A DNA stretch of 58,592 nucleotides, taken from assembly GCA_021298355.1 (NCBI GenBank), contig JAJTEH010000020.1:1-58592 (forward strand). Reading direction: 5' to 3'. Position 1 is the stretch's first letter; every line of letters starts with the position of its first letter. A program made the position numbers and the translations under genes. The notes under the pieces are model-generated. The model did not search any database and was not told the DNA's origin. It was given only the letters and a program-made list of their open reading frames with translations. Of this stretch, positions 1 to 58,592 are shown one piece after another. The DNA is from Flammeovirgaceae bacterium (lineage in GTDB: Bacteria > Bacteroidota > Bacteroidia > Cytophagales > Cyclobacteriaceae).

Positions 1-3000
1 GTCAGGAGAAATTACACCAACTAATCCCGCATTACCACTTATTTGTGCTGTTAGTGTTCCATCATAGGTTTTATCCTGAATGGTTAGATTACTTAATGTA
101 AGTGGTTTAGGTGTTATGCTGGCAGAAAATGCTTGTGGTTGTGTAAAGGTATAGTTGGCTATATCGGTAGCAGTACCATTTAGTGTATACCCCGTTACGT
201 TTAACATGTAATTGGCCACATTTACATCTGAATATTCGGCTGTGGCGTTTGTGGTATTTAATGTAACAAGAGCAGCATCACTTGCCACTAAACCCGACAA
301 TGTTCCTTTGTTAGTAAACGTAACTGTTTTGGTTCTGTCGTATACTTTAGGAGTAACAGCAATGCCCGTTACAGTTAACGGTTTTGCCGTAATATTAGCT
401 GTTAAAAAGGTTGGTTGTTTTAAAGTATAATTTACGAAATCATCACCGCCTAAATCAAAACCTGTAATGGTTATCGGTTTATTATTTGCAACATTTTTCG
501 TATCAAAGTTTGCTTTAGCATTTTGAGCTACCAATGTTACTTTTTCGCTGCCTACAATTCCATCTAATTGATTTAACGAACCTTTTATAATTGCATTGGT
601 ATTTCCATCATATTCTTTATTACCAATGCTGATGTTGGCGGTGTTGTTGGTTATGGTTAACTCTTTTCTGTTAATAAATCCTGTAAGGCTTGGTTGTTTT
701 AGTTTATAGTTTGCAGCCTGGTTGCCGTTTAATGTAAAAGTAGAAATGGTTACATCTTTAGGGTTTGGATTTGCATTTTTATCTACAAACGATGCTACCG
801 GTGTGATTGTAACTAAACCAACCTGATCGCCTGAGAGAATCTGACTTGAAATTAAGGAAGCCGTTCCCAATACTTTAGCATTTGTATTGCCATCGTATAC
901 TTTAGGTTCGATAGAAATACCTTGCATCTCTAACTCTTTTGGAGTGATAGAAGCTTGCACATTGGTTGGAGGCGAAAAGGCATAATTAGGTGCTTTGCTT
1001 CCGCTTATGCCATACCCTGAAAAGGTTATAGTGTGCTTCCCAACTTCGGCAAAAGCAAAAACTGCTTTTGGATTAACTTCACTTATATCAACAAGGCCAG
1101 CTCCAACATCAACAGAAACTAAGCCTGAAAGAGCAAGATTATTCTTAATAATTTCAGCGTCTTTATTTTTATTATAAACTTTATCCTTTGCCGATAAACC
1201 TGTTAGGGTAAGTGGTTTTTGAGTTATCTGTGCCTGAACTTTAGTGGGCTGTGTTACTTGGTAGTTATTAATCGCTGTAGGATCTCCAGCGAGGGCAAAA
1301 CCAGTGAAAATTACATCTTTGTTTGGTCCTGCATTGGCATCAACAAATTCAGCTTTAGCATTTGTAACATTTACAGCTTCATCAATTGCGTCAGACGCGA
1401 TATCATCCAGAATTACACCCGAGTATGTTGCTTGACCTACAATAGCTGCGTTTTTATTTCCATCGTAAACTTTATTGCTGCTCGTTACACCAGAAATAGT
1501 AACAGGAGCTTTGTTAATGATTGCTTTGTTTTGTAATGTAAAAGGTTGCTGTATGGTATAATTGTTTGCTGCGCTCCCTTTTAAAACATAACCGTTTACT
1601 GTTATGTTGTGACTTCCTGTATTAATGCTTGCGAATGTTGCAGAAGGTATATTGTTAGTATTAATTTCTACTAAAGGTGTTGGGCTTAAATCGCCAGGTA
1701 TAACACCGACTAAAGCAGCTGTACCGCTTAGCGTTGCTGTATTATTACCATTGTAGGTTTTATCTTGCGCGGTTATACCCGTGATGGTTACTGTTTTCTG
1801 GGTGATGCTGGCATTGGGAACTGTGGGTTGCTTAAAATCGTAATTGGGTGCATCTACGCCACCTATGGTATAGCCGCTTATCGTAACAGCATAAGGCCCA
1901 CCTGCATTCATACTAGAATATTTTGCAGCAGCACCTACTGTGTTTAGGGTTACCGTTTTTTTGTCGGCATCATCTTGTACAAGGCCGGATAAAGTCGCAC
2001 TACCGCTAATTTGTGCAACATCAGTTTTATTATACTCTTTGCTGGCTACACTTATACCGGTAACCGTTAGTGGTTTAGCAGAAATTTGAACTGTTAAATT
2101 TTGTGGTTGAACAACTACATAATTGTTGGTGCTTATATCTGGCAGATTGCCTTGCTTTACTAATTTAAATCCGGTAACGGTAACGGCCTTACTAGGTGCA
2201 ACATTTTTATCGAGCACAGTTGCTATTGTTACCGCGTTTGGATCTAATACTATTGAACCCATTTCAGCAGGAATAACTCCAGAAAGTGTTGCGTTGCCTA
2301 ATGCTACTGTAATTGTACCATCGTATACGCGTGGAATGGCTGTTACTGAAACGTTTACGGGCTTTTGTTTAATTTCTCCAGTAACATTAGTGGGTTGCTT
2401 CATTACATAATTTGAAAGAGGAAAATTTACATCGCCATCTGATTTGAACAGCGTGTATCCACTAACAACCAAACTTTTGTTAGTGCCGACATCTTTTGTT
2501 AAAAAGTCGGCTTTTGCATTAGCGCTATTTAGCGAGTATTTGATAGCTTCCGACACTACCATGTTATCGAGCGAACCCTTGTTTATAAAATTCGCTGAAA
2601 CATTTCCATTGTACTCTTTTTCTTCTATCGATATATCTTTAACACTTACTTCTCGTGGAAAAATAAAGGCCGTTGTTTTTTGTGGTTGTATAAAATTATA
2701 GTTGCCCGCTAAACCTCCTGAAATAGTAAAACCTGTATAGGTTACATCTTTAGCGGTGCTGTTGTCTGCATTTTTACTTGCAAATGTTGCTTTTGCATTT
2801 AATGTGCTAAAATCTATATTTGGCGCGCCTTCGCCTGGTACCAAGCCAGAAAAAGCAATGTTGGTGGTTATTATTTCTGCATCGGTTGTTCCATCGTACT
2901 GTTTATTTTTTGCAGCTACACCTGTTAGCGTTAAATCTTTTGCTGTAATCTTTGCAGGTAGGTTTGTGGGTTGATCTATGAAATAATTGTTTGGGTTGGC

Positions 3001-5712
3001 TCCACCTAAAGCCAGCCCGGTAATATTGGTTAATGTGTAGCTGTTAACATCTTTTGAAGGAAATTTTGCTATAACATTGGAATAATTCAACGTAGCACTT
3101 TCGCCACCAACAAATCCGGACAATGTACCGCCAGAAAGTGTAGCGATGTCGCTGCCATCATAAACTTTATCGGCCTTTAGGTTACTTATGGTTAGTTTTT
3201 TCTTTAGAATAGACGCACTAACAACAGGTGTGGTAAGCGCGTAATTTGTTGTAGGTGCATTTGCAGCATCGTTAGTTGAAAGTGTGTAGCCGGTAATTGT
3301 AATGGTGTAAGGTCCTCCAATGGCAGATTCTGGAAAAGCAAAAGTTGGCGAACCTGATAAGGTTATAGGTTCTGAGCCATTAGCCGTTTTTACAACATTG
3401 TTTAGTGTTTGATCTCCGGTTAATGTAGCACTCTTATTACCATCGTATGGCTTATCGCTTATTCCTACATTTATGGTTAAAGGTCTTTTACCAATAGATG
3501 CTGTAGAATTGGGAGGTTGAGAAGTAAGACTGTAGTTACCAGCACTGTTTCCGCCTAAAGCGAAGCCCGTAAAAGTTACTGTATTTGTGTATGTTCCAAA
3601 ATTTTTATTCGGAAAATTTGCTTTAGCATTTGCGTCATCTAGTGTAACAACATCTCCTGAAATAACTCCGCTAAATTTAGGTGGTGAATCTGAAATAGAG
3701 AAAGTTCCATTCGTGTTACCATCGTATGTTTTATTATTCGGAATAACAGCAGATGAAATAGAAATAGGTTTTGGAGTAATTAAACTTGTTTTTGATGAAG
3801 GTTGTGCAAAAGTATAATTTCCGGCATCTTGGTCTTTTAAGGCAAAACCAGAAAATGTAACTGTTTTTGGATTTTGAGAAGCATTTGCATCTGCAAACTC
3901 TGCTTTGGCATTGGTTAAATTAATAGATACAAGATCGCCACTTACTGTGAACAATAAACTAGGTGCTGGATTGGTCTCAATTATAGCAGATTTATTACCG
4001 TCATATACTTTATTCTTTGCTGAAACACCTGAAAAAACTACAGTTTTAGCGGTAATAGATGCATTTGTAACTGTAGGGTTTGGTAAAGAATAGTTACCTA
4101 AACTATTGTTGTCTAACTTATAACCTAAGAATGTTACTGTTTTATTATTCTGCACATTTTTATCAGTAAACTCAGCGGTTATCGGTCCGCTTGTGTTTAG
4201 TGTAACTTCGTTATTTAAAACGCCATTTAATGTAAGTGTTTGATTTGCCGGAAATGGTGCACTTTTATTTCCATCATAAATTTTTGTAGTGGCACTAAGT
4301 CCATTTATCGTAAGCGGTTTAGGGTTTATTTTGCCTTTGACTGTGCTTGGATTAAGGTAGTATTTAAATGCTGCACCGCCTGTTATTCTGTAGCCAGTTA
4401 TAGTCATAGCTTTATTGATACCAACATTTTTGTTATCGTAAGTAAAAGTTGGGGTTCCTGTTAACGAAACCAAACCATTATCCCCTGGCTGTAAACCGGT
4501 TAACCCTGGTGAACTAGCTGAAGCAGGTGTTGCACTTGTTGTTGCATCGTACTCTCTCTCGAAAGCGATGTTGTTAAGCGTAACCTCAAGTGCATTGTTA
4601 AATGAATTATCCAATGAACCATTTTCGTTTAGTTGCACAATAGAATTTACAGGAATGTTATTATACGAGGTAAAAGTACTGCTTATTAAAATAATTTTTT
4701 TATTCGGTAGAATAACTGGTGGTCTGTTGATGGAATTGTTAAAGCCTGTGCCTGTTGAAAAAATTAAACTATTAACAAGGGCACCTGTTGAGCTTAATTT
4801 GGCAAATCTATTTTGGCCTGTAATACCACCCACTTCAGTAAAGTTACCAGCTATAAAAATATTATTGGTGTTAGGTTCCAATACTATTGCATTAATAGAA
4901 TTATTTGTAGTTGTTAAGGGATTTGCAGCCTGAATGCCGTTTATAATATTAAATGAGGATATAAAATTAAAGGCCCCTACCGCCAAAATGCGCGAATTAG
5001 AATTGTCGATTACAAAATGAGAAATGTTTTGGTTGAAGTTGGGGGTAAAGCCATTGTCTAATGTACCTGTTGTATTTAATCTTGCGAGTTTGCCCGTAAC
5101 ATCTCCCGACAGTATGATACTGCCATTACTTTGAACAGCATGGTGCGTAATGTTACCTAATGTAGTTGGGGGAACAAAGGAATTGTCGAGTGTACCATTT
5201 GAATTTAATATAGCTATTCTTGTTCGCGCTACATTATTTACAACTGAAAAAGTACCACTAATTACTATTCTATTATCTGGCAAAACAGTGGCGGTTGAAA
5301 TTCCACCATCGGTTACTACAGAGGTAAAGGAATTATCTAACGTGCCATCGCTGTTTAAGCGCTGCATATCCGGAGTTGAGCCAGATGAATTACCAAACAG
5401 CAAAATTTTATCTCCCTGTAAAGAAATTGAAGCGTTGATAACTGATGAAGGTTCTAGTTCAGAGAAAGATTGATCATTTAAACCAGTTGAATGCAAACGA
5501 CCAATACGCCCAAACGAAGCAGAGTTGTATGTCATATTGAGTGTTGAAGTGGTAACTAAAATTTTACCATCTGGTAATGCAGCCGCAGAAACTAAATTTG
5601 TTGAACTAAACCCCTTTTGTGCTATACTCTTATTTACAAGTAAACAAGAAAAGAAAAAAATTAGAGGAATGTAAAGTTTTATGCCAGGTAATGGTTTGAG
5701 ATTCATACGCAT
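1..5712 (-). CDS. Giant secreted delta-60 / YDG-repeat protein, 3' end outside the window
   Basis: The reverse frame is open from the left edge to an ATG at 5712 (second ATG at 5706), giving at least 1904 residues. The N-terminus is a signal peptide (MNLKPLPGIKLYIPLIFFFS, then a cleavage region ending SIAQ). Residues ~35-380 hold about six beta-propeller-like delta-60 repeats with the signature G(T/S)LDNSF. From ~385 onward come 17 tandem YDG-type modules of about 90-100 residues, each opening with K-x-YDGN-x-x-A and ending in a 'I-T-x-K-x-L' strand; the last module is cut by the window edge. YDG/MBG modules are known from bacterial surface adhesins and filamentous proteins. I infer a cell-surface or secreted adhesin-like protein, perhaps with a T9SS tail beyond the window. 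No enzyme motif is visible. It is missed by ORF callers that require a stop inside the window. Confidence 0.85.
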   Translation of the reverse strand, partial: MRMNLKPLPGIKLYIPLIFFFSCLLVNKSIAQKGFSSTNLVSAAALPDGKILVTTSTLNMTYNSASFGRIGRLHSTGLNDQSFSELEPSSVINASISLQGDKILLFGNSSGSTPDMQRLNSDGTLDNSFTSVVTDGGISTATVLPDNRIVISGTFSVVNNVARTRIAILNSNGTLDNSFVPPTTLGNITHHAVQSNGSIILSGDVTGKLARLNTTGTLDNGFTPNFNQNISHFVIDNSNSRILAVGAFNFISSFNIINGIQAANPLTTTNNSINAIVLEPNTNNIFIAGNFTEVGGITGQNRFAKLSSTGALVNSLIFSTGTGFNNSINRPPVILPNKKIILISSTFTSYNNIPVNSIVQLNENGSLDNSFNNALEVTLNNIAFEREYDATTSATPASASSPGLTGLQPGDNGLVSLTGTPTFTYDNKNVGINKAMTITGYRITGGAAFKYYLNPSTVKGKINPKPLTINGLSATTKIYDGNKSAPFPANQTLTLNGVLNNEVTLNTSGPITAEFTDKNVQNNKTVTFLGYKLDNNSLGNYSLPNPTVTNASITAKTVVFSGVSAKNKVYDGNKSAIIETNPAPSLLFTVSGDLVSINLTNAKAEFADANASQNPKTVTFSGFALKDQDAGNYTFAQPSSKTSLITPKPISISSAVIPNNKTYDGNTNGTFSISDSPPKFSGVISGDVVTLDDANAKANFPNKNFGTYTNTVTFTGFALGGNSAGNYSLTSQPPNSTASIGKRPLTINVGISDKPYDGNKSATLTGDQTLNNVVKTANGSEPITLSGSPTFAFPESAIGGPYTITITGYTLSTNDAANAPTTNYALTTPVVSASILKKKLTISNLKADKVYDGSDIATLSGGTLSGFVGGESATLNYSNVIAKFPSKDVNSYTLTNITGLALGGANPNNYFIDQPTNLPAKITAKDLTLTGVAAKNKQYDGTTDAEIITTNIAFSGLVPGEGAPNIDFSTLNAKATFASKNADNSTAKDVTYTGFTISGGLAGNYNFIQPQKTTAFIFPREVSVKDISIEEKEYNGNVSANFINKGSLDNMVVSEAIKYSLNSANAKADFLTKDVGTNKSLVVSGYTLFKSDGDVNFPLSNYVMKQPTNVTGEIKQKPVNVSVTAIPRVYDGTITVALGNATLSGVIPAEMGSIVLDPNAVTIATVLDKNVAPSKAVTVTGFKLVKQGNLPDISTNNYVVVQPQNLTVQISAKPLTVTGISVASKEYNKTDVAQISGSATLSGLVQDDADKKTVTLNTVGAAAKYSSMNAGGPYAVTISGYTIGGVDAPNYDFKQPTVPNASITQKTVTITGITAQDKTYNGNNTATLSGTAALVGVIPGDLSPTPLVEINTNNIPSATFASINTGSHNITVNGYVLKGSAANNYTIQQPFTLQNKAIINKAPVTISGVTSSNKVYDGNKNAAIVGQATYSGVILDDIASDAIDEAVNVTNAKAEFVDANAGPNKDVIFTGFALAGDPTAINNYQVTQPTKVQAQITQKPLTLTGLSAKDKVYNKNKDAEIIKNNLALSGLVSVDVGAGLVDISEVNPKAVFAFAEVGKHTITFSGYGISGSKAPNYAFSPPTNVQASITPKELEMQGISIEPKVYDGNTNAKVLGTASLISSQILSGDQVGLVTITPVASFVDKNANPNPKDVTISTFTLNGNQAANYKLKQPSLTGFINRKELTITNNTANISIGNKEYDGNTNAIIKGSLNQLDGIVGSEKVTLVAQNAKANFDTKNVANNKPITITGFDLGGDDFVNYTLKQPTFLTANITAKPLTVTGIAVTPKVYDRTKTVTFTNKGTLSGLVASDAALVTLNTTNATAEYSDVNVANYMLNVTGYTLNGTATDIANYTFTQPQAFSASITPKPLTLSNLTIQDKTYDGTLTAQISGNAGLVGVISPD

Positions 5713-5940
5713 GTGTTGGTTTACTTTACAACAAATGTGTATGTACCTCTAATTTTTTCCTTCTAAAATTTACCTTAGTTATTGTAAACCTAAATTCATC
5801 TGATTAACTGTGCGTTTCATTGATTGTATAGCGCCTTTGTGTATATAGATAAAATGTTCTTATGAATTCATTTAATATTTTTAAATGTTAAAATAATTAC
5901 AAAGTAAGTTGAACAAGGTGTGTTACTATTCTTGTTTGCA

Positions 5941-5958
5941 ACAAGTAAGTGAACTTGT
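5941..5958. repeat. Short inverted repeat next to a terminator
   Basis: Arms ACAAGT and ACTTGT are separated by six bases. The sequence resembles the terminator hairpin that follows it at 5979-5996 (ACAAGT/ACTTGT in both), so it may be a second, weaker copy. Apart from these hairpins the 5713-6184 gap is AT-rich and I see no gene in it. Confidence 0.4.
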
Positions 5959-5964
5959 AAAATA

Positions 5965-5996
5965 TGAAATAAAAAAGACCACAAGTAAACTTGTGG
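5965..5996 (-). terminator. Rho-independent terminator of the ELWxxDGT protein gene
   Basis: On the minus strand, arms CCACAAGT and ACTTGTGG form a perfect stem with a very short loop, followed by a T-rich run (TCTTTTTTATTTC). It lies about 190 bases past the stop codon of the 971-residue gene and is oriented to end its transcript. Confidence 0.7.
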
Positions 5997-6184
5997 CCCC
6001 AAAACAAATCAAGCAAAAAAATTTAGTATGTATTTTCTTAGCAGGTTTGACTATAAAAAACTAAGTAAAATTTCACTTTCATTCCCTACCCTTACGGAGT
6101 AATGTGGCTGATGTACAAAATTGCCTTACATCCATCTCAGGGAAAGCCATTTATTTTTAAGTTTTAAACAGACTGCTATAACTT

Positions 6185-9100
6185 TTAATGTTGAATTATT
6201 ACCCTGTATTTATAAGTAGCGTTTTTGTGTTCTATTGAAAATATATAAAGTCCTGATTTAAACTTCCTAACATCGAGTGTTTGTAATCCTTTATGTAGTT
6301 GTATTTCTTTTATTCTCTCTCCAGATGGTTCTATCACATGTAGTGTTCCTCCATTTATTTCATTTAAATTTAATGTTAGCCATTCTGATACTGGGTTAGG
6401 AAAAATAGAAATATTTTCTTCCACATGATTTGTAACACTTACTACATCGTCATCTTTTTCTGAGAAACATTTAATGATTTTACCATAGCTGGTAAAAACA
6501 TAGAAAAGATTTTCGCTTGCGGCAACAATTTTTCTAATGCTTTCTCCACTTTCTAAATCTGTTAGTATTACTTTTTGTGTGCCTTGCGGTGTTCCGTTGC
6601 TTTTCCAAAGTTGTTTATCAAAACCATTTCCGGCAATAAAATAAAGTTCGTTTTTATGGTTAATAAAATCAGCCGGGTAGCTATCAAATGCACCGGGCAC
6701 AATATCTTTTAACAAAATTGTTCCGGCAGGTGTGCCATCTGTTTTCCACAATTCAGAACCTGTTATTGGCTCTATTGCAGCGAAATATAGCACTCCGTTA
6801 ATGGCAATTGCCTCATTTATATTGCTGCTTGGTGGCCCGGGATTTATATCTTTAATAAGTTCGGCATTTCCTAAAGTGCCGTTGGTACGCCAAAGCTCAA
6901 AACCGTTTATACCATTGTTGGCAGAAAAATAATAGTGATCTCCCATTTCTGCAAGCCCGTAAGGGTTTGAAGATTGATTACCCGGATTAATATCTTTAAT
7001 TTCTACTGCACCGTTTGTATCATCTGTTCGCCATAATTCGCCTCCGTTTTCGTGTGTAGCATTAAAGTATAAATACTTAGAAGAATTGGTTGTTTGAAAA
7101 ATTATAGTGTTTGAATTTAACACACCGGGCATAATATCTTTTACCAATTGGGTGCCAGCAGTTGTGCCATCAGACTTCCATAATTCGTTGCCTTCCGTGG
7201 CAGTTGTGGCAGTAAAATAAACCTGGTTGCCCAATGCTGTTAAATATCCTGGAAAAGAACTGGCAGTTCCCGGCCCAATATCTTTTACTAAAGTGGTTCC
7301 TGTGTTGGTTCCATCACTTAGCCATAATTCAGTTCCGTTTGTGCCATCATCTGCCGAGAAATAAACTTTGTTACCGACTGACTTTATAATGCCAATAGAG
7401 CCATTGATCGCTCCTGGTCTAATATCTTTAACTAATTGGGTTCCGTTTGGTGTGCCATCGCTTTTCCATAATTCGTAGCCGGTATTGGCTTGATTGGCCA
7501 TAAAATAAACTTGATTACCAACCGAAGTAAGCTTAGAAAGTAACTTATTATCATCTGGTAATACTTTCGGTATTATTGCCTTAGAGTTTCCATCGGTAAA
7601 CCACAATTGTTTACCATGAACGCCTGAAACAGCAGAAAAGAAAATAGAATTACCAGCGGCTACAAATTCGCCATAAGTATTTAATTCTAAATCCCGATTT
7701 AAATTAAGCAAGGTTGTACCTTGTGTTGTGCCATCCGACTTCCAAATTTCCTCACCATTAACGCCATCGTCTGCACTAAATAAAAAAATGGTGTTGTTTG
7801 TTGTAAGAGAGGGGATTCCATTTCCGATTGATGGAATACCGCTTTTACTACCAGGATTAATATCCTTTATTAAGTAAGTGCCAGCTTCAGTACCATCACT
7901 TCTCCATAGTTCAAGTCCTTCTGCTGAAGTTTGTGCTGTAAAAATTAGAGTATTGTTCCGAACAAACATGGAGAAAATACCTGAACCTATTTCTCCAGGC
8001 TGAATATCTTTTACCAATTGTGTATTAGTACCATCCGTTTTCCACAATTCTAAACCTGTGGCTTGCTCTGATGTAGTAAAAAAAAGCTGATTGTTATAAT
8101 TAATTAAACTACCTATTACAAAATCTTTCGTTTTTGTAGTGCCTGCATCCGTACCATCCGTTTTAAACAAATGAGTACCCGTGCCATCATTAGCTGTAAA
8201 ATACAATTGGTTATTAACTACTGTTAGTTTTCCAGCACTTCCAGAATTAGAACCGGAACGCATATCCTTTACCAAACTTACTTGCTGTTGAGCAATTGAA
8301 TACTTGAATAATTCTTGTCCAATTAATGCATCAGCTCCATTAAAATATACATCTCCACCCATACCCACTGCTTCTAACACTTGCAAATTTTGCCCTGCTG
8401 GAGCAGAACATGTATAAATGGGATATGTTCCGGCTTCGGTTCCATCGCTACGCCACAATTGTTGAGAATTAATACCACCGTCTATTACAGTAAAATATAA
8501 AGTGTTTTGATAAACAAGAAAATTGCGAATTAATGATGCAGTCAAACTTTTAACAATGGAAGTTCCATTAGGCGAGCCATCAGATTTCCAAAGATCGAAT
8601 CCTTGATTACTTTCTATATAAACTGGAAAAAAAAGTAGGTTATTTAACGCGGCAGTTGCTTTTAAGCTATGTGTAAAGGTGGGAATAGATTCTGTACTAC
8701 CTTCAATAATATCTTTAACCATTACTGTGCCGTTTTCGGTGCCATCGGTTTTCCAAAGTTCGTAGCCATGTATACCATCATTTCCTGCAAATAAGGTTAA
8801 ACCATTAACAACACCTAATAAATATGGTTGTGAACTCTGGTTGTTATTGTTTAAATCTTTCAGAATTTTTGTACCGGCTACAGTGCCATCAGTAATTCCT
8901 AATTCTCCGTTTATTGATAAAATTGTTTTTCCATTAAGAGCTGGTATGGGCGAGATAAAGGGTGGGTAGTAATTATTTGTACCCATATTTTTCAGGTCTT
9001 TATCTAGATTTGATATCAACGTTTGTTGTTGAGCAACTATGTGAATGGGTGATAAAATAGAAAGTAATAGGATCAAGGATTTATGCAAGGTTTCTAGCAT
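6185..9100 (-). CDS. ELWxxDGT-repeat secreted protein with T9SS sorting tail
   Basis: The 971-residue protein starts with a signal peptide (hydrophobic stretch, then PIHIVAQ) and carries about sixteen copies of the motif (E/Q)LW(K/R)(S/T)DGT-x-x-GT-x-L-x-KDI, spaced about 50-60 residues, from roughly residue 110 to 880. ELWxxDGT repeats are predicted to form beta-propeller-like blades and occur in large exported proteins of Bacteroidota and myxobacteria. The last ~75 residues (ISIFPNPVSEW ... LKSGLY-like ... YRVIIQH) match a type A T9SS sorting domain, so the protein is probably exported by the type IX system and attached to or released from the cell surface. No catalytic residues are recognisable. 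A TAAGTTTG element lies about 100 bases upstream and a terminator follows downstream, so it is probably monocistronic. Confidence 0.85.
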   Translation of the reverse strand: MLETLHKSLILLLSILSPIHIVAQQQTLISNLDKDLKNMGTNNYYPPFISPIPALNGKTILSINGELGITDGTVAGTKILKDLNNNNQSSQPYLLGVVNGLTLFAGNDGIHGYELWKTDGTENGTVMVKDIIEGSTESIPTFTHSLKATAALNNLLFFPVYIESNQGFDLWKSDGSPNGTSIVKSLTASLIRNFLVYQNTLYFTVIDGGINSQQLWRSDGTEAGTYPIYTCSAPAGQNLQVLEAVGMGGDVYFNGADALIGQELFKYSIAQQQVSLVKDMRSGSNSGSAGKLTVVNNQLYFTANDGTGTHLFKTDGTDAGTTKTKDFVIGSLINYNNQLFFTTSEQATGLELWKTDGTNTQLVKDIQPGEIGSGIFSMFVRNNTLIFTAQTSAEGLELWRSDGTEAGTYLIKDINPGSKSGIPSIGNGIPSLTTNNTIFLFSADDGVNGEEIWKSDGTTQGTTLLNLNRDLELNTYGEFVAAGNSIFFSAVSGVHGKQLWFTDGNSKAIIPKVLPDDNKLLSKLTSVGNQVYFMANQANTGYELWKSDGTPNGTQLVKDIRPGAINGSIGIIKSVGNKVYFSADDGTNGTELWLSDGTNTGTTLVKDIGPGTASSFPGYLTALGNQVYFTATTATEGNELWKSDGTTAGTQLVKDIMPGVLNSNTIIFQTTNSSKYLYFNATHENGGELWRTDDTNGAVEIKDINPGNQSSNPYGLAEMGDHYYFSANNGINGFELWRTNGTLGNAELIKDINPGPPSSNINEAIAINGVLYFAAIEPITGSELWKTDGTPAGTILLKDIVPGAFDSYPADFINHKNELYFIAGNGFDKQLWKSNGTPQGTQKVILTDLESGESIRKIVAASENLFYVFTSYGKIIKCFSEKDDDVVSVTNHVEENISIFPNPVSEWLTLNLNEINGGTLHVIEPSGERIKEIQLHKGLQTLDVRKFKSGLYIFSIEHKNATYKYRVIIQH

Positions 9101-9203
9101 ATCAAAAAATTTAGTTTTTAGAGTTCCACGAATTATATTTTTAGAGCTAGTATATCCTGCGCAAGGTAGATATCTAGTAAGAAATCAAGTATCGGCCAAC
9201 GTT

Positions 9204-9211
9204 CAAACTTA
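9204..9211 (-). promoter_or_regulatory. Candidate -7 element for the ELWxxDGT gene
   Basis: The minus strand reads TAAGTTTG, a full match to the Bacteroidota TAnnTTTG element, about 100 bases upstream of the ATG. I see no clear TTG at the expected upstream distance, so this is a weak call. The rest of 9101-9368 is AT-rich without a gene. Confidence 0.35.
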
Positions 9212-9368
9212 GATATTGAATTATCATTTGTAATTAATTCTATTAATCAGGATAACTTTATTTGATTATCATAATTATTAGTTGTAATAAAATTCTGGAA
9301 GATGTTGTTTAATATTGCTTAATCACAAAACTATTCTGAATCTACAATTTTTTAACATTCAGCAAAGA

Positions 9369-11786
9369 TTAACGGTCAATATATATTTGGTGAGTAGTAA
9401 TTCCGGATTTTGAAAAGGCCTTGATTAAATAGATTCCGTTTGGTAGTTGGTCAAGATGTAATCTTCTGATGTTGTTTGTTAGGTACTCGATTGTGATAGC
9501 GTTAGTAACTTCAATACCAACGTGAGTATACATTGAATACGTATTCCCTATACTATTCGGTTGATAAACATCCAAATAATTTTGTTTTGAAACAGGATTA
9601 GGATATAGTTTAATTGATGTATTCAAGTCGTTGGGCATGAAAGAAATTAGCGGATAGATTGTTTCGGTTCCGTCTGCATCTACCTGTACTAATCTATAAT
9701 AAGTTTTCTCTTCATGGATTTGAGTATCGATAAACTCGTAATGTTTCAATTCACGGCTATTTTCTGCCGCCACTATATGTCCTATTGTTTCAAAATTTGA
9801 TGAAGTAGTATGGGTAAGGCGTTGTACCAAGTAATGGCTCGTTGCTTGTTCAAACTCAGTTATCCATTTAATTTTTGCTTGATGGTTTTCTGTTTGTTCT
9901 ACCCAAAAATCAACAAGTTTTATAGGCAAGGCTACGCCAAGTGGGGAAACTAATGTTAAAGCATTGAACGAAGTTAAACCTGTAACTTTTATGCTACCTG
10001 TATACGGAGCGGAGTTACAAGCATTACTTAATGGAGTAATAGTTGATGCAGGTAACAAATTCCATCTTGATGTAGCTGAATTAAAGCGCCCGATGTATAA
10101 ATCCTGACTGGGTGGCGTAGCTACAGAATTGATTTCGGAAAAACACGCATCTTTCCAATGTAAAGTGATGTCGGCAGTTGGAACAGTACCCGAAACGCTT
10201 ACATTCCAATACTCTTTTTTACTAACTAAAGAAAACGTGCCATCGGTAATTCGGTTGTTGTATGGGGAATTAAAATATTGCACGGTAAAAAGTGTTGATG
10301 AAGTAGCGCCCACCAGGTTAGCAATTTCGAATGGTGCCCACCTATTTCCTTCGCCCAAAGGTAGAAGGATATCATTATTTATTGTACCTCCCCTTTTTCT
10401 TACCGGACCTGTTACATAACTAGTCGCTGTGCCTCCGTTAGATGTAGCGCCATCCTCAAAAACCACAATGTTGCTTGCGGTACTTTGTATGATACCATTA
10501 ATCATTTGCAAACTACCTTCTACTCGCAATTGTGTAGTAGGAATAACCATTGGTGTACCAGAAGAATTATTGATGATTATGTTTTTGTAATTTTGATTTA
10601 CACCAAATTGGGTAGGAAAATTTTGAGGTACCATTCCATTAAATTCTATTGTTGTAATATCAGATTCTCCACCAGCCTCTAATTCAAAAACACCTTGTGT
10701 AGTATTTGTAATGGCACCATGCAAAGAAAGTTTACCTGAATTATAAATCTGAATTCTGTTTTCTCTGTGTTCCCCAATGTTTACACTTGCCATAAGAACC
10801 ATATCTCGGTTAACTGCTATTTTGCTGTTACCACTGATTCTAACTTGATTATTATTTGAGGTAGATGAGTATCTTGAATCCATGTTTAAATGGCCCTTTA
10901 TTTGAATCTCAACATTAGAGTTTGGGTCATTATCTCTTCCAGCACGAAGAAAATTGTCAGATCCAGGGTTTGGTGTAGGATCGTTATACAGTAGTGTTGC
11001 ATTTCCATTAATAATGGCTTTGGCACCAGAATTACCTAATACGGCAAAGCGTATATCTGCTCCGGATTCTGTTCCGCCTTCTAAAATACTCAAATTTAAA
11101 TTCCCCATTTCCACAAAGGATGAATTACCGACTTCAAATGCGAGTGCATTTTGTTGAAAAACATTCACATAATTGTATGTTAAATTTACATCACGGCTAA
11201 TTGTGAGCGTGCACTTATCATTAAAGGAAGTTGACATGCCTACTGAGATTTCTGTAACACCCTCAGCACTTGATTTACTTGCATTTAAATAGTTATATTC
11301 TATGTTACCAAATATAGTTACGGTTGCATTGGTAACATTTGTACTTGAACCTCCTAATCTGAATCTAGTTAAAGCAGAAAATCCAGATGCCTCAGTATTT
11401 CTATTGATTGTTAAATCACCATCGATAGTAAGTTTTGGATCGCCCAATATTACACTAAACTCTGCAGTGCCAGTGCCTGTAGAATTTATGGTAACAGGCC
11501 CAGTTGTTAAATTAGGGTCTCCAGCACCCCCTCGAATTTCTAATGTAGCATTGTTAATTGTCACGTCTGCAATGGTTAAGGTTATGGAACCTTGTAATCG
11601 GATAGGATGATTAATGATGACAACATCGTTACTAGCGTTCTGACCGGGATAAAAACCGCAGCCGCCACAAGTCCAATTATTGGCATTTGTCCAGTCTAGT
11701 GCGCTACCATTTGTGGTAAACACTGTTTGCGCGTGTGATGTGTTACATAGAAGTATAAGGAATAGAAGGGTTCCTGTAACTTTCAC
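9369..11786 (-). CDS. T9SS cargo protein with cellulase/pectate-lyase-like beta-strand repeats
   Basis: The 805-residue protein begins with a signal peptide (MKVTGTLLFLILLCNTSHAQ) followed by 'ALDWTNANNWTCGGCGFYPG', an opening often seen in Bacteroidota surface proteins. Residues ~50-420 are rich in short beta strands (I-x-V/L, N-x-T/A patterns such as VTINNATLEI), suggesting a beta-helix, but I see no catalytic set. Around 640-735 is the common 'VALPIKLVDFWVEQ ... WITEFEQATSHYLVQR' fibronectin-like segment that precedes sorting tails. The last ~80 residues (IKLYPNPVSK ... LPNGIYLIKAFS) form a type A T9SS sorting domain. It is probably an exported structural or adhesive protein; substrate and function are unknown. 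It stands 268 bases from the ELWxxDGT gene on the same strand. Confidence 0.8.
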   Translation of the reverse strand: MKVTGTLLFLILLCNTSHAQTVFTTNGSALDWTNANNWTCGGCGFYPGQNASNDVVIINHPIRLQGSITLTIADVTINNATLEIRGGAGDPNLTTGPVTINSTGTGTAEFSVILGDPKLTIDGDLTINRNTEASGFSALTRFRLGGSSTNVTNATVTIFGNIEYNYLNASKSSAEGVTEISVGMSTSFNDKCTLTISRDVNLTYNYVNVFQQNALAFEVGNSSFVEMGNLNLSILEGGTESGADIRFAVLGNSGAKAIINGNATLLYNDPTPNPGSDNFLRAGRDNDPNSNVEIQIKGHLNMDSRYSSTSNNNQVRISGNSKIAVNRDMVLMASVNIGEHRENRIQIYNSGKLSLHGAITNTTQGVFELEAGGESDITTIEFNGMVPQNFPTQFGVNQNYKNIIINNSSGTPMVIPTTQLRVEGSLQMINGIIQSTASNIVVFEDGATSNGGTATSYVTGPVRKRGGTINNDILLPLGEGNRWAPFEIANLVGATSSTLFTVQYFNSPYNNRITDGTFSLVSKKEYWNVSVSGTVPTADITLHWKDACFSEINSVATPPSQDLYIGRFNSATSRWNLLPASTITPLSNACNSAPYTGSIKVTGLTSFNALTLVSPLGVALPIKLVDFWVEQTENHQAKIKWITEFEQATSHYLVQRLTHTTSSNFETIGHIVAAENSRELKHYEFIDTQIHEEKTYYRLVQVDADGTETIYPLISFMPNDLNTSIKLYPNPVSKQNYLDVYQPNSIGNTYSMYTHVGIEVTNAITIEYLTNNIRRLHLDQLPNGIYLIKAFSKSGITTHQIYIDR

Positions 11787-12034
11787 AAAAATTTATTAAA
11801 TGTTCGAAATTCGTTTTTAGTTGCTTGTTTATTGTATGGTTTAGTTTAAATGATGAAATGCTAAAATAGATTATTCTGCAGGAAAGAAAAAGAATTTAGA
11901 TAATTATACAGGTGATATTTTTGCCAAGAAATATGCAGTTGGTTTAATAAAAAAGATCGCATAAAAATAAAAATTCAAGGAACATTGTTTAATGTTCAAT
12001 GAAATTTTAATAAGCTTGTAAAATGTTTCAACCG

Positions 12035-13975
12035 TTATACTGTAAGTTCTAATTCTACACGCGTGCCGCATGGTTTATTATTTTCATCAAGCAAATCGGT
12101 TGTAACAATGGCGTGTTCTTTTATATGTTGATTAAAAGAGGCTAAGCGCGTTGCTGTTAGTTTTACGCCTTTCGAATCTCTTTTACTTCCAAATGTATCT
12201 GCTTTTTTTTGGCCTCGTCCAACTCCATTATCGGTTATGCTGCATTTTAAATTATTGTTTTCTAAAGTAAAGCGAATAAAAATATTCTTCTCTCCTATTT
12301 TGGGGGATAATCCATGGTGGATAGCATTTTCTAGAATGGGTTGCGTGAGTAACGGTGGAATATATACATCTTCAGGATCAAAACTTTCTGTATCAATTAA
12401 TAAATTAATGGAGTCATCAAAACGAAGCGATTCCAGTTTTACATAAATCTGAATAATCTCAATTTCTTCTGCAACTGAAACAGATGGCCTATCTGTACTT
12501 TCCAAAATTCTGCGCAGCAGATAAGAAAATTTAGATAAGTATAGTTGTGCATCCTCGCTATTGTTTTTAAGTAATAAGTAATGTAAAGTATTTAAACAGT
12601 TAAAAATAAAATGCGGATTGAGTTGGTTACGCATGGTTTTTTCTGTTAGCTCGGCATTGGCCATCTCAATAATTTCATTTTTAGTTTGTAACATTTCATT
12701 TGTTTCGCGTATAACTTTATCTGCTTTTTTAATGCGTTTTAACAGGTATAAAAGTACTAGTATAGCCAACACTACAACGATAGAGAAAACAATTAAATTG
12801 AAGATTACTTTCTTTTGTGCTGCTAATTCTATTTCGGTAATTCTTTTTTCAGCTTCAATTCTTTGAACCTCATTTTCTTTCTTTACCACTTCGTAACTGC
12901 TAATGCTATTATTGATTGCTTTTATCACATCTTCATTTTTTAATTCTGCAGTTAATAATCTGGCAGAGTCGGCATATTGGTAGGCTAATTTAAAATTCAA
13001 TTTTCCGGAGTAAGCTTTAGATAAATTAGTTAAAATGTTCACAAAACTATTTTTGTCTTTTGTTTCAAGAACCAAACTCTTTGCTTTAGTTAACAGCATG
13101 ATAGCAGAATCATATTTCTTATCGTGTAAAAAAATTAAGCTTGAATTTATTAGTGAAAATATTCTTGAATTTTTGTTTGACGTTTCAGATAGATTATAAG
13201 CTAACTTACTGAACGTTCTAGCGCTATCGATTTGATTCATTTGAAAATAAGCCTCAGCCAGATTAATTATACAGGTTAACTTAATAGATGTATTTCCTAA
13301 ATTCTCGCTTAGAGTAAGTGCTTTTTTTGTGTAGGATGTTGAATTTGAATATTGTTTTAAATTTAAATAAGCTATTCCAACGTTTACGAAAGATCGCATT
13401 AATCTTGACTTGATTGTATCAGCAGCTACAATAGATTTTAATCCAAATTTTAAGGATTTTTGATAGTCTCCAATCTGGTCATAAAGAGCTGTTAAGTTCA
13501 CTAAAACACGCCATAAGCCGTGTTGATTTAAGCTTTTCTCTTCAATAGATAGAGAAGTATAATGGGCTTCCATTGCCATTCCAAATTGACCGGAATGTCG
13601 ATAAAATACTCCTAAAGTATTCGAAACAATTGATGTCAAACTATCTAATTTGTGTTTTTTGCTTATAGAAAGCGCATTGTTAGTAAAATAAATAGCAGAA
13701 TCTATTTTACCTTCATAATAATGAGCACTTGCTAAATTAGTAAGAGCAATAATTTCACCTTTATCATAACCCTCTTTTTTTGAATATTGTATAGCCTTAT
13801 TCGATAGAAATTTTACAGAATCTAGATGCGAAACATTTTTAATAAATTCATTTGATCTAGAATTAAATCTATCAATTGAATCTTTATAAATTTTGCTAAT
13901 TGTGTTTCGACTTTGAGCGCCACTTATGTAATAACTTGTTAAAATAAGAACAGTAGTTAAGATTAATCGCATCAT
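12035..13975 (-). CDS. LytS-type sensor histidine kinase with periplasmic TPR domain
   Basis: The 646-residue protein has a signal sequence (MMRLILTTVLILTSYYISGA), then about seven TPR-like helical repeats (~residues 40-350, for example AIYFTNNALSISKKHKLDSL), a short coiled coil, one membrane helix (~390-412), a second coiled coil, and a cytoplasmic His_kinase domain of the LytS/YehU class. The phospho-acceptor is His455 in QLNPHFIFNCLN. The ATP-binding domain shows ILENAIHHGLSP (N box) and DNGVGRG (G1). Such kinases normally pair with a LytTR response regulator, but none lies beside this gene, so it is an orphan here. The TPR part probably senses or binds a periplasmic partner. It sits between two genes for large secreted proteins, which may hint at envelope stress or export control, but that is inference. 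Confidence 0.85.
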   Translation of the reverse strand: MMRLILTTVLILTSYYISGAQSRNTISKIYKDSIDRFNSRSNEFIKNVSHLDSVKFLSNKAIQYSKKEGYDKGEIIALTNLASAHYYEGKIDSAIYFTNNALSISKKHKLDSLTSIVSNTLGVFYRHSGQFGMAMEAHYTSLSIEEKSLNQHGLWRVLVNLTALYDQIGDYQKSLKFGLKSIVAADTIKSRLMRSFVNVGIAYLNLKQYSNSTSYTKKALTLSENLGNTSIKLTCIINLAEAYFQMNQIDSARTFSKLAYNLSETSNKNSRIFSLINSSLIFLHDKKYDSAIMLLTKAKSLVLETKDKNSFVNILTNLSKAYSGKLNFKLAYQYADSARLLTAELKNEDVIKAINNSISSYEVVKKENEVQRIEAEKRITEIELAAQKKVIFNLIVFSIVVVLAILVLLYLLKRIKKADKVIRETNEMLQTKNEIIEMANAELTEKTMRNQLNPHFIFNCLNTLHYLLLKNNSEDAQLYLSKFSYLLRRILESTDRPSVSVAEEIEIIQIYVKLESLRFDDSINLLIDTESFDPEDVYIPPLLTQPILENAIHHGLSPKIGEKNIFIRFTLENNNLKCSITDNGVGRGQKKADTFGSKRDSKGVKLTATRLASFNQHIKEHAIVTTDLLDENNKPCGTRVELELTV

Positions 13976-14405
13976 AAAGATTGGTTTATAATCTATAATT
14001 TGTAAAGCTTTTTAAAGTTAATCAGTAAACATCATTTATAAAAAAAGCCCATTTGTAAACCAATTTTGCATGACTTTTAAACTGCTTTATATGAACTTTT
14101 AAAAACGTATTACGATCTAATATCATTTCACACTGTTGCTTAAGGAGCATGAGTATAGTTTACTATTCTTTAATCTTTGGTAATGATAAATAGCTCAATA
14201 TCATGTAGACATTTTACCAACGTTATCATTCCCGTTCAACATTCAAGTTAAACAGTTGTAAACAGCTAGCCTTTACTTTTTATCTTTTTCGTTTGCCCTG
14301 CACAATCCGGTAACATTTATAAAACTTATTGTTAAATCCCTTTCATCAAAATACATTGTAGTAAGGCCGTAAATTATTAACTTGCAAGTAAGAACCTGTT
14401 TGTTT
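13976..14405. other. Divergent intergenic region
   Basis: This stretch separates the LytS-type kinase (minus) from the 3099-residue protein gene (plus), so it should hold promoters for both. I find no full TTTG/TAnnTTTG pair on either strand and no hairpin or small gene I can defend. Confidence 0.4.
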
Positions 14406-17400
14406 ATGGAGCCCATTCAAAATTCCTTGCGAGTGCTTGCACTCGTGCTTATATCCTATGTTTCTTTTTCGCAAACGCCCGGAGGAGTTTCTGCTAATTT
14501 AAGCCTCTGGCTTAAGGCTGATAATGGCCCCGAAAATATAAGTGCTTTACCTGCAAGTAATGGCGAAGCTGTAATTACCTGGCGCGACAGAAGCGGTTTA
14601 GGCAGAGATTACATTGGAGTTGCCGGGCCAACACTTGTAAGCAATGTTCTAAATTTTAATCCGGCTGTAGAAATTTTATCAGGTGGTTTTGATGCTCCGG
14701 TTTCTGCCGCACTTACAACCAATTGGTCGGTCTTTACTGTTTCCCAAAAATTAGCCTCTGATAACAACGGCCGTATTTTCGATGGCCATACTTCTAATTT
14801 TCTATGGGGACACTGGGGTAATTTTACCAATAGTATTTTCCTGAATGGAAATCCTTCGAATTTTAATTCTGGAATTGCCACAACTATTGGTATACAAGAT
14901 TTAAAACTTCATGCTTTTTTACGCGAATCTGCAGGTGGAACTTTAGAAGCCCGCTCCGATGGCACATCTCTTACCGTATTTCCTACCAGTAACAGCGCTA
15001 ACACTATAAGAATCGATATCAATCAAGGAAACAATGCTGGCGAAACCTCAGACTCGCGTATTGGCGAGATGATTATTTACGACAGGTCTCTTACGCCAGC
15101 CGAAGTAATTCAGGTAGAATCTTATTTAGCCATAAAGTATGGTCTTACAATCAACCACAATTATGTTTCATCTGCAGCTACTACTCTTTGGGATCTTACG
15201 GCAAACGCTGGTTTCAATACACGTATTACGGCAATCGGCCTAGATGCTGGCTCCGGTTTAAATCAGCTTCAATCCAGAAGTCTTTCCGCTGGAGCTGTTT
15301 TAACGATTCAAAAACCAATTGCTTTTTCTGCCAGCGGAGATTTTGTTGTTGTGGGCGATGACAATGGAAGTTTAAACCCTACTCCTTCACAAGTACCTGC
15401 TGGTTTTAACAACCGTATAGCTCGTATCTGGCGAAGCAGGGTGAGTGGTACTCCGGGTACGCTATCTATTAGTTTTGATCTTAGCTCGGGAATCTTCAAT
15501 TCCGGCAGAATAGAAGATTATGCGTTGGTGATCAAAAATACAGATTCCGATTTTTCTTCCGGTGCCACTCAAGTTGTTGCATCATCTTTAGTAAACAATG
15601 TTATTACATTTGATAACGTTACCCTTTCAGATGGAGATTTTTTTTCGCTTGCCTTTACCATCAATACACTTATTGCCTCGCAAAATCCGGTGTTTTGGGT
15701 TAGGGCAACTAATGGGGTTACCGGTGTTGCAGATGTTAGCAACTGGGCCGATCAAAGTGGAAATGGCAAAAATGCTATACAAAATACAGTGGCTAATCAG
15801 CCAACACTTTTGGCAAATGCAGTAAATGGTTATCCTGCAATAGACTTTACTGGCAGTACAGACGTATTCTCCATTACCTCACCACCTACTAATGTAAATT
15901 CTACCATTTTCACAGTGGCGGTACCAACTGTAAATACAAGTTGGCGAACCATGTTTAGAGGTACCGGCACAGACCATCCTATTATAGTTCAATCTGGCGG
16001 CACGCAACTAGGCTATTTTGATAACGACAATGGAGGTTTCAGAGCGAGTGGTTTTACGTGGTTACAGAACGAAACAGCAGTGGTTGCTGCAGAGTTAAGA
16101 ACAGGCGATGTAAACTTTAGAAAAAATGGAGCACAAGGGGCATCCATTACAACAATAGATTTAACCGGAATAAGTTTAAACTTCTTCGGGAACTTTCAAA
16201 GTGGTGGCCAACGATTTGGACAAATTGCAGAAACCATCATTTTTAACTCCCCTACTCCTTTAACAACAAATGAAAAAGAAATTATAGAATCATACCTGGC
16301 GGCAAAGTATGGTGTTACGCTAACGCATAACTATATGGCGTCAACAGGTTTAACCTACTGGGATATTGCAGCGAACACTGGTTTTAACGAAAGAATTACA
16401 GTAATTGGAAAAGACGATGCCGTTGGATTAGATCAACGTAGATCTAAAAGTGAAGCGGCTACTTCAGTACTAACAATTGAAAAAGATAATGTGGCAACTC
16501 CGTTTTCGAATAATCTGGATTTCTTAGTTGTTGCCGATGATAACGGTGTGCTACAAGCAACATCCTCTAACCTTCACCCATCAAGGCCTTTGCGTGTATC
16601 TCGCATTTGGCGTGTGGCCTCAACCGGCACACCTGGTTTAGTAGATCTTAGTTTTGACCTTGGCACAGGTATATTTAATTCAGGAATTGCAGCCGACTAT
16701 ACACTTTTGATCAACAACACTACTCCTGATTTTACAACTGCTTTTGCGCTAACCGGAGGTGTTTTAAATGGTAATGTTTTAACTTTTTCTTCTGTATCCT
16801 TATCCTCAGGTTCTTATTTCAGTTTGGGGCTTCCGCAAGTGGCAAGCCCCGGTGGTGTAATTAATAATTTAAAAGCCTGGCTTAAAGCCGATGCAGGAGT
16901 AACCGGTATTACAACTGTATCCGATTGGCAAGATCAAACCTCTAATAATTTTCTGGCAACACAAGCAAATGGTGCCGCTCAACCAACCTTGGTTGCCAAC
17001 AGACTAAACTTTAATCCTGCCATTCAATTTGATGGATTGAATGACCAGTTGATTATACCGGGCGGAATAATGGGAACGGCAACTTATTCTGATTTAAATG
17101 TATTTGCTGTAACAAGAACCAACACAGTGCAGGCAAGCTCAGTGTTTTTTGAAACACAAGCTGGCGGAGGAAGAATAAACGCACACATGCCCTGGAGCGA
17201 CAATAATCTTTATTGGGATGCAGGAAGTACATCTGCAACTAACCGGCAGAATACAAACTGGGGTGGCAGTGTTAATACCGGTTTCATTTGGAGTTTACTG
17301 GCCAGTACCACCTCTACAGCGTTGGGTTCTAATCAAAATATTGTAAGAAACGGATTACTTGTGCTGGCAGACGGAACCTTAAACACATTTACAGGCAATA

Positions 17401-20400
17401 ACAGCAACATGTTTATTGGTTCAAACGGTACAAATTTATTCAACGGTGAGATAAGTGAATTGCTTTTTTACACCGGCCCCTTAACCGCAGTTGAATACAA
17501 TAGAATACATAGTTATCTGGCAACCAAGTATGGCATAACCCTTAATCAAGCTACACCTACAAACTACACAGCATCAGACGGGTCGGTAATTTGGGATGCC
17601 ACCACAAATGTTGCCTATAACAACCGAATTACAGGAATTGGAAGAGATGATATCTCCGGGCTTGACCAACGCAGGTCTAAGAGCAGTGGTACAGGTGCAA
17701 TAGTTACAATCGAAAAAGAAGATATTTCATCTGCCTTTACAAACCTTCAATTTGCTTTTGTAAGCGATGATGGAGCCTCGCTTGGAGCAACTACAAACAA
17801 TGTTGTTAGCCCTTATCCTATGCGTGTTACGCGGGTTTGGCGCGCAGAAATTTCCGGCACACCTGGTAATTTTGATTTGACTTTCGATTTAGGAACTGGA
17901 ATTTTTAACAGCGGTGTGGCCTCCGATTACGCTTTATTGATTAACAATACCAATACAAATTTCGAAACAGGTTCAACAGTAATAACCGGAGGGGTTATTG
18001 CAGGTTCAGCCATTACGTTTTCTAATGTTTCGTTAGCAGATGGTGCATTCTTTACATTGGCATTACCAAGCCAACCCGCACCAGGAGGTGTAATTACAGG
18101 TTTAGGTGTTTGGTTAAAAGCAAATCAAGGTGTGTTTGCCGATGCTGGCATTACTCCGGCAACCGATGCCGGAGTTGTACAAAGATGGGCGGATGCTACC
18201 AGTTTGGCAAACAATGCTACACAAACAGGTAATCCTATTTATAATACTACTTCTAACTTAATTAACTTCAATCCCACACTTTACTATGATGGTGCAAGTG
18301 GTCATAATCTTACCTACAGCACCATTAATCGCTATTCTATTTTTACCATGTCGCGCTTGGAAGGTAGTTTAAATAGAAGAGTATTTTCAAGTAGAATTGG
18401 AAATGCTTTAACCGGTTATTGGAACGGACGCGAAGATGTAATTTTTCTGGATGGCGCCCCTAACATATTAAGCGGATCGGCAGCCTCAACTAACCCTCGC
18501 CTATACGCAACAGTTAGAAGCAATCCAGGAGCGTATCAGATGTTTCGTAATGGATTATTGCTTTACAGCGGGGCTACCTCAAACAACAGCAATTGGCAAT
18601 TAGGAATAGCCAACGGAGGTGCTGCAACAAACGAATCAAGCCGTGCTTATGTAGCCGAAGTAATTCAATACGACCGAGATTTAAATGCAGATGAATTAGT
18701 GCGCGTTCAATCGTACATGGCCATTAAATATGGCGTTACATTATCACAAACTACTCCAACAAATTATGTTGCCTCCGATGGAACAATACTTTGGAATGCA
18801 ACAGACAATGCAAATTATGCAACAGACATAGCTGGTATTGGTTTAGATCATGGGTCTGCTTTATCGCAGATTAGATCGCAAAGTATAAATGCTAACTCAA
18901 TTGTGTCTATTGACAAAGGTGGTCCTTTTGCAAGTAATCTAGATTTTATAATGTGGGGAAGTGATAATGCATTTTCATCTCCCACAACGGTTAACCGACA
19001 TCCTTCTTATCCTTATCGCTTTGGAAAAACCTGGAGGGTTGATGTTACAGGAAATCCAGGTACAATAAGCATAACATTTGATTTAGGATCCGGAGTATAC
19101 AATTCGGGTGTAGATGCTGATTATGCCCTGCTTATAAATAATACAACCGATTTTGCAACAGGAACAGCCGTAACAGCTAACCGAACACTGGTTGGCAATA
19201 CGCTAACTTTTACTAACGTTACCCTACAAGATGGAGAGTATTTTACGTTAGCCATGCCAAATCCACCTGCACCTGGAGGTGTAGTAAATAATTTAGCTTT
19301 ATGGCTAAAGGCCAATCAAGGTGTAACCGGAGTTGCAAATGCCTCGGCATGGTCAGACCAAAGTGGTAATAACATCAATGTTGTACAAAACAACACCAAC
19401 AACCAACCCGTTATCAATACCGAACGCATTAACTTTAATCCCACGTTACAATTTGACGGAGCCAACGATAACCTTAGCAATAATTTAGGTATTTTAGGCA
19501 CACGCACATATAACGATATCTACGCCTTTGTTGTATCCAGAACCAACACAGTTCAAAACAGTTTTACTTTTTTTGAAAACACAACAGCTGGTTCACTTGG
19601 CTTCAGAATACCTTGGAGCGATACCAACGCTTATTGGGAGCCTAGCACTGCCGCAACAAACCGATTGATACAACCTTGGGGTGGAAGAATAAACACACCT
19701 TACTTATGGTCTATGGCAGCAAGCACAACGGCTACTATAAGCGGGCAGCGCCAGGATTTAATTCGCAACGGTTTTACCATACTTAGTGATTTAACGTACA
19801 CAGCTTTCTCCGGAAACAACAACGCATTCTTTTTAGGAAGTGGCTCTGGCAATAATTTCTTCAATGGAGAAGTAGCCGAAGTAGTACTGTATGGCGGAGC
19901 AATAACATCAACTGAATTTAACCGCATACAAACTTATTTAGCCATCAAATATGGTGTAACATTGCCCACCACCGACTACACAAGCAGTGCAGGCACTTTG
20001 CTTTTTGGAACCACATCTACACACAATACGTACAACTTTAACGTTATAGGTATTGGCAGAGATGATGTATCTGAACTATCACAAGTAAAATCAAGGTCTA
20101 CAACCGAAACAGCAGACATACTTACGATTGCAAACGGAAACTTTACTACTCCGTTACCATTCTCTAATTCAAACGAATTTTTAATGGTAGGACACAACAA
20201 CCGAAACCTGCAGGCCGATGCCACACAGCAAACCATAACCCATGGAGGCACAAACATCGATAGATATTTAAGTAGAGTTTGGAGTACACAATTAACAGGA
20301 AACCCAACAGGTAATGTTATAATTGAAGTAGACATGACCACCGTTGCCGGAACAAATGATTTAAATGCGATCAGGCTGGTGCTCGATTCAGATCAAACTT

Positions 20401-23400
20401 TAGGAAACTCTTCTGCTGGAGAATTTACCTATACAGGCACAATTTCCGGAAACTTACTGTATTTCAATATTCCATATTCCGATTTTGTAACAACTCAATC
20501 TTTTTTCACAATTGCCTCTACCAACGAAGGCATTGCACCCTTAACAATACCAACACCGGGCGGTATTACGGGCAATATTCGATTATGGTTACATGCAGGT
20601 GCTGGAGTAACAGGCAATACACCGGTAACCAGTTGGCAAGATCAATCCATTAATGCTTTTGTAGCCACCACCACCAACGGACCAGACTTAGTAACGACAG
20701 GTTTTAACAATAACCCTTCTTTAAGTTTTACAAGGGCTAATGCAGAATTTATGCAGATTGTTAATGGCATAACAGGAAGTAACTTATACAATAACGCCTG
20801 GGTATATGTGGTAAGTCAGCCCACACAGGTTGTGAACCAAACATTGTTTTACGAGCGTATGGCTGGTTCTAACAGAACGTTTAATGTACTAGTTCCCTGG
20901 GGCGATGCAAATACCTATTTTGATTTTGGCAATTCGGGAGGTTCCGGCAGAATAAGTGGAGCTTGGGGAGCCAATGTAAATACGCATTTCATGTGGACAT
21001 TTGGTACAAGTACCAGCACGGCCACACCTAACGGAACACGAAAATCTGTTTATAGAGACGGAGCTGCAATTTTAAGTAACAACAATACTGATAATGCATC
21101 TGGTAGTAATCAGAATTTTATAATTGGTGCAGGATTTAATTCAGGTGCTACAAATACAAATAACTTCGATGGAAGAATTGCAGAATTAATTGTGTTAGCA
21201 GACGTACCTTCTGCGCTAGACCAAGAGAGGGTTCACTCCTACTTGGCCATAAAATATGGTATCTCGAAAAATAGTGCGGATAATGCAGGAACACCTGCTA
21301 CTGATGAACGTGATTACTTTGCATCAAACGCAGCCGTACTTTGGGATTTTTCTGCTAACCTAGGTTTTAACAACCGAATTACGGGCATAGGAAGAGACGA
21401 TCTTACTTTGTTAAATCAACTACGCTCGCAAAACAAAGCCAATCAATCCATTGTAACAATCGAGAAAACTGGAAACTTCAATAATGATTTAGATTATCTG
21501 TTATGGGGAGATGATAACGGATTATTAGGGCTAACCACCACCGGAGCAAATGCCATTTTAACCTACCGCACTGCCCGCGTGTGGAGGGCAAATATTGTCA
21601 ATAACCCTGGTGAAGTATCGGTTTCTTTTGATTTAGGTGGACCGATTTTCAATAGCAATTCCAGCAACGATTATCGTTTACTTATAGGCAATAGCCCTAC
21701 CTCATTTACAACTGCCAACGTAATTAGTGGAACCATTATTGGAAACACCATTCGTTTCGATGGTGTAACTTTTAATGATGGAGATTTCTTCACGTTAGCA
21801 GTCGCCAATATGCCGGCACCGGGTGGCGTAGTTCCTAATATGCATTATTGGGTAAAAGGAGATGTAGGAACAGTAGGTGCAACTACGGTTTCAGCGTGGA
21901 ACGATCAAAGTGGAAATGGTTTTAACGTTGCACAAGCTACACTCGCCAACCAACCTACTTTACTCAATCCTCGGTTAAACTTTAATCCATCTGTTCAATT
22001 CGATGGAACTAACGATCAACTAACACTCGCAGGTGGAATTCTGGGCAATACAACGTACACAGACTTTAATGTGTTTGCAGTTTCACGCGTAAATGTTGTA
22101 AGCAACAATTCTCTGTTTTTTGAAGCAACAACAGCCAGCGGCCGCATAAATGCTCATTTACCTTGGGGAGATAACATTTTATATTGGGATGCCGGCTCAG
22201 CAAGTAGTACGCAACGCTTGCAAATAAATTGGGGTGGATCTGTAAACAATTCCTTCATCTGGAATTTATTATCCAGCACAACCAACACAGCAAGCGGGCC
22301 CGGCAACCGACAAGAAATATTCCGAAACGGGAGGAGAATTGCGAACGACAATACATTAAACACATTTCAAGGAAACAATGGCGCAAGTAATTTCTTTTTG
22401 GGCCACAATAATGGAGGCAGTTTATTTAATGGCGAGCTAAGTGAATTGGTAATGTATAGAGGTCCGTTATCGCTAAGTCAAATGCAAAGAATTCAGAGTT
22501 ATTTGGCCATTAAGTGGGGTGTAAGCCTGGATCAAACCACACCAACCAATTATGTTGCATCCGATTGGAACGGTACAACAGGTACAATTATTTGGAATGG
22601 AACAACAGCCGGTACTTTCAGAAACGACATAACAGTAATTGGTAGAGATGATCTATCTGCCCTTAACCAAAAACAAAGCCAAAGCGCAACACTAGGCAAC
22701 TTACTTGTTATAGGAAATGTAAACATTACAACAGATAACCAAACCAACAGCAATAATTTTGGAACAGATCGTTCTTTCTTAGCCTGGGCACACAACAACC
22801 TTGCAGTATCCGGAAACGGTGTAACCGACTTCGGTACAACAGTAAATGCCGAAGTAATACAAACCCGAATTGCCCGCGCATGGCGGGCAACAGAAACCGG
22901 AACCCTCGGAAATGTCAAGATAAGATTTAACCTATCTACACTACTTGGTGTTGGCGGAGTTGCCGGAGATAACGACTTAGCAAACGTTAGATTACTGATT
23001 GATGCAGATGGTGTTTTTGCTACCGGTGCTACATCCATTGCTCCTACCTCATTTAATAACACAACTGATGTGGTAGAATTTGATCATGATTTTAATGCTT
23101 CAACTGGCTTTTTCTTTACGTTGGCAAGTACGCAACTTTCCAGTACACCGCTACCGGTTGAGTTAATCTACTTCAGAGCAAATGTTAAAAATCAAATAGC
23201 TCAACTAACATGGGCAACTGCAACAGAATTGAATAACGATTACTTTGTTGTTGAACGTTCTGGCGATGCAGAAACATGGCAAAAAGTTGATGAAAAGGAC
23301 GGCCAAGGCACAAAAGTAACCGAAACAGTTTATAACCTGAACGATCCTACTAAAATTAACGGTACTGTATATTACCGACTGGCACAAGTTGATTATGACG

Positions 23401-23705
23401 GAACAATTACCTATTCGCAAGTTATTAAAGTTGAAGAAGTTCAGGAAGAATTAACAGTTTATCCAAACCCAAGCGAAAATAGGCCGGTAACTATTTTAGT
23501 TACGCCACAAGAAAAGGAAAAAGTAAATGTGGTAGTGGAAGTTGTATCTGCGCATGGAATAGTGTTAAAGAGATTTAACGCTGAAGTAAGCAAAAACCAA
23601 ACACAAAGTTTTGTACTTCAACCTCAGGAATTAGCAAGCGGTGTGTACCAGATTATACTGTACTTGCCAAACAGAAGAGTACTGCAACGACTGGTTATCG
23701 ATTAA
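14406..23705 (+). CDS. Giant T9SS cargo with seven LamG-like/DUF8202-like units
   Basis: An in-frame TTG lies eight codons upstream, but the ATG at 14406 puts the signal peptide (MEPIQNSLRVLALVLISYVS, cleaved after SFSQ) at the start, giving 3099 residues. The body is seven tandem units of about 400 residues. Each opens with (A/T)PGGV-x-x-L-x-LWLKA-x-x-GV, continues with a concanavalin A/LamG-like sandwich (NPxxQFDGxND), then a segment with YLAIKYGVTL and FNxRIxxIGRDDxSGLxQxxS, and ends with DG-x-FFTLA. A fibronectin-like segment (LPVELIYFRANVKN...) and a type A T9SS sorting tail (LTVYPNPSENRP ... LASGVYQIILY) close it. Such proteins are thought to bind glycans or mediate adhesion and gliding; no catalytic residues are visible. 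A strong terminator follows, so it is probably a single-gene transcript. Confidence 0.88.
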   Translation: MEPIQNSLRVLALVLISYVSFSQTPGGVSANLSLWLKADNGPENISALPASNGEAVITWRDRSGLGRDYIGVAGPTLVSNVLNFNPAVEILSGGFDAPVSAALTTNWSVFTVSQKLASDNNGRIFDGHTSNFLWGHWGNFTNSIFLNGNPSNFNSGIATTIGIQDLKLHAFLRESAGGTLEARSDGTSLTVFPTSNSANTIRIDINQGNNAGETSDSRIGEMIIYDRSLTPAEVIQVESYLAIKYGLTINHNYVSSAATTLWDLTANAGFNTRITAIGLDAGSGLNQLQSRSLSAGAVLTIQKPIAFSASGDFVVVGDDNGSLNPTPSQVPAGFNNRIARIWRSRVSGTPGTLSISFDLSSGIFNSGRIEDYALVIKNTDSDFSSGATQVVASSLVNNVITFDNVTLSDGDFFSLAFTINTLIASQNPVFWVRATNGVTGVADVSNWADQSGNGKNAIQNTVANQPTLLANAVNGYPAIDFTGSTDVFSITSPPTNVNSTIFTVAVPTVNTSWRTMFRGTGTDHPIIVQSGGTQLGYFDNDNGGFRASGFTWLQNETAVVAAELRTGDVNFRKNGAQGASITTIDLTGISLNFFGNFQSGGQRFGQIAETIIFNSPTPLTTNEKEIIESYLAAKYGVTLTHNYMASTGLTYWDIAANTGFNERITVIGKDDAVGLDQRRSKSEAATSVLTIEKDNVATPFSNNLDFLVVADDNGVLQATSSNLHPSRPLRVSRIWRVASTGTPGLVDLSFDLGTGIFNSGIAADYTLLINNTTPDFTTAFALTGGVLNGNVLTFSSVSLSSGSYFSLGLPQVASPGGVINNLKAWLKADAGVTGITTVSDWQDQTSNNFLATQANGAAQPTLVANRLNFNPAIQFDGLNDQLIIPGGIMGTATYSDLNVFAVTRTNTVQASSVFFETQAGGGRINAHMPWSDNNLYWDAGSTSATNRQNTNWGGSVNTGFIWSLLASTTSTALGSNQNIVRNGLLVLADGTLNTFTGNNSNMFIGSNGTNLFNGEISELLFYTGPLTAVEYNRIHSYLATKYGITLNQATPTNYTASDGSVIWDATTNVAYNNRITGIGRDDISGLDQRRSKSSGTGAIVTIEKEDISSAFTNLQFAFVSDDGASLGATTNNVVSPYPMRVTRVWRAEISGTPGNFDLTFDLGTGIFNSGVASDYALLINNTNTNFETGSTVITGGVIAGSAITFSNVSLADGAFFTLALPSQPAPGGVITGLGVWLKANQGVFADAGITPATDAGVVQRWADATSLANNATQTGNPIYNTTSNLINFNPTLYYDGASGHNLTYSTINRYSIFTMSRLEGSLNRRVFSSRIGNALTGYWNGREDVIFLDGAPNILSGSAASTNPRLYATVRSNPGAYQMFRNGLLLYSGATSNNSNWQLGIANGGAATNESSRAYVAEVIQYDRDLNADELVRVQSYMAIKYGVTLSQTTPTNYVASDGTILWNATDNANYATDIAGIGLDHGSALSQIRSQSINANSIVSIDKGGPFASNLDFIMWGSDNAFSSPTTVNRHPSYPYRFGKTWRVDVTGNPGTISITFDLGSGVYNSGVDADYALLINNTTDFATGTAVTANRTLVGNTLTFTNVTLQDGEYFTLAMPNPPAPGGVVNNLALWLKANQGVTGVANASAWSDQSGNNINVVQNNTNNQPVINTERINFNPTLQFDGANDNLSNNLGILGTRTYNDIYAFVVSRTNTVQNSFTFFENTTAGSLGFRIPWSDTNAYWEPSTAATNRLIQPWGGRINTPYLWSMAASTTATISGQRQDLIRNGFTILSDLTYTAFSGNNNAFFLGSGSGNNFFNGEVAEVVLYGGAITSTEFNRIQTYLAIKYGVTLPTTDYTSSAGTLLFGTTSTHNTYNFNVIGIGRDDVSELSQVKSRSTTETADILTIANGNFTTPLPFSNSNEFLMVGHNNRNLQADATQQTITHGGTNIDRYLSRVWSTQLTGNPTGNVIIEVDMTTVAGTNDLNAIRLVLDSDQTLGNSSAGEFTYTGTISGNLLYFNIPYSDFVTTQSFFTIASTNEGIAPLTIPTPGGITGNIRLWLHAGAGVTGNTPVTSWQDQSINAFVATTTNGPDLVTTGFNNNPSLSFTRANAEFMQIVNGITGSNLYNNAWVYVVSQPTQVVNQTLFYERMAGSNRTFNVLVPWGDANTYFDFGNSGGSGRISGAWGANVNTHFMWTFGTSTSTATPNGTRKSVYRDGAAILSNNNTDNASGSNQNFIIGAGFNSGATNTNNFDGRIAELIVLADVPSALDQERVHSYLAIKYGISKNSADNAGTPATDERDYFASNAAVLWDFSANLGFNNRITGIGRDDLTLLNQLRSQNKANQSIVTIEKTGNFNNDLDYLLWGDDNGLLGLTTTGANAILTYRTARVWRANIVNNPGEVSVSFDLGGPIFNSNSSNDYRLLIGNSPTSFTTANVISGTIIGNTIRFDGVTFNDGDFFTLAVANMPAPGGVVPNMHYWVKGDVGTVGATTVSAWNDQSGNGFNVAQATLANQPTLLNPRLNFNPSVQFDGTNDQLTLAGGILGNTTYTDFNVFAVSRVNVVSNNSLFFEATTASGRINAHLPWGDNILYWDAGSASSTQRLQINWGGSVNNSFIWNLLSSTTNTASGPGNRQEIFRNGRRIANDNTLNTFQGNNGASNFFLGHNNGGSLFNGELSELVMYRGPLSLSQMQRIQSYLAIKWGVSLDQTTPTNYVASDWNGTTGTIIWNGTTAGTFRNDITVIGRDDLSALNQKQSQSATLGNLLVIGNVNITTDNQTNSNNFGTDRSFLAWAHNNLAVSGNGVTDFGTTVNAEVIQTRIARAWRATETGTLGNVKIRFNLSTLLGVGGVAGDNDLANVRLLIDADGVFATGATSIAPTSFNNTTDVVEFDHDFNASTGFFFTLASTQLSSTPLPVELIYFRANVKNQIAQLTWATATELNNDYFVVERSGDAETWQKVDEKDGQGTKVTETVYNLNDPTKINGTVYYRLAQVDYDGTITYSQVIKVEEVQEELTVYPNPSENRPVTILVTPQEKEKVNVVVEVVSAHGIVLKRFNAEVSKNQTQSFVLQPQELASGVYQIILYLPNRRVLQRLVID
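14478..23135 (+). repeat. Seven tandem ~1.2-kb coding repeat units
   Basis: Unit starts, judged from the PGGV-LWLKA or equivalent motif, fall near 14478, 15668, 16847, 18076, 19267, 20555 and 21817. The protein motifs are kept while the DNA has diverged, so the duplications look old. The second unit has lost the PGGV opening and starts with NPVFWVRATNGVTG. The fourth has an insertion after the LWLKA motif. Confidence 0.75.
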
Positions 23706-23738
23706 CCTTACCCTAAAACATTTATCATTACAGGCAAA

Positions 23739-23774
23739 GACTGTTTTTCTCGTGAGAAACAGTCTTTTTTTTTG
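23739..23774 (+). terminator. Rho-independent terminator of the giant protein gene
   Basis: Arms GACTGTTTTTCTC and GAGAAACAGTC pair with a two-base bulge around a GT loop and are followed by nine T. It lies about 35 bases past the stop codon. Confidence 0.85.
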
Positions 23775-23844
23775 TAACAAAACCAATTAAACATCGTCTC
23801 ATTGTTTTTAATCAACCATTAGTTTTAGTTAGAATCATATCAAA

Positions 23845-24522
23845 ATGAATAACAAGAAATTAGCACGCATTACAGGATTAATTTATTTACTTGTTGTAAT
23901 TACAGGAGTTCTTAGTTTAGCCTACATACCATCACAATTAATCGACTGGAAAAACGGAAACATAACTTTATCAAATCTTATAAAACACGAAAGCTTATTT
24001 CGAATAGGTATTGCCTTGCATGTTATTTGTTATTTAGCCTTTACCGCTTTAGGTTTAGCCTTTTATCGTTTGCTTCATTCTGTTAACCAAGGCTTTGCCC
24101 GAGTAATGCTGATTTTAGTTTTACTTTCAATACCTATCTCATTTATAAACTTACAACACAAGTACGAAGTGCTAAACATACTTAAAGTTGCGAAAGTTAA
24201 ATTGGATGCTAATCATGCAACACAAGCTTTACAAAATCTCCATTCTTATAACGATGGTATATTGATAGTTTCTGTTTTTTGGGGTTTATGGTTATTTCCT
24301 TTGGGATATCTATTATATCACTCTCATCAATTTCCGAAAGTGTTAAGTATTTTATTGATGTTAGGCTGCCTTACCTATTTGATTAATTTCTTTGGAAATA
24401 CACTAATTGAAGATTATAAAAGCTTAGGATTTCCTTCTTACCTATCAATGGTTTCTGGTATTGCCGAAATAGGAACATGTATTTGGTTAATCATTTTTGG
24501 ATTTAAACAAAAGCAAGATTAA
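23845..24522 (+). CDS. DUF4386-like integral membrane protein
   Basis: The 225-residue protein has about six membrane helices (near residues 8-28, 52-75, 85-105, 135-158, 165-185 and 196-218). The opening MNNKKLARITGLIYLLVVIT is typical of the DUF4386 family (start basic, then an ARxAGxxYL-like first helix). Function in this family is unknown. The next gene follows after 33 bases on the same strand and is also a small membrane protein, so the two may share a transcript. Confidence 0.7.
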   Translation: MNNKKLARITGLIYLLVVITGVLSLAYIPSQLIDWKNGNITLSNLIKHESLFRIGIALHVICYLAFTALGLAFYRLLHSVNQGFARVMLILVLLSIPISFINLQHKYEVLNILKVAKVKLDANHATQALQNLHSYNDGILIVSVFWGLWLFPLGYLLYHSHQFPKVLSILLMLGCLTYLINFFGNTLIEDYKSLGFPSYLSMVSGIAEIGTCIWLIIFGFKQKQD

Positions 24523-24555
24523 CTTACACTACGTATTTGCTAACTCGTTTTGCAC

Positions 24556-24975
24556 ATGGGAGAAAAACTCAAGGATTATAAAATTAATGTTAAGGTAAGA
24601 CTAGCTGCCTTATGGACTTCACTTATGTTTTGCTACATCTATGGAGATTACTTTGAGCTATATGTTCCGGGTAAAACACAAGGAATTATTGCAGGAAGCA
24701 GCATGTTAGATACTCCCTTTAAACTTCTTACTGCATCCATGGTTTTGATGATTCCATCCTTAATGATTTTTGCTTCTGTTTTGTTAAAACCAAGTATCAA
24801 TAAATGGTTAAACATTATAGTAGGCTCTCTAATGGGTTTGATAACATTATTAGTAGGATTGGTTTCTTTTTCCGAATGGAGAATCTTTTATGTTATTTAT
24901 GCATTTGTTGAAACCATAATCGCTATTTTTATTGTGTATCAGGCCTGGCATTGGCGCAAAACAACTCGCGGCTGA
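24556..24975 (+). CDS. Small four-helix membrane protein, DUF6326-like
   Basis: I chose the ATG at 24556 over an in-frame TTG two codons upstream, giving 139 residues. The motif VRLAALWTSLMFCYIYGDYF in the first helix, followed by YVPGKTQGI, fits the DUF6326 family as I remember it. Four membrane helices are visible (near 17-37, 55-78, 87-107, 112-132). Its stop codon directly abuts the stop codon of the convergent oxyR gene, with no spacer, so the two transcripts must overlap or end inside each other's gene. Confidence 0.65.
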   Translation: MGEKLKDYKINVKVRLAALWTSLMFCYIYGDYFELYVPGKTQGIIAGSSMLDTPFKLLTASMVLMIPSLMIFASVLLKPSINKWLNIIVGSLMGLITLLVGLVSFSEWRIFYVIYAFVETIIAIFIVYQAWHWRKTTRG

Positions 24976-25914
24976 TTACTTTACGTGTATATCCACCACC
25001 TTCTTTCCTTGTAATTTTTGCATTGTTTTAGGAATGATACTCATTATTTCTGCTTTCAAAGTTTGAATTAACTTTGTTTTAATATGGTCTCTGTGTGTTA
25101 CTAAACTTACCTCGCGTGCCGGGCTAGGTTCTTTTAAACGTTTTACCAACTTCAATTGCGACTTATTAAACTCCATTACTGCTAACTCCGGTAAAATAGT
25201 AATACCATCACTCCTATCTACCATTCTTTTTAAAGTTTCGATGTTGCCTGTTTCATATTTAAATTGAAAATCAGATCGTTTTCTTAATTCGCATAAATTC
25301 AAGATCTGCGAGCGAAAACAATGCCCTTCTTCTAACAACCAAAGCTGATCGGGATCAATCTCATCTGCTAACACATATTTTTTATCATACAGAGCATTCT
25401 TCTTCGATACGTATAAAAACAATTCTTCATAAAATAAAACATCTTCTTTAATGGAACTATCTTTTAATGGCGTAACAACCAATCCGCAATCCAATCTGTT
25501 ATTCTTTAAATCTTGAATAATTTCTTCCGTAATGCTTTCTTTAATAATTAAATTCAAATCCGGATAACGCTCTCTCATTTTTTTGAATAAGGGTGGCAAT
25601 AAATAAGGAGCTAACGTTGGTATGATTCCAATTTTAATTTCACCTGTCAGTTTATCTTTTTCATTGCTGATGATTTGCTGAATCAAACTGGCTTCGTGCA
25701 AAACCTTTCTGGCTTGTGCCAGCACCCGCTCTCCTACTTCAGTAGGAATAACGGGCTGTTTAGTTCGATCAAAAATTTTCAAACCTAACTCATCTTCTAA
25801 CTTTTGTATTTGCATACTTAAAGTGGGTTGCGTAACAAAACATTTTTCTGATGCCGTAGAAAAATGCCTGTATCGATCTAAAGCCACGATGTATTCTAGT
25901 TGTACTAAAGTCAT
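24976..25914 (-). CDS. oxyR: OxyR, LysR-type hydrogen-peroxide regulator
   Basis: The 312-residue protein has an N-terminal LysR helix-turn-helix (residues 1-60; HFSTASEKCFVTQPTLSMQI) and a C-terminal effector domain. It keeps the two redox cysteines at Cys199 and Cys208 in GHCFRSQILNLC, the same numbering and spacing as the disulfide-forming pair of E. coli OxyR. OxyR senses peroxide by forming that disulfide and activates antioxidant genes. It is divergent from katG, with 103 bases between the start codons, a classic arrangement for peroxide control of catalase. A 15-base OxyR-half-site-like palindrome overlaps its own start codon, which suggests autoregulation. Confidence 0.92.
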   Translation of the reverse strand: MTLVQLEYIVALDRYRHFSTASEKCFVTQPTLSMQIQKLEDELGLKIFDRTKQPVIPTEVGERVLAQARKVLHEASLIQQIISNEKDKLTGEIKIGIIPTLAPYLLPPLFKKMRERYPDLNLIIKESITEEIIQDLKNNRLDCGLVVTPLKDSSIKEDVLFYEELFLYVSKKNALYDKKYVLADEIDPDQLWLLEEGHCFRSQILNLCELRKRSDFQFKYETGNIETLKRMVDRSDGITILPELAVMEFNKSQLKLVKRLKEPSPAREVSLVTHRDHIKTKLIQTLKAEIMSIIPKTMQKLQGKKVVDIHVK

Positions 25915-25927
25915 AGATAAAACCTAT
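25913..25927. promoter_or_regulatory. OxyR-box-like half site in the oxyR/katG intergenic region
   Basis: ATAGATAAAACCTAT matches every fixed position of one half of the E. coli OxyR consensus ATAGntnnnanCTAT. It overlaps the oxyR ATG. A second half at the expected seven-base spacing is poor (on the katG side), but a partial match ending in CTAT occurs at 25970-25984, and CTATC/GATAG arms lie at 25981-26014. Transfer of the E. coli consensus to this phylum is an assumption. Confidence 0.5.
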
Positions 25928-25996
25928 ATAAACATAAAAATAATCAATTTGATTTATTACTGAATGCGTTGTAATCTTACCTATCAAAAATTGTAA

Positions 25997-28258
<2,262 letters not shown>

Positions 28259-28283
28259 TGCTTGAATTAGTGAAGAACAAAAA

Positions 28284-28315
28284 GACTGCTTTATCCGGCA
28301 GTCTTTTTTGTTTTT
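28284..28315 (+). terminator. Terminator of katG
   Basis: Arms GACTGC and GCAGTC around TTTATCCG, followed by a T-rich run (TTTTTTGTTTTT), start about 25 bases after the katG stop codon. Confidence 0.8.
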
Positions 28316-28323
28316 ACACAAGA

Positions 28324-28351
28324 TTGATGGAAGATTGCTTTTGTAATTTTG
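28324..28351 (+). promoter_or_regulatory. Candidate promoter of the DUF2911 gene
   Basis: TAATTTTG (28344-28351) is a full TAnnTTTG match, with a TTG 17 bases upstream. Spacing is a little short of the usual 19-20. It predicts a short leader to the ATG at 28370. Confidence 0.45.
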
Positions 28352-28369
28352 ATTCACTAACTATGAAAT

Positions 28370-28912
28370 ATGCGTTTATCTATCCTATTTTTCTTTTTAT
28401 CTGTTATAAGCAATAATGTTTACAGCCAACATGAACATACAAAACAAACAGCAGACTCAACCAAGAAAAGCATTCCTGCTGAAGTACACGCGCAAATCGG
28501 TAAAGCGCATGTAATGGTGCACTACTACTCTCCTGCTGTTCGCAACAGAACCATCTGGGGTGGCTTAGTTACGTATGGCGAAGTTTGGGTGACAGGTGCG
28601 CACAGGGCTACTTATATTGAAACGGATAGAGCTTTACTATTTGGCAATACAGTTTTAGAGCCGGGTAAATATGCTTTGTTTACTATTCCAGGTAAAAAGA
28701 GCTGGCAGTTTATCATCAACAAAAAGTGGGATCAACATTTAGCAGATGAGTATGATGCGAAGGATGATGTTTTACGCTTAACCATTAAGCCCAAGAGAGA
28801 CAAACACAGCGAGCGATTAACGTATGCAATAAGTGAGGTAAACGAACAAAAAGGAATACTCACTATGAACTGGGAAAAACTAAAAATCGAAATTCCTTTT
28901 GCCATTCAATAA
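28370..28912 (+). CDS. DUF2911 exported protein
   Basis: The 180-residue protein has a signal peptide (MRLSILFFFLSVISNNVYSQ) and one DUF2911 domain: VHYYSPAVRNRTIWGGLVTY, then WVTGAHRATYIETD and LEPGKYALFTIPG. DUF2911 proteins are common in Bacteroidota and are exported, but have no settled function. An ATG seven bases upstream (28363) is in another frame and soon meets a stop, so 28370 is the start. The convergent S24-type repressor ends two bases after its stop codon. Confidence 0.8.
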   Translation: MRLSILFFFLSVISNNVYSQHEHTKQTADSTKKSIPAEVHAQIGKAHVMVHYYSPAVRNRTIWGGLVTYGEVWVTGAHRATYIETDRALLFGNTVLEPGKYALFTIPGKKSWQFIINKKWDQHLADEYDAKDDVLRLTIKPKRDKHSERLTYAISEVNEQKGILTMNWEKLKIEIPFAIQ

Positions 28913-28914
28913 TC

Positions 28915-29691
28915 TTAATTACTTCTCCCCTTTTTACTGGCCGCTAACAACTCTATAAATTGCTCGGCCATGCTGTCGAATACATGGGTTTGAGGTAAGT
29001 CTTGCTCTTCTTCGAACAACGTTACGCGACCGGCATACGCCCAGATTTCTAACACTTCTTGTATATCGATTACATAGGGTGAATAAGTTCTGTTATCTGA
29101 AATCAGCAACAATTTATCTTTTATCAATTGAGGAAAAACACGCTTATAAACAATGCCTTCGCTGCGCGTTATGATGAGATAAGTTTTACCACTTACGATC
29201 TTAGCAAGATTATCGATGTATTTACCAATAATAATATCGCCTGATTTAACCGGAAGCATAGAATCGCCTTTGATTTCGAATGCGCGGTATGTGGCTGACT
29301 TGGGTAGTAAAGGAATGTGCATTTTAGGTAACTCCCTAATATACTCCGGATCGTTAAAACCTGCCAGATAACCGGCCGATGCTTTTTGTGGAACAAGCTC
29401 TACGTTCTCCCTGCCTTTTCCATCAACGGTGATGGCTAAAATCTCTTTTCCGCGAACAAGCTTTTCCTTTTTCGATCTTGAACCTTTACTTAAATCTATT
29501 TTGATTAAAGTGGTGATATCTACTCTAAAAACCTCTGCCAACTTAATAACAACCGGCAGCGGTGGTGTGGCGCGGTTTTCTTCATACGAACCAATAACAG
29601 GTTGTTTTACATCTACCTTGGCAGCCAACTCTTTTTGAGTTAAACCACTCTCCTCTCTTAAATACCTGATGTTTGTATTGATGATTTCCAT
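28915..29691 (-). CDS. XRE-family repressor with S24 (LexA/CI-type) peptidase domain
   Basis: The 258-residue protein has an N-terminal XRE helix-turn-helix (residues 5-62; SGLTQKELAAKVDVKQPVIG) and a C-terminal S24 peptidase fold with Ser144 (KGDSMLPV) and Lys183 (IVYKRV) as the expected catalytic dyad. Two Ala-Gly bonds in the linker (106-107 and 110-111, in KASAGYLAG) are candidate self-cleavage sites, as in LexA and phage CI. This form is common on Bacteroidota chromosomes and may respond to DNA damage; no phage genes lie nearby. A TATATTTG element and two operator-like repeats lie directly upstream, which suggests autoregulation. The target genes are unknown. Confidence 0.85.
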   Translation of the reverse strand: MEIINTNIRYLREESGLTQKELAAKVDVKQPVIGSYEENRATPPLPVVIKLAEVFRVDITTLIKIDLSKGSRSKKEKLVRGKEILAITVDGKGRENVELVPQKASAGYLAGFNDPEYIRELPKMHIPLLPKSATYRAFEIKGDSMLPVKSGDIIIGKYIDNLAKIVSGKTYLIITRSEGIVYKRVFPQLIKDKLLLISDNRTYSPYVIDIQEVLEIWAYAGRVTLFEEEQDLPQTHVFDSMAEQFIELLAASKKGRSN

Positions 29692-29695
29692 ACAA

Positions 29696-29703
29696 CAAAT
29701 ATA
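29696..29703 (-). promoter_or_regulatory. -7 element of the S24 repressor gene
   Basis: The minus strand reads TATATTTG four bases before the ATG, a full TAnnTTTG match. At the usual -7 position the transcript would begin at or within a few bases of the start codon, so it may be leaderless. No good TTG is seen at the -33 distance. Confidence 0.45.
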
Positions 29704-29706
29704 AGC

Positions 29707-29754
29707 CTAAATTAAATAGTTTAAGGTTATCCAAATACTAATTTATTTAGTTTA
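29707..29754. promoter_or_regulatory. Two operator-like direct repeats upstream of the S24 repressor
   Basis: CTAAATTAAATAGTTTA (29707-29723) and CTAATTTATTTAGTTTA (29738-29754) agree at 14 of 17 positions and start 31 bases apart, about three helical turns. Each is partly self-complementary (TAAA ... TTTA). They sit just upstream of the repressor's -7 element, where an autoregulatory operator would be expected. The AT-rich background makes chance similarity possible. Confidence 0.45.
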
Positions 29755-29852
29755 ATACGGTTATCAGATATTGGTTCGAAAAAATTTATCTAAAAGTTCG
29801 ATGTACTATTTTATCATAACTCATTTATTCTAAACCTCGATTTAGAATTTAT

Positions 29853-30617
29853 CTATCGCCTGCTGACATATTTTTTCATTATCAAGAGAGTTAATGATAA
29901 AAGAAGAAATATGATGGCTGGGATAACATCTGTATAAAAAGAACTCGCTTTGGAAAGAAAGTTATGTAAAGGAGAAATCTCATCTGTTCCACTAACTAAT
30001 GTAGTAGTGAAATTCCATAGAAAATGAAAAATAACTGAAATCCATACATTTCCTGTCACCAAACGAAGTGTTCCACATAAAAAACCTAATGAAAATATGA
30101 ATAAACTATATATTGAAAACAAATTAACTCCAGTATGTATCAGAGTAAATAGAATAGTAGTTAAGGCTAATGACCAAAGTGCATTTGTCTTTTCTTCGAT
30201 TAACTTGAAATAGATACCACGGAAGAAAAATTCTTCTTTTAATCCACCGAGTAAGCCAAAATACAGAGCAACTTGTAGTATTAAAAACTTTTGGTCGCGA
30301 TTAAACTCACCTGATATTGAAAATCCTTGCCCAATCCAACTTATAAAAAAAATTGATAGAATACTGAATAGAGATATAATAGTATAACATAAAACAATTT
30401 CACTACTCAGTATATTCGTATTCAATCTCTTCAGCGTATCGAAAAACCTTGCTATAAAGAAAATGATAAATATAGAAACTAAGCTAAATAGTATTGAAAT
30501 ATGATGTTTGTATTCAATCAGCAAACTATCCGAAATTATGGATTGAATAAGTGCTAAGACTACATACAGAAAAAGATAGCGAATAAGAATACTTACTATT
30601 TCAAAAAACTTACCCAC
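29853..30617 (-). CDS. CPBP-family intramembrane metalloprotease
   Basis: The 254-residue protein has about seven to eight membrane helices and the motifs of the CPBP (CAAX prenyl protease 2/Abi) family: Glu128-Glu129 with Arg133 in KEEFFFRG, His161 in TLIHTGVN and His198 in VIFHFLWN. In characterised relatives the glutamates and histidines bind a catalytic zinc inside the membrane. Bacterial members act in peptide maturation, bacteriocin immunity or unknown roles. It follows the 183-residue lipoprotein gene after 22 bases on the same strand, so the two are probably co-transcribed; the lipoprotein could be a partner or substrate, but that is inference. Confidence 0.85.
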   Translation of the reverse strand: MGKFFEIVSILIRYLFLYVVLALIQSIISDSLLIEYKHHISILFSLVSIFIIFFIARFFDTLKRLNTNILSSEIVLCYTIISLFSILSIFFISWIGQGFSISGEFNRDQKFLILQVALYFGLLGGLKEEFFFRGIYFKLIEEKTNALWSLALTTILFTLIHTGVNLFSIYSLFIFSLGFLCGTLRLVTGNVWISVIFHFLWNFTTTLVSGTDEISPLHNFLSKASSFYTDVIPAIIFLLLSLTLLIMKKYVSRR

Positions 30618-30639
30618 TATCTTTTGTTTATGCAGTTAG

Positions 30640-31191
30640 TTAGTCAGAATTAATCTCAAAATAACAATTTTGGAAACAGGTACACCAACCAAAGAAATCG
30701 TTACAGACATAAGAAGGTCCGCACTTATCTCCATTATAAATAATATCAATATTCTTACACCCAATTTTCCATCCAGTGATCTTTCCGATTTTACTTGCAG
30801 GTTCTTGAATTGAAGGGCGGTATCTAAGAATTTTAGATGAAGTATATGTTCGGTCGTTTTCAATTAAATCAAACTGAACCCCGGTGTTGCTTAAAGAATA
30901 TCCAAAGTTTGTAGACATACCTTTTGGTGCGTCTAGATTTTCTTGTAAAGTTAACTCCATAACAGCGTAATATTCTCCTTCACTTAAATTTTGTTCTTTT
31001 AGATTTAAAAATTTAATTCCTTTACTATTTAAAACTTTAAACTTGATGGATTCAATTGTCGTACTGATTTCTGGTTCATAAAGATGTTCAGCATTAACCA
31101 TATCATCACTTAACTTCTCAACAGAAACTTCATTTTGATTATCAGAGCAACTTATCAAAAATACAAATGCAATAAAAAATAACTTCTTCAT
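30640..31191 (-). CDS. Unfamiliar lipoprotein with cysteine-rich C-terminus
   Basis: The 183-residue protein has a lipoprotein signal (MKKLFFIAFVFLISC, lipid-attached Cys at 15). I do not recognise the mature domain. Residues ~90-130 look like a beta-sandwich (YAVMELTLQENL). The last ~35 residues carry seven cysteines in CKN, KCGPSYVC, WCTCF and NC, suggesting disulfides outside the cytoplasm. The tail 'CGPSYVC' recalls 'CPYVC' near the end of the lipoprotein at 35217-35705. It is probably the first gene of a pair with the CPBP protease. The upstream region is long and AT-rich. Confidence 0.65.
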   Translation of the reverse strand: MKKLFFIAFVFLISCSDNQNEVSVEKLSDDMVNAEHLYEPEISTTIESIKFKVLNSKGIKFLNLKEQNLSEGEYYAVMELTLQENLDAPKGMSTNFGYSLSNTGVQFDLIENDRTYTSSKILRYRPSIQEPASKIGKITGWKIGCKNIDIIYNGDKCGPSYVCNDFFGWCTCFQNCYFEINSD

Positions 31192-31847
31192 ATTTTTTTT
31201 ATTATTTCAATAATGAACGCCATTACTAACGCCTAGTATTAACATTACTTTTGGATTCTAGGTTATCTCAAAAAAGAAGTAAGGAATTATTATGTTTTCT
31301 ATTTCATTTAAATCATATCAACTTAATTTTAGGTGAAATACTATTTTAAAACTAATTCATAAAACCTTTCCATTTTATTTGATGTATTAGTAAACAGAAT
31401 TTCAGTTAAAGAATATTTAGAGTTCTTTTATCGATGTTTTAAAATCAATATATATAATTAGCTATTCTAAAAATCATAACTTCATTCTTTTTGTTACTCA
31501 ACTTATTCTTTGGTTAATTCTTTTAATTTCCATACTCTATCAGCTTTTCGGGTAACGCTGTTAAGTTTTGAACAAATATTATTCACTTAACAAGATGAAT
31601 CTATTGCCTTAAAATCAATAATTCAAATTTATTAACAACTTTATATATAAAAACTTCACAAATAAACATAGAGCAACGTTATTAGCTCAATTAATATTTT
31701 AATTAGGTAAAAGTGCTTTTCATTTATACCAAATTAATTAATGTGAAAAGCTATTGATAAGATTTATTGTAACAGTAGAACTAATTCTTCTGAAGCAATA
31801 AGTGAGATTAAAATAGACAATTAAACATAACTCACCTTTTAAATAGA
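31192..31847. other. AT-rich gap without a gene
   Basis: This 656-base stretch has stops in all frames and no RNA gene I recognise. One possible hairpin lies near 31714-31751, with arms GCTTTTCA and TGAAAAGC and a 20-base AT-rich loop. It may hold the promoter of the lipoprotein/CPBP pair and the 3' end of the beta-barrel transcript. Confidence 0.4.
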
Positions 31848-32972
31848 CTAATACCACACCGTTAACCCTGTGGTTACCATCCACTCTTGTGTAACAGCAC
31901 GGTTTTCTCTGATAAATACTTTATCAGTTGAGGTGTAGTTTCTTATTTCGGTTCGCCATAAAAAATTATTGGCGATTTGGTAATCCCACCCGGCCGATGT
32001 GGAGACGGTTTTAAAACCTAACGTGGGTGATATACTTAGTGCCACCATTTCGTTTTCATCGTTAAAATATTCTACCCGGTAGGATACGGCATGTTTATCT
32101 GTAAGCTTATACCGTGCAATGGCATTTACTTGCCACCAATTTGCTGTTTGTAAATTATCGCGTTGTTGCCAGCCTATGTAAGCGCAGCTTGTCATGCTAA
32201 AGTTATTATTCACGTAAATGAAATAGAAATCTGAAAAGAAACGATACGACCAATCGGGGTTAACAGCAGAGCGTTCGTGCCCTGTGTAGGTATTCCAATT
32301 GAGTAACCAGTTGTTGTTGGGCCTGAATTCTATTTGTGTGCCGATGGCTTTGCCTTTGCTGCGTTCAGAGATTTCTTGCCAACCGTTTAACAAATAAAAA
32401 TTGAAATTAAATTTATCGTTGATGGGCATGCTGGTTTTTATTCCGGATAAATAATACGGCACATATTCAGGCGCTAACGATCGTGTAAAGGCCAGATGAT
32501 CTTTCGATATGGCACTTTCGTTGGTGTAAGGCGAACCGATTACACCGGCATCTATCCAAATATTTTTATTGGCAAAGGGTCTTACTCCTACACTGGCTTC
32601 TACTAAATTTTTAAGTGAACCTTCTTCGTTTGTATAGTTAGCATTAAGGTACGTACCAAAACCCGGAACAAAACGCGCACGCACGCGCGAAGCATTGTAC
32701 TTTACATCTACAAAAGCTAAGTTAATGTTTAACTCGTTGTGCTTGTGGTGAGATACAGCATAAGACCTGCTGTTATTTTGCGGAAGATTAAAATTAAAGA
32801 GATAGTATAAATCGATGTAGGCTTCTACTTTTACTTTGCCCTGGTACAGAAAATCGGTTGTATCCATAGTGGCGGTATTTACTACTTGTGCATACCCTTG
32901 TTTAGTATACACTAGTACACAAACGATAAAGGAAAAGTATAGGTTAATGCGCTTAAAGCAATTACGAAGCAT
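31848..32972 (-). CDS. Outer-membrane beta-barrel protein (OmpL-like, BBP2 type)
   Basis: I chose the ATG at 32972 rather than an in-frame one 12 codons upstream, because it puts a signal peptide at the start (MLRNCFKRINLYFSFIVCVL, cleaved after GYAQ), giving 374 residues. The mature part shows alternating amphipathic strands ending in aromatic residues, with a C-terminal strand TTGLTVWY and an opening KVEAYIDLYYLFNFN that fits the 'putative beta-barrel porin-2' family. It probably forms an outer-membrane channel; substrate unknown. The signalling operon ends 120 bases upstream on the same strand, so joint transcription or control by that regulator is possible but not shown. Confidence 0.75.
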   Translation of the reverse strand: MLRNCFKRINLYFSFIVCVLVYTKQGYAQVVNTATMDTTDFLYQGKVKVEAYIDLYYLFNFNLPQNNSRSYAVSHHKHNELNINLAFVDVKYNASRVRARFVPGFGTYLNANYTNEEGSLKNLVEASVGVRPFANKNIWIDAGVIGSPYTNESAISKDHLAFTRSLAPEYVPYYLSGIKTSMPINDKFNFNFYLLNGWQEISERSKGKAIGTQIEFRPNNNWLLNWNTYTGHERSAVNPDWSYRFFSDFYFIYVNNNFSMTSCAYIGWQQRDNLQTANWWQVNAIARYKLTDKHAVSYRVEYFNDENEMVALSISPTLGFKTVSTSAGWDYQIANNFLWRTEIRNYTSTDKVFIRENRAVTQEWMVTTGLTVWY

Positions 32973-33091
32973 AGTGTATTTGTGCTTAGGATAAACAAAG
33001 TTGCGCAATTAAAGCGGCAATAAAAAAGTGTACAGGCACAACTTTGGCCATTGCGTGCTAGCGGCATGGCATTGGCGCCAGAGCTGCACAT

Positions 33092-33781
33092 TCAATTACC
33101 GGGTTTCTTGCTTTTTCCTTTTAATGCCTTACGCTCTTCTAATTTATAAAGGCCATTTTCTATAGCATATTTTACTATGCCTACATTAGAGCGAACGTTT
33201 AATTTCCGCAAGAGATTTTCGCGGTGGTTAAAGTATGTATTGCGCGACATCTTTAATTGTGCAGCAATTTCGAGGTGTGTCATTTCATCGCAAATGCAGA
33301 GGAGTACTTCTGTTTCGCGTTGGGTTAGTTCGCTTCCTGCGCGTCTGTCGCGGGTGAGGAAGGGTAACTTTAAAGCTTTTTCTACCAGTGAATTAACGTA
33401 CACGTTGGTATCGATTATAGAGTAGATGGCATGTTCTACTTCGGCAGGGTCAGAATCTTTGTGCAGGAAACCGTGTACGCCTATATCCATTAAATCGTGT
33501 ATTAGGCTGGCATCGGTATGCATAGAGAGAATTAGAATTTTAACTTCGGGCATGCGTTTGGCAAAATACCGTGCTGTAGTAAGGCCGCCCCATATTGGCA
33601 TTTCTAAATCGAGAATAATGATATCGGGTTTCTGACTTTCTGCTATGCGCGCCAACTCTTTGCCATTGGCGGCTTCTTTTACAATGCCTACTCGCTTAAA
33701 TGTTTTCAATAAACGGATCATCGATACGCGCACAAAGGTGTGATCGTCTGCAATGTATACGCTTATTTTTTTTTCAATCAT
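33092..33781 (-). CDS. NarL/LuxR-type response regulator
   Basis: The 229-residue protein has a receiver domain (residues 5-122; acidic pair Asp12-Asp13, phospho-acceptor Asp58 in IILDLEMP, Lys108 in FLHKDSD) and a LuxR-type helix-turn-helix (~152-212; LTQRETEVLLCICDEMTHLE). It overlaps the upstream histidine kinase gene by eight bases, so the two are translationally coupled and form a two-component pair. Its targets are unknown. The basic tail (KALKGKSKKPGN) is short and not part of a recognised domain. Confidence 0.92.
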   Translation of the reverse strand: MIEKKISVYIADDHTFVRVSMIRLLKTFKRVGIVKEAANGKELARIAESQKPDIIILDLEMPIWGGLTTARYFAKRMPEVKILILSMHTDASLIHDLMDIGVHGFLHKDSDPAEVEHAIYSIIDTNVYVNSLVEKALKLPFLTRDRRAGSELTQRETEVLLCICDEMTHLEIAAQLKMSRNTYFNHRENLLRKLNVRSNVGIVKYAIENGLYKLEERKALKGKSKKPGN

Positions 33782-34580
33782 AATACGAAGAGTCTGTATA
33801 CTTAACCATTAAGCGTGCCTGTGTGCCGGGCATTCCTGTGTTGCTTCGTATGGTTAGAAAGGCGTTTAAGTGCCGGGCACGTTGCCGCATGTTCCATATA
33901 CCTAGTCCGTTGTTTGCTTCGCGGTCGTCAAAGCCGGTTCCATAATCGGTTACAACAATTAGTAAAGAGTTTACCTGCCACTCGCAATGTACCGATATGT
34001 TTATGGATTTAGAGTGCTTGGCTGCATTGTGTACTAACTCTTGCACGATTCTAAAAACCTGTAGGGCGCGTTCATCGGCCCAATTGAAGCGATTTCCTAT
34101 TTCAGAAAATTCTATTTCGCATCCGTAGCGTTGTGTTCTGAAACACAAATCGAACAGGCTTTCGGAAAGGCCGGAGTTTTTAAACGATACGGGGGTTAAA
34201 TCTAAGATGGTTTCTTTAACAGAACTTAAGCCCATTTGCATGCCGCGTTCTATTTCGCTTCGTAGCCTTTCTGCTTCGGCTTTGGGCAACAGGTATTCTT
34301 TTAGGAGTATGGCATTAACGCGCGAGCTAAAAAAGAGTGCACCCAGAGAATCGTGCAGATCGGCTGCTATTCTTTCGCGGAATACTTCCTGGTTTTTTAA
34401 GTCGAGCGCGCTCATTTCGCGTTCGTGGTTTAACTCGGTTTCGCGTATGGTTAAGGTGCGCATAGCCCAACGGTAGTTTAGTTTATAGGCCATGCCTACA
34501 AACCAGGCTACGATTATAATAGAGGAGATGGTTCCTACTAAAATATAATTGAGGAATGAATACTCTTGCATTGCTTCCAT
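33774..34580 (-). CDS. NarL-family sensor histidine kinase
   Basis: The 268-residue kinase has one N-terminal membrane helix (~residues 10-32), a short coiled linker, a HisKA_3 dimerisation domain with phospho-acceptor His76 (ERIAADLHDSLGALFFSSRV) and an ATPase domain with HNAAKHSK, DYGTGFDD and GLGIWNMRQRA. It has no periplasmic or cytoplasmic sensor domain, so the signal must come from a partner. The overlapping upstream gene encodes a polytopic membrane protein that could supply it. The gene overlaps the regulator gene by 8 bases and the membrane protein gene by 43 (34 if the ATG at 34571 is used). Confidence 0.9.
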   Translation of the reverse strand: MEAMQEYSFLNYILVGTISSIIIVAWFVGMAYKLNYRWAMRTLTIRETELNHEREMSALDLKNQEVFRERIAADLHDSLGALFFSSRVNAILLKEYLLPKAEAERLRSEIERGMQMGLSSVKETILDLTPVSFKNSGLSESLFDLCFRTQRYGCEIEFSEIGNRFNWADERALQVFRIVQELVHNAAKHSKSINISVHCEWQVNSLLIVVTDYGTGFDDREANNGLGIWNMRQRARHLNAFLTIRSNTGMPGTQARLMVKYTDSSYYD

Positions 34581-35209
34581 AAGGCTACTGTTAGTAAACT
34601 GTTTTTTACGATGTTCATGCTGTTATGAAACAACCAGTTTGCTTGTTGGTTGTTCATAGCGCTTAGTTTAATTAAGAAGTTATTGAACAGAAAAGGATAA
34701 AGATTACTTCCCAAATACAACACCATGCCCATGCTTACCCAGTAGAGAGGGTAGTCGAAATAATCGACTACGCTCAGCTCTGAACTTATTTTGTTTAAAA
34801 TAATGATGATATAAAAGATAAGTAAGAAACTTCCGAGGTATACTGTTGCCGAGTTAAGTTGATGTGGCCCCTGTAACCAATTTAAGTTTACTATATAAAA
34901 AGTAATAAAAAGAATGGCGATTGATATAATGATTTTACGATTATAAATTTTTACATACAGATAAAATACAAGGATGAAGAAAAGCCCGAAATAAATATTA
35001 ATAATTAACCACGTAGGAATAGCATGTATAACCAAATACAAACCTATTGAATCAAGTGCAAATGAAACAAGGGCGATGATTAGAATTATAGTTGTGAATG
35101 ATTGTACAAAGATTTCTTTTCGCAATCTTTTTATACACAGACAAACTAGTATCGGTAGAAGTGCCGAAAGATAACTTGCAAAAGATAGAATCTGTAATAC
35201 GCTTGACAT
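34538..35209 (-). CDS. Polytopic membrane protein of a signalling operon
   Basis: The 223-residue protein has about seven hydrophobic helices (near 5-25, 35-58, 64-86, 93-111, 120-140, 153-172 and 195-212). I do not recognise a family. The small size, seven helices and position between a lipoprotein and a sensor-less kinase suggest it is the membrane sensor or an adaptor. Its 3' end overlaps the kinase gene by 43 bases, an unusually long overlap that suggests tight coupling. It starts seven bases after the stop of the lipoprotein gene. Confidence 0.7.
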   Translation of the reverse strand: MSSVLQILSFASYLSALLPILVCLCIKRLRKEIFVQSFTTIILIIALVSFALDSIGLYLVIHAIPTWLIINIYFGLFFILVFYLYVKIYNRKIIISIAILFITFYIVNLNWLQGPHQLNSATVYLGSFLLIFYIIIILNKISSELSVVDYFDYPLYWVSMGMVLYLGSNLYPFLFNNFLIKLSAMNNQQANWLFHNSMNIVKNSLLTVALWKQCKSIHSSIIF

Positions 35210-35216
35210 ATAAATA

Positions 35217-35705
35217 TTATTCTTCTAAGGCATTAGGCCACCCAGGGCAAACATATGGGCAACCAAACGTTGCATCTAACAGCATGTACTCTACTCCTTT
35301 TGTCTTTGCTTTTTCTGAAGGCAATAAGTCGTTGCCTTGTGCATCTACGGCTACATAAAATATTTGGCGGTTGCCGTCATCGTCTAACGCATAGTATAAG
35401 CGCAGGCCTACAGCACCGGGTTGATCTAGCAGTTTGCGCACGAGATCTCCGCCACTATAATGCGCGTATGTTCCTTCGGGGTTTTTCTCGCGCCAGTTTT
35501 TTTTCCAGCGTTTGGCTTGTTCTATACTTATGGGTGCGCCTTCGCTGCCATCGAACAGGTTGCCATTGGCAAGCCTTGCTTTTGTTTGGGCGGGTTGTGT
35601 TGTGTTTACTGCGTTATTTTTTTGTTCGGGCTCGCTGTTTTCTGTGCATGATAAAAGGGCGGCTACTGCCATTGCAGAAACGAGGGTTAGTACTTTGTTT
35701 TTCAT
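35217..35705 (-). CDS. Lipoprotein leading the signalling operon
   Basis: The 162-residue protein has a lipoprotein signal (MKNKVLTLVSAMAVAALLSC, lipid Cys at 20), a Gln/Asn/Thr-rich linker, and a mature region of about 110 residues with SIEQAKRWKKNWREKNPEGT and YYALDDDGNRQIFYVAVDAQ. Near the C-terminus is GCPYVCPGW, a CxxxC pair. I recognise no family. It is the first of four closely spaced genes (gap of 7, then overlaps of 43 and 8 bases) with the membrane protein, kinase and regulator, so it is a good candidate for the extracytoplasmic sensing or binding part. Confidence 0.75.
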   Translation of the reverse strand: MKNKVLTLVSAMAVAALLSCTENSEPEQKNNAVNTTQPAQTKARLANGNLFDGSEGAPISIEQAKRWKKNWREKNPEGTYAHYSGGDLVRKLLDQPGAVGLRLYYALDDDGNRQIFYVAVDAQGNDLLPSEKAKTKGVEYMLLDATFGCPYVCPGWPNALEE

Positions 35706-36135
35706 AGTGTTTTGTTTTTATGTGATGGCGTAAAAATGAAAACACTTTGAATTGGTTTACAAATTAGTGTAGTACTTAGTGCTATGAATTTGGAAATATT
35801 TTTTTAGGATATTGTAATTCGTTTATAGTGTGTTGTAATATGTTCTTTTAGAATTTTTGTTTGCTGGTGTTTTAAGTTTGATGTGGGTTGTTTTTTGTGC
35901 TATACCGGGCTTGTTGGGGAGAGCATTTTGTTTTATTTCTGCGTTGGCTAGCTGGCCGTAAGAGACGTAATTAGCACGTAGTACGTATGGAAATCGCTAC
36001 TCTTATCTGGCACAGAAGTTACTTCCGTGCCACCAATGTTTAACTATGTATTTCACTTTTACCGTACACATGCATTTGGTACTCGGTACGGACAAACCGC
36101 CCACTTTCTAACACACAACATCCGCGCTAGTTGGG
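35706..36135. other. Non-coding leader region before the minisatellite
   Basis: It contains the promoter region of the signalling operon and no gene that I can support. Base composition changes around 35940 from AT-rich to more mixed DNA, including GTAC/ACGT-rich bits (36 bases around 35972) and the palindrome at 36008-36032. Confidence 0.4.
36008..36032. repeat. 25-base imperfect palindrome
   Basis: Arms TGGCACAGAAGT and ACTTCCGTGCCA pair at 11 of 12 positions around one central T. It has no T-run and lies about 300 bases upstream of the operon start, so it is not an obvious terminator. It could be a protein-binding site or a member of a dispersed palindrome family. Confidence 0.6.
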
Positions 36136-36513
36136 TGGAATATCTTCTAGCGAGGTGCGAGAATCTTCCAGCAAGGTGCAAGAATCTTCCAGCTAGGTGC
36201 GAGAATCTTCCAGCGTGGTACGAGAATCTTCCAGCGAGGTGCGAGAATCTTCCAGCAAGGTGCGAGAATCTTCCAGCGTGGTGCAAGAATCTTCCAGCGA
36301 GGTGCGAGAATCTTCCAGCGAGGTGCGAGAATCTTCCAGCGAGGTACGAGAATCTTCCAGCGAGGTGCGAGAATCTTCCAGCGAGGTGCGAGAATCTTCC
36401 AGCGAGGTGCTATCTGCAAGCTCCAAGGTGCGAATATCTTCGAGCGAGGTGCTCTCTGCAAACTCCGAGGAGCGAATATCTTCGAGCGAGGTGCTCTCTG
36501 CAAACTCCGAGGT
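36136..36513. repeat. Minisatellite: 18 tandem 21-base units
   Basis: Eighteen units of exactly 21 bases fill 378 bases. Twelve central units from 36157 are variants of a core GAGAATCTTCCAGCG; substitutions among them fall only at four unit positions (1, 3, 17 and 18). The first unit and the units at 36430 and 36472 are a variant (GAATATCTTCGAGCG or similar), and those at 36409, 36451 and 36493 are a second type (CTCTGCAAACTCCGAGG). The consensus has no stop codon in any of six frames, giving overlapping open frames with 7-residue repeats such as RESSSEV (+) and TSLEDSR (-); a G-to-T change in the unit at 36178 adds a stop to those two frames. I do not call a gene here. Confidence 0.9.
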
Positions 36514-36584
36514 GCGTACATTTTTACTCGGGGTTGGCAAAAGTAAGCTCGTGCTGGTTTGGAAGGGAATGAAATCTGTATAAC

Positions 36585-36622
36585 AAAAATGGTCGTTGAT
36601 AACACCAACCATAAGCAAATAC
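36585..36622. repeat. Terminator-like repeat, copy 3
   Basis: The stretch AAAATGGTCG...CCATAAG matches the A2M terminator at 39937-39972 with a few changes. Arms ATGGTCGTTG and CACCAACCAT pair imperfectly around ATAA, and on the minus strand a T-run follows. It starts about ten bases after the stop codon of the 103-residue gene, so it probably acts as its terminator. Confidence 0.6.
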
Positions 36623-36623
36623 G

Positions 36624-36935
36624 TCACCTCACAAAAGATGGAAGGATTAACGTGACAATTGTTATTATTATAAAGAACGAAAAACCCCAAACTGAAACTT
36701 TGTATTGATAATTTCTTTCCTCTCTCTTTATGTGGCTCATAATTGTCAGCACTACTCCAGCTATTAAAAATACCCCTCCAAGTATTCCTTCTAAACTAAT
36801 TAGTAACGCCACTTGAGAATTGTCCGCAAGCGTATTCATGTTAATGGTTTGATAGAATACAACTCCATTAATAACGACTAAGTAGATAAGGAGTCGAAAT
36901 GACCATTGTTTATAATTTGTCGTCTTTTTTTCCAT
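36624..36935 (-). CDS. Small three-helix membrane protein
   Basis: The 103-residue protein has three hydrophobic helices (near 14-32, 43-66 and 80-100) between charged ends (MEKKTTNYKQ, HIKREERNYQYK). I recognise no family. It lies in an accessory-looking stretch between repeats: a terminator-like repeat follows it and an attC-like inverted repeat precedes it. Function unknown. Confidence 0.6.
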   Translation of the reverse strand: MEKKTTNYKQWSFRLLIYLVVINGVVFYQTINMNTLADNSQVALLISLEGILGGVFLIAGVVLTIMSHIKREERNYQYKVSVWGFSFFIIITIVTLILPSFVR

Positions 36936-36965
36936 TGATTATTGTCGGGTTGTCGGGTTTGAGCA

Positions 36966-37102
36966 CATTAGCGGCAACGGATTGCAGCTACCCGAAGGGC
37001 GGGCAATTCACCGCAATGTTGATTTAAAGCACAAAAGTTCCTGTTACCACAAATTTGTCTTTGGAACATGAAACCTCGCCTTTTGGGTAGTTGCTGTTAG
37101 TG
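36966..37102. repeat. Long imperfect inverted repeat with attC-like layout
   Basis: Outer arms CATTAGCGGCAAC (36966-36978) and GTTGCTGTTAGTG (37090-37102) pair at 10 of 13 positions; inner arms TACCCGAAGGGCG (36989-37001) and CGCCTTTTGGGTA (37077-37089) pair at 11 of 13. The left side has ten extra bases between the arms, the right side none. The ends overlap the stop codon of the 366-residue gene. Two paired blocks, an unpaired offset, a 75-base interior and a position right at a gene's 3' end are features of integron attC sites, but the GTTRRRY core is not fully matched and no integrase gene is in the window. Confidence 0.55.
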
Positions 37103-38197
37103 GCTGGCATTCTTGTTATATTTTATATCTGTAACTTCCAGTTTTAACCAAGTCCAATCTTTATCGTCAAGTTTCCATGTGGAAGTCATTTTCGCAGGAA
37201 CTTTTATTCCTTCAAATGTTTTGTAGTCCAATATGTTCATTTCCCAATTGTATCTTTTAGCGTCCGTTTCGTTGCCTTTGTATCGTAAAGCCGAAAATTT
37301 AGTAACATCACCATTTGAGTTAAAATAGAAAGTCCCACTTCCCGAAGTTCCTTTGTAAGTCATTGTTGCCTTTGCTGTATTCTCATCTAATTGTTCCCAA
37401 ATAATGTATGGACTCAACGCCAGTGAAGGGAACCAAACCATTTCACCCAGATAACGTTGCAACGTGCCTTCATCCAATTTTTCGCCACGTTCATTAACAA
37501 TATTGAATAATGAATTCAGTTTTATCAACATTTCACCCTTACCATCTTCAAACTTATCTCGTCCATGAAAACTCAATATGCTATTCATCTTTACATCTAC
37601 TGACCAAATAAATGCAGGATTGTCAATGGTAGTATATTGTATTGCTGTTGCAGTCATCCAATTGTCTTGCTCTGGTTTCATTTGCATTTCAGCGCTTTGA
37701 GTGACTTTGCCGTAGCTTATAAAAGGCTTTCCAATTACGCCTAAATTTTTCAACCATTTTTTTACAGGCTCGGGTAAAATGGTTAAATCACTTTCATTTA
37801 AAGGTCTGTTTTCTGTACTGACATTTTTATTAAGCAAATGTGTCGTCTCTTGCTGAATGATTTTCTGAAAATTATAATAGCCAAATGAAACTATTGAAAC
37901 AGCCAAAATGATAATATTGGGTATAGTTCCGAACTTTGCGTCTTTCCAAAATATTATAATAAGCACTTGTGAAAGTATTACTGCAAAAAGTCCTATTAAC
38001 CAAGCATATTTGGAATTCAATAAGTGTAATACACAATATGTTAAAAATAGGATTGTTGCAGTTAACCAAACAACTCCCAATGTTTTTGAAATCGGAAGTG
38101 TCAATTCTTTTACTTCTCTCAACTCAAATCCTTTGACAAATCCAAGCAAGTGGATTAGTCCGTGAAGTAATACAATTATTAAAAATGCGATTTTCAT
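37097..38197 (-). CDS. Membrane protein with DUF6544-like domain
   Basis: The 366-residue protein has four N-terminal membrane helices (near 2-20, 38-60, 66-86 and 92-110) and a soluble C-terminal domain of about 240 residues. The start of that domain (LPEPVKKWLKNLGVIGKPF) and WFPSLALSPYIIWEQLDENT fit the DUF6544/DUF6920 family as I remember it; function unknown. The gene's stop codon lies inside the attC-like inverted repeat, which suggests gene and repeat may have moved together. Base use is more AT-rich than the neighbouring A2M gene. Confidence 0.7.
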   Translation of the reverse strand: MKIAFLIIVLLHGLIHLLGFVKGFELREVKELTLPISKTLGVVWLTATILFLTYCVLHLLNSKYAWLIGLFAVILSQVLIIIFWKDAKFGTIPNIIILAVSIVSFGYYNFQKIIQQETTHLLNKNVSTENRPLNESDLTILPEPVKKWLKNLGVIGKPFISYGKVTQSAEMQMKPEQDNWMTATAIQYTTIDNPAFIWSVDVKMNSILSFHGRDKFEDGKGEMLIKLNSLFNIVNERGEKLDEGTLQRYLGEMVWFPSLALSPYIIWEQLDENTAKATMTYKGTSGSGTFYFNSNGDVTKFSALRYKGNETDAKRYNWEMNILDYKTFEGIKVPAKMTSTWKLDDKDWTWLKLEVTDIKYNKNASH

Positions 38198-38358
38198 TTT
38201 TGTCTGTTATTCGTGTGTCGTATAACGAAAATCTTGTCGCTAGTACGAATTTCTTAGTCAAACGAAACAAATACCTGATGTTAGAATAAGGATATTAAGG
38301 AAATGTCCAATGAAACAGCTATTAAACTTTATTAACTAAAAACGAGAAATGTCTTATA

Positions 38359-38883
38359 CTAATGAAATTGTCTGCGTATTTTTTTTGTCAAAATTATATC
38401 AATTATACTTAGCACTAAAGAAAACCAAAAACCCCATAACACAAAGTCGAAAAAGTCTTTAAGAGAGTTGTCTAACATACTTGCCCATATTGCAATGAAA
38501 GTAAGAACAATAAAGCAGGTCAGATTCAATAAACTTAAATAAAATATGAATCTCGGTTTTTGATAAAAAGTAAAAATTAGCCCTAAGATTGAAGTAATAA
38601 ATGCAAGAGGAACTAATTGGAGAAAGTTAAATTTAAACTGGTCTTTAATTGAGTTTATAAAAATATTAATTGTAATCCCAAAACCACTTATAGAATATTC
38701 GGTTGGATAAAGTAAATATGAAAAATAGTTTGTTGAAATCGATTCGTGAATATTTGTCTTGGTTACATCCTCTACTTTACTGTTTCCAAAATTCAAATTC
38801 TGATCACGTGAGCACATTGTAATCATAAAAGGCATGAAGAACGCTAAAATCAAAAGTGTTTTATTAATCTTGATTAGTTTCAT
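38359..38883 (-). CDS. Hypothetical four-helix membrane protein
   Basis: The 174-residue protein starts with a hydrophobic segment ending in Cys (FFMPFMITMCSRDQ), either a weak lipobox or a first membrane helix, then a ~65-residue polar loop and three clear helices (near 92-112, 116-140 and 146-166), with a basic end (KKIRRQFH). I recognise no family. It is AT-rich and stands alone, with about 160 bases to the gene upstream on its left and 380 without a gene on its right. Confidence 0.55.
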   Translation of the reverse strand: MKLIKINKTLLILAFFMPFMITMCSRDQNLNFGNSKVEDVTKTNIHESISTNYFSYLLYPTEYSISGFGITINIFINSIKDQFKFNFLQLVPLAFITSILGLIFTFYQKPRFIFYLSLLNLTCFIVLTFIAIWASMLDNSLKDFFDFVLWGFWFSLVLSIIDIILTKKIRRQFH

Positions 38884-39018
38884 TCTTAATCTTTGTTTAT
38901 GAGTACATTTTATGAAAAAGTATGACGATAAATGGAGTTTTAGATTTCTTATCTTTCGTTATTTGAAAAAGTTTCTTTAAAAATAAAGCTTTCATTTTAT
39001 TTGTTTTATACCGCCTTA

Positions 39019-39066
39019 CCTACAACATCTTTATATCAGCAACTCGTTGCTGATATTTCTTGTAGG
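39019..39066. repeat. Long hairpin in accessory intergenic region
   Basis: Perfect inner arms ATATCAGCAAC and GTTGCTGATAT (around TC, 39033-39056) sit inside outer arms CCTACAA and TTGTAGG, with unequal unpaired segments between. There is no T-run on either strand, so it is probably not a simple terminator. It lies in a 380-base gene-free stretch (38884-39263). Confidence 0.65.
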
Positions 39067-39073
39067 AGCCTTT

Positions 39074-39155
39074 ATAAAAGTAACACACGACAATCTCTTT
39101 TACAAGTAGCTCAGGGTTGGTTAAAAAGAAAATGTTTTATGATAGTGCCGACCAT
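39074..39155. repeat. Terminator-like repeat, copy 2 (decayed)
   Basis: A 37-base block (39098-39134, TTTTACAAGTAGCT...AGAAAATG) matches 39906-39942 with one mismatch, and weaker similarity extends on both sides. The hairpin part (39132-39155) has lost most pairing compared with copy 1, so it may no longer terminate transcription. Confidence 0.65.
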
Positions 39156-39263
39156 AGGCAATATATAATTGGCACACTTGCGCCAGCTCGGGAACTTTAC
39201 ATCGATTTAAAGATTAATCATCTAAACTGCCATCATAGCACCTAGCTTTTGCTATGTTGTGTT

Positions 39264-39815
39264 TTATCTCCTTACTCTATGACCTACCTTACACATAGAT
39301 GGAAATTTTCTGGAGTAAGTCACCATGTATGTTTGACCTATCATTAAACTGTAGCTTGGTTTTAATCCATGTTCTATAATTTGTCCGTTCGCGTAGTATT
39401 GTATAATATAGAATCTCTCATATCTGGTAGTCGTTATAGCATATGAAATATTCTGTTCACCAACAATGAATCCTTCAGTGATTTCTGTTTCCTTACTTAA
39501 ATAATACTCTACTAATCTATCATTAGTCCATGCTCCAAATCTTTCAAGTAGTACTACAACCAATACCAAAATCCCGACTGTAAGTATGGCTTTGGTAGCA
39601 TAGAAAATCATTTTTGGTGGGTCTTCTTTAAACGTCCGAGGCTTTGATTTTTCTATCCAATCAAAGATGGGTATTCCAACAATAACAATTCCAATAATGA
39701 ATAGAGATACTGTCCAACTTTTTACCGACCCCCAATATTCAAGATTATGATTAAGGGTTGCCTTTAGTGTAAAACTCACAACAATAATGGCCACTCCGAT
39801 AATAGTTCTAATCAT
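39264..39815 (-). CDS. Hypothetical membrane protein with small C-terminal domain
   Basis: The 183-residue protein has three membrane helices (near 3-20, 35-55 and 70-90) and a C-terminal domain of about 85 residues outside the membrane (EGFIVGEQNISYAITTTRYE, then YYANGQIIEHGLKPSYSLMI and a basic end GHRVRR). I recognise no family. It is flanked by copies 1 and 2 of the terminator-like repeat, about 90 bases away on each side, so it might have been inserted or duplicated through them. Confidence 0.6.
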   Translation of the reverse strand: MIRTIIGVAIIVVSFTLKATLNHNLEYWGSVKSWTVSLFIIGIVIVGIPIFDWIEKSKPRTFKEDPPKMIFYATKAILTVGILVLVVVLLERFGAWTNDRLVEYYLSKETEITEGFIVGEQNISYAITTTRYERFYIIQYYANGQIIEHGLKPSYSLMIGQTYMVTYSRKFPSMCKVGHRVRR

Positions 39816-39882
39816 AGTATAAAATACAGCACAACTAAATTATATCAACAATTAACAGGTAATACTTATTTAAGTGTCTTGC

Positions 39883-39972
39883 TAAAAGTAATACAAGCCT
39901 CTTTCTTTTACAAGTAGCTGAGGGTTGGTTAAAAAGAAAATGGTCGATGACAACATCGACCATAAGAAAAAC
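39883..39972 (-). terminator. Terminator of the A2M gene; repeat copy 1
   Basis: On the minus strand a perfect 10-base stem (arms ATGGTCGATG and CATCGACCAT) with a four-base loop is followed by a T-rich run, about 30 bases past the A2M stop codon. The same block, with flanking sequence, recurs in decayed form at 39074-39155 and in part at 36585-36622, making this the best-preserved member of a three-copy family. Confidence 0.8.
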
Positions 39973-39990
39973 AAAGAAAAACTAAGCTCG

Positions 39991-42900
39991 TTACTCAACA
40001 GGCATTTGTTTTACCACTTTCACTTCCATGCCTTTTGTTCGTGCATAGATGCCTTTATCGTACATAGCTTCGCAACTTGCTCCGGGTAAATAATATGTGC
40101 CGGCATAGGTTGCAATTAAATTTACTTTGTATTTTTTCTGGTAGTTGTACCCAATATCGAAAAAGGTATAAACGCGATCGTCTCTTATGTCCTGGTAACT
40201 GAAATAATCTTGTTTTACACTTACATCGGTTTGTTCCATTCTGTCGTTTACTATTTCCCAACCTCCTGGAAAAATCTGTGTTAAAGCCATGTTTTGATAA
40301 GCACCCGATCTACCTCCGTGTTTTATAGTTACTTCTGCTACAAATTCAGTTCCTTGTTCAATTAGTTGCGGGTTTATAGCGTTTCCTTTTTTATCGGTGT
40401 AGTTAACATATAGTTCAAGGTTGCTTTTCTCTTCTTGTTCTTCGCCTCGTGCCGGTATACCTTCTGCTATTACCCGAACAAACACCAACCCTGTTCCTTT
40501 ATTGGTAATGCTTACGCTTTCTTTTTTAACACCCTGCATTAGCACAGGAATTTGCACAATGGGTAACTCGGATGTTGCGTTTACTTCTTTTCCATTAACC
40601 ATATAATTAAGGTTGATGTTGCCACGCTTTTCTGCACCCGCAAAACTGCTGATGGCTCGCAAAGAGAAAGCTACTTCTTGTGTACTCATCCAATAATTGG
40701 CATTGCTTAAGGATTTGGATAAGTCTTTTAACAAATCAAAAGCTTTTTCTTTTTCATTGAGTTTAACTAATGTTTCTAATATTAATGCTCTGTCGCGTAT
40801 ATCTGAACCGTAGCTATAACTTAATTCGCGATAAGCCTTTACTACAGTCGAAAGATTAGCAATCATTTTCTTGGCTGCTTCTGTTTGTCCTGCTTGTGCA
40901 TAGGCTGCTGCTAAGGTCCATGCTGCTGTATGGTTGAGTGGTGTTTGTTCTTTCAATCTATTCATTGCGCCTAGTTCTGCTTCGCCACTTAACGCTAGGG
41001 TATATAAGCGATAGGCCTGCATTAAATCGTTGTTATAGTAATTTATATTTTTTCGCCATGCTTGTGTTTTCTCTTTCTGAAATTTCTTCCATTTCTTTAT
41101 CATATCTGCAGGCACGTAATACCCTTTTGCTTCTGCCTCCAGTAAAAAATGGCCGGCATAGGTTGTTCCCCAAGTGTCCGACTCGGCTACTCCGGGCCAA
41201 TACGAAAAACCACCATCTCTTTGCAAAAAAGATTTCAAACGTTCTATGGCTGCTGTTACATTTCGTTGTATGGCATTTTTCTCGTTTTCTGTTAGTTGTT
41301 TAATAGATGAAAGATATAATTGCGGAAATACGGCCGAGGTAGTTTGCTCTATACATCCGTATGGATACTCGAAAAGATAGCGGAGTCTTGCATCGAGATT
41401 AATGGGTGGTAATGTAGAAATCTCCAGCATAGCTTTGTTTGTTCCTGCAATTCCAACAGGATTCACCTCTCCTTTCCAGGCTTTGCCAGCTTCAACTAAT
41501 GCTTCGGTAACGCGTGTAACTTTTGCATTCGGATTTCTGACTTCAATTTCAATTTCATCAGTTGCGCGTAGGTTGCCTGCACTTGCTTCGATGGTAAAGG
41601 TTGCTTTGCCCATTTGTGATTTTACAAGCGCTTCAAAATCGATTGTAATATCTCCACTGGCTGGCATTTGAATTGTTTGTGTGCTTTGTGCAACTGCAAC
41701 AGGTCCTTTAGTTTTAACAGTTACTGTTACTTGGCCTATTCCTTTTTGTTGCGAGAATAAAGTTACAGGTAATGTTACTTTTTCTTCCGGACCTAATACG
41801 CGTGGTAATGTTGCTAACACCATCAAAGGTTTACGTACTGGTGTTGCTTTCTCGGCATGGCCATAGGCACCTTTATTTCCGGCAATAACCATTGTTTTAA
41901 CGGAGCCTATATAATTAGGCATAGTAAACGTATGTTTATTGCTACTACCTGCAGAAACTGTAAAAGGACCAAAAAATTTTACTACGGGTTTAAATCGTTT
42001 TGCGCGCGCATCGTCTTCTTTTGCTGCGGCCAATTCTGCATCGCCACCAATGGATATTAGTCGTTCCAGGTTTGTTCCATATGAACCAATTATCCAATCG
42101 TATACATCCCATGTTTTAACACCCAAAGCTTCGCGTGCATAAAAGCGCGACCAGGGGTCGGGGGTTTTAAAACGAGTTATGTCTAGCAGGCCTTCGTCTA
42201 CAACGGCTACGGTATAGGTCATTTCCTTTTTAGCTTTCTCGCTAATGCGTATGGTTACTTCTTTACCCGGTTCTAATGTTTCGGGCATTTCTATTAGTGG
42301 ATTTAAATGTGTGTTAGGATCTTCTACCTTAACCGGCACAACACCATACAGGCGCATGGGCATGTCGTTTTCGGTTTGTGCGTGCGGTTGTAGCAAAGAA
42401 ACGTGCAGATATATGTTGGGCGTCATTTCTTCGGTCGTTTCTATGCTAACTTTATTTTCGCCAGCTTTTGTTTCTAGCCAAAGTGTTTTTAAAATGCGCG
42501 AGCCGTTTTCCAGACTAATCAATGCTCTGCCATTTGCACCTCCGGGTATTGTGAGGTTTATTTTCTCTCCTACTTCATACACCGGTTTATCAGTTGCAAG
42601 TGTAAGTTGTGTTGCGCCTTCTTTGTTATCATCGTTTTGCAAGCGGCTTGCCCAACCGGGTTCGTCTATGTAAATAATTTTACCGGTGCAATGGCCAGAG
42701 GCCGGATCGCACACGCGTAAAAAATACCTGCCCCAATCGGGTTTGTTTATGGTGAATGTCCATGTTGCTTTTCCATTTTTAGTATTTACCACACCCGATC
42801 TAACGTTTTTGCTATAGGTTCCATTTACATAATTAGCAAGACTTTCGCCTGAGTGATCCCACCACCAGCGCCACTCTAGTTTTTGTAAGGTAACTTCCAG

Positions 42901-45573
42901 CCCATCGCGCGAAATGCCTTTACCGTTTGCATCTACTGTTGCTATATCAATTGTTTGAGGTTGATCGAGATATAAGATGCCGGAATACTTTTCGCCTTCC
43001 GGAGTTTTTACACCCACATAACTTTCGTAAGGAGAATAAGGTATAGTTGTTTGATTTATGCTGTAGTTACCTCCTTCTTCGTATACACGGCCTGCGAAGG
43101 TGGCCGTCATTTTACCCGGCAATTCTTTTGATGCCGGTAAGGTTGCATTTACAATGGCCTGCCCTGCCTCGTCTGTATTACCATCAAAAACATTTGTTGT
43201 TTCGCTATAGAAGTTTATAGATGGATCTTCGAATGTGTAGTCTTTAAATGAAGAAAACGTTGTACCTGTTGGGTACAGGGTTAAATCAAACGTTGTTCGC
43301 AGGTTACGGCCCGGTGCACCATGCAACCAGTTTACTTGCACAGTACCGCTGATATCGTTTTGGGTTAGTAACTCTGTACCAAAATCAAGATTTATTTTTA
43401 AGCGGTTAGGCTTAATGGTTTCGATGCGAACCGTTTGATAAAATTCTGTTTCGCCAACTTTTACTCTTGCCTGCCAATACCCTGTTGGTGCATCGGGTTC
43501 TGTGGCTGTGGCAAAACTATAAAATCCGTTTACAGATTTTGTTTTAACAATTTTCTTTACGGCTTGTCCCTGCGGATTGATCAATTCGAAAGCTACCGGA
43601 TGCGTTTCGGGTAAACGTTTGGCTTTGTCTTCGAGCATAAAGGTTAAGTAGAGAGAATCTCCGGGGCGCCATACGCCACGTTCTCCGTATATCATGCCCT
43701 TTAATCCTTTTTGTATGGTTTCGCCACTTACATCGAAGGTAGAAAGAGATAGGGATTCTCCATCTACCAAACGCAGGTATCCTTTTTGTTGCTGATGGCT
43801 AGCCACTAACACAAATGGCTTTTCGCGGGTAAATACATTTGCTTTACCTTCTGCATCGGTTGTTGTTTTGCCTATTACTTGTTGTTGAAAATCGTATAGC
43901 TCAACGGTAACACCCGCTAATGGTTCTGTGGTTAGTAAGTTGGTTACAAATATCTGAACGTTATTATCGGCCCCTGCTTTTGCTGTTATGCCTAAATCTG
44001 AAGCCAAAATATTTTGAGTTACTGGTCTTCCTCCGCTATAGTAAGAAGAATGACATGGGTTATCGCGTTCTTCCCAATCGTAATATTCATCGTAATAATA
44101 ATCTTCGTAATAATCGTAAGAACCGTAGTAATCGTACTCATGGCTACTATCATCATCGGATTCTTCTTCCTCAAGTACTGTTTGTTGGTTTTCTTCTGCA
44201 CTACACGCATAGGTAGAGTAGGCTTGTTTAAAACTTATTTTTACCTGATAGATTGCACCTGGCTCTGGGCTGATAAAATCGTTTAGGTTTAATGTAAATC
44301 TGTTCCATTTACTAAAATCGGTAACGCCTGTGTTTTCGAGCGATACTTTTTTTCTGATCAGTTGTTTTCCTACGCGTTTAATTTCGCCTTGGCCGTTTAG
44401 CTGGTTTACCTGCAAAAACTGTAATACGTTTTGTTCGAGTATGCGGATTATTTTTACGTCTACCGCTTTTAGGTTTACGGCTTCAAATGGCAATACCGTG
44501 CCGTGTGTAGAGGGTAAAATAGTACCAGACTTTATTATTCTTACCAAGGGTGCTACCTGCTCGAACTCAACATCGGTAAATGCAGGTTGTTTCATTTTGT
44601 AATTGAGAATATTTAATAACCCAGCTTCGATTATAATTCGTTTTGTTCCGGTTTGCCTAACGCTTGGGTATACTAATACTACGTTATCTTGTATGTCGTA
44701 TTCCAGGCTCGATAATCCTTCGATACTTATAAGTCCGTTTAAATCTTGATTTTCTGAGATGGGGTCGGAAAATTGTAAACGAACATATTGTGTGGGGCTT
44801 TGGTTTACTGTAGCCTGCATTAATTTAAAATCGCCAAGCGAAGGAATGGTTACTATTTCGGCAAGTTCTTTTTCGAGGTTGAGTTCTTTTCCGTTTGCTA
44901 TTATTTCTACTGTTTCTTCTTTATCGGTACGGGCTACATCTTCTACAACAAAGGCGTGTTGTTTGCCATCGGAGGTGTGTGTCCACGTTAAAGCCATTTT
45001 TTTAGTTTGTTGTTTGGCTTCTATCATTTTTTCTACAAGAGTTGGCTCGGCATAATCGGCAGTAAAGAGTGTGGCTTCTATTTTTACTCGTTTTAATTCT
45101 GTGTTTACGTACGGGCGTACGTTATCAATAGCTACTTCGAAGTTTTGTGGTACCACCTGAAAGCTGTACCTAAAGGTGGCGAGCTCTTTAGGCACTTCGG
45201 TTATTTTAGATAGATAAAAAGAAACTTCGTATACCTGGCCAGATTGAAGGCGCGCATCGGGTTTGAAGGAAAGTGTTTGCGCATCGATCCAGGTAAGTTT
45301 ACCTGAAACCTTGGGAGAAAGCTCAATAAGCTTTGCTGAAATTTCTTTTCCTATTTCAGTGGAATCGGCATGGGGTTGTGTTAGCCCAATTAAAATGCTG
45401 CTATTTGCCGGTACAACACCTGCAGTATAGGAACTTACGTAGGCAGAAAACGCAGGATTGATGAAACTGCTTTTTATTTTGTTTCCTGAAGAATTGGTAT
45501 AATAGAAAATTCCTGCTGCTACTACAGCCACCACGGCCAGCGCAATGGCAATTTTGTACCCGATTGGTTTCAT
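39991..45573 (-). CDS. Bacterial alpha-2-macroglobulin (thioester type)
   Basis: The 1860-residue protein begins with one membrane helix (IAIALAVVAVVAAGIFYYTN), so it is probably anchored to the inner membrane or exported. A string of macroglobulin beta domains follows (for example YGERGVWRPGDSLYLTFML near 635 and YTVAVVDEGLLDITRFKTPD near 1130), then a bait-like region, and the thioester domain with the intact motif PYGCIEQTTS (Cys1407). Bacterial A2Ms trap proteases in the periplasm and usually stand next to a pbpC gene; none is found here. Residues ~464-500 are an unusual acidic, tyrosine-rich insert (runs of DYYEDYYYDEYY). The TED region has the usual alpha/alpha helices (LSGEAELGAMNRLKEQ). 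Confidence 0.9.
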   Translation of the reverse strand: MKPIGYKIAIALAVVAVVAAGIFYYTNSSGNKIKSSFINPAFSAYVSSYTAGVVPANSSILIGLTQPHADSTEIGKEISAKLIELSPKVSGKLTWIDAQTLSFKPDARLQSGQVYEVSFYLSKITEVPKELATFRYSFQVVPQNFEVAIDNVRPYVNTELKRVKIEATLFTADYAEPTLVEKMIEAKQQTKKMALTWTHTSDGKQHAFVVEDVARTDKEETVEIIANGKELNLEKELAEIVTIPSLGDFKLMQATVNQSPTQYVRLQFSDPISENQDLNGLISIEGLSSLEYDIQDNVVLVYPSVRQTGTKRIIIEAGLLNILNYKMKQPAFTDVEFEQVAPLVRIIKSGTILPSTHGTVLPFEAVNLKAVDVKIIRILEQNVLQFLQVNQLNGQGEIKRVGKQLIRKKVSLENTGVTDFSKWNRFTLNLNDFISPEPGAIYQVKISFKQAYSTYACSAEENQQTVLEEEESDDDSSHEYDYYGSYDYYEDYYYDEYYDWEERDNPCHSSYYSGGRPVTQNILASDLGITAKAGADNNVQIFVTNLLTTEPLAGVTVELYDFQQQVIGKTTTDAEGKANVFTREKPFVLVASHQQQKGYLRLVDGESLSLSTFDVSGETIQKGLKGMIYGERGVWRPGDSLYLTFMLEDKAKRLPETHPVAFELINPQGQAVKKIVKTKSVNGFYSFATATEPDAPTGYWQARVKVGETEFYQTVRIETIKPNRLKINLDFGTELLTQNDISGTVQVNWLHGAPGRNLRTTFDLTLYPTGTTFSSFKDYTFEDPSINFYSETTNVFDGNTDEAGQAIVNATLPASKELPGKMTATFAGRVYEEGGNYSINQTTIPYSPYESYVGVKTPEGEKYSGILYLDQPQTIDIATVDANGKGISRDGLEVTLQKLEWRWWWDHSGESLANYVNGTYSKNVRSGVVNTKNGKATWTFTINKPDWGRYFLRVCDPASGHCTGKIIYIDEPGWASRLQNDDNKEGATQLTLATDKPVYEVGEKINLTIPGGANGRALISLENGSRILKTLWLETKAGENKVSIETTEEMTPNIYLHVSLLQPHAQTENDMPMRLYGVVPVKVEDPNTHLNPLIEMPETLEPGKEVTIRISEKAKKEMTYTVAVVDEGLLDITRFKTPDPWSRFYAREALGVKTWDVYDWIIGSYGTNLERLISIGGDAELAAAKEDDARAKRFKPVVKFFGPFTVSAGSSNKHTFTMPNYIGSVKTMVIAGNKGAYGHAEKATPVRKPLMVLATLPRVLGPEEKVTLPVTLFSQQKGIGQVTVTVKTKGPVAVAQSTQTIQMPASGDITIDFEALVKSQMGKATFTIEASAGNLRATDEIEIEVRNPNAKVTRVTEALVEAGKAWKGEVNPVGIAGTNKAMLEISTLPPINLDARLRYLFEYPYGCIEQTTSAVFPQLYLSSIKQLTENEKNAIQRNVTAAIERLKSFLQRDGGFSYWPGVAESDTWGTTYAGHFLLEAEAKGYYVPADMIKKWKKFQKEKTQAWRKNINYYNNDLMQAYRLYTLALSGEAELGAMNRLKEQTPLNHTAAWTLAAAYAQAGQTEAAKKMIANLSTVVKAYRELSYSYGSDIRDRALILETLVKLNEKEKAFDLLKDLSKSLSNANYWMSTQEVAFSLRAISSFAGAEKRGNINLNYMVNGKEVNATSELPIVQIPVLMQGVKKESVSITNKGTGLVFVRVIAEGIPARGEEQEEKSNLELYVNYTDKKGNAINPQLIEQGTEFVAEVTIKHGGRSGAYQNMALTQIFPGGWEIVNDRMEQTDVSVKQDYFSYQDIRDDRVYTFFDIGYNYQKKYKVNLIATYAGTYYLPGASCEAMYDKGIYARTKGMEVKVVKQMPVE

Positions 45574-46103
45574 ACTAAAATGGTTGAAGGTTATTGGGAA
45601 AGGTACGATTTTGCCTTCGGATTTTTAAAAAGAAATAATCCGTTTTTACATTTTTCTATATCGGCTTATGTTTATTTTATATTGGTTTTCAAAAGGATTA
45701 AATTTTGATTTGTTAAATGATTTACTCTTTTAGAAAAGAGATACCTTGATTTCAGATTGGCATTGATTCAGTTATTTTAAAAATTTAGAATATTCAGCTA
45801 TCGGTTTAAACAGAACTCTCTTTATTAAAGAAGTTTGTATTTAGATAAAAAATCAGAACAAGACAATTGAACTACTAATGCATTTACGAAATATGTTTAT
45901 GTTTAGAATGTATAAAATGTATTAAGTGAGTATTGAAATATCTAGATTAAATTAAAGTATATTTTTTTCATTTCAATACTAATAACAAATCTTAGTGGTG
46001 ATGGCGTATTGATTCAATAATTACCTGTGTTCCGCTAAAGAATTTGATTCTCGTTCGCGCCTTGCTATTACCTAATTCATTACAAAACAAAATCGTCTTA
46101 AAT
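45574..46103. other. AT-rich gap without a gene
   Basis: This region between the divergent A2M and lipoprotein genes has stops in all frames and no RNA gene I recognise. A small minus-strand frame (45992-46198) overlaps the start of the lipoprotein gene and is not supported. Confidence 0.4.
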
Positions 46104-46134
46104 TTTGAAACGCTAGTTAAGCCCTTTATACTTG
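46104..46134 (+). promoter_or_regulatory. Promoter of the 193-residue lipoprotein gene
   Basis: TTTG (46104-46107), a 19-base spacer and TATACTTG (46127-46134) match the Bacteroidota pattern TTTG-N19-TAnnTTTG with one mismatch. The ATG follows four bases later, so transcription should start at or near the start codon, giving a leaderless message. Confidence 0.6.
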
Positions 46135-46138
46135 CGGT

Positions 46139-46720
46139 ATGAAGAAATACGTATTTGCCTTGTCTGTTCTTATACCTTTTGTTTGGATAAGCTGCCAACC
46201 CAAACAGCCAGAAAAAAAGAGCGATTTACAGTTTACCATTAACCCCGATTTACTGGGCTTTGTGCATACAGATACGAACAGTGGCTTTACAGTTAGTATT
46301 CCTAAAGGATGGTTACCGCTTTCCGTTTTTGATAGTGTTGTTCAAAATAAATTTACTGTTGTTGAAGATAGCCTCTCATTAGGCACAATTTATTTGGATT
46401 CGCTTCAACAAGGTGGTTCGGTTTTTATTTATTCGCTGCCAGAAGCCGACACCGTAACGTTAGCTAAAATATACCAGAACCCGGATTCTGCCTTTAACCA
46501 ACAAAAAATCTGGCAGCAAATTTTAAAGTCTACTTTTTATCATAACGGCTTACGTATAAGGCAATACCTTTTACAAAGTAACGATTTGGTCACATTTAAG
46601 CTTGTAATTACAGAGGGCACGCGATATCCGGTTCAACTAGATTATGTGCTGAGTAGAAATACCTATATGCAGCATGTTAAAAAAATAGAGTCTTCTATTG
46701 GAAGCATCAATTCCCTTTAA
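46139..46720 (+). CDS. Lipoprotein of unknown function
   Basis: The 193-residue protein has a lipoprotein signal (MKKYVFALSVLIPFVWISC, Cys at 19). The mature part starts with KQPEKKSDLQFT and contains SGFTVSIPKGWLP, an opening seen in small extracytoplasmic proteins with a PsbP/MOG1-like fold, but I cannot confirm the family. No catalytic residues are evident. The Bor-like gene follows after 34 bases and has its own candidate promoter. Confidence 0.7.
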   Translation: MKKYVFALSVLIPFVWISCQPKQPEKKSDLQFTINPDLLGFVHTDTNSGFTVSIPKGWLPLSVFDSVVQNKFTVVEDSLSLGTIYLDSLQQGGSVFIYSLPEADTVTLAKIYQNPDSAFNQQKIWQQILKSTFYHNGLRIRQYLLQSNDLVTFKLVITEGTRYPVQLDYVLSRNTYMQHVKKIESSIGSINSL

Positions 46721-46728
46721 TACTTTAG
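46698..46728 (+). promoter_or_regulatory. Candidate promoter of the Bor-like gene
   Basis: TTG (46698-46700), 20 bases and TACTTTAG (46721-46728, one mismatch to TAnnTTTG) lie at the end of the upstream gene. It predicts a leader of about 20 bases before the ATG at 46755. Confidence 0.4.
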
Positions 46729-46754
46729 TAAAAACTAACTCAAACACTTTTATT

Positions 46755-47048
46755 ATGAAAAAAGTATTTCAATCTGTAATGTGCCTAGTATTGTGCGCTA
46801 CATTACTCACTTCTTGCTTTACATCTACGCACGTAGTAGGTGCTGGTGGATCTGGAGAAACTGTTCAAACAAAACAATGGTTTGCTCTATGGGGTTTGGT
46901 ACCTTTAAATAATGCTAATTCACAACAGTTAGCCGGAGGTAAAACAGATTACACTGTTACAACTACTTTTTCTTTTGTTGACATGGTAATAGGTGCGATT
47001 ACAGGTATTGTTTCTGTATATCCAATGACTGTAAAAGTGAAGAAATAA
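46755..47048 (+). CDS. Small Bor-like lipoprotein
   Basis: An in-frame ATG lies 19 codons upstream inside the previous gene's end; I chose 46755 because it puts a lipoprotein signal first (MKKVFQSVMCLVLCATLLTS, then C at 21), giving 97 residues. The core WFALWGLVPLNNANSQQLA, then YTVTTTFSFVDMVIGAITGI and YPMTVKVKK, resembles the Bor/Iss family (phage-borne surface lipoproteins linked to serum resistance), which is also found in Bacteroidota. The role here is unknown and no phage genes are nearby. A bidirectional terminator follows. Confidence 0.65.
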   Translation: MKKVFQSVMCLVLCATLLTSCFTSTHVVGAGGSGETVQTKQWFALWGLVPLNNANSQQLAGGKTDYTVTTTFSFVDMVIGAITGIVSVYPMTVKVKK

Positions 47049-47067
47049 TTTTTCTTCCTTTAGTTAA

Positions 47068-47100
47068 AAAGGCTATCTCTGTGAGATAGCCTTTTTTTTT
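47068..47100. terminator. Bidirectional terminator between Bor-like and caspase genes
   Basis: Arms GGCTATCTC and GAGATAGCC around TGT form a perfect stem with A-rich flank on one side and nine T on the other, so it can end transcripts from both directions. Confidence 0.9.
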
Positions 47101-47113
47101 ATCGCTTTATCGG

Positions 47114-48457
47114 TTATTGAATTTTAAAGAAAAACTCTCCTACAATATTGGAGTTATCCCATGTGTTTTGTTTACCTCCTGAAAGTTCCGAAACGTTTTG
47201 TCTTACCTGTTTAAACATTTGTTCGATGGTTAAGTTTGGAACCCGCATGGCTTTCAACAACTCTTGGGTATATAATCCGTTTCGTCCGCTCCCATCTGAT
47301 GCTACAGAACCGGGAGCTGTTGCAAAGGCTACATAAGCCCCTTTTGCAGCTCGTACTTGCGCCAATCCCTGGCCTGCTCCGCTTCTGGTTGTAGCAGGAA
47401 ACGGATTGTTACGGCAAGCATCTAAAATCACAATATTCATTCTGGAATTAGAGAATTCCATTTTTCCTAAAATTTTATCGGCCGGGTAACAAGCGTATAC
47501 AACGTCCGTTGGTGTAGTTATGCTGGCATCAATAGGTACCAGATAATTAACTCCTTCGAATTGTAAACCATGACCGGCAAAAAAAAATAAACCTACAGTT
47601 TGGCCTTTGGGGCCTTCGCTTAATTTTTTAAATAAATTATTTGCTGCGATTTCTAATTGCCTATGTGTAGCATCAATTAGCAAATCAACTTCGAAATTAC
47701 ATTTGCGTAGTTCAGCAGCTATGTCTTTTGCATCGTTTACTGGATTTTTTAATACCCCAATTTCTTTTGGGTAGTTAGAGTTACCCACAACGAGTGCGTA
47801 TCTCTTTTCTTCTTTATACGCTTCGAATAAAGATTTATCAACTGTTTGTGTTGTTAAAACTTGTGTTGGTATTGCTTTATCGCTTTCATTTTCTTTTCCT
47901 CTGTTGGCTGCTACGCCAGTATTGGCGTATTGTGCATATTTGGATTGCGCATTTTGGTTTTGCCCGTTTTTATCTAAGGCCGCTTTAAAATCGACTACGG
48001 CTGCATCTGTGCTGCCTCTGCCTTCTTTTACTAAACCCCTTTGGTAATATGCCTCAGATACTGTTTCGGCTTTTCTTTCATTTGCAATTGCTGCTGTAAA
48101 TGCTTTTTCGGCTTCGTCTTTGTTTCCGTTAGCCAGAAAAGCTAAGCCTAAAAAAAGATTGGCGTTGTCGCGCTCATATACACCACCGTAGATTGCGGTG
48201 CGCAAATACGATATGGCCATGTTGGCGTTACCAAGATGGTATTGGCTTACACCTCTGTAGTAATTAGCCTGGGCATCGTAACTTTTGTTGCGCAAAGGGC
48301 TGCCCATAAATTTTGCCAATGCTTCTTCGCATCCTTTATAGTCTCCGTCTTTAAAGCGGGCTACTGCTGCTTCGTATTGTTTGTTAGGCGATAATTCTAT
48401 TTGTGCCTGTACAGAGAAAAAGGCGAAAAGTAAAATGATTACGCTAAACGATTTCAT
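47114..48457 (-). CDS. Secreted TPR-caspase (peptidase C14) protein
   Basis: The 447-residue protein has a signal peptide (MKSFSVIILLFAFFSVQAQ), TPR-like repeats (~22-165), a linker, and a caspase-like domain (~218-445). The catalytic pair His296 (FFAGHGLQ) and Cys348 (LDACRNNP) is intact, and the domain begins KRYALVVGNSNYP. Bacterial metacaspase-like proteases of this type cut after basic residues in characterised cases, but the substrate here is unknown. Because of the signal peptide it acts outside the cytoplasm. It shares a terminator with the convergent Bor-like gene. Confidence 0.88.
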   Translation of the reverse strand: MKSFSVIILLFAFFSVQAQIELSPNKQYEAAVARFKDGDYKGCEEALAKFMGSPLRNKSYDAQANYYRGVSQYHLGNANMAISYLRTAIYGGVYERDNANLFLGLAFLANGNKDEAEKAFTAAIANERKAETVSEAYYQRGLVKEGRGSTDAAVVDFKAALDKNGQNQNAQSKYAQYANTGVAANRGKENESDKAIPTQVLTTQTVDKSLFEAYKEEKRYALVVGNSNYPKEIGVLKNPVNDAKDIAAELRKCNFEVDLLIDATHRQLEIAANNLFKKLSEGPKGQTVGLFFFAGHGLQFEGVNYLVPIDASITTPTDVVYACYPADKILGKMEFSNSRMNIVILDACRNNPFPATTRSGAGQGLAQVRAAKGAYVAFATAPGSVASDGSGRNGLYTQELLKAMRVPNLTIEQMFKQVRQNVSELSGGKQNTWDNSNIVGEFFFKIQ

Positions 48458-48488
48458 AAAAAATAGTTAAAAGGAATGAGATTTGAAG

Positions 48489-49768
48489 TTACACAAATTG
48501 TGCCGATTCAGGAACCACCACATCCTCCGCCAAAATTTTCTTCATTTCGCCAAAGCCACCATATACATTTACCAACTTACCGGTAAACCCTTGGCGTTTC
48601 ATGATCGATATGGCTATCATAGAACGATACCCCCCTGCGCAATGGATAACATGGTTGGCCTCGTTATCTGTTTCTTTTAAATTAACTGGGAAATCGGCTA
48701 AAGGTAAAAACTGTGCATCTTTTAAATGGCCAGCAGACCATTCTCCCGGTTTACGCACATCTAATACATCAAAACCAGCTTTTTTATACGTTGGAATTTC
48801 ATGAGGATGAATAGATGTAATTGTGTCTAATGGTTCGTTCCAATTCTTTACGCCACCCGCCAAATAACCTAACACATTTTCATACCCTACGCGGGCTAAA
48901 CGTAAAACGGCTTCTTCTTCTTTTCCTTCTTCGGCTACCAGCAGCAATGGTTTTTTAATATCTACAAGGGTTCCTACCCAAACTGCATACTGCCCGTTTA
49001 AGCCAATGTTTATGGAACCTTTAATAAATCCTTTTTCAAAATCATCGGCCTTGCGTGTATCTAAAATAATAGCACCTTTCTCTACTTCTTTTTTAAACAG
49101 GCTTGCCGATAGCGCCTTAGCATTATTGGCCATTACTTCATCGATTGGTGCATACCCATCGCGGTTAATGCGGGCGTCTTCGAAAAAATATGCGGGAGGT
49201 GGTAATATACCGTCTGTAACTTTTTCAATAAACTCTTCTTTAGTTTGGTTTTGTAAAGCATAGTTTACTTTCTTCTGTTCGCCAATGGTAGAAAATGTTT
49301 CTTTACCAATGTTCTTTCCACAGGCAGAACCCGGCCCGTGTGCAGGATAACATCGCCTACAAACAGCGTGTCGCCAGTGAAAATAGCATGCTCTTTTCCA
49401 TGTTCATCTAGTAACAAATAACAAGAAGACTCTGGCGTGTGGCCGGGCGTATGCAATACTTTTAACTTGATTTTACCGATGGTAAACTCCTGCCCGTCTT
49501 TGGCATTGATTACATCGTATTTCGTATTAGCCAATGGGCCGTACACAATGGGTGCGTTTGTTTTTTTAGATAAGTCTATATGCCCCGATACAAAATCGGC
49601 ATGAAAATGTGTTTCGAAAATATATTTGATGGTTGTTTTTCTTTCTTTTGCTTTTTCGAGATAAGGTGTTGTTTCGCGTAGCGGATCTATGATGGCTGCT
49701 TCACCTTCTGATTCAATGTAGTAGGCTGCTTCGGCTAAGCAATTGGTATATAATTGTTCGATGTACAT
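48489..49768 (-). pseudogene. MBL-fold/rhodanese gene broken by internal deletion and frameshift
   Basis: Two frames make one gene. The first (start at 49768, an ATG 10 codons inside a longer frame) holds the metallo-beta-lactamase motifs THFHADFVSGH, TPGHTPES and FTGDTLF, then shifts at about 49349 after GDV. From there the next frame runs on as YPAHGPGSACGK, a short linker, and two rhodanese domains; the second has an active-site Cys in CAGGYRS, the first lacks it. In full-length relatives (about 470 residues; persulfide dioxygenase/rhodanese type in sulfide oxidation) roughly 45 residues lie between these points. A deletion of about 135-140 bases with a changed frame explains it. It may be an inactive gene or an assembly error. 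A start at 49133 would still give the two rhodanese domains alone. Confidence 0.8.
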
Positions 49769-49838
49769 AATGCTCTGTTTTAATTTGAAAAACAACACAG
49801 CAAAGGTCTTAAAAATTCCTCAATTCAACAGAACGTTC

Positions 49839-49846
49839 TACATTTG
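49839..49846 (+). promoter_or_regulatory. -7 element of the WG-repeat gene
   Basis: TACATTTG, a full TAnnTTTG match, lies five bases before the ATG, which implies a near-leaderless transcript. The -33 element is weak (TTC at the right distance). Confidence 0.45.
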
Positions 49847-49851
49847 TTACC

Positions 49852-51837
49852 ATGCGTTTTTTGGTTTTTACGGCATGGTGTCTCCTTACGGGCTTTCAAA
49901 CGGTTGCGCAAAATCTGCAAACCTATCAGAAAAACAATTTTTTTGGCCTTGCTGATGCCACAGGCAAACCAATTACATCGGCCATTTATAATGAAATTTT
50001 ACCCGGCACCGATTATTCGATCGTTCGCATATGGAATAAAGCTCAGGCACAGTTTTTAACCGGAACGGTAGATGCAAAAGGTAAAACCCTTATTACTCCG
50101 GCATATATCGATTTAAAACGCGATGGCCTGCGTTTAATCGCTTGCCGAAAAGTGAAACAATCGTTTCGATATGGGCTATTAGTAGCAAGTGGCAAAGAGA
50201 TTATTCCACTGGATTATGTTTCGGTTCAATCATTAGGTTCTATGCGTTATGCAGTAGAAAACGATGAAAAAAAATTTGCCATCTATACCGATGAAGGCAT
50301 AAATCTAACAGGTTTTACATTAGAAAATTTGATTTCAGTAAAACCTAACCTTATACAGTTTACCCAAAATGGTTTGTTGGGTTTGCTAGACAGACAAGGC
50401 AACATAGTTAAAGAAGCACGCTATACAACAATAAAATATGATGATGAAAGTGTAGTTGGTGTTTGGCCACAACAGTGGGAGTTGATATCCGTTACTGATT
50501 TTACAAAAAAAGAAATTAACGCTAAAAAGACACAGTTTACTTCAGCAGGCTATTTGCTTATAGAACATAAAAAAAATAGTAACCAGCTTTTTTCGAAACA
50601 ACTGCAAGCAATAGGCAAAACATATGCACAAATAAACGAAACACCACAAGCCGGTTTTTTTATTGTAGAAGAAAAAGAAAAACAACTGATCGTTACCAAC
50701 GAGGGCATACCTATTGAAAATACACGTGGCGACAGCATTGTGATACATCAACAGTGTGCCATGATAAGAAAAGGAAAACACTGGCAAACTTTTTCATTAA
50801 AACTTAATTCGGCATACCAACATAAATACGATTCGTTTCGTATTCTGAAACAACATGCCGTTGCCTATAAACAAGGGTATGCCGGTTTACTTAACAACAA
50901 TGGCGAAGAGGTAATACCTTGTGTATACGAAAACGTTGAAGATGTTAACGAAAATCAAATACTTGTAAAGATTAAAGGTTTAACCGGTATAATTGATTGG
51001 CAAGAAAAATGGTTGTTGCCTCCTCAACCCAATGGTGTTACATTAGTTAACGATAAGTTGTATTTACTTACCGAAGGAAAACTTAAGTACCTGAAAAATT
51101 TTCAACATCAGGTAATCTATTTTACAAACAACTTTATACAGATTAAAAACAATTATGTAGAAGAAACCACCAGTAGAGGAGAAAAGTGGAAAATAGATGC
51201 GTTTGGCATTGTTACATCTTTTGTACCTAAAATCAATCAAACCTACCAACACATACAATTGCCCACAGAAGGATTCTCTGCTATTAAAAAAAATGATAAA
51301 TGGGGATTTATAGATTTACAAGGAAGATTGCGTATAGCTAACCGATACGATTCGGTTATGCCTTTTACAAATGGCCATGCAGCTTTTAAACTTCGTAACA
51401 AATGGGGTTTACTTAATAAAGAAGATAAGATTGTTTTACAACCAGGCTACGATACTTTACTACATGCCAACGCTGAATTACTGATTGGGTATACTAAGAA
51501 ATTGGGTGGAATAATCAATTATACAGGAGAGGTAGTCTTGCCTATACGTTTCGATCTGGTAAAACCCTGGGAAAAACAGTTTTATCTTTTACAAAAAGAT
51601 TCTGTTTTTGGTTGGGCAGATAAAGATGGAAAACTAATTGTAGAACCGAAGTATCAGAAAATAAAACTTGCCGGAAATTTTATTGCAGCCAAAATTCTTG
51701 ATAAATGGGGTTTAGTTAACTGGGACGGCTCTCAGAAAATTCCTGCTGTGTATACAACATGCGAAGTCTCTGCAGATGGTCAATTTATTTTGGTGGGTAA
51801 AGAGATAAAAACAGAAGTAATTTCAATTAAACAATAG
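49852..51837 (+). CDS. Secreted WG-repeat protein
   Basis: The 661-residue protein has a signal peptide (MRFLVFTAWCLLTGFQTVAQ) and WG-type repeats of about 35-45 residues: near the N-terminus FFGLADATGKPIT, and in the last third KWGFIDLQGRL, KWGLLNKEDKI, VFGWADKDGKL and KWGLVNWDGSQK. The middle (~100-450) is more diverged but shows the same beta-strand rhythm (for example QFTQNGLLGLLDRQGNIVKE). WG repeats are common in exported Bacteroidota proteins; no function is established. There is no clear T9SS tail. It is divergent from the MBL/rhodanese gene. Confidence 0.8.
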   Translation: MRFLVFTAWCLLTGFQTVAQNLQTYQKNNFFGLADATGKPITSAIYNEILPGTDYSIVRIWNKAQAQFLTGTVDAKGKTLITPAYIDLKRDGLRLIACRKVKQSFRYGLLVASGKEIIPLDYVSVQSLGSMRYAVENDEKKFAIYTDEGINLTGFTLENLISVKPNLIQFTQNGLLGLLDRQGNIVKEARYTTIKYDDESVVGVWPQQWELISVTDFTKKEINAKKTQFTSAGYLLIEHKKNSNQLFSKQLQAIGKTYAQINETPQAGFFIVEEKEKQLIVTNEGIPIENTRGDSIVIHQQCAMIRKGKHWQTFSLKLNSAYQHKYDSFRILKQHAVAYKQGYAGLLNNNGEEVIPCVYENVEDVNENQILVKIKGLTGIIDWQEKWLLPPQPNGVTLVNDKLYLLTEGKLKYLKNFQHQVIYFTNNFIQIKNNYVEETTSRGEKWKIDAFGIVTSFVPKINQTYQHIQLPTEGFSAIKKNDKWGFIDLQGRLRIANRYDSVMPFTNGHAAFKLRNKWGLLNKEDKIVLQPGYDTLLHANAELLIGYTKKLGGIINYTGEVVLPIRFDLVKPWEKQFYLLQKDSVFGWADKDGKLIVEPKYQKIKLAGNFIAAKILDKWGLVNWDGSQKIPAVYTTCEVSADGQFILVGKEIKTEVISIKQ

Positions 51838-52180
51838 AAGAGAGCAGTTTATAGTGGGTTGTATTTTATTCGATTATGTAAATAGTTAATTTCTTACCTG
51901 TTGAAGTAAAATAACATACTGTACATAGTAGGCTACAAAACAGTTTTAAGTTGTTTAACCAAGATACCTTTTTACCTTGCATAATTTCATTTTTAACATG
52001 GCGAGTTACTTATAAACGGTAGTATAATCCAACAACTACCCTGAAATATTATTCATATAACATTTGCACAAGTTTTTATCACTTTCTCTGTCATTATTTT
52101 CTGTAGAGGTTAATGATAGGAAGTATGAAATCTGACCTGATTTACATACCTTAACTTAAACTTTAACTAAACCCTGTTTT
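51838..52180. other. Gap without a gene
   Basis: AT-rich, with stops in all frames and no hairpin followed by a T-run. It should carry the promoter of the beta-barrel gene, but I see no clear TAnnTTTG element. Confidence 0.35.
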
Positions 52181-52717
52181 ATGAAAAAAAGAATTTTACT
52201 TCCCGGATTGCTTTTTTTGCTTTTAATTCCGAAGGTATCGTCTGCTCAACAAAGTGCGATTAAGATAAATGTTTTAAGTCCTATTTTCAGAACACTAAAC
52301 GTACAATACGAACACAAAATCAAAGAAAGCTCGAGTTTACAACTTGGCTTTTTTTACACTGGAAATTCCATTGGCGATACTAAATTCTCCGGTTTTGGAA
52401 TAACGCCCGAATATAGGTTTTACTTATCCGAAACAGAAGCTATTCAAGGTGTGTATTTAGCTCCATTTGTACGCTACCAAAGTTTTGATCTAACACAAGA
52501 AATTGATGACTCTAAAGCTACACTCTCGACATTTGGAGGAGGGGTAATTATTGGTAAGCAATGGGTTTTCAAAGAAAAGGTTGTATTAGATTTGTTCATA
52601 GGCCCGGCCTATAATTCAGGATCTGTAAAAGTAAAATCGGGAACCGATAATTTTGATGTAGGTACTTTTGATGGCTTCGGGCTACGCACCGGTTTTTGTC
52701 TTGGGTTTGCTTTTTAA
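52181..52717 (+). CDS. Small outer-membrane beta-barrel protein (DUF3575-like)
   Basis: The 178-residue protein has a signal peptide (MKKRILLPGLLFLLLIPKVS, cleaved after SSAQ) and about eight amphipathic strands (IKINVLSPIFRTLNVQYEHK, YLAPFVRYQSF, GGGVIIGKQWVF) ending in FCLGFAF, as in DUF3575/OmpA-like barrels. It probably sits in the outer membrane; function unknown. A terminator shared with the atpC fragment lies about 170 bases downstream. Confidence 0.75.
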   Translation: MKKRILLPGLLFLLLIPKVSSAQQSAIKINVLSPIFRTLNVQYEHKIKESSSLQLGFFYTGNSIGDTKFSGFGITPEYRFYLSETEAIQGVYLAPFVRYQSFDLTQEIDDSKATLSTFGGGVIIGKQWVFKEKVVLDLFIGPAYNSGSVKVKSGTDNFDVGTFDGFGLRTGFCLGFAF

Positions 52718-52883
52718 TTTTACAAATAAGCCATAACAAGGCTTACATCTTATTCATTTGAAATGCATAAAAACGGTAAGTACTTTAACTTAATCGTTCA
52801 TTAAAAAAAGCGATTCAGATTAATCTCATTTTAATCTGAATTATGAGGTATACTATTTTAAATGAATAGGATTTATTGCACAT

Positions 52884-52918
52884 AAAAAAAGCTGCCTTTC
52901 GGGCAGCTTTTCTTTTTC
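52884..52918. terminator. Bidirectional terminator, copy of the atp operon terminator
   Basis: Arms GCTGCC and GGCAGC inside A/T flanks can end the plus-strand beta-barrel transcript and minus-strand reading of the atpC fragment. Its sequence (AAAAAAAGCTGCCT...) and position relative to atpC match the terminator at 54657-54684, so it was duplicated with the atpC fragment. Confidence 0.75.
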
Positions 52919-52931
52919 TATAAAAATTATT

Positions 52932-53094
52932 TTAAGCTTTTACACCATCTGCAAGTAGAACAACCTTATTGTGCAATACTTCTACTACACCACCGGTGAT
53001 ATTTACTTTTTGTCTAGCTCCCTTGGTTTTGTATTCTACTTGTCCTTCTTTTAATAATGAAACAAACGAGGCGTGTTTATTCAAAATCTGAAAA
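52932..53094 (-). pseudogene. atpC: Truncated second copy of atpC (3' part)
   Basis: This stretch encodes the last ~53 residues of the epsilon subunit (from FQILN to ADGVKA), with the stop codon kept and no start. Compared with the intact atpC at 54708-54953 I count about 11 base differences in 162, four of them changing the residue (Asn to Lys, Pro to Ser, Leu to Phe, Thr to Arg), mostly near the broken end. The homology also covers the terminator downstream. It is a partial duplication left on the far side of the 391-residue gene and cannot make a working epsilon subunit. Confidence 0.9.
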
Positions 53095-53209
53095 TAAATT
53101 ACTGCCAATAAAAAAATTGAAAGGGATAAGGTTTGGAAACTACATCAAACTTTAAGAATTCATTTACACAAACAGCCCGTCTTAGTTGATGTTACCTTAT
53201 AAAACATTA

Positions 53210-54385
53210 TCAATAAAAATTTTTTGAATAAAATATTTTAATCAAATAAAGCAATCCACTTAGTAAATGCATAGCTAAACATACATACACTGCTATTTTT
53301 CTTGAATTAGAAATTTTTCGCGAATTCTTTTGTTGTATAAAAAAAGAAATTGCAGTTATAAAAATCAAATACATGGTAATTACATTTTGCCAGGTAAAAT
53401 TACCATCATATTTTCTAGGCCCGGTTTCAATTACAAAAACTGAAATAAAAAATCCACATACGTGCATGCACCACGCATACAAAAATGGTTTATACCTGAA
53501 TATAGATTTAAACCATATGCTTATTAAAATTAAAAAAGCTAACGAAAACAAAATGGAAAAAGGTAAATACCATACCGGAATATAATGCAGAAATACTTCG
53601 AAAGGTTTTCCAATACTAACGCTACTAATTTCTGATTGAATAGAACCTACTTGAAGAAAATAAAACAAATAATATTGTATACCCACTACACTTGCACCCA
53701 ACGCAATAGGAATGAAAAGAGTATACTTTTTTGTTGTATCTAAATTTTTATCGAAAAAAATAAACAAGATGGTTGCAGGTAGATACACAAATAGAAAGGA
53801 AGGCTTAATAATTGCATTAACAATAATTAGTAGGCTTAGAGATGCCAGATCTATTTTGCTGATGGTATGGTTAGAATGCAGTACTTTAATCTGTTTAAAA
53901 AAAAGTAGCATAGCAAAAGGGAAAACAAATATAGTAGTTGAATTATGCCAAACATGTGGCGCCACCTTACCGATGTAGGCAATCTTTAAATAAAAAATTG
54001 AAACGGGGTCTAAAATAGGAAACATAAAAAATGTTGCCATTGCCAATGCCAGAATCTTTATGTTACTATTAGCATCAGGAAATAATTTTTCGTGTGTGTA
54101 AAAGGTAACGGTTAAACTATACTTATAGTAACAAGAGATAGCCAGTATACTAGCTGCCACGACAGATAAGTAATTTATATTGATGAAATTCGAAAAAAAA
54201 CTAATTAGTAAATAGAAACCGAAATTGGCCGGATAGTTTGATAAATTTTGATTTATCCTAATGGCATGGTTGATATGTAAAATAACATCATTACTTGTTA
54301 AGGTTATGATTAAATAAAAAAGTAGAGTTAATGTAAGTAGAAAAGTAAGGTTGAAAAGATTTTGACTATAATTTTCTTTCATCAA
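53210..54385 (-). CDS. Polytopic membrane protein, possibly GT-C-like
   Basis: The 391-residue protein has about ten hydrophobic helices along its length. The motif GKVAPHVWHNSTTIFVFPFA near residue 138 recalls the loop of polytopic glycosyltransferase-like (GT-C or EpsG/Wzy-type) proteins, but I cannot confirm a family. A second ATG lies one codon in. It sits exactly between the two copies of the atpC 3' end, so it was probably inserted along with a duplication of that end. Base use is AT-rich (Lys, Ile, Phe, Ser codons) compared with the atp genes, consistent with transfer. No integrase or transposase is present. Confidence 0.65.
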   Translation of the reverse strand: MMKENYSQNLFNLTFLLTLTLLFYLIITLTSNDVILHINHAIRINQNLSNYPANFGFYLLISFFSNFININYLSVVAASILAISCYYKYSLTVTFYTHEKLFPDANSNIKILALAMATFFMFPILDPVSIFYLKIAYIGKVAPHVWHNSTTIFVFPFAMLLFFKQIKVLHSNHTISKIDLASLSLLIIVNAIIKPSFLFVYLPATILFIFFDKNLDTTKKYTLFIPIALGASVVGIQYYLFYFLQVGSIQSEISSVSIGKPFEVFLHYIPVWYLPFSILFSLAFLILISIWFKSIFRYKPFLYAWCMHVCGFFISVFVIETGPRKYDGNFTWQNVITMYLIFITAISFFIQQKNSRKISNSRKIAVYVCLAMHLLSGLLYLIKIFYSKNFY

Positions 54386-54424
54386 GTATATATTTAGCCG
54401 TTAACAGCTATGAAAGGAGAAAAA

Positions 54425-54432
54425 CAAAATTA
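54425..54432 (-). promoter_or_regulatory. Candidate -7 element of the polytopic protein gene
   Basis: The minus strand reads TAATTTTG, a full TAnnTTTG match about 40 bases before the ATG. No TTG at the -33 distance. The rest of 54386-54656 shows one AT-rich inverted repeat (CATAAAAGC and GCTTTTATA, near 54524-54553) and no gene. Confidence 0.4.
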
Positions 54433-54656
54433 TATTTACCTCTACCAATTAGATATCAGTAGAAAATCAAACTTCATAAACTTTCAACCAAAAGAAAATA
54501 ATTTTAAAAAGCAATGTATAGTAGCATAAAAGCTCAGAGGTTATGCTTTTATACTTCTTGAATGATTTGGTATGTTGCCTGTAGAAATTGGCATTTTTTC
54601 GCTACAACCAGATACATAAGGTATGAAGCAGTAGAAACTTTTTTGATTGATTGGAT

Positions 54657-54684
54657 AAAAAAAAGCTGCCTCATCAGCAGCTTT
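54657..54684 (-). terminator. Terminator of the atpD-atpC operon
   Basis: On the minus strand arms AAAGCTGC and GCAGCTTT form the stem around TGATGAG and are followed by eight T, about 25 bases after the atpC stop codon. Confidence 0.85.
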
Positions 54685-54707
54685 CCATTTTTATTTTTAA
54701 AGTAAGA

Positions 54708-54953
54708 TTACGCTTTCACACCATCTGCAAGTAGAACAACCTTATTGTGCAATACTTCTACTACACCACCGGTGATGTTTACTTTTTGTGTAGCTCCCTT
54801 GGTTTTGTATTCTACTTGTCCTTCTTTTAATAATGAAACAAGAGGAGCGTGGTTATTCAATATTTGAAAAGAACCATCAGCACCTGGAAAAATAGCTGAG
54901 TCTGCTTCTCCTTCGAATATCTTTTTTTCTGGTGTTACTATCTCTAAGAACAT
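54708..54953 (-). CDS. atpC: F-type ATP synthase epsilon subunit (short form)
   Basis: The 81-residue protein is the beta-sandwich part of epsilon alone (MFLEIVTPEKKIFEGEADSA, IFPGADGSFQILNNHAPLVS, VEVLHNKVVLLADGV); the C-terminal two-helix regulatory arm found in many bacteria is absent, as is common in Bacteroidota. It acts in the F1 stalk, linking the rotor to the catalytic head. It is the second gene of an operon with atpD, 82 bases downstream. A truncated second copy of its 3' end lies about 1.8 kb away. Confidence 0.93.
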   Translation of the reverse strand: MFLEIVTPEKKIFEGEADSAIFPGADGSFQILNNHAPLVSLLKEGQVEYKTKGATQKVNITGGVVEVLHNKVVLLADGVKA

Positions 54954-55035
54954 AATTCAAAATTTCAAATACAAAATATCAAATTTCAAATCTCAGACCC
55001 ACATTCTTGAATCTGAAATTTGGAATTTCAAATTA
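54954..55035. repeat. AT-rich spacer with short repeats between atpD and atpC
   Basis: The spacer contains four to five variants of AAATTTCAAAT and one CTCAGA/TCTGA inverted pair. It looks like a short intergenic repeat; no gene is present. Confidence 0.5.
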
Positions 55036-56550
<1,515 letters not shown>

Positions 56551-56620
56551 TTATTGTGGTTTAATAATTTAAGTGATTGATTTACAAGGATTTTAGAGCT
56601 AATTGCCCTTAAATCGACCG

Positions 56621-56652
56621 CAAAAGTAGCCTTTCTTATTTGCTTTGACAAA
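56621..56652 (-). promoter_or_regulatory. Promoter of the atpD-atpC operon
   Basis: On the minus strand TTTG (56649-56652), a 20-base spacer and TACTTTTG (56621-56628) match both Bacteroidota promoter elements fully. The predicted start is about 70 bases before the atpD ATG. Confidence 0.75.
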
Positions 56653-56685
56653 TACTTATCAACTTAATTCAGAAATGTTGATCCC

Positions 56686-57381
56686 TCAGGAAAAATGTCT
56701 GCTCAACCACCCCACCAGGCGCCAGCGTTTGGTTATGTAAGCTACCTTCTTTTTGTTCTTTATGGCGCTATCCATTTGTGCGGCTGCTTTGTTTACATCT
56801 GCCACCCAAAACTTTGCTTTAGCTTTGGCCATTGGTGTATCTACAAAACCTGTACGCAAGTCGGTAAACTGAATCAATTTTAATTTTTCGTAAGCAGCTT
56901 TTAAACGCAAACTTTTTAAATAATTTATTTGATAGGCTTTGCTTGCATTATAGGCAGGCGCATGTCGGCTGCTCATCATGCCTGCGATGGATGTAATACT
57001 GGCAAATACTCCTTTTTCTTTTTGTTTAAAATAATGCCAACACCAATCGGCAATTTGCGTAAAGGCCACAGCATTCGTATCTACCATCGATTTTTCGATC
57101 GTAAAGTCTAACTGCTTATTGAATTCTCCTACACCCGAACTATACACTATGGCCTCGAGTTGCCCTGCTTCGCTTGCTATTTTTTCTAAATGAAAATTAT
57201 TTTGCAACGTATTTACATCGAACACGGCTATTTTAATTTGTTGTGGATATTGCTGTTGAATTTCTTGTAAGAGGTTTTCTCTTCGTCCTGTTATGTATAC
57301 TGTAATACCTTGTGCTGCCCAGCGTAAAGCTAATGCTTTGCCAATGCCTGATGATGCGCCAATGATTAATGCTTTTTTCAT
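56686..57381 (-). CDS. Short-chain dehydrogenase/reductase
   Basis: The 231-residue protein has the Rossmann glycine motif GASSGIG (residues 8-14) and a catalytic triad Ser131 (SITSIAG), Tyr144 and Lys148 (YNASK). The YSSGVGEFNK region matches the usual NNAG position loosely. Arg33-Arg34 after the second strand suggests NADPH use. The substrate is unknown. Its ATG directly follows the stop codon of the upstream histidine kinase, so the pair is translationally coupled. Confidence 0.88.
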   Translation of the reverse strand: MKKALIIGASSGIGKALALRWAAQGITVYITGRRENLLQEIQQQYPQQIKIAVFDVNTLQNNFHLEKIASEAGQLEAIVYSSGVGEFNKQLDFTIEKSMVDTNAVAFTQIADWCWHYFKQKEKGVFASITSIAGMMSSRHAPAYNASKAYQINYLKSLRLKAAYEKLKLIQFTDLRTGFVDTPMAKAKAKFWVADVNKAAAQMDSAIKNKKKVAYITKRWRLVGWLSRHFS

Positions 57382-58584
57382 TTATGTAGTTGCTGTTATG
57401 GCTTTTAAAACGATGCGAAAAGTTGTGCCTTGATTTTCTTCTGAAGATTTTACAAAAATTTGTCCGTTGTGGTACGATTCAATAATACGTTTTGCCAAGG
57501 CAAGCCCAAGGCCCCAACCTCTTTTTTTAGTGGTGAACCCAGGATTAAAAACCATCGGGATTTTAGAACGCGGAATTCCTTTTCCTGTATCCGAAATATC
57601 AATCAATACTTTGCTTTCGCTGCCTCGTAAAATTTTGATGGCAATTAATCCCGAACTACCCATAGCGTCCACTGCGTTTTTGCATAAGTTTTCTATCACC
57701 CACTCGAATAAGGGCGCGTGTACATTGGCATAAATAGTTTCTGATAAAGTATATACTTCTAATCGAACTTTGGCAGAAATGCGCGGGCGTAAATATTGTA
57801 CTACATTGTTAATCAACAGAACAACATTTTCTTGTTTAAGTACGGGTACTGAACCAATGCTGGAAAAACGCTCGGTAACAATGGTTAATTTTTTTACATC
57901 TTTTTCTAATTCATCAACAATGCCTTTTTCGCGAAGGTTGGTATCATCGCGCAACACTTCCATCCAGGCCATTAACGATGAAAGGGGTGTTCCTAATTGA
58001 TGCGCTGTTTCTTTGGCTAAACCTACCCATAATCTGTTTTGTTCTGCTTCTTTTGAATAGTTGAATGCCAGATAAGAGATAATCGCGAAGATGGCGATAA
58101 CGGATAACTGTATGTACGGATAGGCAATTAATTGTGTAAGTAAAAATGAATTTTCGTAATAAATATATTGCACAGCAAATACCTGACCGTTATCCATCAA
58201 TGAAATTTTGATGGGTTCGTATTGCTCGCGCATGGTTTCGATTTCGTCTTTTAAAAACTTTGTGATTTCGGCTTTATGTAAAGTGGTATCTACATCCACA
58301 TTACGATAGTCTAATACCTCGCCTCGCTCATCTGCAATGATGATGGGTATAGAATTATTTTGAAATAAAATTTCCTGCGTAATAAAGTTGATGTTATCTC
58401 CGCTCGCATCGTTTTCATTTACTGTATACTCTAATGTTTTAGCATACAATTGAATTTGGTCTTTCTCCTGTTCTTTTAACTGATTAACCAAAACATTGGT
58501 ATACCAGATAGATCCTGAAGAAATGCATACCGAAACCAAAAGTACAATCCACTTCCAGCGGGCTTGCGAAGTGTAGAGGTTCAT
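57382..58584 (-). CDS. Membrane sensor histidine kinase
   Basis: The 400-residue protein has two membrane helices (near 12-30 and 155-175) around a periplasmic domain of about 120 residues, a HisKA domain with His195 in KETAHQLGTPLSS, and an ATPase domain with NLCKNAVDAM, DTGKGIPRSKIPMVFNPGF and GWGLGLALAKRI. The cognate regulator is not seen next to it; the next gene is an SDR, and further genes may lie past the right edge. The start falls about 8 bases from the window end, so upstream elements are missing. Confidence 0.9.
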   Translation of the reverse strand: MNLYTSQARWKWIVLLVSVCISSGSIWYTNVLVNQLKEQEKDQIQLYAKTLEYTVNENDASGDNINFITQEILFQNNSIPIIIADERGEVLDYRNVDVDTTLHKAEITKFLKDEIETMREQYEPIKISLMDNGQVFAVQYIYYENSFLLTQLIAYPYIQLSVIAIFAIISYLAFNYSKEAEQNRLWVGLAKETAHQLGTPLSSLMAWMEVLRDDTNLREKGIVDELEKDVKKLTIVTERFSSIGSVPVLKQENVVLLINNVVQYLRPRISAKVRLEVYTLSETIYANVHAPLFEWVIENLCKNAVDAMGSSGLIAIKILRGSESKVLIDISDTGKGIPRSKIPMVFNPGFTTKKRGWGLGLALAKRIIESYHNGQIFVKSSEENQGTTFRIVLKAITATT

Positions 58585-58592
58585 GGTAGGCA

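Follow-up and report, generated by a model that had tools for sequence, protein, structure and literature searches.

Prophage e14 lies in icd, and other integrases also aim at the 3′ ends of genes. The e14 account describes an intact hybrid gene together with a displaced 3′ pseudo-copy at the far side, a pseudo-icd of 163 bp (PMC6379469). One survey reports half of its gene-transfer hotspots to be without sign of mobile elements and proposes that the flanking genes recombine by homology instead (Oliveira et al. 2017, PMC5635113). In these integrase-free hotspots, as in the minimal mobile element (Saunders and Snyder 2002, via PMC3898611), varied whole-gene cargo occupies one site by a conserved gene; no mobility gene is seen in the cargo, incorporation is described as going via the two conserved flanking genes, and homologous recombination is the likely agent. 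Two further processes are described in an E. coli study (PMC3240628). In its plasmid conjugation assay, 56 of the 60 analyzed Lac− recombinants had a part of lacZ duplicated as judged by PCR (109-950 bp in the 14 that were sequenced), which the authors ascribe to a single crossover of a circular molecule missing part of the lacZ segment. The other process, homology-facilitated illegitimate recombination, has one homologous and one illegitimate end and generally deletes recipient DNA.

The arrangement described here lies behind atpC in Cyclobacteriaceae. It shares with e14 in icd the intact, presumably hybrid, gene and the displaced 3′ end, but no integrase or phage gene is seen in the atpC cases, and the crossover position is not fixed across all of them. 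Like the minimal mobile element and the integrase-free hotspots, it has varied whole-gene cargo without visible mobility genes at one conserved gene, and homologous recombination as the likely agent. Unlike what is described for them, the atpC slot has inside it a copy of one flanking gene's 3′ end; the cargo was therefore added, and in later transfers this single gene could provide the two ends. A partial gene duplication of variable size around inserted foreign DNA is common to this slot and to the lacZ duplications, although the latter come from a laboratory system, whereas the atpC case is natural, is repeated at one gene, and is known from its product alone. One homologous and one illegitimate end are likewise shared with homology-facilitated illegitimate recombination, except that recipient sequence is here duplicated. 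The papers listed in literature searches (on atpC as an integration site, on atpC or insertion hotspots in Algoriphagus and other Cyclobacteriaceae, and on single-crossover additive integration) include no apparent description of this arrangement. Our best reading is an integrase-free exchange slot with an insertion-duplication scar, the window's locus being one of about five events at the slot; most likely the scar was left by ordinary DNA recombination and not by a virus-like element.

The window, of 58,592 nucleotides, is one whole contig (JAJTEH010000020.1) of the draft genome of a Flammeovirgaceae bacterium, here G000. The order on its minus strand is atpD, atpC, terminator, gene X, atpC tail, terminator, after which a DUF3575 gene follows on the plus strand. 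The native upstream side is an ORF of 502 aa at 55036..56544 (minus strand), which we take from its sequence to be atpD; positions 54657-58590, 3.9 kb, have 89% DNA identity to the congener G002. The intact atpC (54708..54953, minus strand) encodes an 81-aa ATP synthase epsilon chain (PF02823, E 2e-23) identical in protein (100%) to that of G002. Its terminator occupies 54658..54691 on the same strand (hairpin 54662-54684), and the proximal repeat has its 3′ boundary near 54645. On the far side of gene X lie the distal atpC 3′ fragment (52932..53097, minus strand; codons ~28-81 plus the stop, no atpC start, with a weak protein-level match out to 53117) and the distal terminator (52884..52917, minus strand; hairpin 52887-52911), which is now also downstream of gene X. 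Both terminators were scored as stem-loops with T-tails. The first 27 codons are missing from the distal fragment, and stops in its frame occur shortly upstream; we therefore regard it as a remnant. The native downstream side is the DUF3575 gene (52181..52717, plus strand; PF12099, E 9e-19), with a 78% identical protein in the congener G004.

A repeat search of the window shows that the last 53 codons of atpC and the terminator are present twice in the same direction, 1,776 bp apart. The main repeat pairs 52913-53097 with 54689-54873 (185 nt, 89%) and the terminators pair 52884-52917 with 54658-54691 (79%); a gapped alignment joins 52870-53097 to 54645-54873 in 230 columns at 86% (E 8e-71). 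When the whole draft genome (3.6 Mb) was searched with the AtpC protein, two places matched, both at this locus. The center of the repeat, 52942-53065, has two mismatches in 124 bp (98%), and identity is much lower in the arm of codons 28-38 and in the terminator, a pattern that gene conversion between direct copies could leave. A single ORF lies between the copies; translation from the TTG at 54385 gives 391 aa, and from the ATG that follows it, at 54382, 390 aa. Its G+C content is 0.287 against 0.374 for the window. The duplication and the lone AT-rich gene within it were thus correctly seen in the initial annotation. Its further proposal, an insertion after which atpC is complete next to its promoter and an extra 3′ end lies beyond the inserted DNA, agrees with the position of the distal copy next to the DUF3575 gene, which in G004 is kept about 1 kb from atpC with another gene between. 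Other direct repeats in the window (60-250 bp, 66-80% identity, at 6691-8767 and 16892-22552) are probably repeated domains or paralogous genes. Elsewhere in the same genome, a 68-71-bp repeat (92%, 7.1 kb apart; locus L063, 2-69 and 7107-7177) possibly represents cassette recombination sites.

Gene X (53210..54382, minus strand) encodes a probable multi-helix membrane protein. It has no match in Pfam, PADLOC, or NCBIfam; an alignment of its family gave no match in a profile search against the PDB, and a single-sequence fold model had a mean pLDDT of 48, too poor for a fold search. Matches to X were found in 36 of 390 genomes of the order (its own included), at 23-35% identity. A first set of 59 genomes, again with its own, contained one other genome with X, and the other four searched genomes of the window's genus have none. 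Seventeen homologues aligned with X (23-31% identity) leave 16 invariant residues, which include D33, H37, K88, W146-H147-N148, K194-P195, E320, N329, and W332-Q333.

The flanks were compared at 31 X-type loci, the window's own among them, and two of the 30 others have a comparable direct repeat, one strong and one weak. In G440, which belongs to another family, an X homologue (34% identity) has on one side an unrelated membrane-protein gene with its 3′ end intact and on the other a repeat of that end (locus L100, 861-954 and 2696-2789; 94 bp, 97%). In G056, a 45-bp, 84% copy of the upstream gene's end (locus L034, 1170-1213 and 2789-2833) stands behind the X homologue, and could equally be a relic of a paralogous gene. 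These repeats indicate that genes besides atpC can acquire such a scar, and they hint at something about X rather than about atpC. The X homologue of G056 is flanked by two genes that we take to be glycosyltransferases, so a role of X in surface polysaccharide is possible.

The atpC-tail copy occurs in six genomes (G000, G002, G142, G372, G340, and G346), corresponding to about five separate events, and five different cargos were found at atpC. Looking beside atpC in relatives, as the initial annotation had suggested, thus shows that the arrangement recurs with other genes; gene X itself was seen beside atpC in no other genome read. In G002, a gene of 414 aa lies between two copies of the terminator and last atpC codons (75 bp, 92%, 1,638 bp apart). 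This gene has no Pfam family at E 0.01, and its start is one we read as lipoprotein-like. The downstream side of G002 is rearranged, with a DAHP synthase/chorismate mutase gene in place of DUF3575. That gene (locus L036, 8667-9918) is found elsewhere in G000, on contig C36, so that one end of the rearrangement falls at the atpC slot.

Outside the window's genus, G142 (genus g78 of the Cyclobacteriaceae) has 263-bp copies at 98.5% around a cargo of 13.6 kb with genes on both strands. Dehydratase N and C parts, a LanC-like cyclase, a C39-peptidase ABC transporter, and HlyD, LytTR, sigma-factor, and CHAT proteins are encoded in it, and it looks like a class I lanthipeptide system. The remaining three cases are in a genus (g103) that we take to be Algoriphagus. 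G372, a single contig of 5.9 Mb, has 217 bp at 96% and a further 45 bp around a gene for a 357-aa TolB-like protein, and G340, found in DNA scans of 22 and then 68 loci, has the same TolB-like gene within a 96-bp repeat (84%). From atpD through atpC to the cargo, G340 and G372 form one unbroken alignment at 84%. Their distal tails are 89% identical to each other over 73 bp, compared with 85% over 224 bp and 78% over 116 bp between a distal tail and the other species' proximal one; on these sequence comparisons the two probably share one old insertion that both have kept. The genes adjoining their distal tails are 26% identical, the neighbors having changed. What drew attention to G346 is that its atpC contig runs out 59 bases beyond the stop codon. 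This case is incomplete, being split over two contigs; the second carries the same terminator together with codons ~42-81, and at least 77 bases of it match the first exactly. Genes for paralogous lipoprotein-like proteins stand on both sides of the distal copy, and the second contig ends in a gene that we read as a transposase.

In the five fully read cargos (G000, G002, G142, G372, and G340), whose ORFs were catalogued at a minimum of 60-100 aa and the main ones scanned for domains, we saw no integrase and found no mobility or phage genes. With regard to a defense role, PADLOC matched neither X nor the G002 and G372 genes.

Tail copies are present in three of 51 Algoriphagus genomes, one of 19 genomes of g78 (DNA read for 11), and two of five in the window's genus; these counts are lower bounds because some loci have little downstream sequence. 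The 51 Algoriphagus genomes were taken from 61, the ten omitted each having one or no match in the atpC protein search. That search covered 390 genomes of the family and found a second atpC match in six of them. For G000, G142, and G372 this other copy is downstream on the same strand, and the second matches of G102, G382, and G408 were dropped, being located on other contigs. Protein searches miss copies as short as that of G002. Outside the family, the same kind of search covered 395 genomes of the class, 371 of them with an atpC match; among the 362 of these that are not in the family it found no downstream tail copy. Eight of the 362 have two matches, six as one gene in two adjacent pieces and two as a 5′ fragment elsewhere (G876, locus L225, and G1003, locus L227, both on another contig). 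Nor is there a tail copy at 79 named atpC loci with enough downstream sequence (8 kb on average; 80 fetched), some of which are from genomes in the other counts; an apparent upstream match in one of them, L166, was the query itself. A short DNA scan of 60 loci, mostly 1.3 kb downstream, returned G002 and chance or tandem matches in L032, L074, and L079; the L074 match proved on inspection to be no copy. The atpC tail had no DNA match on plasmids, and by protein it matched four plasmid and three phage records, each of them below 60% identity and without a Cyclobacteriaceae name.

We also scanned 170 loci for repeats of an ORF's end downstream of that ORF (2.95 Mb, overlaps included, with 3,717 ORFs no shorter than about 100 aa, a large share of them chance ORFs). 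The scan returned atpC in four loci and a doubtful ORF in L058, G142 being missed by the filter and the X-type loci, with G440, lying outside the scan. The idea that gene-end duplication is common everywhere is not borne out in these loci. Several atpC loci had been chosen for their repeat, so the rate should be taken from the Algoriphagus figure. The scan also returned a repeat of another kind in L272, where the first 57 bp of a pyrF-like gene (OMPdecase) recur at 95%, 2.4 kb away, around two genes (4355-4411 and 6733-6789).

The two ends of the repeat differ in their constancy. In the five pairs measurable on both sides, the 3′ boundary falls between +54 and +63 from the atpC stop, at the end of the terminator T-run, and identity drops at once beyond it (13-20 of 20 bases before, 6-9 of 20 after); the G346 contig stops at +59. 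The 5′ boundary varies from -204 to -19. It lies at -165 in G000, -19 in G002, -33 in G340, and about -108 in G346, so that four of the six genomes have different starts; the starts of G142 (-204, equal to -201 in Algoriphagus numbering) and G372 (-201) coincide. Two Algoriphagus genomes without a tail copy, G328 and G380, instead have 5′ atpC fragments downstream of atpC. That of G328 (locus L261) covers 52 bp, starts shortly ahead of the start codon, and reaches -196; that of G380 (locus L243) is 24 bp, to -197. They lie at +1865 and +1640, respectively, from the atpC stop. The fragment ends meet the G142 and G372 repeat starts at the same codons, near codons 15-17. Four of eight boundaries fall within 6 bp (p about 0.003 under uniform placing, in a test made after seeing the data), and this shared break in four genomes leaves room for a site-specific mechanism.

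The region behind atpC is variable in Algoriphagus. Between atpC and a conserved tyrosine recombinase gene (PF00589, E 4e-37) lie 435-8,601 bp, with a median of 2,057, at the 45 loci measured out of 52. We therefore consider this interval a general gene-turnover slot, a minority of whose states include a tail copy. In 17 of the 45 loci, the slot holds a fast-changing gene of ~375 aa without a Pfam match, which we read as lipoprotein-like and propeller-like. Adjoining atpC in loci L236-L286, this gene is 26 to 76% identical between species and sometimes in tandem, an unusually fast turnover. In Algoriphagus a conserved gene borders each side of the slot (atpC and the recombinase gene), whereas in the window's genus the downstream side differs between G000 and G004, on the one hand, and G002.

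The account that we favor, at somewhat less than an even chance, is that donor DNA, once circularized, enters the slot behind atpC through a single RecA crossover, which brings in genes and leaves the atpC tail in duplicate. In a donor relative, X would have followed immediately after atpC and its terminator. A piece broken from this donor, starting somewhere in atpC and extending through X, would have been circularized in the recipient and have entered by a single RecA crossover in the shared atpC tail. The product would be an intact hybrid atpC, a terminator, X, a truncated atpC tail, a second terminator, and the native downstream gene. Cargo would thereby be added and not exchanged, X would gain a terminator, and the repeat would remain as the scar. 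Later recombination between the copies could homogenize their core by gene conversion or remove the cargo. Circularization, RecA, the direction of transfer, and gene conversion are steps that we infer from the product. Such a single crossover would explain the additive cargo, the fixed end (where likeness between donor and recipient ceases), the scattered starts, and the missing integrase.

The 3′ ends speak in both directions. In G340, sister-species matches reach 92% for the distal 3′UTR and 85% for the proximal one, as a native distal end would predict. In G000, the proximal terminator is nearer to that of G002 than the distal one is, the opposite direction, and conversion between copies may blur which 3′ end groups with the species. 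The ends of G142, G346, and G372 were uninformative. Counting against a single crossover are, besides this terminator, the coinciding starts of G142 and G372, the repeats beside X homologues in G440 and G056, and the rearranged downstream side of G002. A donor with X behind atpC and no duplication was not found in the genomes searched.

Another possibility, which we consider doubtful, is a site-specific element that puts its cargo into the 3′ end of atpC by means of a recombinase since lost or supplied from elsewhere, brings a replacement end, and displaces the native one. The e14 insertion is a known long 3′-end duplication with an intact hybrid gene (PMC6379469). The common break near codons 15-17 in G142, G372, G328, and G380 also fits such an element better, and a tyrosine recombinase gene forms the far border of the Algoriphagus slot. 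This gene is present, however, whether the slot is 435 or 8,601 bp wide, and it was not seen in the sequence read beside atpC of G000, G002, or G142. The degraded integrase element entertained in the initial annotation is not supported: G142 looks recent, with 98.5% identical copies, and no integrase is seen in its 13.6 kb, and the repeat starts mostly differ, unlike one att core. The insertion-duplication named beside it is supported. It is also conceivable, if improbable, that integrase-free cassettes are at work, in which the cargo and a copied atpC tail with its terminator move as one unit, with preferred cut points at the terminator end and codons 15-17; the X family may do likewise at other genes, as in G440 and G056.

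A plain tandem duplication, of a segment starting within atpC and including the cargo, would involve no horizontal transfer at that step; the second cargo would then have been lost or have diverged. The paralogous lipoprotein-like genes flanking the distal copy of G346 are what it predicts, but self-comparison of the G000, G002, G142, and G372 loci shows the tail repeat alone there and no second cargo, and the G340 cargo protein matches once. The X cargo is moreover far more AT-rich than the upstream flank (G+C 0.288 vs. 0.415), and we hold this explanation to be unlikely. Every measured repeat ends at the terminator T-run, which might point to a break or a hairpin-bound nuclease setting one end there, by hairpin-guided single-strand insertion or by paired nicks that give a large target duplication. 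The same boundary follows without any such mechanism if likeness between donor and recipient stops behind the terminator, and no candidate nuclease was noticed in the cargo; we judge this very unlikely. A retro-copied mRNA end is ruled out by the genes on both strands of the G142 cargo. Although G000 and most of its relatives are draft assemblies, an assembly artefact can be given hardly any weight, because many positions differ between the two copies, and because independent assemblies, the single-contig G372 among them, show the arrangement again.

If the cassette reading were true, an essential gene would be a reusable landing site, its duplicated tail giving both homology arms, and a cassette could move between strains whatever lies downstream. 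The scar in the slot, an atpC tail with a measurable 5′ break and measurable divergence, would let the entry route, the crossover point, and the age of an insertion be read from sequence. The locus shows that cargo can be added beside an essential operon without harm, and the duplicated gene end may offer later transfers a homology arm already in place.
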